Origin: Gemella sp. zg-570
GTDB lineage: Bacteria > Bacillota > Bacilli > Staphylococcales > Gemellaceae
Length of the DNA stretch: 64,000 bases
NCBI RefSeq assembly: GCF_018866345.1
Contig: NZ_CP076443.1
Span: 1 to 64,000 of the forward strand
Reading direction: 5' to 3'
In this document: one piece after another, positions 1 through 64,000 of the stretch
Layout: each line of letters opens with the position of its first letter
Numbering within the stretch: position 1 is the first letter of the stretch
Program-made: the position numbers and the translations under genes
The notes under the pieces: generated by a model
The model's input: only the letters and a program-made list of their open reading frames with translations
Databases searched by the model: none
Told to the model about the DNA's origin: nothing

Positions 1-220
1 TTAAAACTTGTTAAAAGTTTTCTTGTTTCTTTTATTTAAATACTTAATACTTTTGAAAAATATTTTGATAACTCTTTATTTTTCCACAATAATTTATTTT
101 TTTAACAATTTAAAATTTTTATTTTTATTTTTTTTCAAAAGTTTTTGAAATTTTTTTCAAAAGTTGTGGAAAACTTTTTTTTATGTTATAATATTTTTTA
201 ATCTTTTTAGGAGGTTTTTT
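1..220. other. oriC: probable replication origin, dnaA-proximal part
   Basis: This very AT-rich stretch lies just upstream of dnaA. It holds two DnaA-box-like nonamers in opposite orientation, TTTTCCACA at 80-88 (plus) and at 165-173 (minus). Each differs from the classical TTATCCACA at one base. Long T and A runs around them could serve as an unwinding element. The dnaA-dnaN gap carries another inverted pair. Origin placement follows from the conserved dnaA-dnaN gene order; no experiment is implied. Confidence 0.6.
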
Positions 221-1687
221 ATGAGTAATTCTAATTTTTTATGGGAAATTATTGTTAAAAAATTAAAATCTGAGCTTAATGAAGAAGTTTTTTCTACCTG
301 GATAGCACCGAATTTTATTGAATTAGTCGATATGAAAAATAAGCAAATTACTATTACCAGTAACAACGGTCTTATTTCTGAATATCTTAAAAATATTTTT
401 GATTCTAAAATAAAAGAAATTGTTAAAAATTCTACAAGTCTTGATTTTGAAATCTTCTATAATTATCTTGATGATAATAGTATTAAAGAAGATGTTAGAA
501 AAATAGAAAAGAAAAAAAATACAGAAGATATAATTCTTGATAATTTTTTAGCAAAAGATAAACCTTCTGGTTCTCAAAATCTTTTTTCGACACAATCTTT
601 TATTTTTGATGAATATAAGCAAGCAACACCAAATAAAAATATTACAAAATCAAAAGATAATACTAGTATAAATAAAAATTTTATTTTTGATAATTTTGTT
701 GTTGGTGAAGGTAATACCTACGCCTTTAACCTGGCTTACTCGGCTGCAAATGATCCAGGAGAACACAATCCACTTTTTATTTATGGTGGTGTTGGTTTGG
801 GAAAAACGCATTTACTCCACGCAATAGGTAATGAATTGGAAAAAAATTTTCCTAATTTTAAAATAAAATGTGTTACCTCTGAACAATTTTTAAATGATTT
901 TGTTAATTCTATTCAAACTGGTAACAAACATAAAAATTTAGCAGAAGAATTTCGTCAAAAATATAGAGAAATAGATGCACTTTTAATAGATGATATTCAA
1001 TTTTTCTCTGGAAAAACAAGTATTCAAACGGCTTTTTTCCACACATTCAATGAATTACATCTAGCTCAAAAACAAATTGTTCTTATCAGTGATAGAGAAC
1101 CTAATGAACTTGATGGTCTTGATGATAGACTTGTTTCTCGTTTTGATTCTGGTGTCTTAGCTGATATCACTCCGCCAGACTACGAAACCAGAATGGCTAT
1201 TATTAAATTTAAATGTCAAGAAAATAATCTACAAATTGATGATTCTATAATAAGTTATATTTCTGGTAATATTACTGATAATATTAGGCAGATAGAAGGG
1301 GTTTTAAAAGAAATAAAATTTAAAGCAGATTCTAAAAATATTTCTCTTGAATTAGTGGAAAATATTTTAAAACACCGTATTAAAAATATTAAGAAAAAAA
1401 TTTCACCTAAAGATATTATAAATATAACTTCTGAATTTTATAATATTTCTGTTGATAATATGCTATCAGCAAAAAGAAATAAGGAGATAGTAACACCTAG
1501 AATGGTAGCCATATATTTATGTAGAGAATTAACAGACCTTTCCTTACCAGCAATAGGCAAGTTATTCAATAAAGACCATTCTTCTATCTTTTACTCTAAT
1601 ACAAAAATTACAACATTAATAGCTGACAATACAAATAATATTTTAGAAAACATAGAAATAATAAAAGAAAAACTTACAAATTTATAA
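221..1687 (+). CDS. dnaA: chromosomal replication initiator DnaA
   Basis: DnaA binds boxes at the origin and, bound to ATP, opens the duplex and loads the helicase. The 488-residue product has the usual layout: an N-terminal interaction domain (about 1-85), a variable linker rich in Lys, Asn and Asp, an AAA+ ATPase core with Walker A GGVGLGKT near residue 189 and Walker B LLIDDIQ near 254, and a C-terminal DNA-binding helix-turn-helix with the signature DHSSIFYSNTKI near 452. The start at 221 is chosen because AGGAGG at 210-215 sits at the right distance; an upstream in-frame ATG at 164 lies in the origin region and has no ribosome site. dnaN follows after 155 bases. Confidence 0.97.
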   Translation: MSNSNFLWEIIVKKLKSELNEEVFSTWIAPNFIELVDMKNKQITITSNNGLISEYLKNIFDSKIKEIVKNSTSLDFEIFYNYLDDNSIKEDVRKIEKKKNTEDIILDNFLAKDKPSGSQNLFSTQSFIFDEYKQATPNKNITKSKDNTSINKNFIFDNFVVGEGNTYAFNLAYSAANDPGEHNPLFIYGGVGLGKTHLLHAIGNELEKNFPNFKIKCVTSEQFLNDFVNSIQTGNKHKNLAEEFRQKYREIDALLIDDIQFFSGKTSIQTAFFHTFNELHLAQKQIVLISDREPNELDGLDDRLVSRFDSGVLADITPPDYETRMAIIKFKCQENNLQIDDSIISYISGNITDNIRQIEGVLKEIKFKADSKNISLELVENILKHRIKNIKKKISPKDIINITSEFYNISVDNMLSAKRNKEIVTPRMVAIYLCRELTDLSLPAIGKLFNKDHSSIFYSNTKITTLIADNTNNILENIEIIKEKLTNL

Positions 1688-1689
1688 GT

Positions 1690-1728
1690 TGTTGAAAAAT
1701 AACAAAGTTTTTAACAAACTTTTCAACA
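1690..1728. promoter_or_regulatory. inverted pair of DnaA-box-like nonamers, dnaA-dnaN gap
   Basis: TGTTGAAAA at 1690-1698 and TTTTCAACA at 1720-1728 are exact reverse complements. They resemble the TTTTCCACA motif upstream of dnaA with one change each. Paired boxes in the dnaA-dnaN gap are common in Firmicutes origins. They could be DnaA sites, or a weak stem-loop after dnaA. Confidence 0.4.
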
Positions 1729-1842
1729 GATTTTTAAAAACTATTTATTTAAATTTATCTTTCTTTCTTTTATTTTTTAAAAGTTTTAACAAGATATATT
1801 ATTAGTATTATTTTATTATATATAAATATATAAGGAGATAAC

Positions 1843-2982
1843 ATGAAATTTTCAATATTAAAAAATAATTTTTTAGAAGGCTTAAATACAGTATCGAGGG
1901 CTTTATCACCTACACCTGTTTTTGAAATATTAAAAGGTATAAAAATAGAACTTGATAAAAATAAAATGATATTAAAAGCAAGTGATTCTTTATTATCTAT
2001 GGAATATTTTATAAATACAATGGATGAAGATAAAGAAATAATAAATGTAGAAAGAGGAGGAGAAGCAGTTTTACCTTCAAGATATTTTATAGAAATTATA
2101 AAAAAATTACCCACTAATCAAATAGATATAGAAATAGAAAATCAATATATAAAAATAAAATCGGGAAAAAGTGAATTTAATATTCAAGGTTATGAACCTA
2201 ATGAATATCCAGAATTCCCAACTGTATCAAAAGAAAATAAACTAGAAATAAATTCTACTGTTTTTAATAGCATAACAAAAGAAACATTATTCTGTACAGC
2301 ACAAAATGATCAAAGACCTATTTTAGAAGGTGTAAACTTTATATTAGAAGAAAAAGTTTTAACAGCTACATCAACAGATTCACATAGATTGAGTAAGAGA
2401 AAATTAAAGATAAATAATCTAAATGAAAATAAAGAATTTAATATAATAATTCCAAAAAAAGCCCTACAATCTATTCAAAAAATAATAGAAAGTAAAGAAA
2501 ATAATTTAGAAATATACTATGAAGATAATAGGGTAATATTTATTTATGAAAATATTATTTATTATGTACTTCTTATAAGTGGAAAATATCCCAATACAGA
2601 AAAATTAATTCCATCTACTTTTGAATGTGTAGTAAATGTAGAAAGTCAAATTTTTTATGATGCAGTCGATAGGGTTTCGCTGGTAAGTAAGGATGAAAAA
2701 AATGATATAGTAAAATTCACTATAAATGGAAATATTATAAATATTACATCTAATTCAAAAGAATTAGGAACAGCAAAAGAAGATGTATTTGCTGAAATAG
2801 AAAGTCAAGTAGGTAAATTTGAAATAGCAGCCTCTGCCAAATTTTTAAAGGAAGCTATAGGTGCCATAAATTCAGAAAAAGTAGTTATAAAATTTTCTGG
2901 AGAACTAACAGCATTTACTATGCAACCAAGTGATTATCATAGAGATATAATAGAAGTTTTACTTCCTGTAAGAACTTATTAA
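1843..2982 (+). CDS. dnaN: DNA polymerase III beta sliding clamp
   Basis: The beta subunit forms the ring that tethers DNA polymerase III to the template. The 379-residue product has the normal length for the family and reads through the three repeated clamp folds, starting MKFSILKNNFLEGL and ending in the typical hydrophobic C-terminus IIEVLLPVRTY. Motifs such as STDSHRLSKR in the second domain are well conserved. AAGGAG lies just ahead of the ATG. Its position immediately after dnaA is the standard origin gene order. Confidence 0.97.
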   Translation: MKFSILKNNFLEGLNTVSRALSPTPVFEILKGIKIELDKNKMILKASDSLLSMEYFINTMDEDKEIINVERGGEAVLPSRYFIEIIKKLPTNQIDIEIENQYIKIKSGKSEFNIQGYEPNEYPEFPTVSKENKLEINSTVFNSITKETLFCTAQNDQRPILEGVNFILEEKVLTATSTDSHRLSKRKLKINNLNENKEFNIIIPKKALQSIQKIIESKENNLEIYYEDNRVIFIYENIIYYVLLISGKYPNTEKLIPSTFECVVNVESQIFYDAVDRVSLVSKDEKNDIVKFTINGNIINITSNSKELGTAKEDVFAEIESQVGKFEIAASAKFLKEAIGAINSEKVVIKFSGELTAFTMQPSDYHRDIIEVLLPVRTY

Positions 2983-3006
2983 TAATAAGTAAGAAGGAAA
3001 AAATTA

Positions 3007-4197
3007 ATGAAAAATAAAAATTTATTAATAATATTATGTATAGTGACTTTAGTTTCAGTTTTAAGAACACCTATAACAGGTTTAGGTGCTATAATAGGAA
3101 CAATAAAAGAAACATTAGAAATAGACAATACAGTAGCAGGATTTATAACAATAATTCCTCTCTTGGCATTTGCTATAGTAAGTCCTTTCGCTTCTGAAAT
3201 AGCTAAAAAATATGGTTTAGAAAAAACATTATTTTATTCTACTATTGTAATAAGTCTAATGTTATTAGCAAGATTTTACATAAATAAAAATGTAATATTT
3301 TTAACTACATTTATCATGGGAATGGCAATTGCTTTTGGAAATATATTATTACCAGGGATAACAAAAAAATATTTTCCTACTAGATTAGGTCTTATGACAG
3401 GTTTTTATACTGTAATAATGGCTATAAGTGCATCTATATCGTCAGCAGTAAGTTATCCATTAGTACAATTAAACATAATAAATAAAAATTTTAGTTTAGG
3501 TTTAGCTTTGAATATATGGATAATAATATCAATATTAGCAATGATATTATTTTATATTTTAAGTAAAGAAGCAGATATTAAAATTCAAAGTGTAGAAAAA
3601 TTTAAAAAATATAAAACAAGAATATATAAAAATCCAAAATTATACAGTTTAACATTAAGTATGGGATTACAATCAGCACTTTTTTTCTGTAGTATTTCTT
3701 GGTTTGGAGAAATTATGATAACAAAAGGATTTAGCAATAGTAAAGCAGGCTTTTTAATATCGATTAGTCAATTTTCCCAATTTCCTGCAACATTCCTCAT
3801 CCCCATAATTGCAGATAAATTAAAAAATAAATTAGTTATACCAATAATAACTGCTTTAAGTTACTTTATAGCTATAGTTGGTATAATATTTGTAGGAAAA
3901 AATCTTTTTTTTATGATAATATTAATGATTTTTTACGGTTTAGCAGGAGGAGGAGCATTTTCTTACGTAATGTACCTTTTTTCATCAAAAACGACAAATT
4001 CAGAAGAAGCATCAAAAGTTTCAGGAATATCTCAATCAGTAGGTTATTTAATAGCAGCGTTTTTTCCCCCAGTTTTAGGATATATAAAAGATATATCAGA
4101 TTGGAATAATGTTCTTTATGTATTATTAGTAATATCAATAATACAGTTATTTACTATGATACATTGTAGTAAAAAAGGAAATATAATAGAAAATTAA
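3007..4197 (+). CDS. MFS transporter, CynX/NimT family
   Basis: This is a 396-residue integral membrane protein with about 12 hydrophobic helices and no soluble domain. The N-terminal LRTPITGLGAII, the loop SEIAKKYGLEKT between helices 2 and 3, and GNILLPGITKKYFPTRLGLMTGFYT are characteristic of the CynX/NimT branch of the major facilitator superfamily, which includes cyanate and 2-nitroimidazole transporters. The substrate cannot be read from sequence. The gene lies 24 bases after dnaN on the same strand, so it may be transcribed with it, and a terminator follows at 4203-4257. Confidence 0.85.
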   Translation: MKNKNLLIILCIVTLVSVLRTPITGLGAIIGTIKETLEIDNTVAGFITIIPLLAFAIVSPFASEIAKKYGLEKTLFYSTIVISLMLLARFYINKNVIFLTTFIMGMAIAFGNILLPGITKKYFPTRLGLMTGFYTVIMAISASISSAVSYPLVQLNIINKNFSLGLALNIWIIISILAMILFYILSKEADIKIQSVEKFKKYKTRIYKNPKLYSLTLSMGLQSALFFCSISWFGEIMITKGFSNSKAGFLISISQFSQFPATFLIPIIADKLKNKLVIPIITALSYFIAIVGIIFVGKNLFFMIILMIFYGLAGGGAFSYVMYLFSSKTTNSEEASKVSGISQSVGYLIAAFFPPVLGYIKDISDWNNVLYVLLVISIIQLFTMIHCSKKGNIIEN

Positions 4198-4202
4198 AAA
4201 AT

Positions 4203-4257
4203 AAAATGTAGTTAAATCTAAAATTTTTATAAAGAATAAGAATTAACTACATTTTTT
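4203..4257 (+). terminator. rho-independent terminator after the MFS gene
   Basis: AAAATGTAGTTAA at 4203-4215 pairs with TTAACTACATTTT at 4243-4255 and the second arm runs into a T tract. It separates the dnaA-dnaN-MFS unit from the rRNA operon. Confidence 0.8.
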
Positions 4258-4280
4258 ATAAATTTTTTTTAAAAAATATG

Positions 4281-4309
4281 TTGACAATGATTTTTAAATA
4301 CTGTATAAT
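4281..4309 (+). promoter_or_regulatory. rRNA operon promoter
   Basis: TTGACA at 4281-4286 and TATAAT at 4304-4309 are separated by exactly 17 bases: a consensus sigma-A promoter, as expected for stable RNA. A second TTGACA at 4320-4325 with a weaker TAATAA at 4343-4348 (17-base spacer) could be a tandem P2. Confidence 0.85.
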
Positions 4310-4433
4310 TATAAAAGTCTTGACACAAGTTGAACAATTTAATAATAAAATAACCTAATTATTTTTTTTAAAAATCTTGACAAAATAAATATTTTATAAT
4401 AGAATATCAAAGTCTTTAATATTACATAAATAA

Positions 4434-4507
4434 GCGGGTGTAGTTTAGTGGTAAAACCTCAGTCTTCCAAACTGATGTTGTGAGTTCGATTCTCATCACC
4501 CGCTCCA
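4434..4507 (+). tRNA. tRNA-Gly (anticodon UCC)
   Basis: The acceptor arm GCGGGTG pairs with CACCCGC, the anticodon loop CTTCCAA gives UCC, the T arm contains GTTCGATTC, and CCA is encoded at 4505-4507. It is the first gene of the rRNA operon, about 105 bases ahead of 16S and downstream of the shared promoter. Confidence 0.95.
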
Positions 4508-4612
4508 AAATTTTGAACATTGAAAACTAAAAGAAAAAGTCAACGTTAATTCCAAAAAAAGTTAAAAAAGACAACAAAAACTTTAAAAGAGCTAAACAAA
4601 CAAACAAATAAA

Positions 4613-6174
<1,562 letters not shown>

Positions 6175-6228
6175 AAAAAGGAAAAACATTGACAATTTCT
6201 TTTAGTTTTGAGTGTTCAAACATAATAT

Positions 6229-6305
<77 letters not shown>

Positions 6306-6347
6306 TTAATTAAAATAAAATATTAATAGAAGAACAATTATTATTGT

Positions 6348-6423
6348 GGGGCCTTAGCTCAGCTGGGAGAGCGCCTGCTTTGCACGCAGGAGGTCAGGAG
6401 TTCGATCCTCCTAGGCTCCACCA
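6348..6423 (+). tRNA. tRNA-Ala (anticodon UGC)
   Basis: Acceptor GGGGCCT pairs with AGGCTCC, including one G-U pair. The anticodon region CTTTGCACG gives UGC, and CCA is encoded at 6421-6423. The Ile-Ala pair in the 16S-23S spacer is typical of Bacilli. Confidence 0.96.
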
Positions 6424-6523
6424 TTTATTTGCACAATGAAAACAGAATATATATTATAAAGAAGATTTACAAGAGAAAAACCGAGAAAAAGAGTTCAAGG
6501 AAAAAACGAAGCCAAAGCTACAC

Positions 6524-9406
<2,883 letters not shown>

Positions 9407-9464
9407 GTAAGTTTTGGAATTGACAAAGTAGATTGGATATAATATAATATATATAAAGTTTTCG

Positions 9465-9580
9465 TCTGGTGGCGATAGCAAAGAGGACACACCTGTAACC
9501 ATACCGAACACAGAAGTTAAGCTCTTTAGCGTCGAGGGTAGTTGGTCTTAGAACCTGCGAGATTAGAACGTTGCCAGGCT
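9465..9580 (+). rRNA. rrf: 5S ribosomal RNA
   Basis: The gene begins TCTGGTGGCGATAGC and ends with the complementary GTTGCCAGGCT; the internal ACCTGTAACCATACCGAACA is the conserved loop B/C region. Its length is about 116 bases. It lies 58 bases after 23S and is followed by the operon terminator. Confidence 0.95.
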
Positions 9581-9584
9581 TTAG

Positions 9585-9608
9585 AGAACCCTTATGGGTT
9601 CTTTTTTT
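9585..9608 (+). terminator. rRNA operon terminator
   Basis: AGAACCC at 9585-9591 pairs with GGGTTCT at 9596-9602, followed by a run of Ts. A classical intrinsic terminator directly after 5S. Confidence 0.9.
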
Positions 9609-9674
9609 GTTTTATTGATTTGATTTTATAAAAAAAATAGTGTAACATTATACTATATAAATGGAGGTAATATT

Positions 9675-9815
9675 ATGTATCTTGAAGATGAAAAATTATT
9701 AACTATAACTCAAAAAAATAAAAAAAGTATATTAGAAGCATTAGAAAAAATAAATTCTACATTTAATGAACTTAATATAAAGGTAGCTTATATTAATTAT
9801 GATAGAATATACTAA
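9675..9815 (+). CDS. small hypothetical protein (46 aa)
   Basis: I do not recognise this ORF. It encodes 46 residues, begins MYLEDEKLLTITQKNKKS, is rich in Lys, Glu and Ile, and has no membrane segment; residues 14-36 look helical. An ATG with GGAGG eight bases upstream (9663-9667) supports translation, and it ends 23 bases before the next gene on the same strand. It could be a real small protein or a leader peptide. Confidence 0.45.
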   Translation: MYLEDEKLLTITQKNKKSILEALEKINSTFNELNIKVAYINYDRIY

Positions 9816-9838
9816 TATTAGTATTATAAGGGGATTAC

Positions 9839-11041
9839 ATGCTTTATATAGATAAAAAATTTTTAAATCATATAAAAAAAAATATAACATTTTATTTTCT
9901 TTCTACAGTAAGTATTTTTGCTTTATCTATTAGGTTGATTTCTATTGATTATATTTCAGGTGATATGAAATTTTTTTTATTACCTTGGTATTATGAAGCT
10001 ATAAGATTAGGAGGTATAAAATCTATAGGATATGAAATAGGTAATTATAATATACCTTATCAATTTTTTATAAGTTTATTGTCTTCTACTTCAATAAATC
10101 CTATAATAGGATATAAATTATTTTCAATATTTTTCGATTTTATTTTAGCTATAGCTATGGGTATATTAATTATGGAATTTGTTGAAAAAGAAAAAATTAA
10201 ATACTTTACTTATATGTACAGTATAGTATTATTATTACCAACAATATTTTTTAATTCTGGTTTTTGGGGACAAGCTGATTCTATATACGTTTCATTTATA
10301 ATAATATCTTTAATTTTATTTAATAAAAAAAAATTTAACTTATCATTTTTAGTTTTAGGAATAGCATTTTCTTTTAAATTACAAACAATATTTATTTTAC
10401 CTACCTTTATTTATTATTATTTTATAAATAAAAAATTTAGTATTATAAAATTAGGATTTTTTACATTTTTAGGTATGTATATCTTATGTATACCTGGATT
10501 TATTTATGGTAGAAGTTTTCTGGATCCAATTAAAGTTTATTTAGGACAAACAAAAGAGCCTTATATATGGATTAATTTTCCAAGTTTATGGTCATGGATA
10601 GCACCAACTTATGAAGCTAGCTATATTCAAACAATAAGATACATTTCTATTTTGTTGTGTGGGATGGTTTTATTATCGGGAATATATTACATTGTAAAAA
10701 ATAATATAAATATTAATAACAATAAAGTATTTATGCTGTTAACTATATGGACAGTTTATACATGTTTAATATTTTTAACAGGTATGCATGATAGATACGG
10801 ATATTTATTAGATTTACTTTTTATTGTTATATTATTTTTAGAAAAAGAATTTGCAATTTTTGGCATAATACCTTTTTTTATAGGTTTAATAACTTATGTT
10901 AATTATTTATTTTTCGATAGTGAATATATACCTGAATACATATTTAAAATGCTATCTTTATTATATCTAATAAATTATATATTACTTACCAATAAAATTT
11001 TAAAATATACTTTGATATATAGAGATAAAAATCAGCTATAA
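9839..11041 (+). CDS. multi-spanning mannosyltransferase-like membrane protein (Gpi18/COG5542 type)
   Basis: A 400-residue protein with roughly ten hydrophobic helices. After the first helix comes SGDMKFFLLPWYYEAIRLGG, matching the acidic loop with an Asp that is typical of GT-C glycosyltransferases. Later NSGFWGQADSIYVSF and a cluster of aromatic residues resemble Gpi18-like mannosyltransferases, which use polyprenyl-phosphate sugars to glycosylate envelope components. Substrate and acceptor are unknown. It stands alone, with a shared terminator against the convergent PTS genes. Confidence 0.7.
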   Translation: MLYIDKKFLNHIKKNITFYFLSTVSIFALSIRLISIDYISGDMKFFLLPWYYEAIRLGGIKSIGYEIGNYNIPYQFFISLLSSTSINPIIGYKLFSIFFDFILAIAMGILIMEFVEKEKIKYFTYMYSIVLLLPTIFFNSGFWGQADSIYVSFIIISLILFNKKKFNLSFLVLGIAFSFKLQTIFILPTFIYYYFINKKFSIIKLGFFTFLGMYILCIPGFIYGRSFLDPIKVYLGQTKEPYIWINFPSLWSWIAPTYEASYIQTIRYISILLCGMVLLSGIYYIVKNNININNNKVFMLLTIWTVYTCLIFLTGMHDRYGYLLDLLFIVILFLEKEFAIFGIIPFFIGLITYVNYLFFDSEYIPEYIFKMLSLLYLINYILLTNKILKYTLIYRDKNQL

Positions 11042-11106
11042 AATGAATATTATATAGTACTTAAAGAATTATTAGAAATTATGTTTTCTAGATAGTATAA
11101 ATTTAA

Positions 11107-11148
11107 TAAAAAAAGTATTTTCTTATATAAATTAGAAAATACTTTTTT
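11107..11148. terminator. bidirectional terminator
   Basis: AAAAAGTATTTTCT around 11109-11122 pairs with AGAAAATACTTTTTT around 11134-11148. A-runs and T-runs on both sides would let it terminate both the plus-strand glycosyltransferase and the minus-strand PTS IIA gene. Confidence 0.75.
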
Positions 11149-11165
11149 ATTTTTTTGTTAGTGTT

Positions 11166-11474
11166 TTATAATAATTTTTTGTAAAGCTCGATAAATTCTT
11201 CTGTAATAGTTTTTAACAATTCAACGTTCATTAATTGGTCTTCTGCATGAATAAGAAGTAAGTCAATAGGAATATCTATTCCTGAAGCAAAAGATTGAAG
11301 TAATTTAGAATGTTCTTTATGAGCTTGAACAGAATAAGAAATACCTTCTTCTAATAGCTTATTAGCACTTTCAAAATTTGATATTTTTGCTTCTTGTATT
11401 GCTTCTATAAAATTGCTTTTTGCTAATCCTGCATAAGTAATCATTGTCATTGAAATTTTAGTATTTTTTGTCAT
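11166..11474 (-). CDS. PTS lactose/cellobiose-family IIA component
   Basis: IIA of the Lac family accepts phosphate from HPr and passes it to IIB. The 102-residue protein has the expected helical profile and length. His76 in LLLIHAEDQLM aligns with the phosphorylated His of LacF and ChbA (motif VHAQDHLM), with the second His replaced by Gln. It lies six bases after the IIB gene. No IIC permease is adjacent, so the pair is orphan here; the next gene upstream on the same strand is a sodium symporter. Confidence 0.85.
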   Translation of the reverse strand: MTKNTKISMTMITYAGLAKSNFIEAIQEAKISNFESANKLLEEGISYSVQAHKEHSKLLQSFASGIDIPIDLLLIHAEDQLMNVELLKTITEEFIELYKKLL

Positions 11475-11480
11475 AATATT

Positions 11481-11777
11481 TTATTTTATAATTTGATCAA
11501 TAAATTCTAAGATTGCTAAAACATCGTGGTTTAAATAAGCGTTTGGCTCTATAACTTCTACAGGTGAGTTTGTTTTTTGACAAATATTTCTTCTTGCAAA
11601 TGCAACCTGAGGTGAAAGTAAAACAACGTCAGCTGTTTTTAATACTTCATCTGCATTTGTTGCTGGAGTTGCTACGATATTATAATCTAGTTTTTTTAAA
11701 GATACCTCTTCTTTAAGGTTACGAACAAGTAATGTATTAGAAATTCCAGCTGTACAAATAATAACAATTTGTTTCAT
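11481..11777 (-). CDS. PTS lactose/cellobiose-family IIB component
   Basis: A 98-residue IIB protein beginning KQIVIICTAGISNTLLV. Cys8 is the expected phosphocysteine and the following loop corresponds to the family's CxxGMSTS signature, slightly altered (ISNT). It would take phosphate from the neighbouring IIA. It lies 66 bases after the symporter gene with no visible terminator between, so the three are probably one operon. With no IIC, its target could be a distant permease or a regulatory partner. Confidence 0.85.
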   Translation of the reverse strand: MKQIVIICTAGISNTLLVRNLKEEVSLKKLDYNIVATPATNADEVLKTADVVLLSPQVAFARRNICQKTNSPVEVIEPNAYLNHDVLAILEFIDQIIK

Positions 11778-11843
11778 ATAAATAACTCCTTTTTTTTAAT
11801 TTGAAATAATATATAATTTCTTAAATTAATTATTTAATAAAAT

Positions 11844-13439
11844 TTATTTAGCTAGACCAAGAGGAGAGAATAGTAAGTATGTAGCAACTACTGTTACAAC
11901 AACAACAGTACTTACTAAATATCTATTTTTCCAAGGTGTTAGGTCTAATTCGCTACTATAAGTGTTAAAGTCAAATTCTTCAGTTCTACCATATTTACTA
12001 AATGTTAGTAATATTATAAGATCTAGGAAGAATAAAACACTTAAAACATATAGGAAATGGATATTACTTAAGTATACTTTTGATAAACCATATAGTAGTA
12101 TATGAATGAAAAATGTCCATTTTGCTCCAGAAGCAGAAACTCGTTTTGCAAAGAATCCTGCAAGAATAAGAACTAATAGAGGCATATTGTAAATTCCATT
12201 AAACTCTTGAACAACAGCATAAAGACCTTGAGGGAATAAAGCTATTAAAGGAGCAATTATTGTTGTTAATACACCGATAGCAAGAGTTACTAGACGACCA
12301 ATACGAGTTATTTGCCTTGTATCTTTATTTTCTCCAAATATAGGTTTATAAATATCTAGTGTAAATAGTGTAACTGTGCTACTTAGTGAACCTACAAAAG
12401 AAGATAAGATAGCTCCAAATATAACAGCTCCAAAAATTCCAAGTGCCCATTGTGGCAAGATGTGTACAATCAAAGTAGGGTAAGCATCGTCAGGATTTGT
12501 AACTTTATCTCCTACCATATTAAAAGCTAAAATACCAGGAAATACCAAGAATAATGCACCAAAAATCTTGAAGAAACCTACAGTTAAGGCTCCTTTTTGA
12601 GCTTCTTTTAAATTTTTAGCAGCAAGAGCTTTTTGTACGATCATTTGATTGCTACACCAGAAAAATAGGTTATTGAATAACATACCAAAAAATAGAGTAG
12701 GCCAAGGAACAATTTCTGAATCTATGGCTCCAATTGAATTTAATTTTTCTGGACTATTTTGTACAATATGTTCAATACCAGCTAAGAAACTGCCATCACC
12801 TAAAATGATAAGTCCAATAACAGGAATAGCTAAACCTCCAACAATCAAACCAACCCCGTAAATTGTATCACTATAAGCTCCAAGAGACATTCCGCCCAGT
12901 AGCAGGTATAAAATTCCAACAGCTCCGATGAATGATGAAATTACAACAACAGAAGCCCCACTAGAAATTCCTAAAATTTGATCTACCCTAAAAATCTTAT
13001 TGAATACTAATGATCCAGAATACAATACAACTGGTAAAAAGGAAACTATATATGTAAACATAAATAAGACTGAAACAACACGCTTAGTCATTGTATCATA
13101 ACGAACTTCTATGAAATCAGAAATCGTGTTGATACCATATTTAAAGTATCGTGGAAGGAAGACAAGAGCTAAAACTACAAGAGTTATAGCGGCAGTTACT
13201 TCCCAAGCCATAACTTCCATACCTACTTTAAAAGATTGCCCATTTTGACCAACAATTTGTTCGGTAGATAAGTTGGTCATAATGATTGTAGATGCAATAG
13301 CAAAAGAAGTTAAACTCCTACCCCCTAGGAAATAACCTTCCTCGTTTGTACTATCTACAGTGCTTTTACTCCTATTATAGGCATATAAAGCAACAAAGAT
13401 AATAATAACTAAAAATGAAATAATTGAAAATAATCCCAT
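11844..13439 (-). CDS. sodium/solute symporter (SSS family), probable myo-inositol transporter
   Basis: A 531-residue SLC5/SSS membrane protein with about 13-14 helices. EEGYFLGGRSLTSFAIASTIIMTNLSTEQIVGQNG is the family signature around helix 1, followed by the Na+-coupled core. AGGAGG precedes the ATG by nine bases. It is transcribed divergently from iolE and shares a regulatory region with a duplicated IolR-like operator, which makes inositol the most likely substrate. Sialic acid and sugar transporters also occur in this family, so the substrate is inference. No iolF or iolT transporter is present nearby, which fits this role. Confidence 0.82.
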   Translation of the reverse strand: MGLFSIISFLVIIIFVALYAYNRSKSTVDSTNEEGYFLGGRSLTSFAIASTIIMTNLSTEQIVGQNGQSFKVGMEVMAWEVTAAITLVVLALVFLPRYFKYGINTISDFIEVRYDTMTKRVVSVLFMFTYIVSFLPVVLYSGSLVFNKIFRVDQILGISSGASVVVISSFIGAVGILYLLLGGMSLGAYSDTIYGVGLIVGGLAIPVIGLIILGDGSFLAGIEHIVQNSPEKLNSIGAIDSEIVPWPTLFFGMLFNNLFFWCSNQMIVQKALAAKNLKEAQKGALTVGFFKIFGALFLVFPGILAFNMVGDKVTNPDDAYPTLIVHILPQWALGIFGAVIFGAILSSFVGSLSSTVTLFTLDIYKPIFGENKDTRQITRIGRLVTLAIGVLTTIIAPLIALFPQGLYAVVQEFNGIYNMPLLVLILAGFFAKRVSASGAKWTFFIHILLYGLSKVYLSNIHFLYVLSVLFFLDLIILLTFSKYGRTEEFDFNTYSSELDLTPWKNRYLVSTVVVVTVVATYLLFSPLGLAK

Positions 13440-13481
13440 TATATGGAACCTCCTAAAAATATTATTAAGGTTTCGTTACAA

Positions 13482-13498
13482 TCAAAATATAATCAAAA
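13482..13498. promoter_or_regulatory. candidate IolR operator, symporter side
   Basis: TCAAAATATAATCAAAA occurs here and again, identical over 17 bases, at 13711-13727 in front of iolE. Each copy contains two TCAAAA steps in direct repeat. This resembles the AYCAADAR-type repeats bound by the DeoR-family IolR of Bacillus subtilis. The copy lies in the 5' untranslated region of the symporter. Confidence 0.6.
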
Positions 13499-13517
13499 CT
13501 TAACCTTTGATATATAT

Positions 13518-13546
13518 ATATTAAAATAAAAATAATTTTTTGTCAA
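13518..13546 (-). promoter_or_regulatory. symporter operon promoter (minus strand)
   Basis: Read on the minus strand, TTGACA at 13546-13541 and TAATAT at 13523-13518 are 17 bases apart. The -35 box overlaps a cre-like site. Transcription would run into symporter, IIB and IIA. Confidence 0.55.
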
Positions 13547-13554
13547 CGTTTACT
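13540..13554. promoter_or_regulatory. cre-like site (CcpA), symporter side
   Basis: TTGTCAACGTTTACT fits the catabolite-responsive consensus WTGNAANCGNWNNCW with one mismatch. It overlaps the -35 box of the symporter promoter, so CcpA binding would repress. Confidence 0.5.
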
Positions 13555-13655
13555 AATTAAAAAATAAAAATTTTTTCTATATATTACAGTGTAAGGTTGT
13601 GCTAAAACAAAGAATTTATTGTGTTTTTTTGATTTTATTACATGTATTTTTACAG

Positions 13656-13684
13656 TTGACAACGTTTTAATAAATGTGTATAAT
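13656..13684 (+). promoter_or_regulatory. iolE operon promoter with cre-like overlap
   Basis: TTGACA at 13656-13661 and TATAAT at 13679-13684 have a 17-base spacer. TTGACAACGTTTTAA (13656-13670) also fits the cre consensus with two mismatches, so this promoter could be under glucose repression as well as IolR control. Confidence 0.75.
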
Positions 13685-13710
13685 TTTAATATAAGTTAAT
13701 AAAAACAAAC

Positions 13711-13727
13711 TCAAAATATAATCAAAA
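13711..13727. promoter_or_regulatory. candidate IolR operator, iolE side
   Basis: Second copy of TCAAAATATAATCAAAA, downstream of the iolE promoter and immediately before its ribosome site at 13731-13735. Binding would block transcription of the iol genes, while the twin site at 13482-13498 would block the symporter operon. Confidence 0.6.
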
Positions 13728-13742
13728 TAAGGAGGAAGAAAT

Positions 13743-14645
13743 GTGTCTTACGAGGTTACGAATATAAAATATGGAATTGCTCCAATCGGATGGAGAAATG
13801 ATGATATTCCAGATATAGGAAAGGAGAATACCTATAAACAAATTTTAAGTGATGCAAAATTAGTAGGTTTTGAAGGAACGGAGATAGGAGGATGTTATCC
13901 CGCTTGCCCTGATGAATTAAATAAAGAGTTATCTTTAAGAAATATGCGTATAGCAGGACAGTGGTTTAGTGGTTATTTAATTAGAGATGGACTGGAAAAG
14001 TCAATTGAAGATTTCACGAAACATTGTAGTTTTTTACAAGCAGTAGGAGCAGATGTTGCAGTTTATTCAGAGCAAAGTAGAAGTATTCAAGGCATGACGG
14101 ATGTTTGTGTTTATACAGAAAAACCATTTTATACAAAAGAAGAATTTGAATGTTTGGCAGATGGTTTAAATGTTTTGGGGAAAATAGCAAATGATCATGG
14201 TTTAAAATTGTGTTATCATCATCATATGGGAACAGGAATACAAACTTTAGAAGAAACACGTAAACTAATGGAGTTGACAGATCCAACTAGAGTTTATTTA
14301 TTATATGATACAGGTCATATTTACGTTTCTGATAGAGAATATATGCCTTTATTAAAAGAATTTAAAGATCGTATTGGGCATGTTCATTTTAAAGATGTTC
14401 GTCTAGAAAAGTTAGAAGAAGCAGTTAAAGAAAATATGAGTTTCTTAAATTCCTTTTTACATGGTATTTTCACTGTTCCTGGTGACGGCTGTATTGACTA
14501 CAGAGAAGTTTATGAATTTTTAGTAGATATGAATTATAGGGGTTGGATTGTTGTTGAAGCAGAACAAGATCCTAAAATAGCAAATCCTTTAGAATATGCG
14601 ATAAAAGGATATAACTATATGCAAACATTAAGAAAATATAAATAG
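13743..14645 (+). CDS. iolE: inosose dehydratase IolE
   Basis: IolE removes water from 2-keto-myo-inositol, the second step of inositol breakdown. The 300-residue product is a sugar-isomerase-type TIM barrel; [18 protein letters not shown] at the start, [12 protein letters not shown] in the middle, and GHVHFKDVR near 214-222 carry metal-binding residues typical of IolE. The start is GTG at 13743, seven bases after GGAGG; the ATG two bases upstream is out of frame and stops after eight codons. It opens the operon iolE-iolG-iolG2. Confidence 0.93.
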
Positions 14646-14661
14646 AGAGGTAAATAAATTT

Positions 14662-15693
14662 ATGATAAGAGTAGGAATTGTAGGATTAGGAAAAATAGGA
14701 GAAGATCATTTAAACCGTATCCAAAATCGCATATCAGGTATGGAAGTTACTGGTTTGTTTGATGTTGTTGAAAATCGTTGTGAAGATTTGATAGAAAAAT
14801 ACCATCTTAATGCAAAAAATTTTGATAGCTATCAAGACTTAGTAGAGTCTGATCAAGTTGATTTAGTAGTTGTTACAGCCATTAATCAGTTACATGCAGA
14901 AGTTGCTATTGCTGCTTTAAACGCTAATAAGTATGTATTTGTAGAAAAGCCACTTGCAATGACACAAGAAGAATGTTTAGAAGTTATGAAAGCCGAAGAA
15001 AAAACAGGTAAACGTATGTTACAAGTAGGGTTTATGCGTCGATACGATCCTGGCTATCAAACTTTAAAACAATATATAGAAAAAGGGGAAATAGGAAAAC
15101 CTCTTATGGCACATTGTCGTCACTTTAATACTTATTTATCTCAACCGAAAAATTATGTTAGTAGTCAGGCAATTGTAGAAACTTTTATTCACGAAATTGA
15201 AATTATGCATTGGTTATTAGATGAAGAATATAAGAGTGCAAAAGTGTATTTTCCAAAAAGAGCAGCTGTTACTAATGAATATAATACACCTCTTCAGGAT
15301 CCTCAAGTTGTTGTTCTTGAGACAGAATCTGGTGTAAATATTGTAACAGAAGTGTTTGTAAATGCTTATGGATATGATATTCACTGCGATATAGTGGGAG
15401 AGTTAGGAATGGCACAATTACCTGCAGTACCAAGCGTTGTATTAAGTAAAGCTGCTAGAAGAAGTACAAGCATTTTAACAGACTGGAAAGAAAGATTTAT
15501 AGCTGCTTACGATGTAGAATTTCAAGATATTGCAGATCGTCTGAATGCTTCAGAAGAATTAAATGGACCTTCTTCATGGGATGGTTATGTGTCAGCGGTA
15601 ACATCTGATGCCTGTATCCTTTCTCAACAAACAGGACAAACAGAAAAAATAGAATTAATAACAAAACCAGATTTTTACAAACAATTTAATTAA
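14662..15693 (+). CDS. iolG: inositol 2-dehydrogenase IolG
   Basis: This 343-residue Gfo/Idh/MocA oxidoreductase would oxidise myo-inositol to 2-keto-myo-inositol with NAD+. The N-terminal Rossmann motif is VGIVGLGKIGEDH, the EKP cofactor and catalytic motif is at VEKPLA near residue 95, and the HEIEIMHWLL segment near 176 carries a conserved active-site His. It follows iolE by 16 bases. A second homologue follows directly, so the division of substrates (myo- versus scyllo- or chiro-inositol) is open. Confidence 0.9.
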   Translation: MIRVGIVGLGKIGEDHLNRIQNRISGMEVTGLFDVVENRCEDLIEKYHLNAKNFDSYQDLVESDQVDLVVVTAINQLHAEVAIAALNANKYVFVEKPLAMTQEECLEVMKAEEKTGKRMLQVGFMRRYDPGYQTLKQYIEKGEIGKPLMAHCRHFNTYLSQPKNYVSSQAIVETFIHEIEIMHWLLDEEYKSAKVYFPKRAAVTNEYNTPLQDPQVVVLETESGVNIVTEVFVNAYGYDIHCDIVGELGMAQLPAVPSVVLSKAARRSTSILTDWKERFIAAYDVEFQDIADRLNASEELNGPSSWDGYVSAVTSDACILSQQTGQTEKIELITKPDFYKQFN

Positions 15694-15704
15694 GGAGAAA
15701 CCAT

Positions 15705-16721
15705 ATGTTAAGAGTAGGAATTGTTGGATTGGGAAGAATGGGGAAAACACACGCTCAAAATATGGTGAATCATATACCAGAAGTAAAATTGGTTGCAGCA
15801 TGTAGTATTTTTGAAGAAGAGTTATTATACGCTAAAGAGTATTTAGGTGTTGAAAACACCTATTCTTCTTTTGAAAAAATGATAGATGAAGCCAAGTTAG
15901 ATTTTGTTGTTATTGCAGCAGGAGCTGATGTTAGACCTTCAATGATATGTTACGCTATGGAAAAAGGAATTCACACATTTGCAGAAAAACCACTTGGATT
16001 ATCAGAGGAAGATATAAAAAAAGTTGTAGAAGTTGTAGAAAAATATAAAGATAGAGTGAAGTTTCAAGTTGGATTTATGAGAAGATTTGACGCTGATTAT
16101 CTATATGCTAAAGAAAAAATAGAAAGTGGAGAAATAGGAAGCATAGTTTATATTCGTGCGTATGGAATAGATCCTAGTAGCGGACTGGATTCTTTTGTTA
16201 ATTTTGCCAAAAACAGCAATAGCGGTGGTATTTATCATGATATGGCTATTCACGATATTGATTTGATTCGTTGGTTGACTGGTTGTGAATTTTCTAAAGT
16301 TTGGGCTGTTGGTGCAAACTTTGCACGTCCAGAATTAGACGAGGTTGGAGAATTAGAAACAGGAATAGTTCAAGCTCAATTAAATAATGGAGCAATGGTT
16401 CATTTGGTTGTAGGAAGAAATGCCCCGCATGGATATCAAGTAGAAACAGAAATTATGGGAACAAAAGGTTGGTTACGTATAGCGGGAGTTCCAGAAAAAA
16501 ATTTAGTAACTATTTATGATCATACTGGGGTAAGAAGAGAATGTTCGGCAAATTTTCCAGAAAGATTTAAAAAAGCATTTATAGAAGAAATTGTTGGATT
16601 TGCAAGGTGTATCAAAGAAAATAGAAATCCACAAGCAAGTGCACAAGATGGTCTTATAGCTACAAGAGTATCTCTTGTTTGTCAACAATCATTACAAGAA
16701 GGCATAATAAAGGAATGTTAA
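15705..16721 (+). CDS. iolG: second inositol dehydrogenase (Gfo/Idh/MocA family)
   Basis: A 338-residue paralogue of the preceding gene: VGIVGLGRMGKTHAQN Rossmann motif, AEKPLG near residue 93, and GGIYHDMAIHDIDLIRWL with the active-site Asp-His pair. This copy reads closer to classical IolG than the first. Paired dehydrogenases in iol clusters often split between inositol stereoisomers or reduce inosose isomers. It lies 11 bases after the first iolG in one operon, and is followed by a gap before iolR. Confidence 0.88.
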   Translation: MLRVGIVGLGRMGKTHAQNMVNHIPEVKLVAACSIFEEELLYAKEYLGVENTYSSFEKMIDEAKLDFVVIAAGADVRPSMICYAMEKGIHTFAEKPLGLSEEDIKKVVEVVEKYKDRVKFQVGFMRRFDADYLYAKEKIESGEIGSIVYIRAYGIDPSSGLDSFVNFAKNSNSGGIYHDMAIHDIDLIRWLTGCEFSKVWAVGANFARPELDEVGELETGIVQAQLNNGAMVHLVVGRNAPHGYQVETEIMGTKGWLRIAGVPEKNLVTIYDHTGVRRECSANFPERFKKAFIEEIVGFARCIKENRNPQASAQDGLIATRVSLVCQQSLQEGIIKEC

Positions 16722-16844
16722 TAAAGAGAAGTAGACTTTTAGAAAGATTTTTAGGTCCCAACTTATCTATGTATATATTTTCAAAACATAAAGAAAATTT
16801 TATAAAATTATAGAGACTAATGTGGATGAAAGAAGGTAAGAATT

Positions 16845-17633
16845 ATGAAATCTAAAAGAATATATGAAATGGAACACTACATTCATTTACACAAAAAAGT
16901 GTCTCTAAGTGAATTGGAAGAAAAATTTCAGATATCCATTAATACGGTTCGCCGAGATATTAAAGAGTTGTTAAAAAAAGAAGTAATAAAAAAAGTTTAT
17001 GGGGGAGTAGAATCTATAAAAGATGGTATTATTCAAACAGAAGATGTATTAATTGATATTGAAAAACGCCACCATACAAAACCAAAAGAAAAGCAAAACA
17101 TTGCAAAAAAGGCTGCTACTTTTATTAGGGATGGCGATACAATATACATTGATTCTGGAACTACAACTCTGGGTATTTTGGATTATTTATCACAGGATAT
17201 AAAAATTACAGTTGTTACGAATAGTTTACCAGTGATTAATAAGGCAGTAAAATTTCCCAATGTTGATATTATATTATCGGGAAACAAGTATCTAAAAAGA
17301 ACAAGCTCCTTCACTAAATTAGGAACATACTCTATATTAGAACGATTAAATGTTTCTAAAGCTTTTATGGCAGCAACAAGTGTATCCATAGATAATGGTG
17401 TAATGAATGCAACAATGGAAGAGTATGAACTTAAAACAAAGGTAGTTTCAAAGACTAAAGAAAAATATTTACTTGTTGATTGTTCAAAATTTAACAAATT
17501 AGGATTTATTACATTTGCAGAATTGACTGAATTTAAAACAATTATTACTGATAGTTTAGATGATGAACTTATGAAACAATTCGCACAGTTAAAAAATATT
17601 ACATTTATAGAAACAGCGAAAGAGGAAGTATAA
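16845..17633 (+). CDS. iolR: DeoR-family repressor, probable IolR
   Basis: A 262-residue DeoR-type regulator. Residues about 1-55 form the winged helix (LSELEEKFQISINTVRRDIKELL) and DSGTTTL near residue 103 marks the phosphosugar-sensing domain. In Bacillus subtilis IolR binds a late inositol intermediate (DKGP) and leaves its operators. The operator candidates in the divergent region at 13482 and 13711 are likely targets. The gene lies between the two halves of the iol cluster, with gaps of 123 and 204 bases on either side. Confidence 0.88.
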   Translation: MKSKRIYEMEHYIHLHKKVSLSELEEKFQISINTVRRDIKELLKKEVIKKVYGGVESIKDGIIQTEDVLIDIEKRHHTKPKEKQNIAKKAATFIRDGDTIYIDSGTTTLGILDYLSQDIKITVVTNSLPVINKAVKFPNVDIILSGNKYLKRTSSFTKLGTYSILERLNVSKAFMAATSVSIDNGVMNATMEEYELKTKVVSKTKEKYLLVDCSKFNKLGFITFAELTEFKTIITDSLDDELMKQFAQLKNITFIETAKEEV

Positions 17634-17793
17634 CAAAAATTAGATGATTTTTTTTATTAATGTGTTATTATATTTGGAAAATTCTAAAATAAAATATTCA
17701 TGTTAATATATTTACACAAAAAAAACAAAAAACGATGAAAGAGCTTGTTTAAAAATACAAAACATGATAAAATAAAATTAATTATTGAGTATA

Positions 17794-17815
17794 TGTTTAT
17801 CAACTTTTGATAACA
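17794..17815. promoter_or_regulatory. inverted repeat upstream of iolD
   Basis: TGTTTATCAA at 17794-17803 faces TTGATAACA at 17807-17815, an imperfect palindrome 10 bases ahead of the iolD ribosome site. It may be an operator for a second iol promoter, but no clear -35/-10 pair was placed. Confidence 0.3.
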
Positions 17816-17837
17816 TTTAGGGTTAGGAGGAATTTAT

Positions 17838-19748
17838 TTGGAAACAGTAAGATTAACAACAGCTCAAGCAATAATTAGATTTTTGGATCGTCAATATATT
17901 TCTTATGATGGGAAAGAAAATCGATTTGTAGAAGGTATATTTAATATCTTCGGACATGGGAATGTGTTAGGTTTGGGTCAAGCCTTGCAAGATGAGCATC
18001 ATTCCTTGCTAGCGTTCCAAGGAAAAAATGAACAGGCGATGGCATTAGCGGCAATAGGATATGCAAAACAGAAAAATCGTCGTCAAATTTATGCCTGCAC
18101 TAGCTCTGTAGGCCCAGGGGCGGCTAACTTTGTAACAGCGGCAGGAGTAGCTATTGCAAACAACATTCCTGTTTTGCTTCTTCCTGGAGAAACTTTTGCT
18201 ACAAGACAACCAGATCCAGTATTACAACAATTTGAAAGAGAAGATGACATTACGATTACTACAAACGACGCTCTGCGACCTGTATGTCGATTTTGGGATC
18301 GAATTACTCGACCTGAGCAGATAATGTCTAGCTTAGTAAAAGCTTTTGAAGTTTTGACTAATCCACAAACAGCTGGTCCAGTAGCTATCTGTTTAGCACA
18401 GGATGTAGAGGGGGAAAGTTATGACTATCCTATTTCATTTTTTGAAAAGAGAGTCCACTATATAGATCGTAGAAAGCCAACTGAAAGAGAATTAAAACAA
18501 TCGTTAGAGGTTATTAGTCAAGCAAAAAACCCCGTTTTATTAGTTGGTGGTGGCGCAAAATATTCTCAAGCAAAAAAAGAAATTGAAAAAATCTCAAAAA
18601 AATATTGTATTCCAGTAGTTGAAACACACGCAGGCAAATCTACCCTACTATATGATTTTGAATATTATTTGGGAGGTAATGGTATTTTAGGTACAACTGC
18701 AGCAAATAAAGTGGTTCAAAATGCAGATTTAATTATTGGCTTAGGTACACGTTACACTGATTTTACAACATGCTCAAAAACACAATTTAAAGAAGCAAAA
18801 CGTTTTGTAAATGTAAATTTAAGTCGTATGCAAGCTTATAAATTTGATGCGGTTAGTGTTGTAAGTGATGTTAAAGAATATTTACTTGCTATATATGAGT
18901 TGTTGGGAGACTATAAAACTACATATACAGATGAGCAAATTGCATCTTACAAAAAAGAGTGGGAAGAAGAACGTAATAGATTATCTAACATAACCTTTAC
19001 AATGAATGATTTTAAACCAGAGATAGACGGACATTTCACCCAAGAAATATTAAATGAGTACTCACAAGTGTTAGAAACAAAATTAACACAAAGTAGTGTT
19101 ATTACATATATTAATGACAATATTGACAAAGACTCTGTTATGGTTGCGGCAGCGGGTTCTATACCAGGAGATGTTCAGAAATTGTGGAATAGTCGCAGTG
19201 AAAATAGCTACAATATGGAGTATGGTTATTCTTGTATGGGATATGAAGTCAACGGAGCTTTGGGAGTTAAAATGGCAGAATCCCATCGTGAAGTTTATGC
19301 GCTTGTAGGAGATGGAAGTTTTAATATGTTGCATAGCGAGTTAGTTACGTCTTTACAGTATGGTTATAAAATCAATGTTGTCTTGTTAGATAATTCTGGT
19401 TTTGGCTGTATCAATAATTTACAAATGAGCAACGGAAGTGATTCTTTCTATTGTGAATTTAGGGATAAAGATAACAATATTATGAATATTGATTATGCTA
19501 CGGTAGCTAAAGGGTATGGAGCAAAAACTTACAGTGTGAAGACATTAGAAGACTTGCATCAAGCTTTAGAAGATAGTAAATCAAGTCCAATTTCAACTCT
19601 TATTGACATCAAAGTTTTACCGAAAACCATGACAGCAGGATATGATACATGGTGGAATGTGGGAGTATCTAGTCATTCTCCGAAACAAGCAGTTCAAAAG
19701 GCGTATGAAGAAAAAGAAAATCAATTAAAAATAGCAAGAAAATATTAA
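17838..19748 (+). CDS. iolD: trihydroxycyclohexane-1,2-dione hydrolase IolD
   Basis: IolD is the thiamine-diphosphate enzyme that opens the ring of 3D-trihydroxycyclohexane-1,2-dione to 5-deoxyglucuronate. The 636-residue length is normal. The PYR-type N-terminal domain holds GHGNVLGLGQAL, and the cofactor motif GDGSFN followed about 27 residues later by LLDNSG lies in the C-terminal domain near residues 489-520. The start is TTG at 17838, seven bases after TAGGAGG. It opens the second iol operon, with iolC nine bases downstream. Confidence 0.94.
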   Translation: METVRLTTAQAIIRFLDRQYISYDGKENRFVEGIFNIFGHGNVLGLGQALQDEHHSLLAFQGKNEQAMALAAIGYAKQKNRRQIYACTSSVGPGAANFVTAAGVAIANNIPVLLLPGETFATRQPDPVLQQFEREDDITITTNDALRPVCRFWDRITRPEQIMSSLVKAFEVLTNPQTAGPVAICLAQDVEGESYDYPISFFEKRVHYIDRRKPTERELKQSLEVISQAKNPVLLVGGGAKYSQAKKEIEKISKKYCIPVVETHAGKSTLLYDFEYYLGGNGILGTTAANKVVQNADLIIGLGTRYTDFTTCSKTQFKEAKRFVNVNLSRMQAYKFDAVSVVSDVKEYLLAIYELLGDYKTTYTDEQIASYKKEWEEERNRLSNITFTMNDFKPEIDGHFTQEILNEYSQVLETKLTQSSVITYINDNIDKDSVMVAAAGSIPGDVQKLWNSRSENSYNMEYGYSCMGYEVNGALGVKMAESHREVYALVGDGSFNMLHSELVTSLQYGYKINVVLLDNSGFGCINNLQMSNGSDSFYCEFRDKDNNIMNIDYATVAKGYGAKTYSVKTLEDLHQALEDSKSSPISTLIDIKVLPKTMTAGYDTWWNVGVSSHSPKQAVQKAYEEKENQLKIARKY

Positions 19749-19756
19749 GGAGTCTA

Positions 19757-20761
19757 ATGATGAAAAAGTTCATGCAAGCAGACAAACAGTACGATGTTAT
19801 TTGTTTAGGAAGGGTTACAATCGATTTAAATCCTAACGAAATAAATAGAACATTAGATAAAACAAAATCATTTAATATGTATTTGGGAGGTTCTCCAGGA
19901 AATGTATCTATAGGATTATCAAGACTAGGAAATCGTGTAGGTTTTATCGGAAAAGTATCTAATGATCAATTTGGGACATTTATTATTGATAAGTTAAACT
20001 CAGAAAATGTGGATACAAGTCATGTGATACGCTCAAACGGAAGAGACAGACTGGGATTAACATTTACAGAAATGAAATCTGAAACAGAATCTAGCATTTT
20101 AATGTATAGAAATGAAGCTTCAGATTTAAAACTATCTACTGAAGAAATTGATGAAGAATATATAAAACAAACAAGAGTTTTATTAATATCAGGAACAGCA
20201 CTTTCAGAAAGTCCGTCAAGAGAAGCTACTTTAAAAGCTATGTATTTGGCAAAAAAACATGGCGTGGCAATAGTATTTGATATTGACTATCGCTCATATA
20301 ATTGGAAAAATGAAGATGAAATTAGTATCTATTACACTACTGTTGCTAGAAATAGTGATTTGATTATAGGATCTAGAGAAGAATTTGACCTAACAGGAAG
20401 ATTATTAGGGTTAGCAGAGAAAACAGATAAAGAGGTCGCAACTTATTGGATGGAGCATGGAGAAGCTGAGATTGTTATTATTAAGCATGGTAAAAAAGGT
20501 TCATGTGCATTCGATGATAGTGGAAATGAGTATGTTGTACCATCTTATCCAGCCAAGGTATTAAAATCATTTGGTGGAGGAGATGCACATGGTTCTGCAT
20601 TGCTGACGTGTTTATTAAAAGGATATCTACTAGAAAAAGCTCTGCACTATGCTAGTGCATCAGCTTCTATTAACATTGGTAGTCATTCATGTTCTGAAAG
20701 TTTACCGACGTTAGAAGAAATTGAAAAAGCTGTAGAAAAGGCAAATTTATATAACAGATAA
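19757..20761 (+). CDS. iolC: 5-dehydro-2-deoxygluconokinase IolC
   Basis: A PfkB-family kinase that phosphorylates 5-dehydro-2-deoxygluconate (DKG) to DKGP, the inducer in Bacillus. The 334-residue protein has the sugar-binding motif GGSPGNVSIGLSRLG near residue 45 and the ATP/catalytic motif FGGGDAHGSALLTCLL, where the usual GAGDAF is GGGDAH. The start is one of two adjacent ATGs at 19757 and 19760. It sits between iolD and iolA. Confidence 0.92.
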   Translation: MMKKFMQADKQYDVICLGRVTIDLNPNEINRTLDKTKSFNMYLGGSPGNVSIGLSRLGNRVGFIGKVSNDQFGTFIIDKLNSENVDTSHVIRSNGRDRLGLTFTEMKSETESSILMYRNEASDLKLSTEEIDEEYIKQTRVLLISGTALSESPSREATLKAMYLAKKHGVAIVFDIDYRSYNWKNEDEISIYYTTVARNSDLIIGSREEFDLTGRLLGLAEKTDKEVATYWMEHGEAEIVIIKHGKKGSCAFDDSGNEYVVPSYPAKVLKSFGGGDAHGSALLTCLLKGYLLEKALHYASASASINIGSHSCSESLPTLEEIEKAVEKANLYNR

Positions 20762-20774
20762 GGAGAAATAAAAG

Positions 20775-22229
20775 ATGGTAAAAGTATTACGTAATTATAT
20801 CAATGGAGAATGGGTTGAAAGTGGGAGTGGTGAATTTTTAGAAGTTACAAACCCAGCAACTGAGGAAACTATAGCAAAAGTACCCCTATCAACAAAAGAA
20901 GAATTAGAACATGCAGCAGAAGTTGCAAAAAATGCGTATGAGTCTTGGAAAAATGTATCTATCTTAAAACGTGTAAAATATTTATTTAGATTACAACAAA
21001 TTTTAGAAGAAAATAAAGAAGAGCTTGCTAAATTAATAACATTAGAACATGGAAAAAATCTTAAAGAAGCCTTGGGTGAAGTTGGACGCGGTATTGAAAA
21101 TGTTGAAAACGCTGCGGGATTAGTTAGTTCATATATGGGGGATTCTTTAGCAACGGTCGCTACGGATGTAGAAGTAGTAAACTACCGTTACCCAGTTGGA
21201 GTAGTTGGATGTATTACCCCATTTAACTTCCCTATGATGGTTCCATTTTGGATGTTTCCAATGGCTTTAGCTTGCGGTAATACGGTTGTACTAAAACCAT
21301 CAGAAAAAACACCATTGTTAATTGAAAAAATTGTTTCATTTGTTGAACAAGCAGGATTTCCTAAAGGAGTATTCAATATTGTATTTGGCTCTCATAATGT
21401 GGTAAATGGTATTATAGAAAGTCCTAATATTAAAGCGATTTCCTTTGTAGGAAGTGAACCAGTAGGACGCTACATTTATCAAAAAGGATCAGAGAATTTA
21501 AAACGTGTCCAGGCCTTAACTGGAGCTAAAAATCATCTTATAGTTTTAGAAGATGCAGATTTAGAAGATGCTATGCCAAAAATTATTGGTGGTGCTTTTG
21601 GTTCAGCAGGAGAACGCTGTATGGCAGCAGCTGTTATAGCAGTACAAGATAGCATAGCAGATAAATTTATAGCGAGATTAAAGGAAGAAGCAGATAAATT
21701 ATCTATTGGAAATGCTTTAGAAGAAGATGTATTCTTAGGACCAGTTATTGATAAAGTAGCACAAGAGCGTATTTTTGGTTATATTGAAAAAGGGGTAGAA
21801 GAGGGAGCTTCATTAGTAAGAGATGGACGTGAAAATATTCCAGAAAAAGGTTATTTTGTAGCACCAACTATTTTCGATAATGTAAATGATACTATGACTA
21901 TTTGGAAAGATGAAATATTTGCACCAGTTGTTTCAATAACACGTATTTCTGGTATTCGTGAGGCAGTAGATTTGGCAAATCGCTCTCGCTTTGCAAATGG
22001 TTCATGCTTGTTTAGCAATAATGCAGCAGCTATTCGATATTTTAGAGAAAATATTGATGCAGGAATGTTGGGTGTTAATTTAGGAGTACCAGCACCAATT
22101 GCTTGGTTCCCATTCTCAGGCTGGAAAGATTCTTTCTACGGCACACTACATTGCAACGGAAAAGATGCAATTGAGTTTTATACACATAAAAAAGTAGTAA
22201 CTGCACAATATCGTACTAATAAATTTTAA
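20775..22229 (+). CDS. iolA: malonate-semialdehyde dehydrogenase (acetylating) IolA
   Basis: IolA oxidises malonic semialdehyde to acetyl-CoA and CO2 with NAD+ and CoA, ending inositol degradation. The 484-residue aldehyde dehydrogenase has the conserved [20 protein letters not shown], and [14 protein letters not shown]; Asn in GAKNH marks the CoA-dependent branch, which lacks the usual general-base Glu. The catalytic Cys is in [11 protein letters not shown]. It follows iolC by 13 bases. Confidence 0.93.
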
Positions 22230-22241
22230 GGAGTATGGAGT

Positions 22242-23000
22242 ATGTTTGGACAAGTAGAACTACAAAATGGAAAAAATAATATTTGCGATAAAAATTTTCA
22301 CGCCAATATGAATATGGACGTTGCAACCTATCTATTAGAACCATCTGAAAAATTAGAATTGATATCAGATACAAAAGAAACAGCTATTTTACCAATTTTT
22401 GGGAAACTTACTATTCGCTATTTAGATAAAGAAGAGTTGATTGAAAGAGAAAATTGTTTTGAGAATAAACCCTCTTGCTTACACGTACCCAAAGGAATTA
22501 TCATAGAAATAGTTGCTCATGAAGCAAGTGAGCTTCTCGTGCAACAAAAAGAAAATGATAATACATTCCCACCTCGTTTTTACAAACCAGAAGATGTATC
22601 TCAATTTATAGCAGGGGAAGATGATTTTGAGGCGTCATCTAAAAGAATAATAAGAACTATATTTGATTATGAAACAGCTCCTTACTCTAATATGGTGCTG
22701 GGAGAGGTTTTGAGTTATACAGGTCGTTGGAATAGTTACCCACCACATCATCACCCACAACCAGAAGTTTATTACTTTAAATTTGATCATCCAAACGGTT
22801 TTGGTGTATCGGTGATTGGAGATGAGGCGGCTCTTGTAAAAAATAATAGTGTAGCCTACATACCTGGTGGTTTGGTACATCCGCAAGTATGTGCCCCTGG
22901 ATATCGTATGTATTATGTGTGGATGATTCCGCACTTTGAAAATAATCCTTGGACAGAAAGAATTTATGCCGAGGAACATAAATGGTTGCTTGAAAAATAA
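22242..23000 (+). CDS. iolB: 5-deoxy-glucuronate isomerase IolB
   Basis: IolB converts 5-deoxyglucuronate to DKG, the IolC substrate. The 252-residue bicupin protein has the metal-binding motif PPHHHPQPEVYYF with three His and a Glu, and GGLVHPQVCAPGYRMYY holding a further ligand His. Last gene of the iolDCAB operon; a terminator follows at 23103. Confidence 0.92.
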   Translation: MFGQVELQNGKNNICDKNFHANMNMDVATYLLEPSEKLELISDTKETAILPIFGKLTIRYLDKEELIERENCFENKPSCLHVPKGIIIEIVAHEASELLVQQKENDNTFPPRFYKPEDVSQFIAGEDDFEASSKRIIRTIFDYETAPYSNMVLGEVLSYTGRWNSYPPHHHPQPEVYYFKFDHPNGFGVSVIGDEAALVKNNSVAYIPGGLVHPQVCAPGYRMYYVWMIPHFENNPWTERIYAEEHKWLLEK

Positions 23001-23102
23001 GTAATAATAAATTTGAAAAATATCAAATAATATGTAAAAAGACTTCCTCAATAAAAAATCTGTATATAAAGAAAATATGTTTTAGAATATATACTAATAA
23101 AC

Positions 23103-23137
23103 AAAAAAAAGACAACCTTTAGGTTGTCTTTTTTTAT
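23103..23137 (+). terminator. terminator of the iol operon
   Basis: A perfect stem AAAGACAACC/GGTTGTCTTT with a four-base loop, ending in a T tract at 23130-23136. Confidence 0.9.
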
Positions 23138-23877
23138 TTAAAAATAAATTTTTTATGTGTTTAAATAAAATATATAATAATTTATATGAAAATTTTATAA
23201 ATTGGAGAAAATATTATTAATTTTATATTCTAAATAACATCTTAAAAAATATTTTTAAGATGTTATATTTTAAAGTTTATAAAAATTTTGCAAATCTTTA
23301 TTGATGTTGTTAATTATATTTGTTTAATATATAGTAATATAAAAATTTTTCATAATAAGATTTTTTAAATTTTCAATAAATTTAAAAGTTAAGTTGCCTA
23401 TTAAATATAGTAACAAGGGAAAAGTAACTTCTAAGATTATATTAAAGAGCGAATTTAGTTTTGTATAATAATCTTTTTAAATTACAAGGAATTCTTAATT
23501 AAATAATTTCTTATATTTTTAATCTTGATGAGAGCTAATCTTTTATTTTCTTAAAGTTTTAAGTTAGTTAAAACTCCTGTATTATTATTTAACTTTAGAG
23601 ATTTGTTTAATTTTGAAACATATATTAAATAGTTTTAAAATTATAAAAAGCTCCTAAGAAGATAAGTTATAAATAGCTAGTTTTTACCTCAAGAAAGAAT
23701 AAAAAAGCTATAATAAAAAGAAAGATCCTAAGTTGCTTTTAGCTTTGGATCTTTCTAATGTACTTTGTTATTGGGAGTTTATCTCTTAAGATGTGATTAC
23801 ATTTTTTATGTTGGCTTCTTAATAGTTAAAAGAGAGAAATTTACTACATAAATTTCTTATTAGCTTTTTCTTTATAA
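23138..23877. other. long AT-rich intergenic region before the sialidase stop
   Basis: About 740 bases with no credible ORF. Two structures stand out: a near-perfect inverted repeat AACATCTTAAAAA/TTTTTAAGATGTT at 23236-23265 without a clear T-run, and the sialidase terminator at 23719-23756. The rest is short A/T-runs with many stops in all frames; it may be a decayed gene, but nothing recognisable remains. Confidence 0.6.
23719..23756 (-). terminator. terminator of the sialidase gene
   Basis: On the minus strand AGAAAGATCC and GGATCTTTCT pair around an 18-base loop and run into TTTTATT. It is placed about 120 bases after the sialidase stop. Confidence 0.7.
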
Positions 23878-29946
<6,069 letters not shown>

Positions 29947-30672
29947 ATGAAAAAATTATTATCATTTTTAGCAGTGCTAGTTTTATTTTTAGGGCTTATT
30001 TTTTATAATCTGTATTACAAGGAAGAGCAAGTTGCTAATAAACAAAAAGAAGTTACTACAAAAACAGAAACTAAGAAAGAAGAAAAGGTTGCAACCAACA
30101 CCAACTTAACACCAGAAACTGCCAAAGAACCAACGATTGTAAAGGGGCTAATGGTGATAAATAAAAAACATCCCTTGCCAAAATCTTATAACAAGGGAGA
30201 AGACCCAAAAGCTAGAGAGCAGGTCAATAAGATTATAAGAGAAGCCCAGAGTTTAGGTTTAAATGTTTCTAATCAAACGTCGGGTTTTAGAAGTTATGAA
30301 ACTCAGAAAAATCTCTATAACAACTATGTGGCTGTTCATGGTAAAAAAGAGGCTGACACATTTTCTGCAAGACCGGGTTATAGCGAACACCAGAGTGGCT
30401 TAGCCTTCGACCTAATAGATAGGGAGGGGCAACTTCTTGGAGCAGAAGATACAAGAAAAACAAGCAAGCAAGCAGCTAAGTGGTTAGCAGACAATGCTCA
30501 TAGATTTGGTTTTATAATAAGATATAAAGATGAATTTACCAATAGCACAGGATACATGGCAGAGGCTTGGCATATTAGATATGTTGGAGAGGCTATTGCT
30601 AGGGAAATATACGAAAAAAATATTTCTTTAGAAGAATATCTTGGTGTTGAAGGTGGAGATTATAAGGAATAG
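29947..30672 (+). CDS. VanY-type D-alanyl-D-alanine carboxypeptidase
   Basis: A 241-residue peptidase M15B protein with an N-terminal membrane anchor or signal (residues 4-23) and a Lys/Glu/Thr-rich linker to about 60. The catalytic domain contains SGFRSYETQ, the zinc motif SEHQSGLAFDL (His and Asp ligands) and AEAWHIRY (Glu base and third-ligand His). It would trim D-Ala from peptidoglycan stem peptides outside the membrane. No van cluster is nearby, so this is a housekeeping wall enzyme and not a resistance determinant. An extended -10 lies at 29904-29912. Confidence 0.9.
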   Translation: MKKLLSFLAVLVLFLGLIFYNLYYKEEQVANKQKEVTTKTETKKEEKVATNTNLTPETAKEPTIVKGLMVINKKHPLPKSYNKGEDPKAREQVNKIIREAQSLGLNVSNQTSGFRSYETQKNLYNNYVAVHGKKEADTFSARPGYSEHQSGLAFDLIDREGQLLGAEDTRKTSKQAAKWLADNAHRFGFIIRYKDEFTNSTGYMAEAWHIRYVGEAIAREIYEKNISLEEYLGVEGGDYKE

Positions 30673-30829
30673 AATATTAAGTTAATATATCCTCTTTACT
30701 ATTTATGTAGGGAGGATTTTTTAGTTTTATAATAAGTAACTTGCTCTGTAAGGTATTTTGTAACAGTCTTTAAAAATAAGATAATAAGTAGTATAATATA
30801 ATACAAGAGATATAGAGAGAAGAAATTTC

Positions 30830-30969
30830 ATGGAAAATAAAAATTTGAATATGGTAGTCTGTGGTGGTTGAAACTCTAAGATGGGTCGGGAGTTATTTCT
30901 AATTTATTAAAAGACCTAGCGAAAAAAGCTGATAAAAATTTAAGAGTGGGCTATGAAAGTTCTGATGAT
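30830..30969 (+). pseudogene. selD: selD remnant (selenophosphate synthetase N-terminus) with UGA codon
   Basis: Only the first about 45 codons survive. From ATG 30830 the frame reads MENKNLNMVVCGG, then TGA at 30869, then NSKMG. A one-base deletion near 30886 shifts the frame, after which it reads SGVISNLLKDLAKKADKNLRVGYESSDD. This matches the SelD N-terminus (in E. coli GAGCGCKISP, later NLLVGNETRDDAA). The TGA aligns with the catalytic Cys position, so the ancestral enzyme probably carried selenocysteine there. AACTC at 30872 and GAGTT at 30890 could form a small stem just after the TGA, as expected of a bacterial SECIS, but the evidence for that is weak. The rest of selD is gone and the frame runs directly into selA sequence. 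Confidence 0.75.
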
Positions 30970-31209
30970 GTAGCAGAAGTTGGTGGAGGAAGTTATCCAG
31001 CCTCTTACCTAGAAAGTATAGCAGTAAAACTAAGTCATGAAAAAATATCATCAACTCAACTAGAAAAAGATTTGTTAGAAGTAGAAATACCAATTATTAC
31101 AAGAATAAAGGATAATACTATTATTTTTGATATGAGAACTTTAGCTAGTCGTGAATTTGATTTGGTGCTAGGAAGTTTGAAAAAAATTATAAAAAATAAG
31201 TTTGTATAA
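30970..31209 (+). pseudogene. selA: selA remnant (selenocysteine synthase C-terminus)
   Basis: The last about 80 codons of L-seryl-tRNA(Sec) selenium transferase remain: EVGGGSYPASYLESIAVKL, then VEIPIITRIKDNTIIFDMRTL. In E. coli SelA the matching parts are IGSGSLPVDRLPSAALTF and [21 protein letters not shown]. The PLP-binding core is missing. It is fused in frame to the selD stub, so one deletion removed the end of selD and most of selA. A terminator follows at 31306. The last codons and the 3' flank recur at 37973. Confidence 0.8.
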
Positions 31210-31295
31210 TATACAATTTTACTAACTTATTAGAAACCTATATTTAAATAAAAAGCCCTTAATTATCAATTAAATATTAAAAAAATTAATAAATA
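31187..31295 (+). repeat. direct repeat copy 1 (end of selA remnant and 3' flank)
   Basis: The segment starts TTATAAAAAATAAGTTTGTA and is repeated at 37973-38081 in the same orientation. The first 34 bases are identical and the remainder differs at only about eight positions. It includes the last codons of selA and the sequence leading to the terminator. The two copies bracket the glucitol module. Confidence 0.85.
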
Positions 31296-31305
31296 ATTTT
31301 GTTTA

Positions 31306-31333
31306 AAGACAACCTTGAAGGAGGTTGTTTTTT
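31306..31333 (+). terminator. terminator after the selA remnant
   Basis: ACAACCT and AGGTTGT pair around a short loop, followed by TTTTTTT. It corresponds to the terminator at 38093-38118, which has a compensated base pair. Confidence 0.85.
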
Positions 31334-31632
31334 TATTTTAAGAATGATAGATAATTTTTAATTATATTATGATTTTTACTTTATTATAATATGGAGTAAA
31401 TTTTTATGGTCTTATTAATGATTATTTATTTTTAAGTTTCTTGTCTATAAGAAAAAAATTAATATGGAATTTATTTTTATATCTTTTTTCTCGCTTAATA
31501 TTAAATAAAAAATAATAAGTTAAATAAATTGTTATATTAAAACCTTGCTACTATAAATATGATAACCAATTTCTACAAGCTAGAAAATAACCGTATTAAT
31601 TTTTGAATATAAGACCCTTATAATAAAAATAG
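31334..31632. other. upstream region of the glucitol regulator
   Basis: About 300 AT-rich bases. No ORF was found. A promoter for the PRD regulator must lie here, since the terminator at 31306-31333 isolates it, but no pair of boxes stands out with good spacing. Confidence 0.4.
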
Positions 31633-31644
31633 GTGGTGAGATTT

Positions 31645-33558
31645 GTGGATATTTTCAACTATGATAATAGAAGTTTGCGGATACTAAATATATTAGAAGA
31701 AAATTTTATCGTACAGGAAAAATATTTTTCGGATATATTTAGAGTTGGGCAAAAAACCATTCAAAATGAAATCAAAGATTTAAATGCTATGCTAGGAGAT
31801 GCTGCCTACATTAAATATGATAGCGGTGGCTATCTCCTCTACATTGTGAAATTTGAAAAATATGTAAATATTAAATCTAGTATTTATGATATGTATAAAA
31901 ATTTTGACTCTAGTAAAGTTCGATTGGTTTATATTTTTAAAAAATTGATGGAAAGTAAAGTATCACACACTATTGATGATTTGGCTTTTGATATGATTGT
32001 TAGCCGTAGTACACTACTCAGCGATATTAATAAATTAAAAGATATTGTCAAAGAATACAAACTCTCCATAATTGGAAAAACGAATGTTGGTATAAATGTA
32101 AAAGGAGCTGAAAAAGACATTCGGATGTTTGTTATTGAAAATATTTATAATTATATTTATAAAGAGGATATTTTCGATAAAGAGGATAATGATTATATCA
32201 ACGAACTACTCATAAAACATCATATTGATTTTCAAATAAAAAGTGAGTTTATTAAATATTTAACTGTATCACTAGACAGATTTGCCAATGGATTTTATTT
32301 ACATTTCACCAAAAACCAGTATGATGAATTATTAAATTTTTACACGTCAGAATTTTTAGAAGATATATGTAACTATATTAAAGGAAAATATCAGTTAGAA
32401 TTATCGCAAGATGAAAAGAAATTTTTAACAATTTGCTTTGCTACGATGAGATTAGCAACTAATATTGCAAGCATTAATAAAAGTTTGAAAGATAATCAAG
32501 AGTATAAACAACTTGTTGCTCATATTCTTGGAGAAATTTATTTTGAGTATGGTATTGATTTTGATATTTCAAATATGGTGGAAGAATTTATGTATCATAT
32601 TTACTTTTTAATGCAAAGACAAAAATATGGTGTTAATTATAGTAACAATATGACGGAAACTATCAAAGAAAAATATGTTATGTCCTACAAGATTGCACAA
32701 TTAGCTTCAGGCGTTATCCAAAAAGATTATGGTTATCAGATTTCGGAAGCTGAAGTTTGTTATTTGGCAGTATATTTTGAAACTTTTATTAATAAGCTGA
32801 GTATTAATTTTGATAAAATGAAAGTTTTGCTAATCACAAAAACAGGCTCAGCTTTTAGGGAACTTATGATTTTTCAGTTGGAATCAAAACTCAAAGAGCA
32901 TATTTATTTAACGGTTTCTTCTCCTTATGAAAATGTTGACTATAAAGATTATCAACTTGTAATTTCGACGGTAAAAAAAGATTTTCCTGAAGATGTACGA
33001 GTAATATTTCAGCCAGAAATTTTAGATATTGCCTATATAAAAAAAGAAATTGGTTTGATGAGGTATATTGACAAGGCAAACATGCCAATTATTAGAGGTG
33101 TGGAGTCGGTACTTATTAGCTCTATTTCAGAAGAAACATTTTTCATATGCGACCCACAAAAAACTTACCACGAGAACGTACATAATATAGTCAATAAGTT
33201 GATAGAAAAAAATATTGTTGACAAGATGTTTTTAGAACGTGTTATTGAGAGAGAAAAGCGTTCGTCTATGATTTTTACAGACCAAGTGGCTTTTCCCCAT
33301 GTAATAAATCTTAAATCTAATCTTTTTATATTGTCTTTAGGAGTTAGTGAAGATGGTTTTTCTGATAAACCAGATTTGAAACTAATTTTTCTAGCAGCCA
33401 TACCTGCTGACGATAGTTATTCTATGCTACTTGTAAAAACTTATGATGAGTTGATTTCAATGATGAAAGATGAAAAGTTTCTCACTGGAATATCAAAATT
33501 AAAAAATTACACAGATTTAGTTCATTACTTTATCAAAGAAACAAATTTATACAGATAG
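31645..33558 (+). CDS. PRD-domain transcriptional regulator of the glucitol operon (GutR/MtlR type)
   Basis: A 637-residue BglG-family activator/antiterminator-type protein. It reads as an N-terminal winged helix (FSDIFRVGQKTIQNEIKDL), a second HTH segment (SRSTLLSDINKLKDIV), two PRD domains (about 170-390), a IIB-like domain and a C-terminal IIA-like domain with the phosphorylatable His in VAFPHVINL near residue 551. Regulators of this layout turn on sugar PTS operons and are controlled by HPr and EII phosphorylation. The start chosen is GTG 31645, eight bases after AGGTGG at 31631; an earlier GTG at 31633 overlaps that ribosome site. It is the first gene of the srl operon. Confidence 0.85.
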   Translation: MDIFNYDNRSLRILNILEENFIVQEKYFSDIFRVGQKTIQNEIKDLNAMLGDAAYIKYDSGGYLLYIVKFEKYVNIKSSIYDMYKNFDSSKVRLVYIFKKLMESKVSHTIDDLAFDMIVSRSTLLSDINKLKDIVKEYKLSIIGKTNVGINVKGAEKDIRMFVIENIYNYIYKEDIFDKEDNDYINELLIKHHIDFQIKSEFIKYLTVSLDRFANGFYLHFTKNQYDELLNFYTSEFLEDICNYIKGKYQLELSQDEKKFLTICFATMRLATNIASINKSLKDNQEYKQLVAHILGEIYFEYGIDFDISNMVEEFMYHIYFLMQRQKYGVNYSNNMTETIKEKYVMSYKIAQLASGVIQKDYGYQISEAEVCYLAVYFETFINKLSINFDKMKVLLITKTGSAFRELMIFQLESKLKEHIYLTVSSPYENVDYKDYQLVISTVKKDFPEDVRVIFQPEILDIAYIKKEIGLMRYIDKANMPIIRGVESVLISSISEETFFICDPQKTYHENVHNIVNKLIEKNIVDKMFLERVIEREKRSSMIFTDQVAFPHVINLKSNLFILSLGVSEDGFSDKPDLKLIFLAAIPADDSYSMLLVKTYDELISMMKDEKFLTGISKLKNYTDLVHYFIKETNLYR

Positions 33559-33568
33559 GAGGAATATT

Positions 33569-34012
33569 ATGAACATAGTTGCTCTTGGTTTTTTGCTATT
33601 GATAGCTTTTATTTTACAGTATCTATTGACCTATATTCAGATACAAAGTTTTCACAAATACTATCGCAAAATGCGTCAAAAAGGATGTGTTGTTATAGGA
33701 AGAAAAAAAGGGGCTTTCCGTGCTGGTGCAATTGTGATGTTTGCAATAGATGACAAACAAAAAGTCATAGACGGTGCAGTGATGCAAGGAGTAACTGTTC
33801 TTGCAAGATTTCACAGATATGATGCTTTTAAGGGTATAAATGTAGCTACTATTAATGAAGGTGATTGTAAAGCTTTGGGCTTGTCTAAGTCCTTAACAAG
33901 TGCAATTTTAGACGGAGTTGTAACATTCAAAACTGTTGCAAATGGTGACGAGGTGTCAATGCCACCGAGTCCATTTATAAAAATTTATCGCAAATTAAAA
34001 TTTAATTCATAA
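33569..34012 (+). CDS. gutM: glucitol operon activator protein GutM
   Basis: A 147-residue GutM-family protein with an N-terminal membrane helix (about 3-22) and the family's conserved stretch GRKKGAFRAGAIVMFAIDD. GutM is the accessory activator of glucitol operons in enterics and Firmicutes. It follows the PRD regulator by 10 bases, the usual arrangement. Confidence 0.88.
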   Translation: MNIVALGFLLLIAFILQYLLTYIQIQSFHKYYRKMRQKGCVVIGRKKGAFRAGAIVMFAIDDKQKVIDGAVMQGVTVLARFHRYDAFKGINVATINEGDCKALGLSKSLTSAILDGVVTFKTVANGDEVSMPPSPFIKIYRKLKFNS

Positions 34013-34038
34013 AAATATATTTATTAGGAGGAGAAAAA

Positions 34039-34587
34039 ATGGATTATATTGTTCAATTGGCTTCTGGATTTACAGGCTTATTCGATGAGGGTGCAAAAAC
34101 CTTTGTTAGTTGGGTAACTGGAATTATTCCAAAAGTATTATTATTACTTGTATTTATGAATGCATTGATTGCATTTATCGGACCTAAGCGTGTTGATAAC
34201 TTTGCAAAACTGTGTTCAAAAAATGTGGTGTTGGCTTATGGAGTCTTGCCATTCTTATCAGCCTTTATGCTAGGAAATCCTATGGCACTATCTATGGGTA
34301 AATTTTTACCAGAACGTATGAAACCAAGTTATTATGCTTCTGCATCTTATCACTGTCATACAAATAGTGGTATTTTTCCACATATTAATGTCGGAGAAAT
34401 TTTTATTTACCTAGGAATAGCAAATGGAATTACACAATTAGGTCTAAACATAACACCTTTAGCAATTCACTATTTATTGGTTGGTTTAGTCATGAATTTC
34501 TTTGCAGGTTGGGTTACTGATTTTACAACAAAAATCGTAATGAAACAACAAGGAATTATGTTGAAAAATGAATTGCAGATAAAATAA
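34039..34587 (+). CDS. srlA: PTS glucitol/sorbitol transporter IIC component
   Basis: IIC2-type membrane subunit, 182 residues with about four or five helices. LGNPMALSMGKFLPERMKPSYYASASYHCHTNSG is the strongly conserved core of SrlA. It forms the sugar channel together with the IIC part of the next gene. It has AGGAGG ahead of its ATG. Confidence 0.92.
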   Translation: MDYIVQLASGFTGLFDEGAKTFVSWVTGIIPKVLLLLVFMNALIAFIGPKRVDNFAKLCSKNVVLAYGVLPFLSAFMLGNPMALSMGKFLPERMKPSYYASASYHCHTNSGIFPHINVGEIFIYLGIANGITQLGLNITPLAIHYLLVGLVMNFFAGWVTDFTTKIVMKQQGIMLKNELQIK

Positions 34588-34602
34588 TAGGAGGAACTAG
34601 AC

Positions 34603-35607
34603 ATGACTTACAATAGTATTCGTATTGAAAAAGGAAGTGGAGGTTTTGGTGGTCCTTTAACAGTTACACCAAAACCAGGGAAAGATGTACTACTTTATAT
34701 TACAGGTGGAGGAGCAGAACCTGAAATTGTTGAGAAAATAGTTTCACTTACGGGTTGCCGTGCTGTAAATGGTTTTAAAACATCTGTACCTGATGAAGAA
34801 ATATTTTTAGTTATTATTGATTGTGGTGGGACACTGCGTTGTGGTATTTATCCACAAAAACGTATTCCGACAATAAATATTATGCCTGTTGGACCTAGTG
34901 GACCGCTTGCTAAATTTATTAAAGAAGACATTTATGTTTCAGCAGTAGGTTTGAATGAAATTAAATCTGTAGATGGTCTAGCAAGTAGTGAGGAAAAAAT
35001 AGTTTATTCTTCAGAGGAAAAACGTGAATTTAAATATAGTGCTGATAAAAAAGTATCTCAAACATTGGCAGAAAATTCAAAATCATCTCTTGTTCAAAAA
35101 ATAGGTATGAATGTTGGGAAATTTGTTCATACCTTGTATCAAGCAGGACGTGATGCAGTACAAGCTATGATTACAACTATTTTGCCATTTATGGCATTTG
35201 TGGCGATGTTAATAGGTATTATTCAGGGTTCTGGTTTTGGAGATTGGTTTGCCAAATTATTAACACCATTAGCAGGTAATATTTATGGATTAGTTGCCTT
35301 AGGTTTTGTTTGTTCAATTCCAATTTTATCTGCCTTACTTGGACCAGGTGCGGTTATTGCACAAATTATCGGTACATTAATTGGGGTTGAAATTGGAAAA
35401 GGAAATATACCTCCAAGTTTAGCATTACCTGCATTGTTTGCAATTAATACACAATGTGCGTGTGATTTTATCCCAGTAGGATTAGGTTTAGCCGAAGCAG
35501 AACCAGAAACAGTAGAAGTAGGAGTTGTTTCTGTACTATATTCTAGATTTATTATAGGAGTTCCTCGTGTTATTGTTGCTTGGTTAGCAAGCTTTGGTTT
35601 GTATTAA
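34603..35607 (+). CDS. srlE: PTS glucitol/sorbitol transporter IIBC component
   Basis: A 334-residue fusion. The N-terminal IIB domain has the motif [14 protein letters not shown] and the phosphorylated Cys in [12 protein letters not shown] near residues 75-84. The C-terminal membrane part (about 180-334) has [22 protein letters not shown] and [16 protein letters not shown]. It passes phosphate from SrlB to glucitol. The gene lies 15 bases after srlA. Confidence 0.92.
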
Positions 35608-35633
35608 AAATTTAAAGTTATGGAGTGGAAAAT

Positions 35634-35987
35634 GTGTTAGTATACGAAAATACAGTTAAAGAAAAGGGAGTTTTAGTTAAAGAACTTGGCGATAGTATGT
35701 TTATTACTTTTGGAGATAATGCACCAGAAACTTTGAAAGATTATTGTTATAGTATCGCTATAAAACCTACAAAAGCAAAAATTAAAGTAGGACAACGTTT
35801 GATAATAGACGGTTCAGATTATGAAATTATTGCGGTAGGAGATATTGCTGAACATAATTTGGTGCAACTAGGACATCTAACAGTTAATTTTAGTGATGAT
35901 AGCAATGTTTTACCTGGAGCTATTGCCGTAGAAAATAAACAATGTCCAGTCTTAGAAATAGGAACAGTAATTCGAATAGAAGAGTAA
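35634..35987 (+). CDS. srlB: PTS glucitol/sorbitol transporter IIA component
   Basis: A IIA protein of 117 residues, homologous to E. coli SrlB: LVYENTVKEKG aligns with VIYQTTITRIG, and VGDIAEHNLVQLGHLTVNF with the region VGSVAEDNLRELGHVTLRF. GTG 35634 is chosen because GGAG lies eight bases upstream and the E. coli start aligns there; GTG 35625 in the same frame would add three residues (MEN) but overlaps the ribosome site. It precedes srlD by 11 bases. Confidence 0.86.
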   Translation: MLVYENTVKEKGVLVKELGDSMFITFGDNAPETLKDYCYSIAIKPTKAKIKVGQRLIIDGSDYEIIAVGDIAEHNLVQLGHLTVNFSDDSNVLPGAIAVENKQCPVLEIGTVIRIEE

Positions 35988-35998
35988 GGGGGAATATT

Positions 35999-36799
35999 AT
36001 GACAACATGGTTAAATTTAACAGGAAAAACAGCGATAGTTACAGGTGGTTATTCAGGTATAGGAGCAGCAGTTGTACAAGAATTTTTAAATCAGGGTTGT
36101 AATGTAGTAGTTAGTGATTTGCAAGAAAAACAATCAGATAATGATAAACTTATGTACCTAGCGTGTGATGTATCAAAACGTGAAGATGTAGAAAAAATGG
36201 TAACCAAAACATTAGAAAAATTTGGTAGTATTGATATCTTGGTAAACAATGCAGGAATTAATATACCGACATTACTAGTAGACAGTAAAAAAAGTTATAG
36301 TAAGTATGAATTAAATGATGCTGTTTATGATAAAGTAATGGATATTAATGTAAAAGGTGTTTATCTAGTAGCACAAACTGTTGGACGAATTTTTGTTGAA
36401 AAAGGTAGTGGTGTTATTATTAATATGTCGTCAGAATGTGGATTAGAAGGTTCAGAAGGGCAAAGTATCTATGCAGCTAGTAAGAATGCAGTTAATTCTT
36501 TTACACGCTCTTGGGCAAAAGAATTAGGAAAATACGGGGTGCGAGTTGTAGGCGTAGCACCTGGTATTTTAGAAGCAACAGGTTTACGAACATTAGCTTA
36601 TGAGCAAGCACTAGCTTACACAAGAGGAATTACGGTTGAGAAAATTCGTGAAGGCTACACAAGTAGCAAGACAACACCGCTTGCTAGAGATGGAAAACTT
36701 AGTGAAGTAGCAGACCTTGTAGCATATTTGGCTAGTGAACGTGCAAGTTATGTTCATGGAGTAACCTATAATGTTGCAGGTGGAAAAACCCGTGGCTAG
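35999..36799 (+). CDS. srlD: sorbitol-6-phosphate 2-dehydrogenase
   Basis: A short-chain dehydrogenase of 266 residues that oxidises sorbitol-6-phosphate to fructose-6-phosphate with NAD+. Cofactor motif TGGYSGIG near residue 15, NNAG near 85 and the catalytic Ser-Tyr-Lys set ending in YAASK. The start is ATG 35999 after AAGGGGGA; reading further upstream would overlap srlB. It ends the PTS part of the operon. Confidence 0.92.
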   Translation: MTTWLNLTGKTAIVTGGYSGIGAAVVQEFLNQGCNVVVSDLQEKQSDNDKLMYLACDVSKREDVEKMVTKTLEKFGSIDILVNNAGINIPTLLVDSKKSYSKYELNDAVYDKVMDINVKGVYLVAQTVGRIFVEKGSGVIINMSSECGLEGSEGQSIYAASKNAVNSFTRSWAKELGKYGVRVVGVAPGILEATGLRTLAYEQALAYTRGITVEKIREGYTSSKTTPLARDGKLSEVADLVAYLASERASYVHGVTYNVAGGKTRG

Positions 36800-36958
36800 A
36801 AATTAAATAAAAATATTTTCTTTTATACCAAATAAATTTATAACTATTAAGGTAATATTTTTGCTATATAGTTGAATATTACTTTAAAAGTGAAATTTAA
36901 GACATAGTATAAAACACTTAGAATTAATAATAGTAGGAAGTAATAGAAAGGAGATAGT

Positions 36959-37633
36959 ATGACAAATATACTAGTAGATAGTAGCGATATAGAAGAAATA
37001 AAAAAAATTGCAGACTATTATCCTATATCGGGCATTACCACAAATCCCTCTATTTTAGCAAAAGAGAATTCAGATTTGCAAAAGAAAATGTATGAGATTA
37101 AAAAATTTGTAAATTCACACTATGAAATACATGTTCAAACGACAGAAAAAATTGCCGAAAAAATTTTATCTGAAGCTATAAAATTACATAAGTTTTTTGG
37201 AGGTAAATTCTTTATTAAAATTCCTATTTCAAAAGAAGGTTTAAAAGCTGTTTCTTTGTGTAAAAAGGAAGGTATTGGAGTAACGGTAACTTCTATTTTT
37301 ACATCTTCTCAAGTGTTTGCCGCAGCCAAAGCAGGTGCTGATTATGTTGCTCCCTATGTCAACAGAATGGCAAACATGGGTATGGAATCTATAAAAGTAT
37401 TAGCTGATATGCAAAAAATTTTATCTTCTTATAATACAAAAATATTAGCTGCAAGTTTTAAAAATATTGAACAATTTACAGACTTATTAGTAATTGGAGT
37501 AGACACTGTTACAGTCTCTACAGATTTATTAGAACAAAGTATTTGGCACCCCTATACAGACAAATCTATTTCAGATTTTGAAGTAGATTGGAATAAAACA
37601 TTCGGTAATTTAAGGGTTGGAGATTTTATATAA
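36959..37633 (+). CDS. transaldolase-like / fructose-6-phosphate aldolase
   Basis: A 224-residue class I aldolase of the TalC/FSA branch: VDSSDIEEIKKIADYYPISGITTNPSIL at the start, the Schiff-base Lys in FFIKIPIS near residue 85, and TVTSIFTSSQ. Length and motifs fit FSA rather than full transaldolase. It may handle fructose-6-phosphate made by SrlD, and such genes often sit beside sorbitol operons. It has its own GGAG at 36950 after a 159-base gap. Confidence 0.85.
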   Translation: MTNILVDSSDIEEIKKIADYYPISGITTNPSILAKENSDLQKKMYEIKKFVNSHYEIHVQTTEKIAEKILSEAIKLHKFFGGKFFIKIPISKEGLKAVSLCKKEGIGVTVTSIFTSSQVFAAAKAGADYVAPYVNRMANMGMESIKVLADMQKILSSYNTKILAASFKNIEQFTDLLVIGVDTVTVSTDLLEQSIWHPYTDKSISDFEVDWNKTFGNLRVGDFI

Positions 37634-37950
37634 TGGTTTGTACTATTACTTATATCTTAATGATAGTTCTAGGTAGTTTTGCAAGTCTTATGTTATTTTT
37701 AGAAAAATTAATTCCTTATGAAACTCGTATATTACTTGATAAAAAACAACTAAGTAAATATCGTAATAATCTTATCAAGATAAGTATAATATTTACACTT
37801 GTAAGTGTTTTGTTTTTAATAGAACATATATATCACATTCGTTCTTGGTTTTACTACATTCCACTTATACTTCTTACTTGGTATGCAGTTAAAAAATTAG
37901 TTAGTAATTTGAATATATTAAATAAGGCAAAAAATAAAGAAGTGAAATAA
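37633..37950 (+). CDS. hypothetical membrane protein (105 aa)
   Basis: I do not recognise this protein. It has three hydrophobic helices (about 4-23, 46-64 and 69-87) with a charged loop (YETRILLDKKQLSKYRNN) and a Lys-rich tail. Its ATG overlaps the TAA of the aldolase gene by one base, so the two are translationally coupled. It is the last gene before the second direct-repeat copy. Confidence 0.6.
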   Translation: MVCTITYILMIVLGSFASLMLFLEKLIPYETRILLDKKQLSKYRNNLIKISIIFTLVSVLFLIEHIYHIRSWFYYIPLILLTWYAVKKLVSNLNILNKAKNKEVK

Positions 37951-37972
37951 TTAAAACTCTATTTTTAAGTTC

Positions 37973-38081
37973 TTATAAAAAATAAGTTTGTATAATATAC
38001 AATTTTGCCAACCTTATTATAAACCTAGATTTAAATAAAAAGACCTTAATTATCAATTAAATATTGAAAAAATTAATAAAT
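37973..38081 (+). repeat. direct repeat copy 2
   Basis: Second copy of the segment at 31187-31295, in the same orientation. It contains the last seven selA codons (coding IKNKFV and stop) but no selA sequence before them, so it is a detached 3' end and not a gene. The repeat pair encloses 6.7 kb with the whole glucitol operon. Confidence 0.85.
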
Positions 38082-38092
38082 ACTTTTTAAAA

Positions 38093-38118
38093 GACAAGCT
38101 TGAAAAAGCTTGTTTTTT
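38093..38118 (+). terminator. terminator after the glucitol module
   Basis: ACAAGCT at 38094-38100 pairs with AGCTTGT at 38107-38113, followed by Ts. Compared with its twin at 31306, one stem pair is changed on both sides (C-G to G-C), so the structure is preserved. Confidence 0.85.
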
Positions 38119-38122
38119 GATT

Positions 38123-38159
38123 AAAAAACAAGCTAATACTTAATCTAAATCTTAGCTTG
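38123..38159 (-). terminator. terminator of the 38165-38740 gene
   Basis: On the minus strand CAAGCTAA and TTAGCTTG pair, and a TTTTTT run follows. Confidence 0.7.
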
Positions 38160-38164
38160 AGTAT

Positions 38165-38740
38165 TTAGCAGGCTTTATTTTTATTAAACAAGATGTATAT
38201 TTGTATAAATAATACTTCAATAGGTAGTAAAAATACCCCTCCCATAAATATAAGATTTTTATGGTTAAGTAAGTAAAAAACAAGGGCTATGGGTATGAAG
38301 TATATAAACCTAGAATTAACAATAATTTTATATAATTTATCTTCGCTATAATCTTTTGTTAACAATATTATGTTAGCTAAAATAAATAATAAAAAGGCTG
38401 AAAGAAAAACAATGCTATCATCGTCTATCATAAACAAAATAGCCATAATAATTAGCAAAGTAATAAAGGTAGTGGCATAAATTTTCATTTCTCCAGAAAA
38501 ACAGATTGTATTTTTCACCATAAAGATATTACTTCTAAGAGAATATTTCTTATTCCAGCTAAGAGTTAAATCTAAAGCGTCATGTTCAGAGTAGCCCTTA
38601 TTTATGTATTTGTTGTAGACTTTTAGAGAGTTTTTCATAACTCTGTTTTTTGCTAATTTTTTTGTTTTTTTACTGTTAAATTTATTTTCTGCTAAATTAT
38701 TAAATTCATTTTCCACATATTGTCTTATTTTGTCCTCCAT
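38165..38740 (-). CDS. hypothetical membrane protein (191 aa)
   Basis: I do not recognise the family. The first 80 residues are charged and helical (ENEFNNLAENKFNSKKTKKLAKNR, then a segment GYSEHDALDLTLSWNKKY that resembles small-domain repeats of membrane-protein regulators). Four hydrophobic helices follow from about residue 88 to 185. Located just downstream of the ArsC-family gene on the same strand with a 23-base gap, so likely co-transcribed. Confidence 0.55.
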   Translation of the reverse strand: MEDKIRQYVENEFNNLAENKFNSKKTKKLAKNRVMKNSLKVYNKYINKGYSEHDALDLTLSWNKKYSLRSNIFMVKNTICFSGEMKIYATTFITLLIIMAILFMIDDDSIVFLSAFLLFILANIILLTKDYSEDKLYKIIVNSRFIYFIPIALVFYLLNHKNLIFMGGVFLLPIEVLFIQIYILFNKNKAC

Positions 38741-38763
38741 AAAAGTACCTCCCCTTATAAAAT

Positions 38764-39120
38764 TTATTTAATTTGTTTTTCCCATTCTTCTTCCTTAAAG
38801 CCTAGTAAAAAGACCTCATTATCCACATCAAAAGCAAGGGGTCTTTTTATAAGCATACCGTCGCTTAAAAGTAGGTCAATTTGCTCGTCTAAAGAAAGAT
38901 TTGGTAGTATTTCTTTTAGCTTGCCTTCTCTGTAAAGGATACCGCTAGAATTAAAAAGTTTTTTTATTGGTACACCAAAGTTTTTCAAAATATTTTTTAT
39001 ATCTTCTTTTGTTGGTGTTTGCTTTGTTACATCAATAAATTCAGCATCAATATCATTGTTTTTGATAAATTTTTTAGCCGCTCTACAAGTTGAGCATTTC
39101 GGATATTCGTAAATTTTCAT
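38764..39120 (-). CDS. ArsC/Spx-family thioredoxin-fold protein
   Basis: A 118-residue protein with the motif YPKCSTCRAAKKFI (Cys9 and Cys12). LNSSGILYREGKL-like and DGMLIKRPLAFD segments are typical of the ArsC/YffB/Spx superfamily. It lacks the arsenate-reductase operon context and is closest in feel to Firmicutes YusI-type proteins of unknown role. Spx itself is longer, with an RNA polymerase-binding C-terminus, so this is probably a reductase-like relative. Confidence 0.8.
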   Translation of the reverse strand: MKIYEYPKCSTCRAAKKFIKNNDIDAEFIDVTKQTPTKEDIKNILKNFGVPIKKLFNSSGILYREGKLKEILPNLSLDEQIDLLLSDGMLIKRPLAFDVDNEVFLLGFKEEEWEKQIK

Positions 39121-39196
39121 ATATTTCTCCTTTCATATTTTCTCATCTATATTATAGCATAGATATTTTAAAATAAAAAATAAGATTAAAAGTTAT

Positions 39197-39685
39197 TTAT
39201 AGTAAATGATAGCTATGTAATACATAAAGAAAAGCGAAAACCACTGCTAGGGCAAAAAAGTTTACTAGGGTCTGGGTATGTTCTTTAAAAGTTAGATTTA
39301 GTATTTTAAAAAGTAGAACACCGATTATTGCACCCAGAGTATTGTCTATTAGGTCGGTAATGTCGCTATAACCAACACCAAAAATGTACTGGGCTGCTTC
39401 GTAAAAAAAGCTAAGACTAAAGGCGTAGGAAATCACAGAAAGGCCACTAGAATTATCAGAAATAATTTTTCCGTAAATACCAAAGGGAATAAATACTAAA
39501 ATATTTAAAAATACCTCTAGTTTATTCATATAGGCATAGGGAAGAAGATTGATATTTCTTGCAGAATGATTTTTAATAAAAGAAAAAACATCCAGGTCTA
39601 ATTTGAAAATAATAATCCAAGTTAAAAATACTAGGTAGAGGCAGAATAAAATATTGGATATTAAATGTGTTTTTTTTGATGGCAT
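39197..39685 (-). CDS. VanZ-family membrane protein
   Basis: A 162-residue VanZ-domain protein with four or five hydrophobic helices. Conserved elements are NLLPYAY, LNILVFIPFGIY and YSDITDLIDNTLGAIIG. VanZ relatives are associated with teicoplanin tolerance and, in some species, lipid or envelope homeostasis; the function here is not known. It is a single gene with an ATG 11 bases into the minus-strand leader. Confidence 0.85.
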   Translation of the reverse strand: MPSKKTHLISNILFCLYLVFLTWIIIFKLDLDVFSFIKNHSARNINLLPYAYMNKLEVFLNILVFIPFGIYGKIISDNSSGLSVISYAFSLSFFYEAAQYIFGVGYSDITDLIDNTLGAIIGVLLFKILNLTFKEHTQTLVNFFALAVVFAFLYVLHSYHLL

Positions 39686-40054
39686 ACAAATTCTCGCTTA
39701 ATTTTATCTCAAGACAATTATAACATAAGTAATAACAATATAAAATAATATTAGAAAGAAGTGATTAATTTTTAATATTTTATTTTAAAAGAGCTTTATA
39801 GGTTTAAAAATTTTAGTGAATAAATTTTTAAAATCTAATTTTATAAAGTTTAATTAAACGTGGTTTTTATCATTAAGTTTTTATAAAAATTTTTGTAAAA
39901 TTTTTAGCAAGGCTAGTAATTTTTAAGTAATAAATTTTGTATAGTTTAATAATTTTAAAATTTTTATTTTTTACTTTGTTTTTATTTATTAGTTTATGCT
40001 ACAATATTTTTGTTACTTTTGCCAAATTTACGTAATAGTAAAGGAGGTGTTACT
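39686..40054. other. AT-rich intergenic region
   Basis: No ORF seen. It carries at its end a promoter for the small-peptide locus: TTGTTT at 39977-39982, a 17-base spacer, and TACAAT at 40000-40005. Confidence 0.5.
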
Positions 40055-40147
40055 ATGTATTTCATAAATTATCTAATAAATTCTATTATGGTAAATGTTC
40101 TTGCTTATTACATTTGCAAATGGTTGGATAGAATTTTTAAAAAGTAA
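40055..40147 (+). CDS. small hydrophobic peptide, type I toxin-like (30 aa)
   Basis: Peptide MYFINYLINSIMVNVLAYYICKWLDRIFKK: a single membrane helix followed by a cationic tail, like Fst-family type I toxins and other small 'CKWLD' membrane peptides. AAGGAGG precedes the ATG by eight bases, its own promoter is at 39977-40005, and a strong terminator follows at 40162-40193. No antisense RNA can be proven from sequence, but the layout (short mRNA, hairpin, duplicated neighbour) fits such a system. Function is inference. Confidence 0.6.
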   Translation: MYFINYLINSIMVNVLAYYICKWLDRIFKK

Positions 40148-40161
40148 CCAGCCTTGAAAAA

Positions 40162-40193
40162 AGAAAAGACAGGACGGGCATCCTGTCTTTTCT
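40162..40193. terminator. strong hairpin terminator after the small peptide
   Basis: AGAAAAGACAGGA and TCCTGTCTTTTCT form a perfect 13-base stem around CGGGCA. The A-run on one side and the T-run on the other would stop transcription in both directions, as in type I toxin loci with a convergent antitoxin RNA. Confidence 0.85.
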
Positions 40194-40196
40194 TCT

Positions 40197-40268
40197 ATGA
40201 ATTTCATATTTTTTCTTGCTTATGTTTTTATTCCATATTTTCCAGTGAATTTTGTCAAGTATATTTGA
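40197..40268 (+). CDS. second small hydrophobic ORF (23 aa)
   Basis: The ORF encodes MNFIFFLAYVFIPYFPVNFVKYI, all hydrophobic. It lies just after the terminator and has no ribosome site of its own. Its twin at 40382-40453 does have one. This copy may be a silent fragment left by the insertion or deletion that separates the two loci. Confidence 0.3.
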   Translation: MNFIFFLAYVFIPYFPVNFVKYI

Positions 40269-40381
40269 CACTTACTTCTGTTAGAAAAAATCTTTAAATT
40301 AATTTTAAAAAAATATTAGTTTATGCTACAATATTTTTGTTGCTTTTGCCAAATTTACTTAACAGTAAAGGAGGTGCTACT

Positions 40382-40453
40382 ATGAATTTCATATTTTTTC
40401 TTGCTTATATTCTTATTTTATATTTTTCAGTGAATTTTGTCAAGTATATTTGA
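40382..40453 (+). CDS. small hydrophobic peptide, copy B (23 aa)
   Basis: The ORF encodes MNFIFFLAYILILYFSVNFVKYI. AAAGGAGG at 40367-40374 precedes the ATG, and a promoter -10 TACAAT lies at 40327-40332. Unlike the copy at 40197, this one is placed directly after an intact ribosome site. It could be a membrane-active peptide or simply the product of the deletion. Confidence 0.4.
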   Translation: MNFIFFLAYILILYFSVNFVKYI

Positions 40454-40610
40454 TAGTTACTTCTGTTAGAAAAATTTTTAAATTAATTTTTTAAAAAATA
40501 TTAGTTTATTAGTAGAAAGTTTTAGGGAAATTAGCTAATAAAATTAAAAAACTTTTAGAGAAATTGTAGACTTAGCAATCTTTTCTTTAAAATAATTTGA
40601 GAATAGTTAG

Positions 40611-40639
40611 TTGGTAGACTTTACAAGCTGTGGTATAAT
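40611..40639 (+). promoter_or_regulatory. promoter of the M29 aminopeptidase
   Basis: TTGGTA at 40611-40616 and TATAAT at 40634-40639 have a 17-base spacer, 30 bases before the start codon. Confidence 0.65.
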
Positions 40640-40668
40640 TAGGGTAATTTTTAAAAGGAGTTGCGAGT

Positions 40669-41898
40669 ATGACATTAGAACAAAGAATAGAAAATTATGC
40701 AAAAGTTGTTGCAAAAATAGGTATTAATACACAAGTAGATCAGGAGATAGTTATTCGCTCAAGTATCGAAGCAAGAGATTTTGCCCTAAAAGTATCTGAA
40801 GAATGCTATAAGTTAGGAGCAAAAAAAGTTAGTATCGACTGGAATGACCAAAAATTAAAAAGACAAAGCCTAACTTATGCCAGCAAGGAAAGTCTAGCAG
40901 AATTTCCAGAATGGTTGGTATCTAAAAATGAAGAAGCAGTTAAAAAGGGTGCTGGCTTTATATCTATAATCAGTGATGACCCAGACGGTTTGGCAGGAGT
41001 TGATAGCGAGAAATTAAAAACGGATATGCTAGCCCGAGCAAAAGCCCTGCGTAACTATATGAAAGCTATAATGAATAATGAATGCCCTTGGTGCGTAACG
41101 GCAGCATCTTCAGTAGCTTGGGCTAAAAAATTATTCCCAGACTTAGCAGACCAAGAAGCCTATTTGAAACTATGGGACTTGATACTGACTGCTTGCCGCC
41201 TTGATGGCGACGGTATAGCAAATTGGGAAGAACATATTTCTATACTTGATGAAAAAGGAAATTTTTTAAACTCTAGCCAATTTGAAAAAATCCACATAAG
41301 AAGCGAAAACGGAACAGACCTATATGTAGGACTACCAAACAATCACATTTGGCAAAGTGCAGGAAGTATCGCAGGTAAAACAGGAGAAAGATTTGTTGCC
41401 AACATTCCAACAGAAGAAGTATTTACTCTTCCCCATAAGGATATTACTAGCGGAATAGTTTATAATACTAAACCTCTTAATTATGGCGGAGTTTTAATAG
41501 ATGATTTCTGGTTAAAATTTGAAAATGGAAAAGTTGTTGACTTTGCTGCTAAAAGGGGAGAAGAAGTTCTAAAAAATTTACTAGAAACAGATGAAGGTGC
41601 AAAAAGAATTGGAGAAATTGCCCTAGTACCCTTCCATTCACCAATTTCAAATACAAAGATTTTATTTTTAGAAACTCTGTACGATGAAAATGCATCTTGC
41701 CATATCGCCCTAGGTAAAGCATATCCTACTTGTTTAGAAAATGGAGAAAATATGTCAGAAGAAGAACTAGCTCAAGCTGGAGCTAACGACAGTTTAATTC
41801 ACGTTGACTTTATGATAGGAGATAAGACTACCAACATAGTAGGAATAACAAAAGACGGCAAAGAAGTAGCAATATTCAAAGCAGGAAACTGGGCGTAA
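40669..41898 (+). CDS. pepS: M29-family aminopeptidase (AmpS/PepS)
   Basis: A 409-residue cytoplasmic metallopeptidase that removes N-terminal residues from peptides. The length is typical. Family features include DISDP-like SDDPDGLAGVDSEKL, the Glu and His metal ligands in the second half (PTEEVFTLPHKDITSGIV and ALVPFHSPISN), and the C-terminal HVDFMIG. AAGGAG lies seven bases before the ATG. Single gene with its own promoter and terminator. Confidence 0.9.
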   Translation: MTLEQRIENYAKVVAKIGINTQVDQEIVIRSSIEARDFALKVSEECYKLGAKKVSIDWNDQKLKRQSLTYASKESLAEFPEWLVSKNEEAVKKGAGFISIISDDPDGLAGVDSEKLKTDMLARAKALRNYMKAIMNNECPWCVTAASSVAWAKKLFPDLADQEAYLKLWDLILTACRLDGDGIANWEEHISILDEKGNFLNSSQFEKIHIRSENGTDLYVGLPNNHIWQSAGSIAGKTGERFVANIPTEEVFTLPHKDITSGIVYNTKPLNYGGVLIDDFWLKFENGKVVDFAAKRGEEVLKNLLETDEGAKRIGEIALVPFHSPISNTKILFLETLYDENASCHIALGKAYPTCLENGENMSEEELAQAGANDSLIHVDFMIGDKTTNIVGITKDGKEVAIFKAGNWA

Positions 41899-41967
41899 GG
41901 TTTTATAAGTTATAAGCTAGAAAATAATTTATTAATCTTACATAAAAAATTAAATTTATAAAATATT

Positions 41968-41996
41968 AAAAGCCAACCTGATTGGCTTTTTTATTT
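41968..41996 (+). terminator. terminator after pepS
   Basis: AAAAGCCAA pairs with TTGGCTTTT around a five-base loop and is followed by a T-rich run. Confidence 0.85.
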
Positions 41997-42246
41997 TTTA
42001 GATGGAAAGAAAAATTTTAAGAAATGAATTTGTAACTTAGAATTTTTTTATATTTATATAGAAGAAATTATTCTGGGTCTGTCTGTAAGACTTCTGCAAG
42101 TCTAAAGTAATTATTTTGCAACCACTGCCTAACAGTTTTAGGGCAAAAATGCTAATTATTTTTGAAGAAGCCTAATATATATATATATATATATAGCTTT
42201 GTAACAATTTTGTAACATTTTTGTAATGAAATGATTAATAAAAGTG
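41997..42246. other. intergenic region with AT tract upstream of the choline-binding gene
   Basis: No ORF. It includes an alternating AT tract at about 42175-42195, roughly 50 bases upstream of the promoter at 42247, and three near-repeats of TGTAACA at 42210-42230. Confidence 0.5.
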
Positions 42247-42275
42247 TTGACATCTCAATAATATGGTGGTATTAT
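42247..42275 (+). promoter_or_regulatory. promoter of the choline-binding protein gene
   Basis: TTGACA at 42247-42252, a 17-base spacer and TATTAT at 42270-42275, followed by a 30-base leader with AAGGAG. Confidence 0.75.
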
Positions 42276-42307
42276 TAGAACATAAAATATATTATTAAAG
42301 GAGATTC

Positions 42308-43621
42308 ATGCTTATGAACAAAAAATTAATCGCATCAGCTTTAGTTGCTGGTTTAGTATTACCATCAGTTACAGCTTTTACACAACCACAAAACGCCCAA
42401 GCCAAACTTAGCGAATTAGCTAAATACAAATCTGACGAAGCTATTAAGGCGGCTGAAGGAAAAGTTAAAGACGCTAATGATGCTCTAATGATGCTACTTA
42501 AAAAAGAAGGCTATAAAGATTTAGAGAAAAAACATCAAGAATTGTTAGAAGATGCTAAAGTAAAGGTTAATAAATTTGAAGAAGAAGTTAAAAATTCTGA
42601 AACTAAGGTTAAGGAGGCTGAAGGAAAACTTGCATTAGCCCAACTTAATGTAGGAAAATACACTTCTACTACAAAACCTAGCTACACTGACGAAGATTTA
42701 CAAACAGAGTTAATGAAAGTTGCAAAAGCTGAGAAAGAATTAGCTGATTTAAAAGAAAAATTAGATATGGATAAGGATGCATTAACTGTGGCTCAAGGTG
42801 CTTTTGCATTGGTTGAGAAACATAAAGCTAAAGAACTAGCTGAAATCAAAGCAGCCAAAAAGGCAGTAGAGGATGCTACAACAGAACTTAATCTTGCTTA
42901 TCTTGAAAGATATAAAGCTGAGCTAGAAGCATCAAAAGCTGATGGTAATACAGAAGATCTTGAGAAAGCTAGAGATAAAGCTGGAAAAGCTTTAGGAATG
43001 TTGCTTGAAAGTGTAGGTAATTTTAAGGCTAAACTAGAAGAAGCTGAAAAAGAGTTAAGAAAGGCTGAATTCGACTACTCTGAAGCGGCTAGAAAACTTG
43101 CTGTAAGTGGTGCAAAAGTAGGAGATCCAGAATATGTAAATCTACTTGGGGATGCTCAATATTATAAGGCAGTAGCTCAATATAATAAAAAATATGTAGA
43201 TGAGTTAAAAGAAGCCTTAGCCTATGTAGAATCTAAAGTTCCAGGATTAAGTGATAACTACTTAACTAAATTAAATGCTGAATACGGTCTTACTGACACA
43301 TTCACTCCAGGATTTGCTAAAAAAGACGGAGCTTGGCACTACAACAAAGAAGATGGAACTATGGCTAAGGGCTGGGTATTCGACAAAGGATACAATTCTT
43401 GGTTCTACTTCGATAACGACGGAAAAATGGCTGAGAACACTTGGAGATATGTAGACGGGTCTTGGTTCTTCCTAAATCCAGGAGGCTACATGGCTCAAAA
43501 TGAGTGGGTTAAACACACTGACGGAAACTGGTACTACCTAAAACAAGGTGGCTACATGGCAGTTAATGAATATACTCCAGATGGCTATTTAGTAGATGAA
43601 AATGGAGCATGGGTAAAATAA
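42308..43621 (+). CDS. choline-binding surface protein with coiled-coil domain
   Basis: A 437-residue secreted protein. Residues about 1-33 form a signal peptide (LIASALVAGLVLPSVTAF, cleavage after AQA). Residues 34-320 are charged and helical with many Lys/Glu/Ala heptads and look like a coiled coil. From about 335 come choline-binding repeats with the aromatic-Gly pattern: GWVFDKGYNSWFYFDNDGKM, TWRYVDGSWFFLNPGGYM, EWVKHTDGNWYYLKQGGYM. Such repeats hold proteins such as pneumococcal PspA to choline on teichoic acid. Two starts are possible: ATG 42308 (four bases after AAGGAG) and ATG 42314 (ten bases). No LPxTG motif. Confidence 0.9.
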   Translation: MLMNKKLIASALVAGLVLPSVTAFTQPQNAQAKLSELAKYKSDEAIKAAEGKVKDANDALMMLLKKEGYKDLEKKHQELLEDAKVKVNKFEEEVKNSETKVKEAEGKLALAQLNVGKYTSTTKPSYTDEDLQTELMKVAKAEKELADLKEKLDMDKDALTVAQGAFALVEKHKAKELAEIKAAKKAVEDATTELNLAYLERYKAELEASKADGNTEDLEKARDKAGKALGMLLESVGNFKAKLEEAEKELRKAEFDYSEAARKLAVSGAKVGDPEYVNLLGDAQYYKAVAQYNKKYVDELKEALAYVESKVPGLSDNYLTKLNAEYGLTDTFTPGFAKKDGAWHYNKEDGTMAKGWVFDKGYNSWFYFDNDGKMAENTWRYVDGSWFFLNPGGYMAQNEWVKHTDGNWYYLKQGGYMAVNEYTPDGYLVDENGAWVK

Positions 43622-43631
43622 TACCTACACA

Positions 43632-43669
43632 AAAAAACTTGCTAGACAAATGTCTAGCAAGTTTTTTAT
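43632..43669 (+). terminator. terminator after the choline-binding gene
   Basis: AAAAAACTTGCTAGACA pairs with TGTCTAGCAAGTTTTTT around a short loop. Strong and symmetrical. Confidence 0.9.
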
Positions 43670-43854
43670 TGTGTCAAGCTTCTAATAATATAAATTGCCA
43701 GACCCAGCTAGAATATTATTTTACTTGCCTATGCTTTACTAGCTTTTATTAGCATTTTTATTTCTATCATTTTATTAATTAGCTAGCTAATAAAAATCTA
43801 AATTTTTTAATTAAAAATTTTTATCATACCAGCTAGCATAAAAACTTTCTACCA

Positions 43855-43877
43855 AAAAAGACCCGTCATAGGTCTTT
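43855..43877 (-). terminator. terminator of the Fur-box ABC operon
   Basis: AAAAAGACC on the plus strand pairs with GGTCTTTTT, and the stem touches the stop codon at 43878-43880. On the minus strand it ends in a T-run. Confidence 0.75.
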
Positions 43878-45476
43878 TTATATTTCAACTATCTTGTCGC
43901 AAATAGATAGGGTGGATTTGTTGTGGGAAATTATAAGGATAATTTTATCCTTTTTTATTTTTTCCAATGTTTTTAGCAATTCAATTTCACTAAAGACATC
44001 TATATTGGCAGTTGCCTCATCTAAAATTAGTAATTTTGACTTGCTGTATAGGGAGCGGGTAGTTGATAGGCGTTGTTTTTGTCCAGAAGAGATATTACTA
44101 CTACCTTCCCCAATTATTTCCTCTTCTTTTTTTGGCAGAGCTTGGACAAAATTTTTAAGATTGGTTGCCTCTAAACTGGCATATAAATTTTCATTATCAA
44201 TTTTTTTATCAAAGAGGGCAATATTTTTTGCCAAAGTTGTATTAAACATATAAGTATCCTGCATAATGATAGAGGAATTTTTTCTGAAATAGGTATTGTC
44301 TATCTTAGAAATATCGACACCGTCTATTTTTATCTGACCATCCTCAAGGGGGAGGAACTTCATTATTAATTTTGCCAGGGTAGATTTTCCCCTACCACTG
44401 TCGCCAACAAGACCGACAATTTGCCCCTTTTTAGCAGAAAAACTTAGGTTATCTATTATTTTTTTCTTGCCGTAACTAAAGTTAAGTTTATCAACTTTTA
44501 ATTCCTTGAAGTCAACTATATTACCAGAGTTTTCCTCTTCTTCAGCTAGGTTTATCAGTTCTAAAAATCTTTTTCCTGCTGCCATTGTTGGACTAAGGGT
44601 AGAAGCTAGATTCCCCATATAAAATATAGGGGTAAATGAGACTATAAACATAGCGACAAGGGCTATTATTGTATTTGTATCACTTAGATGTTTTTTTGCG
44701 GCAAATATAAAGGATATGACAGCCAAATTATAAATTAGCATATTTATAAAGTTAAGATTTATTTGAAAAAGATTTTTTCTATAAGAGCTACTAGTTAGGG
44801 CGTCAGTTTCTTTATTTAGTTTCTCTTTAACGGCATCTATTTTTTGGTATTGGATACTTTCAAATATAGAATAGGCTTCTTCCTTAGAGTTCTTATTTAT
44901 ATCTGCCAGCTGCTTGCGGTAATTATCGCCGTAGCTCTGAGCCGAATTTTTAAAAATCAGGGGCAGGGCAAGACCCATTATTAGATATATGATTAGGGGA
45001 AGCAAGGCTAATTTCAGACTAAAGAAAGCTAAGAATGTGGTTAGCACAAAGGTTTGGACTAAAAATATAAAAAATGGGCTTATGGTATGGGCATAAAAAA
45101 CTTCTAATATTTCTATATCGTTAGTAATGACTGTCATGTAGTCGCCAGAATTATTTTTTAGAAACTTGTCTAGGGATATTTTTTTGAATTTTTCTAAAAC
45201 CTTGATACGTAAAATGTGGAGTATCTTAAAGGCTACGTAGTGATTTAAAAGTTGTTCTGCATAGGCTGAAAACCCTTTGATAAAGGCTAGCAAAAAGGCT
45301 AAGACAGCCAGCAGGTAAACAGACCAGCCCCTGTTTAAAAAGATTAGGGCTAATAGAAATGTAAAGACAAGAAGACTGATGTGGGCAAGAGAACCGAAAA
45401 TAGTTGCTTTTATTAGGGGTTTTTTAAGTTCTTTTGTTAAATTTAGTAATTGTTTTAAACTAGCTAGTGATGTCAT
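43878..45476 (-). CDS. ABC transporter, fused permease and ATPase (second gene of Fur-box pair)
   Basis: A 532-residue half-transporter: six-helix exporter-type membrane domain (about 1-300), then an ATPase with Walker A GDSGRGKST, a degenerate signature (ISSGQKQR) and Walker B LLILDEATANID. Its ATG overlaps the previous gene's stop by one base, so the two products probably form a heterodimer. Exporter-fold pairs under Fur control are known as siderophore importers (IrtAB, YbtPQ), which makes iron-chelate or heme traffic likely. CydDC-like or peptide export is an alternative. Confidence 0.8.
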   Translation of the reverse strand: MTSLASLKQLLNLTKELKKPLIKATIFGSLAHISLLVFTFLLALIFLNRGWSVYLLAVLAFLLAFIKGFSAYAEQLLNHYVAFKILHILRIKVLEKFKKISLDKFLKNNSGDYMTVITNDIEILEVFYAHTISPFFIFLVQTFVLTTFLAFFSLKLALLPLIIYLIMGLALPLIFKNSAQSYGDNYRKQLADINKNSKEEAYSIFESIQYQKIDAVKEKLNKETDALTSSSYRKNLFQINLNFINMLIYNLAVISFIFAAKKHLSDTNTIIALVAMFIVSFTPIFYMGNLASTLSPTMAAGKRFLELINLAEEEENSGNIVDFKELKVDKLNFSYGKKKIIDNLSFSAKKGQIVGLVGDSGRGKSTLAKLIMKFLPLEDGQIKIDGVDISKIDNTYFRKNSSIIMQDTYMFNTTLAKNIALFDKKIDNENLYASLEATNLKNFVQALPKKEEEIIGEGSSNISSGQKQRLSTTRSLYSKSKLLILDEATANIDVFSEIELLKTLEKIKKDKIILIISHNKSTLSICDKIVEI

Positions 45477-47200
45477 TATTCTACCTCCCTTGCAAGAAAT
45501 TTATTTTTTAGACTAGTTTGTTCTTTGGATAGGTTGGCATAAAGATTATTCTTATTAATAAGTTCTATATGGGCACCCTCTTCTAAAATTTTTCCGTCCT
45601 TTAGAACATATATCTTGTCGCAGTCTTTAGTAACTTCTAAGTCGTGAGAAATAATAAGTATGATTTTATCCTTGCTGATACTATCAAAGGCAGCTAGGAC
45701 AGATTTTTTGCTATAATCATCAATGTTGGATACAGACTCATCAAGAATATAGATATAGGAATTTTTTAGTATGGCTTTGGCCGCCAAAAGTCTTTGCCTT
45801 TGCCCTCCTGAAAGGTTAGATGCACCCTCTGCTAATTTATAGTCTAAACCTCCATTTTCTAAGACTAGGTCTTTTAGATTTACTTTTTCTAAAACTTCAA
45901 ACATTTCATCTTCGCTAATGTTTTCATTAACTGCTAGATGATTACGGATAGTGTCTGCATTAAGATAGCTATCACTTGTAATAAGCGTTATAATTTTTGC
46001 TAATTCTTTAAAGTCTACATCTGCCAAATTATAGTCGGCGTATTTTACAAAACCTTTTTGCACCCTTTTTAAGCCCAGTAAAAGTTTTATAAGTGTAGAT
46101 TTTCCAGAACCACTTTCACCAACAAGGGCAATTTTTTCTGACTTTCTAAAAGTCATATTTATATTTTTTAAAATTTTTTTCTTGTTGTCATAAGCAAAGT
46201 CAACATTATTAATATTTATATCATAACCGGGAGCAAGTCTGATATTTTTATCTTTTTCATCTTCTTTGTAGTCCAGGAGTTTATAAATGTTTTCTAGTTC
46301 GACACTAGCCTTCATAGAAATATGGAATAGTCCGCCCATAGCTCGCAAGGGCTTAAAGCATTCAAAACTGGCAACAATAACAAAGATAATAAAAATAGGA
46401 TTATCCAAAGTCAAGATGGCAATAATAGACATAATAAAAATAGAAAGATAGGTAATAGCGTCCATTACATTGATAGAATTTAGCTGGTGTTTTAAGAGTT
46501 GCATTGTAGACTGGCGATAATTTAAACTAAGTTTATCAACTTCACGGCTGACATTAGCTTCTTTGCCATATATTTTTGCTACCGTAAAACCCTGCAACCT
46601 ATCAAAAAACACTTCCGACAAGCTAAGAAAATCTGTAAAAGTTTTTTTGTTAGCTTTTTTTGATTTTTTAATAATAATCATAATTGATAGGGGTATTAAG
46701 GGATAGAGAATTAGCATGGCTACAGCAAGCCAAATACTAATAAAACCGTATATGACCAAAGACGATATAACTATAAGAGCTGTTGCGAAGATCTGGGGTA
46801 TAAACTTATTAAAATATAATTCGATACTGACTATGGAAGAAGAATTCATAACCAGCAAGCTACTTGTCGAAACGGCCTCTGTATAGTTTAGGGATAACTT
46901 TTCTATCTTGTTATAAATTTCTGTACGCAACAAGTTGCGAACTTTTTTAGCAATTTCATGGGAAATTTTATTGTCAAAAAACATTGCCAAGTAGTAGACG
47001 ATAAGGGCAAAAAGGCTTCTTAGTATAAATAGGGTAAGATAAGAAGAATCTGCATTTTTATTTATTAGTTTGAATAATAAGTCTACAAAATTGTAGGTAA
47101 GGTATAAAGAAGAAAGGAAAGTTAGAACCTTACAAAAGGCAATGAGATATACTTCATTTTTTATATAGAATAGAGCAAGGGCTCTTTTGTCAATTTTCAT
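45476..47200 (-). CDS. ABC transporter, fused permease and ATPase (first gene of Fur-box pair)
   Basis: A 574-residue half-transporter with six membrane helices and a complete ATPase: Walker A GESGSGKST, signature LSGGQRQR and Walker B YILDESVSNID with catalytic Glu. AGGAGG precedes the ATG, and a perfect 7-1-7 Fur box at 47221-47235 lies 21 bases before the start. It pairs with the following gene. Iron-regulated function is inference from the operator. Confidence 0.82.
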   Translation of the reverse strand: MKIDKRALALFYIKNEVYLIAFCKVLTFLSSLYLTYNFVDLLFKLINKNADSSYLTLFILRSLFALIVYYLAMFFDNKISHEIAKKVRNLLRTEIYNKIEKLSLNYTEAVSTSSLLVMNSSSIVSIELYFNKFIPQIFATALIVISSLVIYGFISIWLAVAMLILYPLIPLSIMIIIKKSKKANKKTFTDFLSLSEVFFDRLQGFTVAKIYGKEANVSREVDKLSLNYRQSTMQLLKHQLNSINVMDAITYLSIFIMSIIAILTLDNPIFIIFVIVASFECFKPLRAMGGLFHISMKASVELENIYKLLDYKEDEKDKNIRLAPGYDININNVDFAYDNKKKILKNINMTFRKSEKIALVGESGSGKSTLIKLLLGLKRVQKGFVKYADYNLADVDFKELAKIITLITSDSYLNADTIRNHLAVNENISEDEMFEVLEKVNLKDLVLENGGLDYKLAEGASNLSGGQRQRLLAAKAILKNSYIYILDESVSNIDDYSKKSVLAAFDSISKDKIILIISHDLEVTKDCDKIYVLKDGKILEEGAHIELINKNNLYANLSKEQTSLKNKFLAREVE

Positions 47201-47220
47201 AGCTCCTCCTTAAGTTTAAT

Positions 47221-47235
47221 TGATAATAATTATCA
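47221..47235. promoter_or_regulatory. Fur box
   Basis: TGATAATAATTATCA is an exact match to the 7-1-7 Fur consensus TGATAATNATTATCA, and symmetry extends one base further on each side. On the minus strand a TATAAT (47247-47242) precedes it, so the box covers the transcription start region of the ABC pair. Confidence 0.85.
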
Positions 47236-47421
47236 AATACTATTATATAAGAATATAATAAAAATTTCATGTAAAAATAACAAATTTTTCTAATATTTGC
47301 TAAAAAATAAGATTTATTCACATAATGTTCATATTTCATAAAATTTTTCCCTATCCTAAATTAAATATTATATAAAAAATTTATAATAGTATATAATTAA
47401 ATTGAAAAAAGGAGGGAAAAA

Positions 47422-47877
47422 ATGGTAAAAGTTTTATTTGTCTGCCTTGGCAATATATGTCGTTCACCCATGGCAGAAGCGGTATTTAGAAAAATGGTTG
47501 AAGAGGAGGGACTTAGCAAGCAGATAGAAATAGATTCAGCAGCAACAAGTTCTTGGGAGCATGGCAATCCCGTTCATCAGGGAACAAAAGAAAGGCTGGC
47601 AAGAGAAAATATTTCTGTTGCTGGTATGTACTCTCGCAGCTTAGAGGATAGAGATTTGGCTAATGACTATATAGTGGCTATGGACGAAAGCAATATAAAA
47701 AATATTCAAAAATTTATCGGTAAAAGACCTAGTGGGCAAGTGAAAATGCTACTAGAATATGCAGGACTTAAAAGAGGAATAGCAGACCCTTGGCACACTA
47801 AGGACTTTGACAAAACTTATGAAGATGTCTTTTTAGGTTGCAAGGCTCTACTTGACAAGATAAAAAAAGAATTATAA
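47422..47877 (+). CDS. low-molecular-weight protein-tyrosine phosphatase
   Basis: A 151-residue enzyme with the P-loop CLGNICRSP (nucleophile Cys8, Arg14) at the N-terminus and the general-acid motif ADPWHT near residue 120. The family dephosphorylates Tyr residues, for instance of capsule kinases or stress proteins. AGGAGG lies seven bases before ATG. Single gene. Confidence 0.93.
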   Translation: MVKVLFVCLGNICRSPMAEAVFRKMVEEEGLSKQIEIDSAATSSWEHGNPVHQGTKERLARENISVAGMYSRSLEDRDLANDYIVAMDESNIKNIQKFIGKRPSGQVKMLLEYAGLKRGIADPWHTKDFDKTYEDVFLGCKALLDKIKKEL

Positions 47878-48737
47878 ATATTTTTTGCTCTTTTATATAA
47901 CTAAGTTAATAATATTAAATTTAAAGTTACAAAATTAGGAGGTTACTTGTTATTTATAAACAAGCTTTTCTTGATGATGTAACTTTTTATTTACTTAGAT
48001 TTAAAATTTAAGAAAAATTATATATTAGCTTTTTATTTTAATAATTTTAAGTTACTTGCTATTTAAATATGGAAAAAATTTATGAGATTTACTTTTAAAA
48101 TATTATTTTAAATTTATATTTTGATAGAAATTATATAGGGTAAGCTTTTAGTTTTTAGGGTAGATTTTTAAATTTTTGATATGCTAATAAGAAAAATTAT
48201 ATATTAGTTTTTTATTTTAATAATTTTAAGTTACTTGCTATTTAAATATGGAAAAAATTTATGTGATTTATTTTTAAAAAATATTATTTTAAATTTATAT
48301 TTTTTCCAGAAAATATATAATATAACTTTTTGTTTCTAGACTAGTTTTTAAATTTTATGTTAGGGACTATCGCCATAAAATTTTTATTTAGCTTTTATCT
48401 TGCTTGAAAAAATTATATATTAGTTTTTTATTTTAATAATTTTAAGCTACTTACTATTTGAACATGGAAAAAATTTATGAGATTTAATTTTGAAAAGTTT
48501 GCTATCTAGTTATAATTTTTTGTATAAATGATTATAATTTCAAAAGTGTTAATTATATGGTACTTATAACATATATTTATTATATTAAAAGTTATAACTA
48601 TATTAATATATTTAAGTCTAGTTGTATTAGTAAAGTTTACTTTTTGCTTTTAAATTTGATAATATTTATTTTTTGTGGCATAATATAAAAATACATAAAT
48701 TAAATTATAAAATTCAAAAATATAAGGAGCAAAGATT
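47878..48737. other. long intergenic region with a repeat array
   Basis: About 860 very AT-rich bases with no credible ORF. It contains three related copies of an about 85-110-base unit at 48011, 48190 and 48405 (see repeat entry) and a shorter resemblance near 47941. Its final part, near 48690-48728, has a TATAAT-like element and the ribosome site of the PspC gene. Confidence 0.6.
48011..48490 (+). repeat. three-copy non-coding repeat array
   Basis: The unit begins GAAAAATTATATATTAG and continues with TTTTTATTTTAATAATTTTAAG, then TACTTGCTATTTAAATATGG, then AAAAAATTTATGAGATTT. Copies start at 48011, 48190 and 48405 in direct orientation, with spacing of 179 and 215 bases. The first two share about 110 bases with only a few differences; the third is about 83 bases with slightly more. 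No reading frame is conserved among the copies. Confidence 0.8.
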
Positions 48738-49031
48738 TTGAATAAAAAAAGTTCTTTTAAAAAACCATTTACAGCCATAGCTTCTTTTTTTGGTATTTAT
48801 AGGGCTAATGAGGGTGCTATATTTGCTGGAGTTTGTAAAGGAATTGCCAATAGGTTTGGCTATAAAGTAGTAAATGTAAGGACCTGTTGGTTCTTTAGTG
48901 TAATATTTTCTTTTGCTTTAACTGCTTTCTTTTATTACTTTTTAGCCTACAATTTACCCTTGGAAGATGGCAAGATTGATAATTATAAAAAAAGTGATGA
49001 TTTTATTGATGTAAATAGTAGAGAAATATAA
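48738..49031 (+). CDS. PspC-domain membrane protein
   Basis: A 97-residue protein with a PspC core: LYR-like IYRANEGAIFAGVCKGIANRFG, then VVNVRTCWFFSVIFSFALTAFFYYFLAYNLP with one or two membrane helices. PspC proteins belong to envelope-stress responses. The start is TTG 48738 after AAGGAG with an eight-base gap. It stands alone between its leader and a terminator. Confidence 0.85.
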   Translation: MNKKSSFKKPFTAIASFFGIYRANEGAIFAGVCKGIANRFGYKVVNVRTCWFFSVIFSFALTAFFYYFLAYNLPLEDGKIDNYKKSDDFIDVNSREI

Positions 49032-49035
49032 AAAA

Positions 49036-49066
49036 TAATAGTTGTAAAATTTTACAGCTATTTTTT
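49036..49066 (+). terminator. terminator after the PspC gene
   Basis: AATAGTTGTAAAA pairs with TTTTACAGCTATT (one G-T pair) and is followed by Ts. Confidence 0.8.
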
Positions 49067-49133
49067 ATTTTTTTAGTATTAATAAAAATTTTTTAGATAA
49101 TAATTTATTTAGGTTCGTAAAAAATTTTAAATA

Positions 49134-49168
49134 AAAAATAGTGCAGATTTTTTATCCACACTATTTTT
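49134..49168 (-). terminator. terminator of the nan/nag operon
   Basis: On the minus strand AAAAATAGTG and CACTATTTTT pair around a 14-base loop, ending in Ts, just after the kelch-protein stop. Confidence 0.75.
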
Positions 49169-49171
49169 ATA

Positions 49172-50224
49172 TTAGTATAGTTCTTTTTCTTTGTAATTTA
49201 ATTTGTCTAAGACTATTCTGTGTATTTCTGGAGTTCTGATACCAGGTTTTATTTCTCCCATAATAGAGTATAAACTATTGTTTATTAGCACAAGGGCATT
49301 ACCACAATTTGGATTGAAATCTATATCACCTGGACTTGACCAAGTTTCTGTTTTGTGATTATAGAATAATAATTTTTTATTCCAGTTATAGTAGTCAAGT
49401 TCTTGGGTGAAATAAAATTTTCTAAATTCTTGTTTTTCTTCTCCTCTTAAGTGGGTAAGTTTATAGTTTGCTTCATCCCATCTTTCTTTTGCAAATCCAC
49501 CTATTACTACCAAGGTGTCGTCATCAATTTTGGTGTAGCCAGCAGCGATAACTGAAATTTTCTCTCCGTCGATTTCAACATCTCCTATAGTTGTCCAAAT
49601 TTTCTTTTTGATGTTGTACTTGTAGCCTTCTGTATAGGCTGTTTGATTAGCACCACCGAATACTACTATTTCGTCTCCGAAGATAGCTGATACTGAATGT
49701 TCTCTACCAGAAGCTGGGAATGATGGTAGTTCAATATTTTCTTTTGTAAAGATATTAAAGGAGAAAAATCTATTTGTATATTCTCCGTCTATGCAACCCA
49801 AACCGTAGTAGATGATACCGCCTTGAATGTGGGCAATACCCCTTTCTATGTTAAAAGGTAGATTTACATATTCTTGGAGGTGAAGCTTGTTGTTGATAAC
49901 ATTTATTTTTAAAATTCTATTACCACCAACATAGAAAAGCATATTGTTATATTCAACGGTAGAGCCGTAGGCTACTGGTCTTTCAAATTCTGTTTTGTCA
50001 ATAATATGAAATGAATTTTCTATGGGTCTTATAAGGTATAGGAATTTATGGATTACCCTATCTCCGCCATCCAATACTGACTTGTAAGGGAAGTTTTCTC
50101 CGCCACCCAAAATAATTTTATTGTCTATAATGCCACACAGCATATTGGCAACACCAATATTTTTTTCATAACCCTGTGGGGCAGGGAGTTCTCCCACCTT
50201 AAAACTTTTTATTATATTAACCAT
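49172..50224 (-). CDS. kelch-repeat protein, probable N-acetylneuraminate epimerase (NanM-like)
   Basis: A 350-residue six-bladed kelch propeller of the cyclically permuted mutarotase type. Repeat signatures include IILGGGENFP, MLFYVGGNRIL, EIVVFGGANQTAYTEGY, and TLVVIGGFAKERWDEANY; Glu and Arg residues in this last stretch are conserved in NanM. NanM converts alpha- to beta-N-acetylneuraminate, the form taken up or cleaved. There is no signal peptide, so unlike the enteric enzyme it would work in the cytoplasm. It ends an operon after nagB. Confidence 0.83.
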   Translation of the reverse strand: MVNIIKSFKVGELPAPQGYEKNIGVANMLCGIIDNKIILGGGENFPYKSVLDGGDRVIHKFLYLIRPIENSFHIIDKTEFERPVAYGSTVEYNNMLFYVGGNRILKINVINNKLHLQEYVNLPFNIERGIAHIQGGIIYYGLGCIDGEYTNRFFSFNIFTKENIELPSFPASGREHSVSAIFGDEIVVFGGANQTAYTEGYKYNIKKKIWTTIGDVEIDGEKISVIAAGYTKIDDDTLVVIGGFAKERWDEANYKLTHLRGEEKQEFRKFYFTQELDYYNWNKKLLFYNHKTETWSSPGDIDFNPNCGNALVLINNSLYSIMGEIKPGIRTPEIHRIVLDKLNYKEKELY

Positions 50225-50246
50225 TTACATAAATCTCCTTAGACTT

Positions 50247-50969
50247 CTATCTTTGGTAGTCTGCTTCTTCATCGACAAAGATGTGTAGGTTGGCATGTTG
50301 TTTTAAAACTGTACATGGTATAGAGGTAGAAACTTCTAAGTTAGATAATAATTCTTTTATAGCTTGTTTTTTATTTTTTCCGAATGCAAGTAGTATAATC
50401 ATTTTTGCTTTCATAATGTCATTTATACCCATAGTTACAGCTTGTTTTGGTACAAGGTCTATATTGTTGTCGAAAAATCTTGAATTTGCTAAAATTGTTT
50501 CTTCTTTTAAATCCACAAGATGGACACCGATATCAAAAGGAGTATTGGGTTCGTTAAAACCGATATGACCGTTACTTCCCACACCCAATACTTGTATATC
50601 TATAATGCTATTATCTAAGAGATTTTGGTAATTTGCAATAGCTTTTTCTAAATTTTCTGCACTTGCGTCAGGGACATGAGTATTTTCTTTTTTTATATCA
50701 ATATGGTCGAATAAGTTAGCTTCCATAAACTTGTGGTAAGATTCTGGATGGTCATAAGAAATACCTACATATTCATCTAGGTTAAATGATTTTACATCTT
50801 TATAAGAAAAACCGCCCTTATTATAATCTTCTATCATTGCCTTGTATAAGTCTCTGGGTGTATCACCCGTAGCAAGTCCTAGAGTTACGTTTGAACTTAA
50901 GTTTTTTTTCATTAGTTCAAAGGCAGCCACAGAAGCCTCTTTTTTTGTTTTATATACATTATATTGCAT
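50247..50969 (-). CDS. nagB: glucosamine-6-phosphate deaminase
   Basis: NagB turns glucosamine-6-phosphate into fructose-6-phosphate and ammonia. The 240-residue length matches the short Firmicutes type. LGLATGDTPRDLY, NLDEYVG (catalytic Asp) and GVGSNGHIGFNEPNTPF are conserved in order. It lies between nagA and the kelch gene in one operon. Confidence 0.95.
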   Translation of the reverse strand: MQYNVYKTKKEASVAAFELMKKNLSSNVTLGLATGDTPRDLYKAMIEDYNKGGFSYKDVKSFNLDEYVGISYDHPESYHKFMEANLFDHIDIKKENTHVPDASAENLEKAIANYQNLLDNSIIDIQVLGVGSNGHIGFNEPNTPFDIGVHLVDLKEETILANSRFFDNNIDLVPKQAVTMGINDIMKAKMIILLAFGKNKKQAIKELLSNLEVSTSIPCTVLKQHANLHIFVDEEADYQR

Positions 50970-50983
50970 ATTATTTCTCCTTA

Positions 50984-52135
50984 TTAATAAAATTTATTTT
51001 TATATGTAACTTTCCCTCTTGCAAAGGTAGTTATTACTTCATAATCATTTGAAATTATTGTAAGGTCTGCATCGTAACCTACTTTTATTTTACCCTTTCT
51101 ATCTCCGATACCTAGAAGGTTGGCTGGATTTTTGGTGCAGGCATTAATTGCGTATGTGATAGGAACTAATGCTTCTTCTACAACGACTTTTAAACTTTTT
51201 ATGATGCTTGCAGTTGAGCCTGCTAGTCTACCGTCCTCACGAGTGGCACTACCGTCTTTATGCACGATAACTTTTTCGCCACCAAAAATATATTCTCCAG
51301 CACCCAAACCTTTAGCACTCATAGAGTCGCTTATTAAGATGCTACGTTCTTTTCCTTTGGCATTGAAGAAGATACTTATTGCTTCTGGTGTAGAGTGGAT
51401 ACCATCGCATATTAATTCTCCGTAGCTGTCATCTGAAAAATAGGCGTAACCTACTTGTCCCGGGTCTCTGTGGTGGAAACCTGTCATACCGTTATAAACG
51501 TGAGTTTGTGAGTTGGCTCCATTTGCAAAGGCTAGGGCAGTTTGTTTGTAGTTTGCAGATGAATGCCCCATGCTGACTTTTATACCTTGAGCGGCAAGAT
51601 ACTTAGTTAGTTTGTAGTCAGGGTCTAGGTCGCAGGCTAGGGTAATTAAGCGAATGTTGTTCTTACTAGCTACTTGAAATTTTTTAAATTGGTCTACACT
51701 AGGTTTGGCTAAACAAGATAGGGGTTGAGCTCCACGTTTTTCAACATCTAGGTAGGGACCTTCAAAGTGGATACCCAATATTTCAGCTCCCTCATAATCT
51801 TCAGCCATGAGGTCGGCTACATTTTTCACAGCCTTAGTTAAAACTTCTTCTGTTTGTGTTATGGTTGTTGGACAAAATGCTGTAACGCCCTCTTCACCAA
51901 TATTCTTTGCCCACTTGCTAAGCCCTTCTTTGTCGGCGTCATTTGTATCGAAACCGTAAGCTCCGTGTGTGTGTATATCTATGAAACCGGGCAAGATTCT
52001 ATTTGCTCCAAAGTCATAATCTACACTTTTATTTTCGTCGTATTCAAAGATAGAAGTTATTTTTCCGTCTATAATTTCTATGATTAGTGGTAAAAATTGA
52101 CCAGATAGCCAAACTTTTTTACTTTTTATTAGCAT
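50984..52135 (-). CDS. nagA: N-acetylglucosamine-6-phosphate deacetylase
   Basis: A 383-residue amidohydrolase. DIHTHGAYG holds the His-x-His motif, HFEGPYL the Glu metal ligand, MGHSSANY and HVYNGMTGFHHRDPG the later His ligands, and ISDSMSAKGLGAG the catalytic Asp. It supplies NagB with its substrate. It follows nanA lyase on the minus strand with a terminator-like hairpin in the 102-base gap. Confidence 0.95.
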   Translation of the reverse strand: MLIKSKKVWLSGQFLPLIIEIIDGKITSIFEYDENKSVDYDFGANRILPGFIDIHTHGAYGFDTNDADKEGLSKWAKNIGEEGVTAFCPTTITQTEEVLTKAVKNVADLMAEDYEGAEILGIHFEGPYLDVEKRGAQPLSCLAKPSVDQFKKFQVASKNNIRLITLACDLDPDYKLTKYLAAQGIKVSMGHSSANYKQTALAFANGANSQTHVYNGMTGFHHRDPGQVGYAYFSDDSYGELICDGIHSTPEAISIFFNAKGKERSILISDSMSAKGLGAGEYIFGGEKVIVHKDGSATREDGRLAGSTASIIKSLKVVVEEALVPITYAINACTKNPANLLGIGDRKGKIKVGYDADLTIISNDYEVITTFARGKVTYKNKFY

Positions 52136-52164
52136 ATTTTTCCCTCATTTCCTTATCTATAATT

Positions 52165-52190
52165 AAAGCCCGAGAATTTCTCAGGCTTCA
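52165..52190 (-). terminator. weak hairpin between nanA lyase and nagA
   Basis: AAGCCTGAGAA and TTCTCGGGCTT pair with one mismatch, followed on the minus strand by TTTAATTAT. It may attenuate but probably does not fully stop transcription into nagA. Confidence 0.55.
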
Positions 52191-52237
52191 ATCATATTAT
52201 TTTTAGTAGGCTTTAAATTATATTTAACCTGAATATA

Positions 52238-53116
52238 TTATAGGTTATAGTCTTCTACCAGTTTTTTTAGTTCTGGTAATTTTTCTGTGTCAAATTCTTT
52301 CATAGGTTTTTTGCAGTGTCCTGCATTTACACCCTTGATTTTTAGAATTTCTTTTAGAGTTTGATAAAGTCCTAGTTCAAGAACTTTTTCGATAAGGTCA
52401 TTTGCTTTGTGTTGTAATTGGTAAGCTTCTTCAAGCTTACCTTCTTTAGCAAGGTGGAATATTTTTTTACTTAAGGCTCCTTGTACGTTAAATGTAGAAC
52501 CGATAGCACCATCTACACCACTTACTGCAGCTTGAACAAGCATTTCATCAAATCCTGACCAAACTAACTTATCAGGGAATCTCTTTCTGAAACGTTCTAA
52601 TTGGTAGAAGTCAGCGGCAGTGTATTTAACACCGATAACTTTTTCATTATCCAATAATTCTGCAAATTGGTCTAAACTAATTTTAACACCAGTTAAGAAT
52701 GGAATGTAGTACAGAATCATTGTGTTGTCTGTTGCATTAAGTATTGTTTGGTAGTAGTGTTTTATTTCTTCGAATGAAAGTTGGTAGTAGAATGGAGTTA
52801 CAGCTGATAGTGAGTCGTAACCCAATTCAGTTGTGAATTTAGCTAGTTCAACAGCTTCATTCAAATCAAGAGAGCCAACTTGAGCTATTAGTTTAACTTT
52901 ATTTCCAGCCTCTTCTTTTGTGATTTCAAAAATACGTTTTTTAGTAGCGGTATTTAGTAAAAAATTTTCCCCACTACTTCCGTTTACATATAAACCATCA
53001 ACTTTATTTACGTTGATATTGTAATTTATTACTTCTCTTAGCCCATCTTCTAATAGATTTCCCTCCTTATCAAATGGGACTAATAATGCAGAATAAACAC
53101 CTTTTAAGTCTTTCAT
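52238..53116 (-). CDS. nanA: N-acetylneuraminate lyase
   Basis: The class I aldolase splits N-acetylneuraminate into ManNAc and pyruvate. The 292-residue barrel has [11 protein letters not shown] (phosphate-like GxxGE site), the Tyr of LYYIPFLTG and the Schiff-base Lys in [11 protein letters not shown] near residue 163. The start is ATG 53116, seven bases after AAGGAG; an in-frame TTG six bases upstream is too close to the ribosome site. It is first in the minus-strand nan/nag operon. The symbol follows the enteric name and is distinct from the sialidase. Confidence 0.95.
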
Positions 53117-53168
53117 GAACAATCTCCTTATTTTTTAGAATTTAACACATTAAATTATTTTCATTTAT

Positions 53169-53197
53169 ATTGTATACTTTTTTTAATCTTATGTCAA
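53169..53197 (-). promoter_or_regulatory. promoter of the nan/nag operon (minus strand)
   Basis: On the minus strand TTGACA (53197-53192), a 17-base spacer, and TACAAT (53174-53169). A plus-strand TATAAT at 53263-53268 serves the divergent nanK operon. The roughly 190-base gap between the two operons is the likely site of a shared regulator; no clear operator was identified. Confidence 0.7.
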
Positions 53198-53306
53198 GAA
53201 AAAATACGCTATCATTCTTTATTTTATAGAAAATAATACTAGCATAAATTTTTATTTTTGTGTATAATGATATTAAAATAACATATTAAATTTTAAGGAG
53301 GAAATT

Positions 53307-54167
53307 ATGTATTTAGCTGTTGATGTTGGAGGAACAACTATTAAATTCGCAGTAGTAGATAAAGAAAAAAATATAATTTATAGACAAGTTGCAGATACTC
53401 CTGACAATGTGGAGAAAAAAATTACAGATCTTATAGTAGAAATTTCTAAGGAAATTAGAGGAAAATATTCTTTTGAAAAAGTTGGTATCTCATCAGCGGG
53501 TGTAATAGATACACTAAGGAAAAAAGTTATTTCTGCTACTCCTACTATAAAAAATTATATTGGAACTGATTTTGAAAAGGAAATCGGAGAAAAATTAGCC
53601 CTAGAAATTTTTGTAGATAATGATGTTAATTGTGCCTTGCGAGGAGAATTAATTAATGGTGTAGCCTGTGGTTTAGAAGAAGTATTTTGCGTAGCCCTGG
53701 GAACAGGTATAGGTGGAGCCTACTATGCTAAAGAAATTTTGACTGGTTCTAATTTTGGAGCCGGCGAAGTAGGGAGAAGTCTTTATGACCCTAAAACTAA
53801 AACTACTTATGAACAGCGAGCTTCTACCATAGCCCTGGCTAATAAAATAAAGGCAGAATATGACGACAATTTAAGTGTTAAAGATTTTTTTGTTGAATGT
53901 AGAAATGAAAATAAAGACTGTCTTAGAATACTTGATGAGTGGCTAGAAGAGTTGGCACTAGGCTTGGTTAATATTTTATTTATACTAGATCCAAAATATG
54001 TGGTTATAGGTGGTGCAATATCTAAGCAGGGAGAATATATTATCAATCTTATAGAAAGAAAAGTAAGAGAGCTTAATTCTATAAAAACAAATAAAACTAA
54101 ATTTTTAGTAGCACAGCTAGATAATGATGCAGCTCTTTATGGAGCTATAAGTCCATTTTTTAATTAG
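53307..54167 (+). CDS. nanK: ROK-family kinase, probable N-acetylmannosamine kinase
   Basis: A 286-residue ROK kinase: ATP-phosphate motif DVGGTTIKFAVVD at residues 5-17, SSAGVID, DNDVNCALRGE with the catalytic Asp, and ALGTGIGGAYY. It would phosphorylate ManNAc from the lyase. The ROK zinc site is missing: the usual GxxGH is GEVGR and no CxCGxxGC motif follows, while the downstream E-x-x-x-S remains (YEQRAS). Glucokinase activity cannot be excluded by sequence alone. First gene of the divergent operon. Confidence 0.85.
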   Translation: MYLAVDVGGTTIKFAVVDKEKNIIYRQVADTPDNVEKKITDLIVEISKEIRGKYSFEKVGISSAGVIDTLRKKVISATPTIKNYIGTDFEKEIGEKLALEIFVDNDVNCALRGELINGVACGLEEVFCVALGTGIGGAYYAKEILTGSNFGAGEVGRSLYDPKTKTTYEQRASTIALANKIKAEYDDNLSVKDFFVECRNENKDCLRILDEWLEELALGLVNILFILDPKYVVIGGAISKQGEYIINLIERKVRELNSIKTNKTKFLVAQLDNDAALYGAISPFFN

Positions 54168-54175
54168 GAGTTTTT

Positions 54176-55123
54176 ATGTTTTTAGAAGATTACAAGGGAG
54201 CTTATCCCAGACCAGATGATTTTGATACTTATTGGGACAAGCAACTAAAATTTATTGAAAGTATACCATTAAAATATAATTTAGAGAGGGCAGAAGAATA
54301 TAATTTTTCTGATATAGAGTATTTTCATCTAACTTTTGAAAGTTTTGACGGTGCTAGCATATATTCCAAGTTAATAAAACCAAAAACTTCTAAAAAGTTA
54401 CCAGCCCTATTTTATTTCCACGGTTATCCAGGTTGTAGCAGAAATTGGTTTAAAAAAAGTGCTTTTTGTTCTTTAGGCTATGCATCTTTTGCTATGGATT
54501 TCCGCGGTCAAGGTGGGAGGAGTGAAGATATTGGAGGAATTAAGGGCACAACAGTAGCAGGTCATATAGTAGCAGGCTTAGATGATAGCTTAGATAATAT
54601 GCTTTATCGTAAAAATATTTTAGATGTGTGTTTACTTATTAGGATAGCAAAAGACTTAGATTTTATTGATGAAAATAATATAAATTGTGCTGGTGGTTCT
54701 CAAGGTGGAGCTTTTTCTGTGATTTGTGCAGGCTTAAATCCTGATATAAAAAAATGTATTATTCAATATCCTTTCTTGTCAGATATGAAAAAAGTATATG
54801 ACATGGATTTAGACTTGCTAGCCTACGAAGGTTTACGCTATTATGCCCGTTGGTTCAACAACACTGGCGAGCATGACGAAAAATTTTTCAAAAGACTAGC
54901 CTACATAGATACGAAAAATTTTGCTCCTAGGATAAAAGCAGATGTTCTTTTTGCAGGAAGCAAAATAGATTTAGTTTGTCCTATACCTACCCAATATGCA
55001 GTTTATAATAATATCAAGAGTAAGAAAAAAATGATTTTATATAAAAAATTTGCCCATGAGAGAATGCCAGATTTTAATGACAAAATGCTAGAATTTTTAT
55101 TGGCAAACAATAAAGGGGTGTAA
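54176..55123 (+). CDS. acetylxylan esterase-family deacetylase, probable sialate or sugar O-acetylesterase
   Basis: A 315-residue alpha/beta hydrolase of the AXE1/cephalosporin-C deacetylase family. The oxyanion region YFHGYPGCSRNW, AMDFRGQGGRSED, the nucleophile Ser175 in AGGSQGGA, Asp265 in SKIDLVCP and His294 in FAHERM form a complete triad. In the sialic acid operon it probably removes O-acetyl groups from host sialic acids so they can be catabolised. No signal peptide, so it acts in the cytoplasm. Confidence 0.88.
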   Translation: MFLEDYKGAYPRPDDFDTYWDKQLKFIESIPLKYNLERAEEYNFSDIEYFHLTFESFDGASIYSKLIKPKTSKKLPALFYFHGYPGCSRNWFKKSAFCSLGYASFAMDFRGQGGRSEDIGGIKGTTVAGHIVAGLDDSLDNMLYRKNILDVCLLIRIAKDLDFIDENNINCAGGSQGGAFSVICAGLNPDIKKCIIQYPFLSDMKKVYDMDLDLLAYEGLRYYARWFNNTGEHDEKFFKRLAYIDTKNFAPRIKADVLFAGSKIDLVCPIPTQYAVYNNIKSKKKMILYKKFAHERMPDFNDKMLEFLLANNKGV

Positions 55124-55124
55124 A

Positions 55125-55946
55125 ATGGAATTACAATACAAAAGAGAATTTACTTATAATAAAACAAATATTTTAGAGGGGCATCCTAGTGCTGACTGTT
55201 ACGGACTTAGTTTTTTAGCAGGAGATAATTCTAATATCTATGCAGACTTATTCCTTCCTAAAGGGGAAGTAAAGGCGGTAGTTTTAGAAGTTGCTGACTA
55301 CAAGATAGCACCTAAAGATTACCTAAACTTGAGTAGATACGCCTTACATGGTTACGCCGTATGCTCTTTACACGTTAGGGGTCAAATCGGGAAAAGTAGC
55401 AATGAGCAAAGCTGGTCTATCTATGCACCTTTTTTAGAAAATGATTATTTCTTAAATCTTTATCAAGATACTTTAGACTTAGTAAGTATTTTAGAAAAAG
55501 AATTTTCTTCAAAAAAAATATACGGCTTTGGAGTAGGTCAGGGTGCTGCATGTCTAGCTGTTGCAAGTGCAGTTAGTAAAAAAATAGATAAATTGTTTAT
55601 CGCTAATATCGATAACTGTGATTTTGAAACTATTGTAGTTGAAGATAAGGATACAGGTTATTACGAACCGCTAAGAAATTATCTACGCTACAACATTGAA
55701 AAAGAAGATGAAATGTTTAAGTCTTTAGAAAAAATAGATGTTTTAAGCTATGCAAAAGATATAGAAGCGGAAGTTTATTACGGGCAGTCTGGTTTAAATC
55801 CAGTAACGCCACTAGCTTGTCAAAATAAATTTTTTGATATGCTGGCAAGTAAAAAAGAAATTAAAAAATATCGCAAGTTTGAAAAAGAAGTTTTACAAGA
55901 ACACTTTTTTGATGAGTATGTGCTTAGAAATTTAGCCCAAGATTAA
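55125..55946 (+). CDS. inactive paralogue of the AXE1 esterase
   Basis: A 273-residue alpha/beta hydrolase that reads as a shorter homologue of the preceding protein (SLHVRGQIGKSSNEQSW against AMDFRGQGGRSED; VYYGQSGLNPVTPLACQN against VLFAGSKIDLVCPIPTQY). The nucleophile position is Gly138 (GVGQG instead of GGSQG) and the acid position is Asn225. The triad is therefore lost although the fold and length are kept, and the frame is intact. It starts one base after the esterase stop, so the two are coupled; a regulatory or binding role is plausible. Confidence 0.8.
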   Translation: MELQYKREFTYNKTNILEGHPSADCYGLSFLAGDNSNIYADLFLPKGEVKAVVLEVADYKIAPKDYLNLSRYALHGYAVCSLHVRGQIGKSSNEQSWSIYAPFLENDYFLNLYQDTLDLVSILEKEFSSKKIYGFGVGQGAACLAVASAVSKKIDKLFIANIDNCDFETIVVEDKDTGYYEPLRNYLRYNIEKEDEMFKSLEKIDVLSYAKDIEAEVYYGQSGLNPVTPLACQNKFFDMLASKKEIKKYRKFEKEVLQEHFFDEYVLRNLAQD

Positions 55947-55959
55947 AAATATAGATAGC

Positions 55960-55992
55960 AAAAAAGCAGAGTAAATTTTACTCTGCTTTTTT
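55960..55992. terminator. bidirectional terminator
   Basis: AAAAAGCAGAGTAAA and TTTACTCTGCTTTTT form a perfect stem between convergent genes. Confidence 0.9.
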
Positions 55993-57770
55993 TATTCTTC
56001 TTCACCCTCTTCAAATTGTGAGTTATAAAGTTCGGCATAGAAACCATTTTGTTCAATCAGTTCATCGTGGTTACCCTGTTCGATAATATTACCCTCACGC
56101 ATAACCAGTATTAAGTCTGCATTTTTAATGGTTGAAAGTCTGTGGGCTATAACGAAAGATGTACGTCCTTTCATCAATGTATCCATGGCATTTTGAATTA
56201 TTTGTTCTGTACGAGTATCCACAGATGATGTAGCTTCATCAAGTATTAGAAGTGGTGAATTTTTTAGTAGGGCTCTAGCAATAGTTATTAGCTGTCTTTG
56301 TCCTACTGAAAGGCTATTAGTATCGTTTAGGATAGTATCATAACCATTGGGTAAAGTTTTGATGTAGTGATGAACGCCGACTGCTTTTGTAGCTTTTTTA
56401 ACATCTTCATCAGAAATATTTTTTTGGTTATAAACTAGGTTATCACGGACACTTCCTTCAAATAACCAAGTATCTTGAAGAACCATAGAAAAAGCGTCGT
56501 GGATTTCAGCCCTGCTCATATTTTTAATATCGACACCATCTATTTCTATTGACCCCTTATTAATTTCATAGAATTTCATTAATAGGTTTACTATGGTAGT
56601 TTTACCAGCTCCAGTTGGACCTACTATGGCGATTTTTTGCCCGGCATTTGCTTTTGCTGTGAAATTATGAATTATTGTTTTTTCCTCGCTATAACCGAAT
56701 GAAACATTTTTAAATTCTACATTTCCTTTGATATGGTCTAATTGACGTTTTTTGTCGCTGTCATCTTGCATATCTTTTTCTTCTAAAAATTCAAAAATAC
56801 GACCCATGGCTGCACTGGCAGATTGCATTTGTGTTCCAGCTTGGGCAAGTTGTGATAGGGGTTGTGAAAAAATACGCACATAGGTCATAAAGGCTACGAT
56901 ATGGCCTATTGTAATCTTGCCGTCAATAACCAAGATTGCACCCACGACACAGACCATAACATAACCGAAGTTGCCTATAAATATCATCATGGGCATCATG
57001 ATACCAGATATAAATTGAGATTTCCACATAGTTTTATGGAGTTTGCTATTTAGTTTATTAAATTCACTGCTACTTTGATTTATAGCGTTGTAGCTAGTTA
57101 CAACATTATGACCAGAATAAATTTCCTCTATATAACCATTTACTAGGGCAAGGTTAGTTTGCTGTTTTTTAAAGATTTTTTGCGATGAAATCATAATTAT
57201 TACAGACAAGGCAAAACCGATAAAAACAGAACCGATTGCAGTCATAGCCATAGTAAAATTAGTTTTAATCATCATAAATACTGCACCCAAAATTAGTATT
57301 GTTGATGAAATAATTGGTGATAAACTTTGATTTAAAGACTGGCTAGCCGTATCAACATCATTGGTAACACGAGATAGGGTATCTCCTTGTGAATGAGAAT
57401 CAAAGTATTTTAGGGGTAGACTATTTATTTTTTTCGAGATAAGTTTACGCAGTCTATTACTAAATTTCTGAACAATGGTTGCAATTATAAAACTTTGAGC
57501 GTAGCCTGCAAGTGCCGATATTGAATAGAGAATTGTTAAAAATATGGCTATATTTACAACTTTGTCTATATCAATATTAGAAAAAGTTCCGTCGCTGTTA
57601 ATTTTTATTCCCTCTACTATAAGATTGGTAATTTCTTTTAATTTTTCGGGACCAATTGCTGTCGTAACGGCAGAAACAATAGCTAAAATACTAGCGACAA
57701 TAAATCCTAATTGGAAGCCTTGTGTATGGTTTTTTAATTTTCCAAAGAAAGAAGTATTATTTTTTTTCAT
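55992..57770 (-). CDS. heterodimeric ABC exporter subunit (canonical ATPase)
   Basis: A 592-residue fused half-transporter with six helices and an ATPase: Walker A GPTGAGKTT, signature LSVGQRQL (second Gly of LSGGQ is Val) and Walker B LLILDEATSSVDTRTE with the catalytic Glu. Typical of the LmrD/BmrD or EfrB type multidrug exporters. Its first codons overlap the end of the preceding gene (57757-57770), and the MarR gene starts the operon. Confidence 0.9.
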   Translation of the reverse strand: MKKNNTSFFGKLKNHTQGFQLGFIVASILAIVSAVTTAIGPEKLKEITNLIVEGIKINSDGTFSNIDIDKVVNIAIFLTILYSISALAGYAQSFIIATIVQKFSNRLRKLISKKINSLPLKYFDSHSQGDTLSRVTNDVDTASQSLNQSLSPIISSTILILGAVFMMIKTNFTMAMTAIGSVFIGFALSVIIMISSQKIFKKQQTNLALVNGYIEEIYSGHNVVTSYNAINQSSSEFNKLNSKLHKTMWKSQFISGIMMPMMIFIGNFGYVMVCVVGAILVIDGKITIGHIVAFMTYVRIFSQPLSQLAQAGTQMQSASAAMGRIFEFLEEKDMQDDSDKKRQLDHIKGNVEFKNVSFGYSEEKTIIHNFTAKANAGQKIAIVGPTGAGKTTIVNLLMKFYEINKGSIEIDGVDIKNMSRAEIHDAFSMVLQDTWLFEGSVRDNLVYNQKNISDEDVKKATKAVGVHHYIKTLPNGYDTILNDTNSLSVGQRQLITIARALLKNSPLLILDEATSSVDTRTEQIIQNAMDTLMKGRTSFVIAHRLSTIKNADLILVMREGNIIEQGNHDELIEQNGFYAELYNSQFEEGEEE

Positions 57771-59577
57771 GTTCTAATTCCTCCTTAGATAATTGAGAGT
57801 AGGCAATTTCTTGGTAGACCTTGTTAGTTTTTAATAGTTCCTCATGAGTGCCACGACCAACAACCCTACCTTCTTCTAAAACGATAATTAAATCTGCATC
57901 AATAATAGTAGAAATTCTTTGTGCTACTATTAATTTTGTCGTATCTTTTGTTTTTTCTTTGAGTTGTTCACGCAGAATTTTATCTGTTTTATAGTCAAGT
58001 GCTGAGAATGAATCGTCAAAAATTAAAATTTCCGGTTTTCTTGCCAAGGCACGAGCTATAGCTAAACGTTGACGTTGACCGCCTGAAAAATTAGTTCCAC
58101 CCTGAGCAACGTGGGCATTCAAACCATCTTCTTTAGCTTCAACAAAGTTTTTACTCTGGGCTAATTCAAGGGCTGTCCAAATAGCCTCATCACTTAGATT
58201 TTCTTGCTTACTAGTTCCCATTTGTATATTGGATTTTACACTACCACTAAATAGGACTGCTTTTTGTGGTATGTATCCTATTATGTTGTGTAAATCTTCT
58301 TTTGAATAATTTTTAATATCACTGCCATTAATTTTTATTTGACCACTCGTTGCGTCATAAAATCTTGGAACAAGATTAATCAAGGTTGATTTACCCGAAC
58401 CAGTAGAACCTATAAAGGCAACAGTTTGACCTTTTTCGGCTTTAAAAGATACATTTTCAAGGACAGCTTCTGAATTTTCAGAATATCTGAAGCTAACATT
58501 ACTAAATTCTACAGTGGCTTTTTCTTGAGAATGTTTTTGTGTATTTTTGTTAAATTTAATAGAACTTGTAGTTTCCAAAACTTCATTAATTCTTTTGGCA
58601 GAAACTATGGCTCTTGGTAAAATCATAAAGACTACCAGCATAAGCATAAAACCTATTACTACCAACATTGCATAAGATGAGAATACTATCATATCAGAAA
58701 ATATTGCTAGTTTTTCACGCAGGGCAGGTTCTATCTTGCTAGGGTCTTGGGGTATCTTAATATCATTTATTAAGAAAGCACCAATCCAATATATAGCTAA
58801 AGTCAAACCACTAGATATTGATAACATTACGGGGTTCATAACAGATAAAATTCTAGTAACAAATAAGTTTAGTCTTGTAACATCATCATTAGTTTTTTGG
58901 AATTTTTCTTCTTGATAACCTTCGGCATTATAGGCACGAACAACACGGATACCAGTTAATGATTCTCTAGTGATTAAGTTTAAGTTGTCTGTCATCTTTT
59001 GAATAATTCTTTGCTTAGGAAAGACTAAAGTTAGTAATATGGCAATAACAAAAACTAGAAAAGCAACTGCAACGGCTGTTGCCCACATCCATTCAACAAC
59101 ACCCTTGCCAGCTATTTTAGTCATAGCCCAAATAGCCATGATAGGACCTTTTGTTACAACCTGTAAGCCTATTGTTATTAAAATTTGAATTTGAGTAATA
59201 TCATTTGTAGACCTTGTTAATAAACTAGGAATACCGAATTTTTTAATTTCTGTTTCTGAATAGTCTAGTATATTATGAAATATCTCTGAACGTATTCTGC
59301 TTGTAAATGAAGCGGCAACTCTTGCTGAGAAAAAACCTACTACAACAGAAGCTATAAAACTTAATAAAGAATAGTAGAGCATTTTCATTCCTGGACTGTG
59401 AATACTAAATGAAAAAATATCATTTGCACTTGTGCCAGGAGTACCCAGTAGGGTTGTTATCTCTGACATAAATGCTGGTATTTCCAATTCTAGCCAAACA
59501 TTAGCACAAACAAAAGCTACCGATATTAGAACAAATAGTAGTTCTGTTTTTGTCAATTTTTTTAATAATTTAAACAT
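57757..59577 (-). CDS. heterodimeric ABC exporter subunit (non-canonical ATPase)
   Basis: A 606-residue fused half-transporter: Walker A GSTGSGKST, signature FSGGQRQR and Walker B ILIFDDSFSALD, in which the usual catalytic Glu is Asp. This asymmetry is the hallmark of the LmrC/BmrC partner in heterodimeric exporters. It starts inside the end of marR and its own stop overlaps the next subunit, so all three genes are translationally linked. Substrate probably drugs or toxic amphiphiles. Confidence 0.9.
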   Translation of the reverse strand: MFKLLKKLTKTELLFVLISVAFVCANVWLELEIPAFMSEITTLLGTPGTSANDIFSFSIHSPGMKMLYYSLLSFIASVVVGFFSARVAASFTSRIRSEIFHNILDYSETEIKKFGIPSLLTRSTNDITQIQILITIGLQVVTKGPIMAIWAMTKIAGKGVVEWMWATAVAVAFLVFVIAILLTLVFPKQRIIQKMTDNLNLITRESLTGIRVVRAYNAEGYQEEKFQKTNDDVTRLNLFVTRILSVMNPVMLSISSGLTLAIYWIGAFLINDIKIPQDPSKIEPALREKLAIFSDMIVFSSYAMLVVIGFMLMLVVFMILPRAIVSAKRINEVLETTSSIKFNKNTQKHSQEKATVEFSNVSFRYSENSEAVLENVSFKAEKGQTVAFIGSTGSGKSTLINLVPRFYDATSGQIKINGSDIKNYSKEDLHNIIGYIPQKAVLFSGSVKSNIQMGTSKQENLSDEAIWTALELAQSKNFVEAKEDGLNAHVAQGGTNFSGGQRQRLAIARALARKPEILIFDDSFSALDYKTDKILREQLKEKTKDTTKLIVAQRISTIIDADLIIVLEEGRVVGRGTHEELLKTNKVYQEIAYSQLSKEELEHEKK

Positions 59578-60016
59578 CGCTGTTCTCCTCTTTTGAAATA
59601 TTTTCAGCTAATTGTTTTAAAACTTTTTTTGTAATTAGCCAATCATCTTTTGAAATATCTTTACCCAATACGCTATGAACATCGGCTGTAAATAGAAGTA
59701 GGTTAGGTATTTTATTTTCTGCATAGCTTGTTAAGACAACTTGCTTATAACGTCTATCTTTTTTTGATGGAATAATTTCTATAAAATTATTTTTTTCCAT
59801 ACGTTTAAGTAAGTTGCTAGTTACTGACTTTGTCATATCGAATTTTTTTTCTATATCCTTAACAAAAATTTTTTTGTCCTTATTTTTGTATAGATAATAG
59901 AGTACTTTTCCTTGAGGTCCTGCCAAATTTTCTACGTCATATAACTTGGCTTTTTTTGTACAGTACTTTTCAAGGTCGTTTAATAATTTTTTTATGTTAG
60001 ATAAATTATTTTCCAC
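59570..60016 (-). CDS. MarR-family transcriptional regulator
   Basis: A 148-residue winged-helix repressor: LYYLYKNKDKKIFVKDIEKKFDMTKSVTSNLLKRMEKNNFI is the recognition region and SKKDRRYKQVVLT the beta-hairpin wing. The start is GTG 60016, five bases after GGAGG. A longer in-frame ATG at 60091 is rejected because the promoter and operator lie inside that extension. It likely represses its own operon with the two exporter genes, as drug-sensing MarR proteins do. Confidence 0.88.
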   Translation of the reverse strand: MENNLSNIKKLLNDLEKYCTKKAKLYDVENLAGPQGKVLYYLYKNKDKKIFVKDIEKKFDMTKSVTSNLLKRMEKNNFIEIIPSKKDRRYKQVVLTSYAENKIPNLLLFTADVHSVLGKDISKDDWLITKKVLKQLAENISKEENSDV

Positions 60017-60026
60017 AACACCCTCC

Positions 60027-60076
60027 AAAATAGTTAGCGTGGAAACTATTTTACTACTAATAATTTTTCTTGTCAA
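60027..60076 (-). promoter_or_regulatory. marR promoter with overlapping operator
   Basis: On the minus strand TTGACA (60076-60071), 17 bases, then TAAAAT (60053-60048). AAAATAGTT at 60027-60035 and AACTATTTT at 60044-60052 form a perfect inverted repeat with an eight-base gap and overlap the -10 box; a good autoregulatory MarR operator. Confidence 0.8.
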
Positions 60077-60121
60077 TATAAAAGTTTTCATGAGAACTAA
60101 TTTTTTAATAAATTAAAATTT

Positions 60122-60158
60122 AAAAAAGTATTGATTAGTTTTTCTAATCAATACTTTT
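60122..60158 (-). terminator. terminator of hsdS
   Basis: AAAAGTATTGATTAG pairs with CTAATCAATACTTTT around five Ts, and the minus strand runs into TTTTTT. It overlaps the hsdS stop. Confidence 0.85.
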
Positions 60159-61410
60159 GTTTTTTATAATTTGGTATTTTTATATCTCTAACATCTATTT
60201 TTCCTGTAACTACATCAGAAATTAAACTTTGTTTTAGTTCTTGTAGATTTTGGATTTGACTTTCTAAATAAGCTAATAAGTTATCAAATTTATTTTCTAT
60301 ATTTTTAATTTTTATAACTACTTTTTCTTGAGTATGAATATCTGGATAAAAAAATTCAAAATTATAAAAATCTCTTTGATATAGGTGAATTATTGTAGCA
60401 ACACCTAAATTTAAATTATTAAACCATTCTTTGAATATATCACTTTTTAATACATAATAAAGATATTCTTTAGTAACAATAGTGTCTTTAAAAAATTCTA
60501 TTTTCATAATTCCTGAATTAAGTGTAGCTTTTTCTTTTAAATTTTTAACAAGTGCCAATTTCCCCACTGTTCCATCTTTTGTTATCAATAAATCATCATT
60601 TTTTATCTGAATATTTTTATTTTGTTCCCACCTGAAATAAGGAACTCGGACACAAGTTTCATAATTTATTTCTCCATTTTTAAAATCAGTTCCAGTAATA
60701 AGTAATATTCCCTTATCACTGTATTCACCCGAATTTAAGCCTTGCCAACCAATTCTTCCAAATAAATTGCAAAAATATTTTATTTTAATCTTATTTCCAT
60801 TTTCTACTTTTATTAATTTATTTATTAGTCTATTTTTTAATTTTTCAATTTCTTTTATCTTCCTCTTCTCTAACTCTATCAACCTATCTATTTCATTTAT
60901 TTTCCAATCAAGAAAGTTGGCTATTTGGGTTTGTTCAGATAGTGGGGGGATAGGTAAAATTATATTTTTCATTAATTGAAAATTTGTACTCCATAAATCT
61001 GCCACAATGCCCTTTCCATTTCTGTAAAATTCTTCTTGAAACGGAATAGATTTTAATAAATAATGTATAAACTTGGGGTATGCATTCTTTATAATTAATA
61101 CAATATTAATTAATGATACAGAACCATCATAACAACTTAATCCTGAAGACCCTTTTCTGTCTGAACGACCATTTATAACAAAATCATTCTTAAGCACCTT
61201 TTTTCTATTATCTCCATCGTTTGTTTTAGCAACATTTTCAAGTTGTTTATATATACCATTTTTTGTTACCGATAACGCTGGGAAATCTTTATCTGATACT
61301 TTTTCTTTTCTTTCATAAAAAATTTCTCTAATTTGTTTTAATTCCCACCCCTCTGGCACTTCCTTTAACCAGGGCAGTTTTATTTCTTTGTATTTCTCAT
61401 ACTTTTTCAT
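60148..61410 (-). CDS. hsdS: orphan type I restriction specificity subunit
   Basis: A 420-residue HsdS with the two-fold layout: first target recognition domain (about 15-155, LPWLKEVPEGWELKQIREIF), conserved segment PIPPLSEQTQIANFLDWKINEIDRL with a coiled-coil spacer, second recognition domain (about 205-360, EKVVIKIKN after it) and a second spacer (FDNLLAYLESQIQNLQELKQSLISDVVTGKIDV). It would direct a methylase-restriction complex, but neither hsdM nor hsdR is in the window. The -10 TATAAT lies at 61486-61481. It may work with subunits encoded elsewhere. Confidence 0.88.
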   Translation of the reverse strand: MKKYEKYKEIKLPWLKEVPEGWELKQIREIFYERKEKVSDKDFPALSVTKNGIYKQLENVAKTNDGDNRKKVLKNDFVINGRSDRKGSSGLSCYDGSVSLINIVLIIKNAYPKFIHYLLKSIPFQEEFYRNGKGIVADLWSTNFQLMKNIILPIPPLSEQTQIANFLDWKINEIDRLIELEKRKIKEIEKLKNRLINKLIKVENGNKIKIKYFCNLFGRIGWQGLNSGEYSDKGILLITGTDFKNGEINYETCVRVPYFRWEQNKNIQIKNDDLLITKDGTVGKLALVKNLKEKATLNSGIMKIEFFKDTIVTKEYLYYVLKSDIFKEWFNNLNLGVATIIHLYQRDFYNFEFFYPDIHTQEKVVIKIKNIENKFDNLLAYLESQIQNLQELKQSLISDVVTGKIDVRDIKIPNYKKQKY

Positions 61411-61596
61411 CTATTCTCCTGTTTTATTTTGCTTACTTATTTTTGTTTTTATTTTTTTATATAATATTTTGCTAGGTTTTATTATAGCATACTATATTTT
61501 CTCTTACCATATGAAAAAAATTCAAAAGTGTAAAAATATTCACTATAAATTATTTTTGTTGTTCTTTGCATCCTTACTAATTATTATATAGCTAAT

Positions 61597-61642
61597 AAAA
61601 AAAACACTCCAGAAATTAGATTTTTTTCTAACTTCTGGAGTG
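61597..61642 (-). terminator. terminator of the nanE operon
   Basis: CACTCCAGAA with TTAGA pairs with TCTAA and TTCTGGAGTG in a long stem with two mismatches, and the minus strand ends in eight Ts at 61604-61597. Confidence 0.85.
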
Positions 61643-61653
61643 AAATTTAGATA

Positions 61654-61959
61654 TTAAATTATAGAATTTTTTATTTTTTCTTTAATTTTTCTATAAGCTA
61701 GTACAATTAAATTCATAATTATACTAGAAAATACTATTGGCATATATACCGATAAAAATGATATACCTACTTCTTGACCTTTAATCATACCCAAATATAT
61801 TCCAGCAGCTAGGAGTATAATAGCTACTGCATTTACAATTAGAGGAGATAACCACAATTTTTTAAATGCAACATTAAGCATGTGTGTTACAAACCATGAA
61901 CCGAGTATATACCATTTGCTGTATGTGTACCAATAAGCCATAAGATAAAGTATAGTCAT
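61654..61959 (-). CDS. hypothetical small membrane protein in the nan operon
   Basis: I do not recognise a family with confidence. The 101 residues hold three hydrophobic helices (about 5-25, 36-56 and 64-89) and a Lys-rich tail. It overlaps the stop of nanE by one base, so it is translated with it. Similar small membrane proteins are reported in sialic acid ABC clusters of streptococci; that is context, not proof of role. Confidence 0.55.
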   Translation of the reverse strand: MTILYLMAYWYTYSKWYILGSWFVTHMLNVAFKKLWLSPLIVNAVAIILLAAGIYLGMIKGQEVGISFLSVYMPIVFSSIIMNLIVLAYRKIKEKIKNSII

Positions 61960-62648
61960 TATAGCTCTGCCACAAATCTTTTAGCTATTTCTAAAGGACG
62001 AGTTATTGCTCCACCAACCACAACGCAGTGAGCACCTGCATCTAGGGCAGCTCTTAACTCTTTTGGTTCATGTATTTTTCCTTCAGCTATAATCGGTATA
62101 TTAACATTTGCTTTAATACTAGCTAGAAAATCTGGGTCGAATTTTTTAGAATCAGCTGTGTAAGGAGTGTAGCCATTCATAGTTGTACCTACACAATCAA
62201 CACCAGCTTTTTCTGCATTAATAGCTTCTTCCAAATTAGAAATATCAGCCATAAGAACTACGTCTGGATATTTTGTCTTGATTTCTTTTATAAATTCATT
62301 AACAGTTTTTCCATCGCCACGTTGTCTAAGAGTACAATCTAGGGCTATTATATCAGAACCTGCTTCAACAAGAGCGTCTACTTCTTCCATAGTAGCAGTA
62401 ATGTACGAGTCGTAGCCTGGATATGATTTTTTTATAATCCCTATAACAGGTAGCTTAACATAGTCTTTAATTTGAACAATATCTACTATTCCTTGGGCAC
62501 GTATAGCTATGGCACCAGCTTCTTTTGCTGCTTGAGCCATAAGCATCATAACGCCACCTTCTTTTCTGTATAGGGGTTCTCCTTCTAATGCTTGGCAAGA
62601 AACTATTAATCCACCTTTTAAGTAGTCGAATAATTGTTCTTTTTTCAT
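61959..62648 (-). CDS. nanE: N-acetylmannosamine-6-phosphate 2-epimerase
   Basis: A 229-residue TIM barrel that converts ManNAc-6-phosphate to GlcNAc-6-phosphate for Nag[16 protein letters not shown] at the start, AIRAQG, the catalytic Lys of [11 protein letters not shown] and Asp/Glu residues in [14 protein letters not shown] and [11 protein letters not shown] fit NanE. It follows the ABC permease by three bases, and so belongs to the uptake operon. Confidence 0.94.
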
Positions 62649-62651
62649 ATT

Positions 62652-63482
62652 TTATCCTTTCACCGCTCCTAATGTAACACCTTGAGTAAAGTAATTTTGG
62701 AAACAAATAAATACTATAATCATAGGTAAAGAAGCTAGGGTAGCTCCTGCCATTAGTAGTCCGTAGTCATTTGAAAATTCTTGACCTTGTGCTAAGGCTG
62801 CAAGCCCAAGAGGTAGGGTAGACATTTCTGGTGTGTTAGAGAAGATTAATTGTGAGAAGTAATCGTTCCAACTAGAAATGAATGTAAATATTGCTAAGGC
62901 TCCAATACCAGGTTTGATAATTGGTAGGGCTATATTAGTAAATGTTCTTAATTCACCACAACCATCTATTCTTGCTGATTCAAGTAATTCTTTCGGTATT
63001 GATTGAGAGAATTGACGCATTAGGAATACCCCAAACGGCCAACCAACAGCTGGTAAAATTAGAGCATAGTATGTGTTCATCAGACCAAATTCAGTAATTA
63101 AGTTTAATAAAGGAATTAATATTACTTGTTTTGGTAGTGCCATAGCGGCAACAAAAATCATGAATATAATCTTAACTCCAGGAAATTCTTTTTTAGCTAA
63201 AGCGTATCCTGCTAGTGCAGAAGTAGCACATACTAGAAAAGTAGTTGCTATTGATACAAAAACTGAGTTAAAGAACCAACGTAGAGTTAGTGGTGTGAAA
63301 AGTTTTGTATAGTTATCAAGTATAGGCTGGCTAGGCCACCATTCTGGCGGAATAGATATTGCAACATCTTGAAGTTTAAATGAACCTGATGCTATCCAGT
63401 AGAATGGGAATATAAAGAATACTGTCAAGCCTAGTAATATAATCATTGATACTATTTTAAAAATACTTATTTTCTCTTTCAT
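62652..63482 (-). CDS. carbohydrate ABC transporter permease (MalG type), probable sialic acid uptake
   Basis: A 276-residue permease with six helices. ELLESARIDGCGELRTFTNIALPIIKPG near residue 180 is the EAA loop that contacts the ATPase. NDYFSQLIFSN and the C-terminus QNYFTQGVTLGAVKG are typical of CUT1 family second permeases. Its place directly before nanE suggests uptake of N-acetylneuraminate (SatG-like); other amino sugars are possible. The shared ATPase (MsmK type) is usually encoded elsewhere. Confidence 0.87.
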   Translation of the reverse strand: MKEKISIFKIVSMIILLGLTVFFIFPFYWIASGSFKLQDVAISIPPEWWPSQPILDNYTKLFTPLTLRWFFNSVFVSIATTFLVCATSALAGYALAKKEFPGVKIIFMIFVAAMALPKQVILIPLLNLITEFGLMNTYYALILPAVGWPFGVFLMRQFSQSIPKELLESARIDGCGELRTFTNIALPIIKPGIGALAIFTFISSWNDYFSQLIFSNTPEMSTLPLGLAALAQGQEFSNDYGLLMAGATLASLPMIIVFICFQNYFTQGVTLGAVKG

Positions 63483-63493
63483 TATTTTCCCTC

Positions 63494-64000
63494 CTAATCG
63501 TTATCTGTTGATAGGAATTTGAATTGTAAGATAGATATAATTCCTATGACAATAGCTAAAATAATACCCATTGCAGAAGCAATACCATGGTCACCATTTT
63601 TGATTGCTGCTTCATAAACTAGGTACATGATTGTACTTGTTCCGTAGTTTGGACCACCAGCTGTTAAAAGTTGGATGAGTGCGAAACATTGGAAAGAGTT
63701 TATCGTAGTAACAACCACTATATAAAGTGTTGTTGGCATAATAAGTGGCCAAGTTATTTTTCTAAAAACTTGCCATTTAGTAGCCCCATCAATTTCAGCT
63801 GCTTCTAATAATTCTTTCGGCACGTTACCCAATGCTGCAACATAAAGTATGATTGGTTGGCCCAAAGAAGTAGTTATCAATATAGTGATAATTGCATATA
63901 GGGCTGTATTTGGATTCCCTAGCCAGTCAACATTTTTACTTATAATACCTGCTGAGTTAAATAGGTAGTTTAAAATACCATATTGTGGGTGATAAATCCA
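63494..64000 (-). CDS. carbohydrate ABC transporter permease (MalF type), partial at window edge
   Basis: The reading frame is open to the last base of the window, giving 168 residues of the C-terminal part (begins ...WIYHPQYGILNYLFNSAG). Further in are LLEAAEIDGATKWQVFRKITWPLIMPT, the EAA loop, and five membrane helices. It pairs with the next permease, 11 bases downstream. A sugar-binding protein gene would be expected beyond the edge. Confidence 0.87.
   Translation of the reverse strand, partial: WIYHPQYGILNYLFNSAGIISKNVDWLGNPNTALYAIITILITTSLGQPIILYVAALGNVPKELLEAAEIDGATKWQVFRKITWPLIMPTTLYIVVVTTINSFQCFALIQLLTAGGPNYGTSTIMYLVYEAAIKNGDHGIASAMGIILAIVIGIISILQFKFLSTDND

Follow-up and report, generated by a model that had tools for sequence, protein, structure and literature searches.

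A selD-selA fusion pseudogene in Gemella sp. zg-570 as the probable remains of a selenocysteine operon

At positions 30830-31209 (plus strand) of the window, i.e. the whole 64,000-nucleotide stretch of Gemella sp. zg-570 DNA analysed here, codons 1-47 of selD are joined to the last ~80 codons of selA, which raises the question whether this is a gene in use, a fragment from elsewhere or the residue of a larger system. Based on the data presented below there is little doubt that the locus is a pseudogene, the last remains of an operon for selenocysteine (Sec) biosynthesis and decoding that belonged to the native lineage. The genome, G000, consists of one contig of 1,558,665 bases with a completeness of 99.99% and stands for one strain; profile searches covered it together with five congeners (G001-G005), one genome per species. 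A plasmid collection was also searched and gave no match. The parts of the locus, all on the plus strand, are as follows.

30789-30797, plus strand: -10-like promoter element TAGTATAAT of the selD operon, identical in the relic and six intact congeners (upstream alignment)
30830-30969, plus strand: 5' remnant of selD, codons 1-47 (alignment to six intact Gemella selD genes)
30869-30871, plus strand: UGA, the Sec codon of selD (same codon UGA in 6 of 6 intact congeners compared)
30883-30888, plus strand: one-base frame lesion, within the hairpin that follows the UGA of intact genes (alignments, folds)
30967-30976, plus strand: deletion junction between selD (...DD) and selA (...AEVGGGS), a short sequence similar in both genes (comparison with congener genes)
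30970-31209, plus strand: 3' remnant of selA, C-terminal ~80 codons with a shifted stop (TIGR00474, PF03841, alignment)

The ATG at 30830 starts a frame whose translation matches the SelD N-terminus and which is lost after the UGA. Up to the segment GYESSDD (ending at 30969, codon 47) the relic tracks the six intact selD genes codon by codon, the one-base lesion excepted; the preliminary description had put this single lesion near 30886, and the alignment places it at ~30883-30888. The same description took the UGA for the catalytic Cys/Sec position of selD, and in all six intact congeners this very codon is indeed UGA. Thus, from the Sec-containing SelD (TIGR00476) the relic has the UGA at the catalytic codon and lacks the full-length open frame, since besides the lesion everything beyond codon 47 is gone. 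A hairpin, itself unproven, is predicted downstream of the selD UGA in all six intact genes, whereas the relic gives no such prediction. Its folding energy compared with shuffled sequences showed nothing unusual in the five sequences tested, intact ones included, and in the pair counts over seven sequences, which are uninformative, no pair was changed on both sides.

SelA sequence starts at ~30970 in the same frame as the preceding SelD codons. The relic is matched by positions 364-454 of TIGR00474 in the genome search (4.6e-16), by the Pfam SelA model PF03841 (7.5e-12) and by the NCBIfam selA model (5.9e-16). These are fragment matches, with 58 bits against a cut-off of 267.9, yet far beyond chance, and the E-values rule out an accidental resemblance to selA. 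In the alignment the selA stop has slipped, so that the frame runs to 31209 and acquires a short new C-terminus. Both halves of the fusion, as proposed earlier, are therefore confirmed by alignment and profiles, while the slipped stop and the loss of the predicted hairpin come in addition. Compared with intact orthologues, the locus carries three disabling lesions: the deletion, the frame lesion and the shifted stop. As for the promoter element, the TAGTATAAT 9-mer occurs four times in the window with both strands counted, so it is the conserved position and not the 9-mer itself that counts.

An intact operon of the order selD(UGA)-yedF-DUF3343-selB-cysteine desulfurase-selA, transcribed in one direction, was found in six Gemella genomes: G002, G005, G. 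bergeri ATCC 700627, G. haemolysans DNF01167 and DP3_5B, and G. sanguinis ATCC 700632. In G005 YedF, the Se/S carrier (DUF3343) and the cysteine desulfurase were named by profile, the latter scoring above the TIGR01977 cut-off and below that of the selenocysteine lyase SclA. In G004 (72% complete) selA is cut at a contig end and followed by other genes, and no other sel match exceeded its cut-off. The relic shares with the intact operon the gene ends, the UGA codon and the promoter element. Gone from it are the four internal genes and the greater part of both selD and selA, and what is left bears a frame lesion. What is missing between selD codon 47 and the AEVGGGS codons of selA amounts to ~6.4 kb relative to G005 and ~6.2 kb relative to G002. 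Because selD and selA carry a similar short sequence at the junction (GATGCAGCAG and GATAAAGCAG in G002), the deletion likely took place at microhomology. According to the preliminary description the pathway was lost by a deletion that fused the two genes. The fusion stands, with the correction that the lost stretch held four more genes (yedF, DUF3343, selB and the cysteine desulfurase); the deletion may have been the first event or may have followed once the trait had become useless.

If the relic is what remains of this operon, no working set should be found elsewhere in the genome. Profile searches of the whole single-contig genome gave no SelD, SelB or tRNA-Sec over the curated cut-offs, and the only match of the selA model genome-wide was the relic itself. 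The Sec-decoding trait is thus represented in G000 by fragments of selA and selD, with neither selB nor tRNA-Sec over cut-off, which answers the earlier suggestion to look for selB and selC; an intact copy elsewhere, of which the relic would be a duplicated fragment, is rejected on the same data. Among the six genomes searched SelB and tRNA-Sec exceeded their cut-offs in G002 and G005 only, while in G001 and G003 selA was unmatched and none of selB, selD and tRNA-Sec exceeded its cut-off. Weak matches of the selD, selB and tRNA-Sec models say nothing either way, because all three respond below cut-off in each of 14 control genomes and exceed it in 2, 2 and 5 of them, respectively; the selA model responds in 4 of the 14 and exceeds its cut-off in 1. 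The weak SelD-profile matches present in all six genomes were read, after comparison of loci, not as SelD but as a homologue which we take to be of the PurM type. The PurM-like protein of G002 (L008) shares ~56-57% identity with its counterparts in the other five genomes, which among themselves reach 82-94%, and is probably the product of a foreign gene. Since the two-protein species tree is unrooted and this gene looks foreign, the tree was read only for the grouping of G001 with G003. The tRNA-Sec gene of G002 (L032, L080) is flanked by a presumed DedA-like gene, for which G000 gave no match, and by a presumed TlpA/CcdA-like pair.

The surroundings of the relic include the following genes.

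31633-36799, plus strand: glucitol/sorbitol operon with PRD/EIIA regulator, GutM, EII-GUT, EIIBC-GUT, EIIA and dehydrogenase (the first four by Pfam, and gene order; EIIA and dehydrogenase presumed from the reading frames)
38764-39120, minus strand: ArsC-family gene, right-hand synteny anchor of the sel operon (Pfam; near selA in G002 and G005)
39197-39685, minus strand: gene that we take to be VanZ-like, second anchor (tblastn to L013, L056, L057)
40669-41898, plus strand: presumably aminopeptidase-like gene, third anchor (tblastn to L013, L054, L055, L056, L057)

In the window the relic is followed by the sorbitol operon, a transaldolase-family gene and two small genes, and then by arsC, vanZ and the aminopeptidase gene. 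In G005 selA is followed on its 3' side by a methyltransferase, one further gene, the ArsC-family gene, the VanZ-like gene and the start of the aminopeptidase-like gene. The operon contig of G002 stops within arsC, with one small ORF between selA and arsC, and the remaining part of arsC, vanZ and the aminopeptidase gene lie on a second contig that also ends inside arsC. The sorbitol operon, situated in G000 between the relic and the arsC side, is absent from that place in both these genomes. Thus, intact selD-selA operons, which the preliminary description had advised to look for in sister strains, exist in congeners, and the position of the relic, judged from gene order, is common to two of the six, those of G002 and G005, which have the same right-hand neighbours. 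G001 and G003 have the arsC and aminopeptidase pair without sel genes, and none of the arsC-side neighbours was matched in the available stretches around the operons of G. haemolysans, G. sanguinis and G. bergeri. On the other side of the relic, positions 23878-29076 (minus strand) encode a YSIRK/LPXTG surface sialidase of 1732 residues, whose N-terminal part includes a long low-complexity stretch.

To find the proteins in which Sec was used, searches were made with three selenoprotein-linked families, PF00578, PF07355 and PF09338, and a 25-bit match of the last one led to a broken D-proline reductase (prd) operon outside the window.

G000:C1 1521131-1524155 (L097 9132-12156), minus strand: broken prd operon

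Its prdC has four in-frame premature stops and a further frame lesion near the end, and keeps the Sec UGA together with the hairpin sequence after it. From PrdA only residues 347-574 are left, with a frame break at 449/450, and from PrdF residues 153-339, with a further frame break; prdA reads in frame into prdF across 230 residues with one stop. At the fusion junction the PrdA and PrdF matches overlap by five residues, and a short similarity may have served the deletion there too. The prdD and prdE matches land on the PrdA piece, the gene after it contains an internal gap, and prdB was not found genome-wide by PF07355, the model that finds prdB in G002. There is, consequently, no intact prdA, prdB or prdC in G000. 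This decaying prdC supplies the other UGA-containing selenoprotein gene that had been proposed as a check, and with the intact operons of congeners it supports the earlier suggestion that the lineage once made selenoproteins. Since neither SelB nor tRNA-Sec is left in G000, the Sec UGA of selD and that of prdC now act as ordinary stop codons.

Among the relatives, PrdC was found in G002, G004 and G005 (partial in the latter two, apparently because of contig ends), G. bergeri, G. haemolysans DP3_5B and G. sanguinis, and was not found in G001, G003 and G. haemolysans DNF01167, although the sel operon of DNF01167 is intact. G. bergeri has two PrdC-like genes (L102, L106), 75% and 48% identical to PrdC of G002. 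In G002 two operons look complete.

L075 10093-15932 and L077 5379-12924 of G002: glycine reductase (grd) operon (UGA in grdA, grdB) and D-proline reductase operon (UGA in prdB, prdC)

SelD as the sole selenoprotein, reported for Helicobacter mustelae in the part of the account available (PMC4607533), is rejected for G002 by these four UGA-containing genes. Stickland-type reductases occur in Gemella, a genus of facultative cocci. In G005, too, grdA and grdB of a glycine reductase operon contain UGA. GrdB and full GrdE were found in G002 and G005, and no credible glycine reductase match in G000. The genes that flank grd in G002 (serS; hit-pnp) are ~0.99 Mb apart in G000, and near either of them there was no grd protein match at E 1e-3 and none convincing at E 10. 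In the DNA search nine of the eleven matches were short (<200 bases). One match of 69 bases to grdC near serS (77%, E 6.4e-4) was rejected as a grd relic: it falls in the open frame of an unrelated-looking, presumably RapZ-like, protein and has no protein-level support. Peroxiredoxin-type selenoproteins were looked for with PF00578; its 8 matches across the six genomes contained no internal stop.

The degree of decay was estimated by residues invariant among the intact genes. The SelD half departs from the six congeners at 8 of the 35 residues on which all of them agree, the junction codon being among the 8; each intact selD left out in turn shows 0-1 changes (1/211 pooled; p = 6e-7 against the relic). 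Without the junction codon the figures are 7/34 versus 1/205 pooled (p = 5e-6). The SelA half has only 1 change in 39 such residues, with 0-2 in intact genes, so relaxed constraint is registered in the first half and not in the second. Having one change in 39 and being open for 87 codons, the SelA half alone does not prove decay. The PrdC relic, its stops not counted, differs at 31 of 211 invariant residues, against 0-6 of 211-217 for an intact gene left out; five intact genes were used, the partial gene of G005 being excluded. The SelA half differs from the SelD half with Fisher p = 0.011 (0.022 without the junction codon) and from PrdC with p = 0.037, which on these residue counts appears to be a modest difference, and we have no explanation for it. 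Both sel halves pooled are not distinguished from PrdC (9/74 versus 31/211, p = 0.70; 8/73, p = 0.55 without the junction codon), and this equality fits one common onset. A simple neutral simulation in which mutation is AT-biased arrives at the amount of change seen in PrdC after ~0.07 substitutions per site and predicts 3.2 stops by then; 4 are observed. Synonymous distances between relics and congeners are 0.9 to 1.6 where computable. Decay thus seems to occupy only a recent part of the lineage's separate history, the figure being rough because synonymous distances between species are near saturation and partly not computable.

The weak decay of the SelA half permits other readings of the locus. 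One may suppose that the SelA-derived frame of 87 codons (30946-31209) still yields a small protein that has a new function and is kept by selection, the locus being a remodelled gene. This frame is open, without stops, only one of its 39 invariant residues is altered, and the probability of at most one change is 0.016 at the PrdC decay rate and 0.041 at the pooled sel rate; the promoter element upstream of the relic is also retained. However, the start codon of the frame is a GTG within the fusion, without an evident ribosome-binding site by inspection; the frame covers only positions 380-454 out of the 455 of the SelA profile and has lost the proper stop. Its openness is uninformative, because simulated neutral drift predicts only ~0.7 stops in 87 codons. 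Taken together, this makes a surviving small protein very improbable. A stepwise loss, in which selD decayed first, selA stayed longer under selection and a late deletion joined them, accounts for the same asymmetry (8/35 versus 1/39, or 7/34 when the junction codon is left out), but the sites are few, the test was picked after seeing the data, and the pooled sel halves have decayed as much as PrdC; we regard such an order as rather unlikely. A more elaborate sequence, with the clients and SelD going first, SelA constrained for longer, perhaps by a Sec-independent role, and one late deletion then taking the middle of the operon, is unlikelier still.

The origin of the locus may also be questioned. 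The left neighbours of the relic are unlike those of G002 and G005, and the sorbitol operon lies on its right, as might be seen if a sel fragment had been duplicated or horizontally acquired and were not what is left of a native operon. Against this, the arsC-vanZ-aminopeptidase side is common to G005 and, across the contig break, to G002, G000 has no intact sel copy elsewhere, and the divergence of the relic from congeners is about the same size as that of congeners from each other. An arrival from outside or by duplication is, therefore, hardly credible, and the locus is best treated as the pseudogene of a native operon.

For this native operon the following history can be proposed. The ancestor, like the present G. 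bergeri, G. sanguinis and G. haemolysans, would have had SelD (itself a selenoprotein), SelA and SelB, with tRNA-Sec encoded elsewhere, and would have used Sec at least in the D-proline reductase set; glycine reductase is additionally found in two relatives, G002 and G005. The lineage may then have given up amino-acid (Stickland) reduction of proline and glycine, and with both no longer used, Sec decoding would have lost its purpose. The sel and prd operons would each have lost inner stretches, giving the in-frame fusions selD::selA and prdA::prdF, while the remainder drifted. From the sequences compared we infer that client loss removed selection for the machinery, as we infer the microhomology mechanism and the order of events. 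A turn to sugars would agree with the sorbitol operon and the large sialidase gene, but this is speculation. Machinery and clients are both lost in G000.

Partial losses of the Sec trait are already known. In Yersinia pestis CO92/Mediaevalis, according to the available part of the report, selB is frameshifted and a UGA is left in the client formate dehydrogenase (PMC1273633). As in G000, the loss there is recent, the machinery is disabled and a client UGA is left over; as far as that account goes, Y. pestis keeps selA, selC and selD, whereas the operon of G000 is reduced to 380 bases beside a decaying client operon. The orphan SelA of Helicobacter pylori/acinonychis lacks ~50 N-terminal residues and is otherwise conserved, with no disabling mutations described in the portion available (PMC4607533). 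It resembles the relic as selA-derived sequence in species without other sel genes and, on the same portion, differs in being nearly whole, while G000 keeps only the C-terminal ~80 SelA codons. Judged by these partly available sources, G000 is a new case of a known kind. No title on selenium use or Stickland reductases in Gemella was found in the literature searched, which covers few subscription journals, and Gemella is nowhere named in the main texts of the selenium literature checked, supplementary tables lying outside that scope.

So far as the available parts of these sources show, loss of Sec has mostly been inferred from presence and absence of genes, and the bacterial intermediates are few (selB of Y. 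pestis, SelA of H. pylori). G000 preserves, in one genome, relics of the machinery as well as of a client operon, the UGAs being in place and intact congener orthologues available for comparison, so that when and in what order the loss took place can be measured in a genus amenable to culture. The comparison also reveals selenoprotein genes of Stickland-type proline and glycine reductases in Gemella. G000 shows the 21st amino acid in the course of being lost, its machinery and its users decaying side by side.
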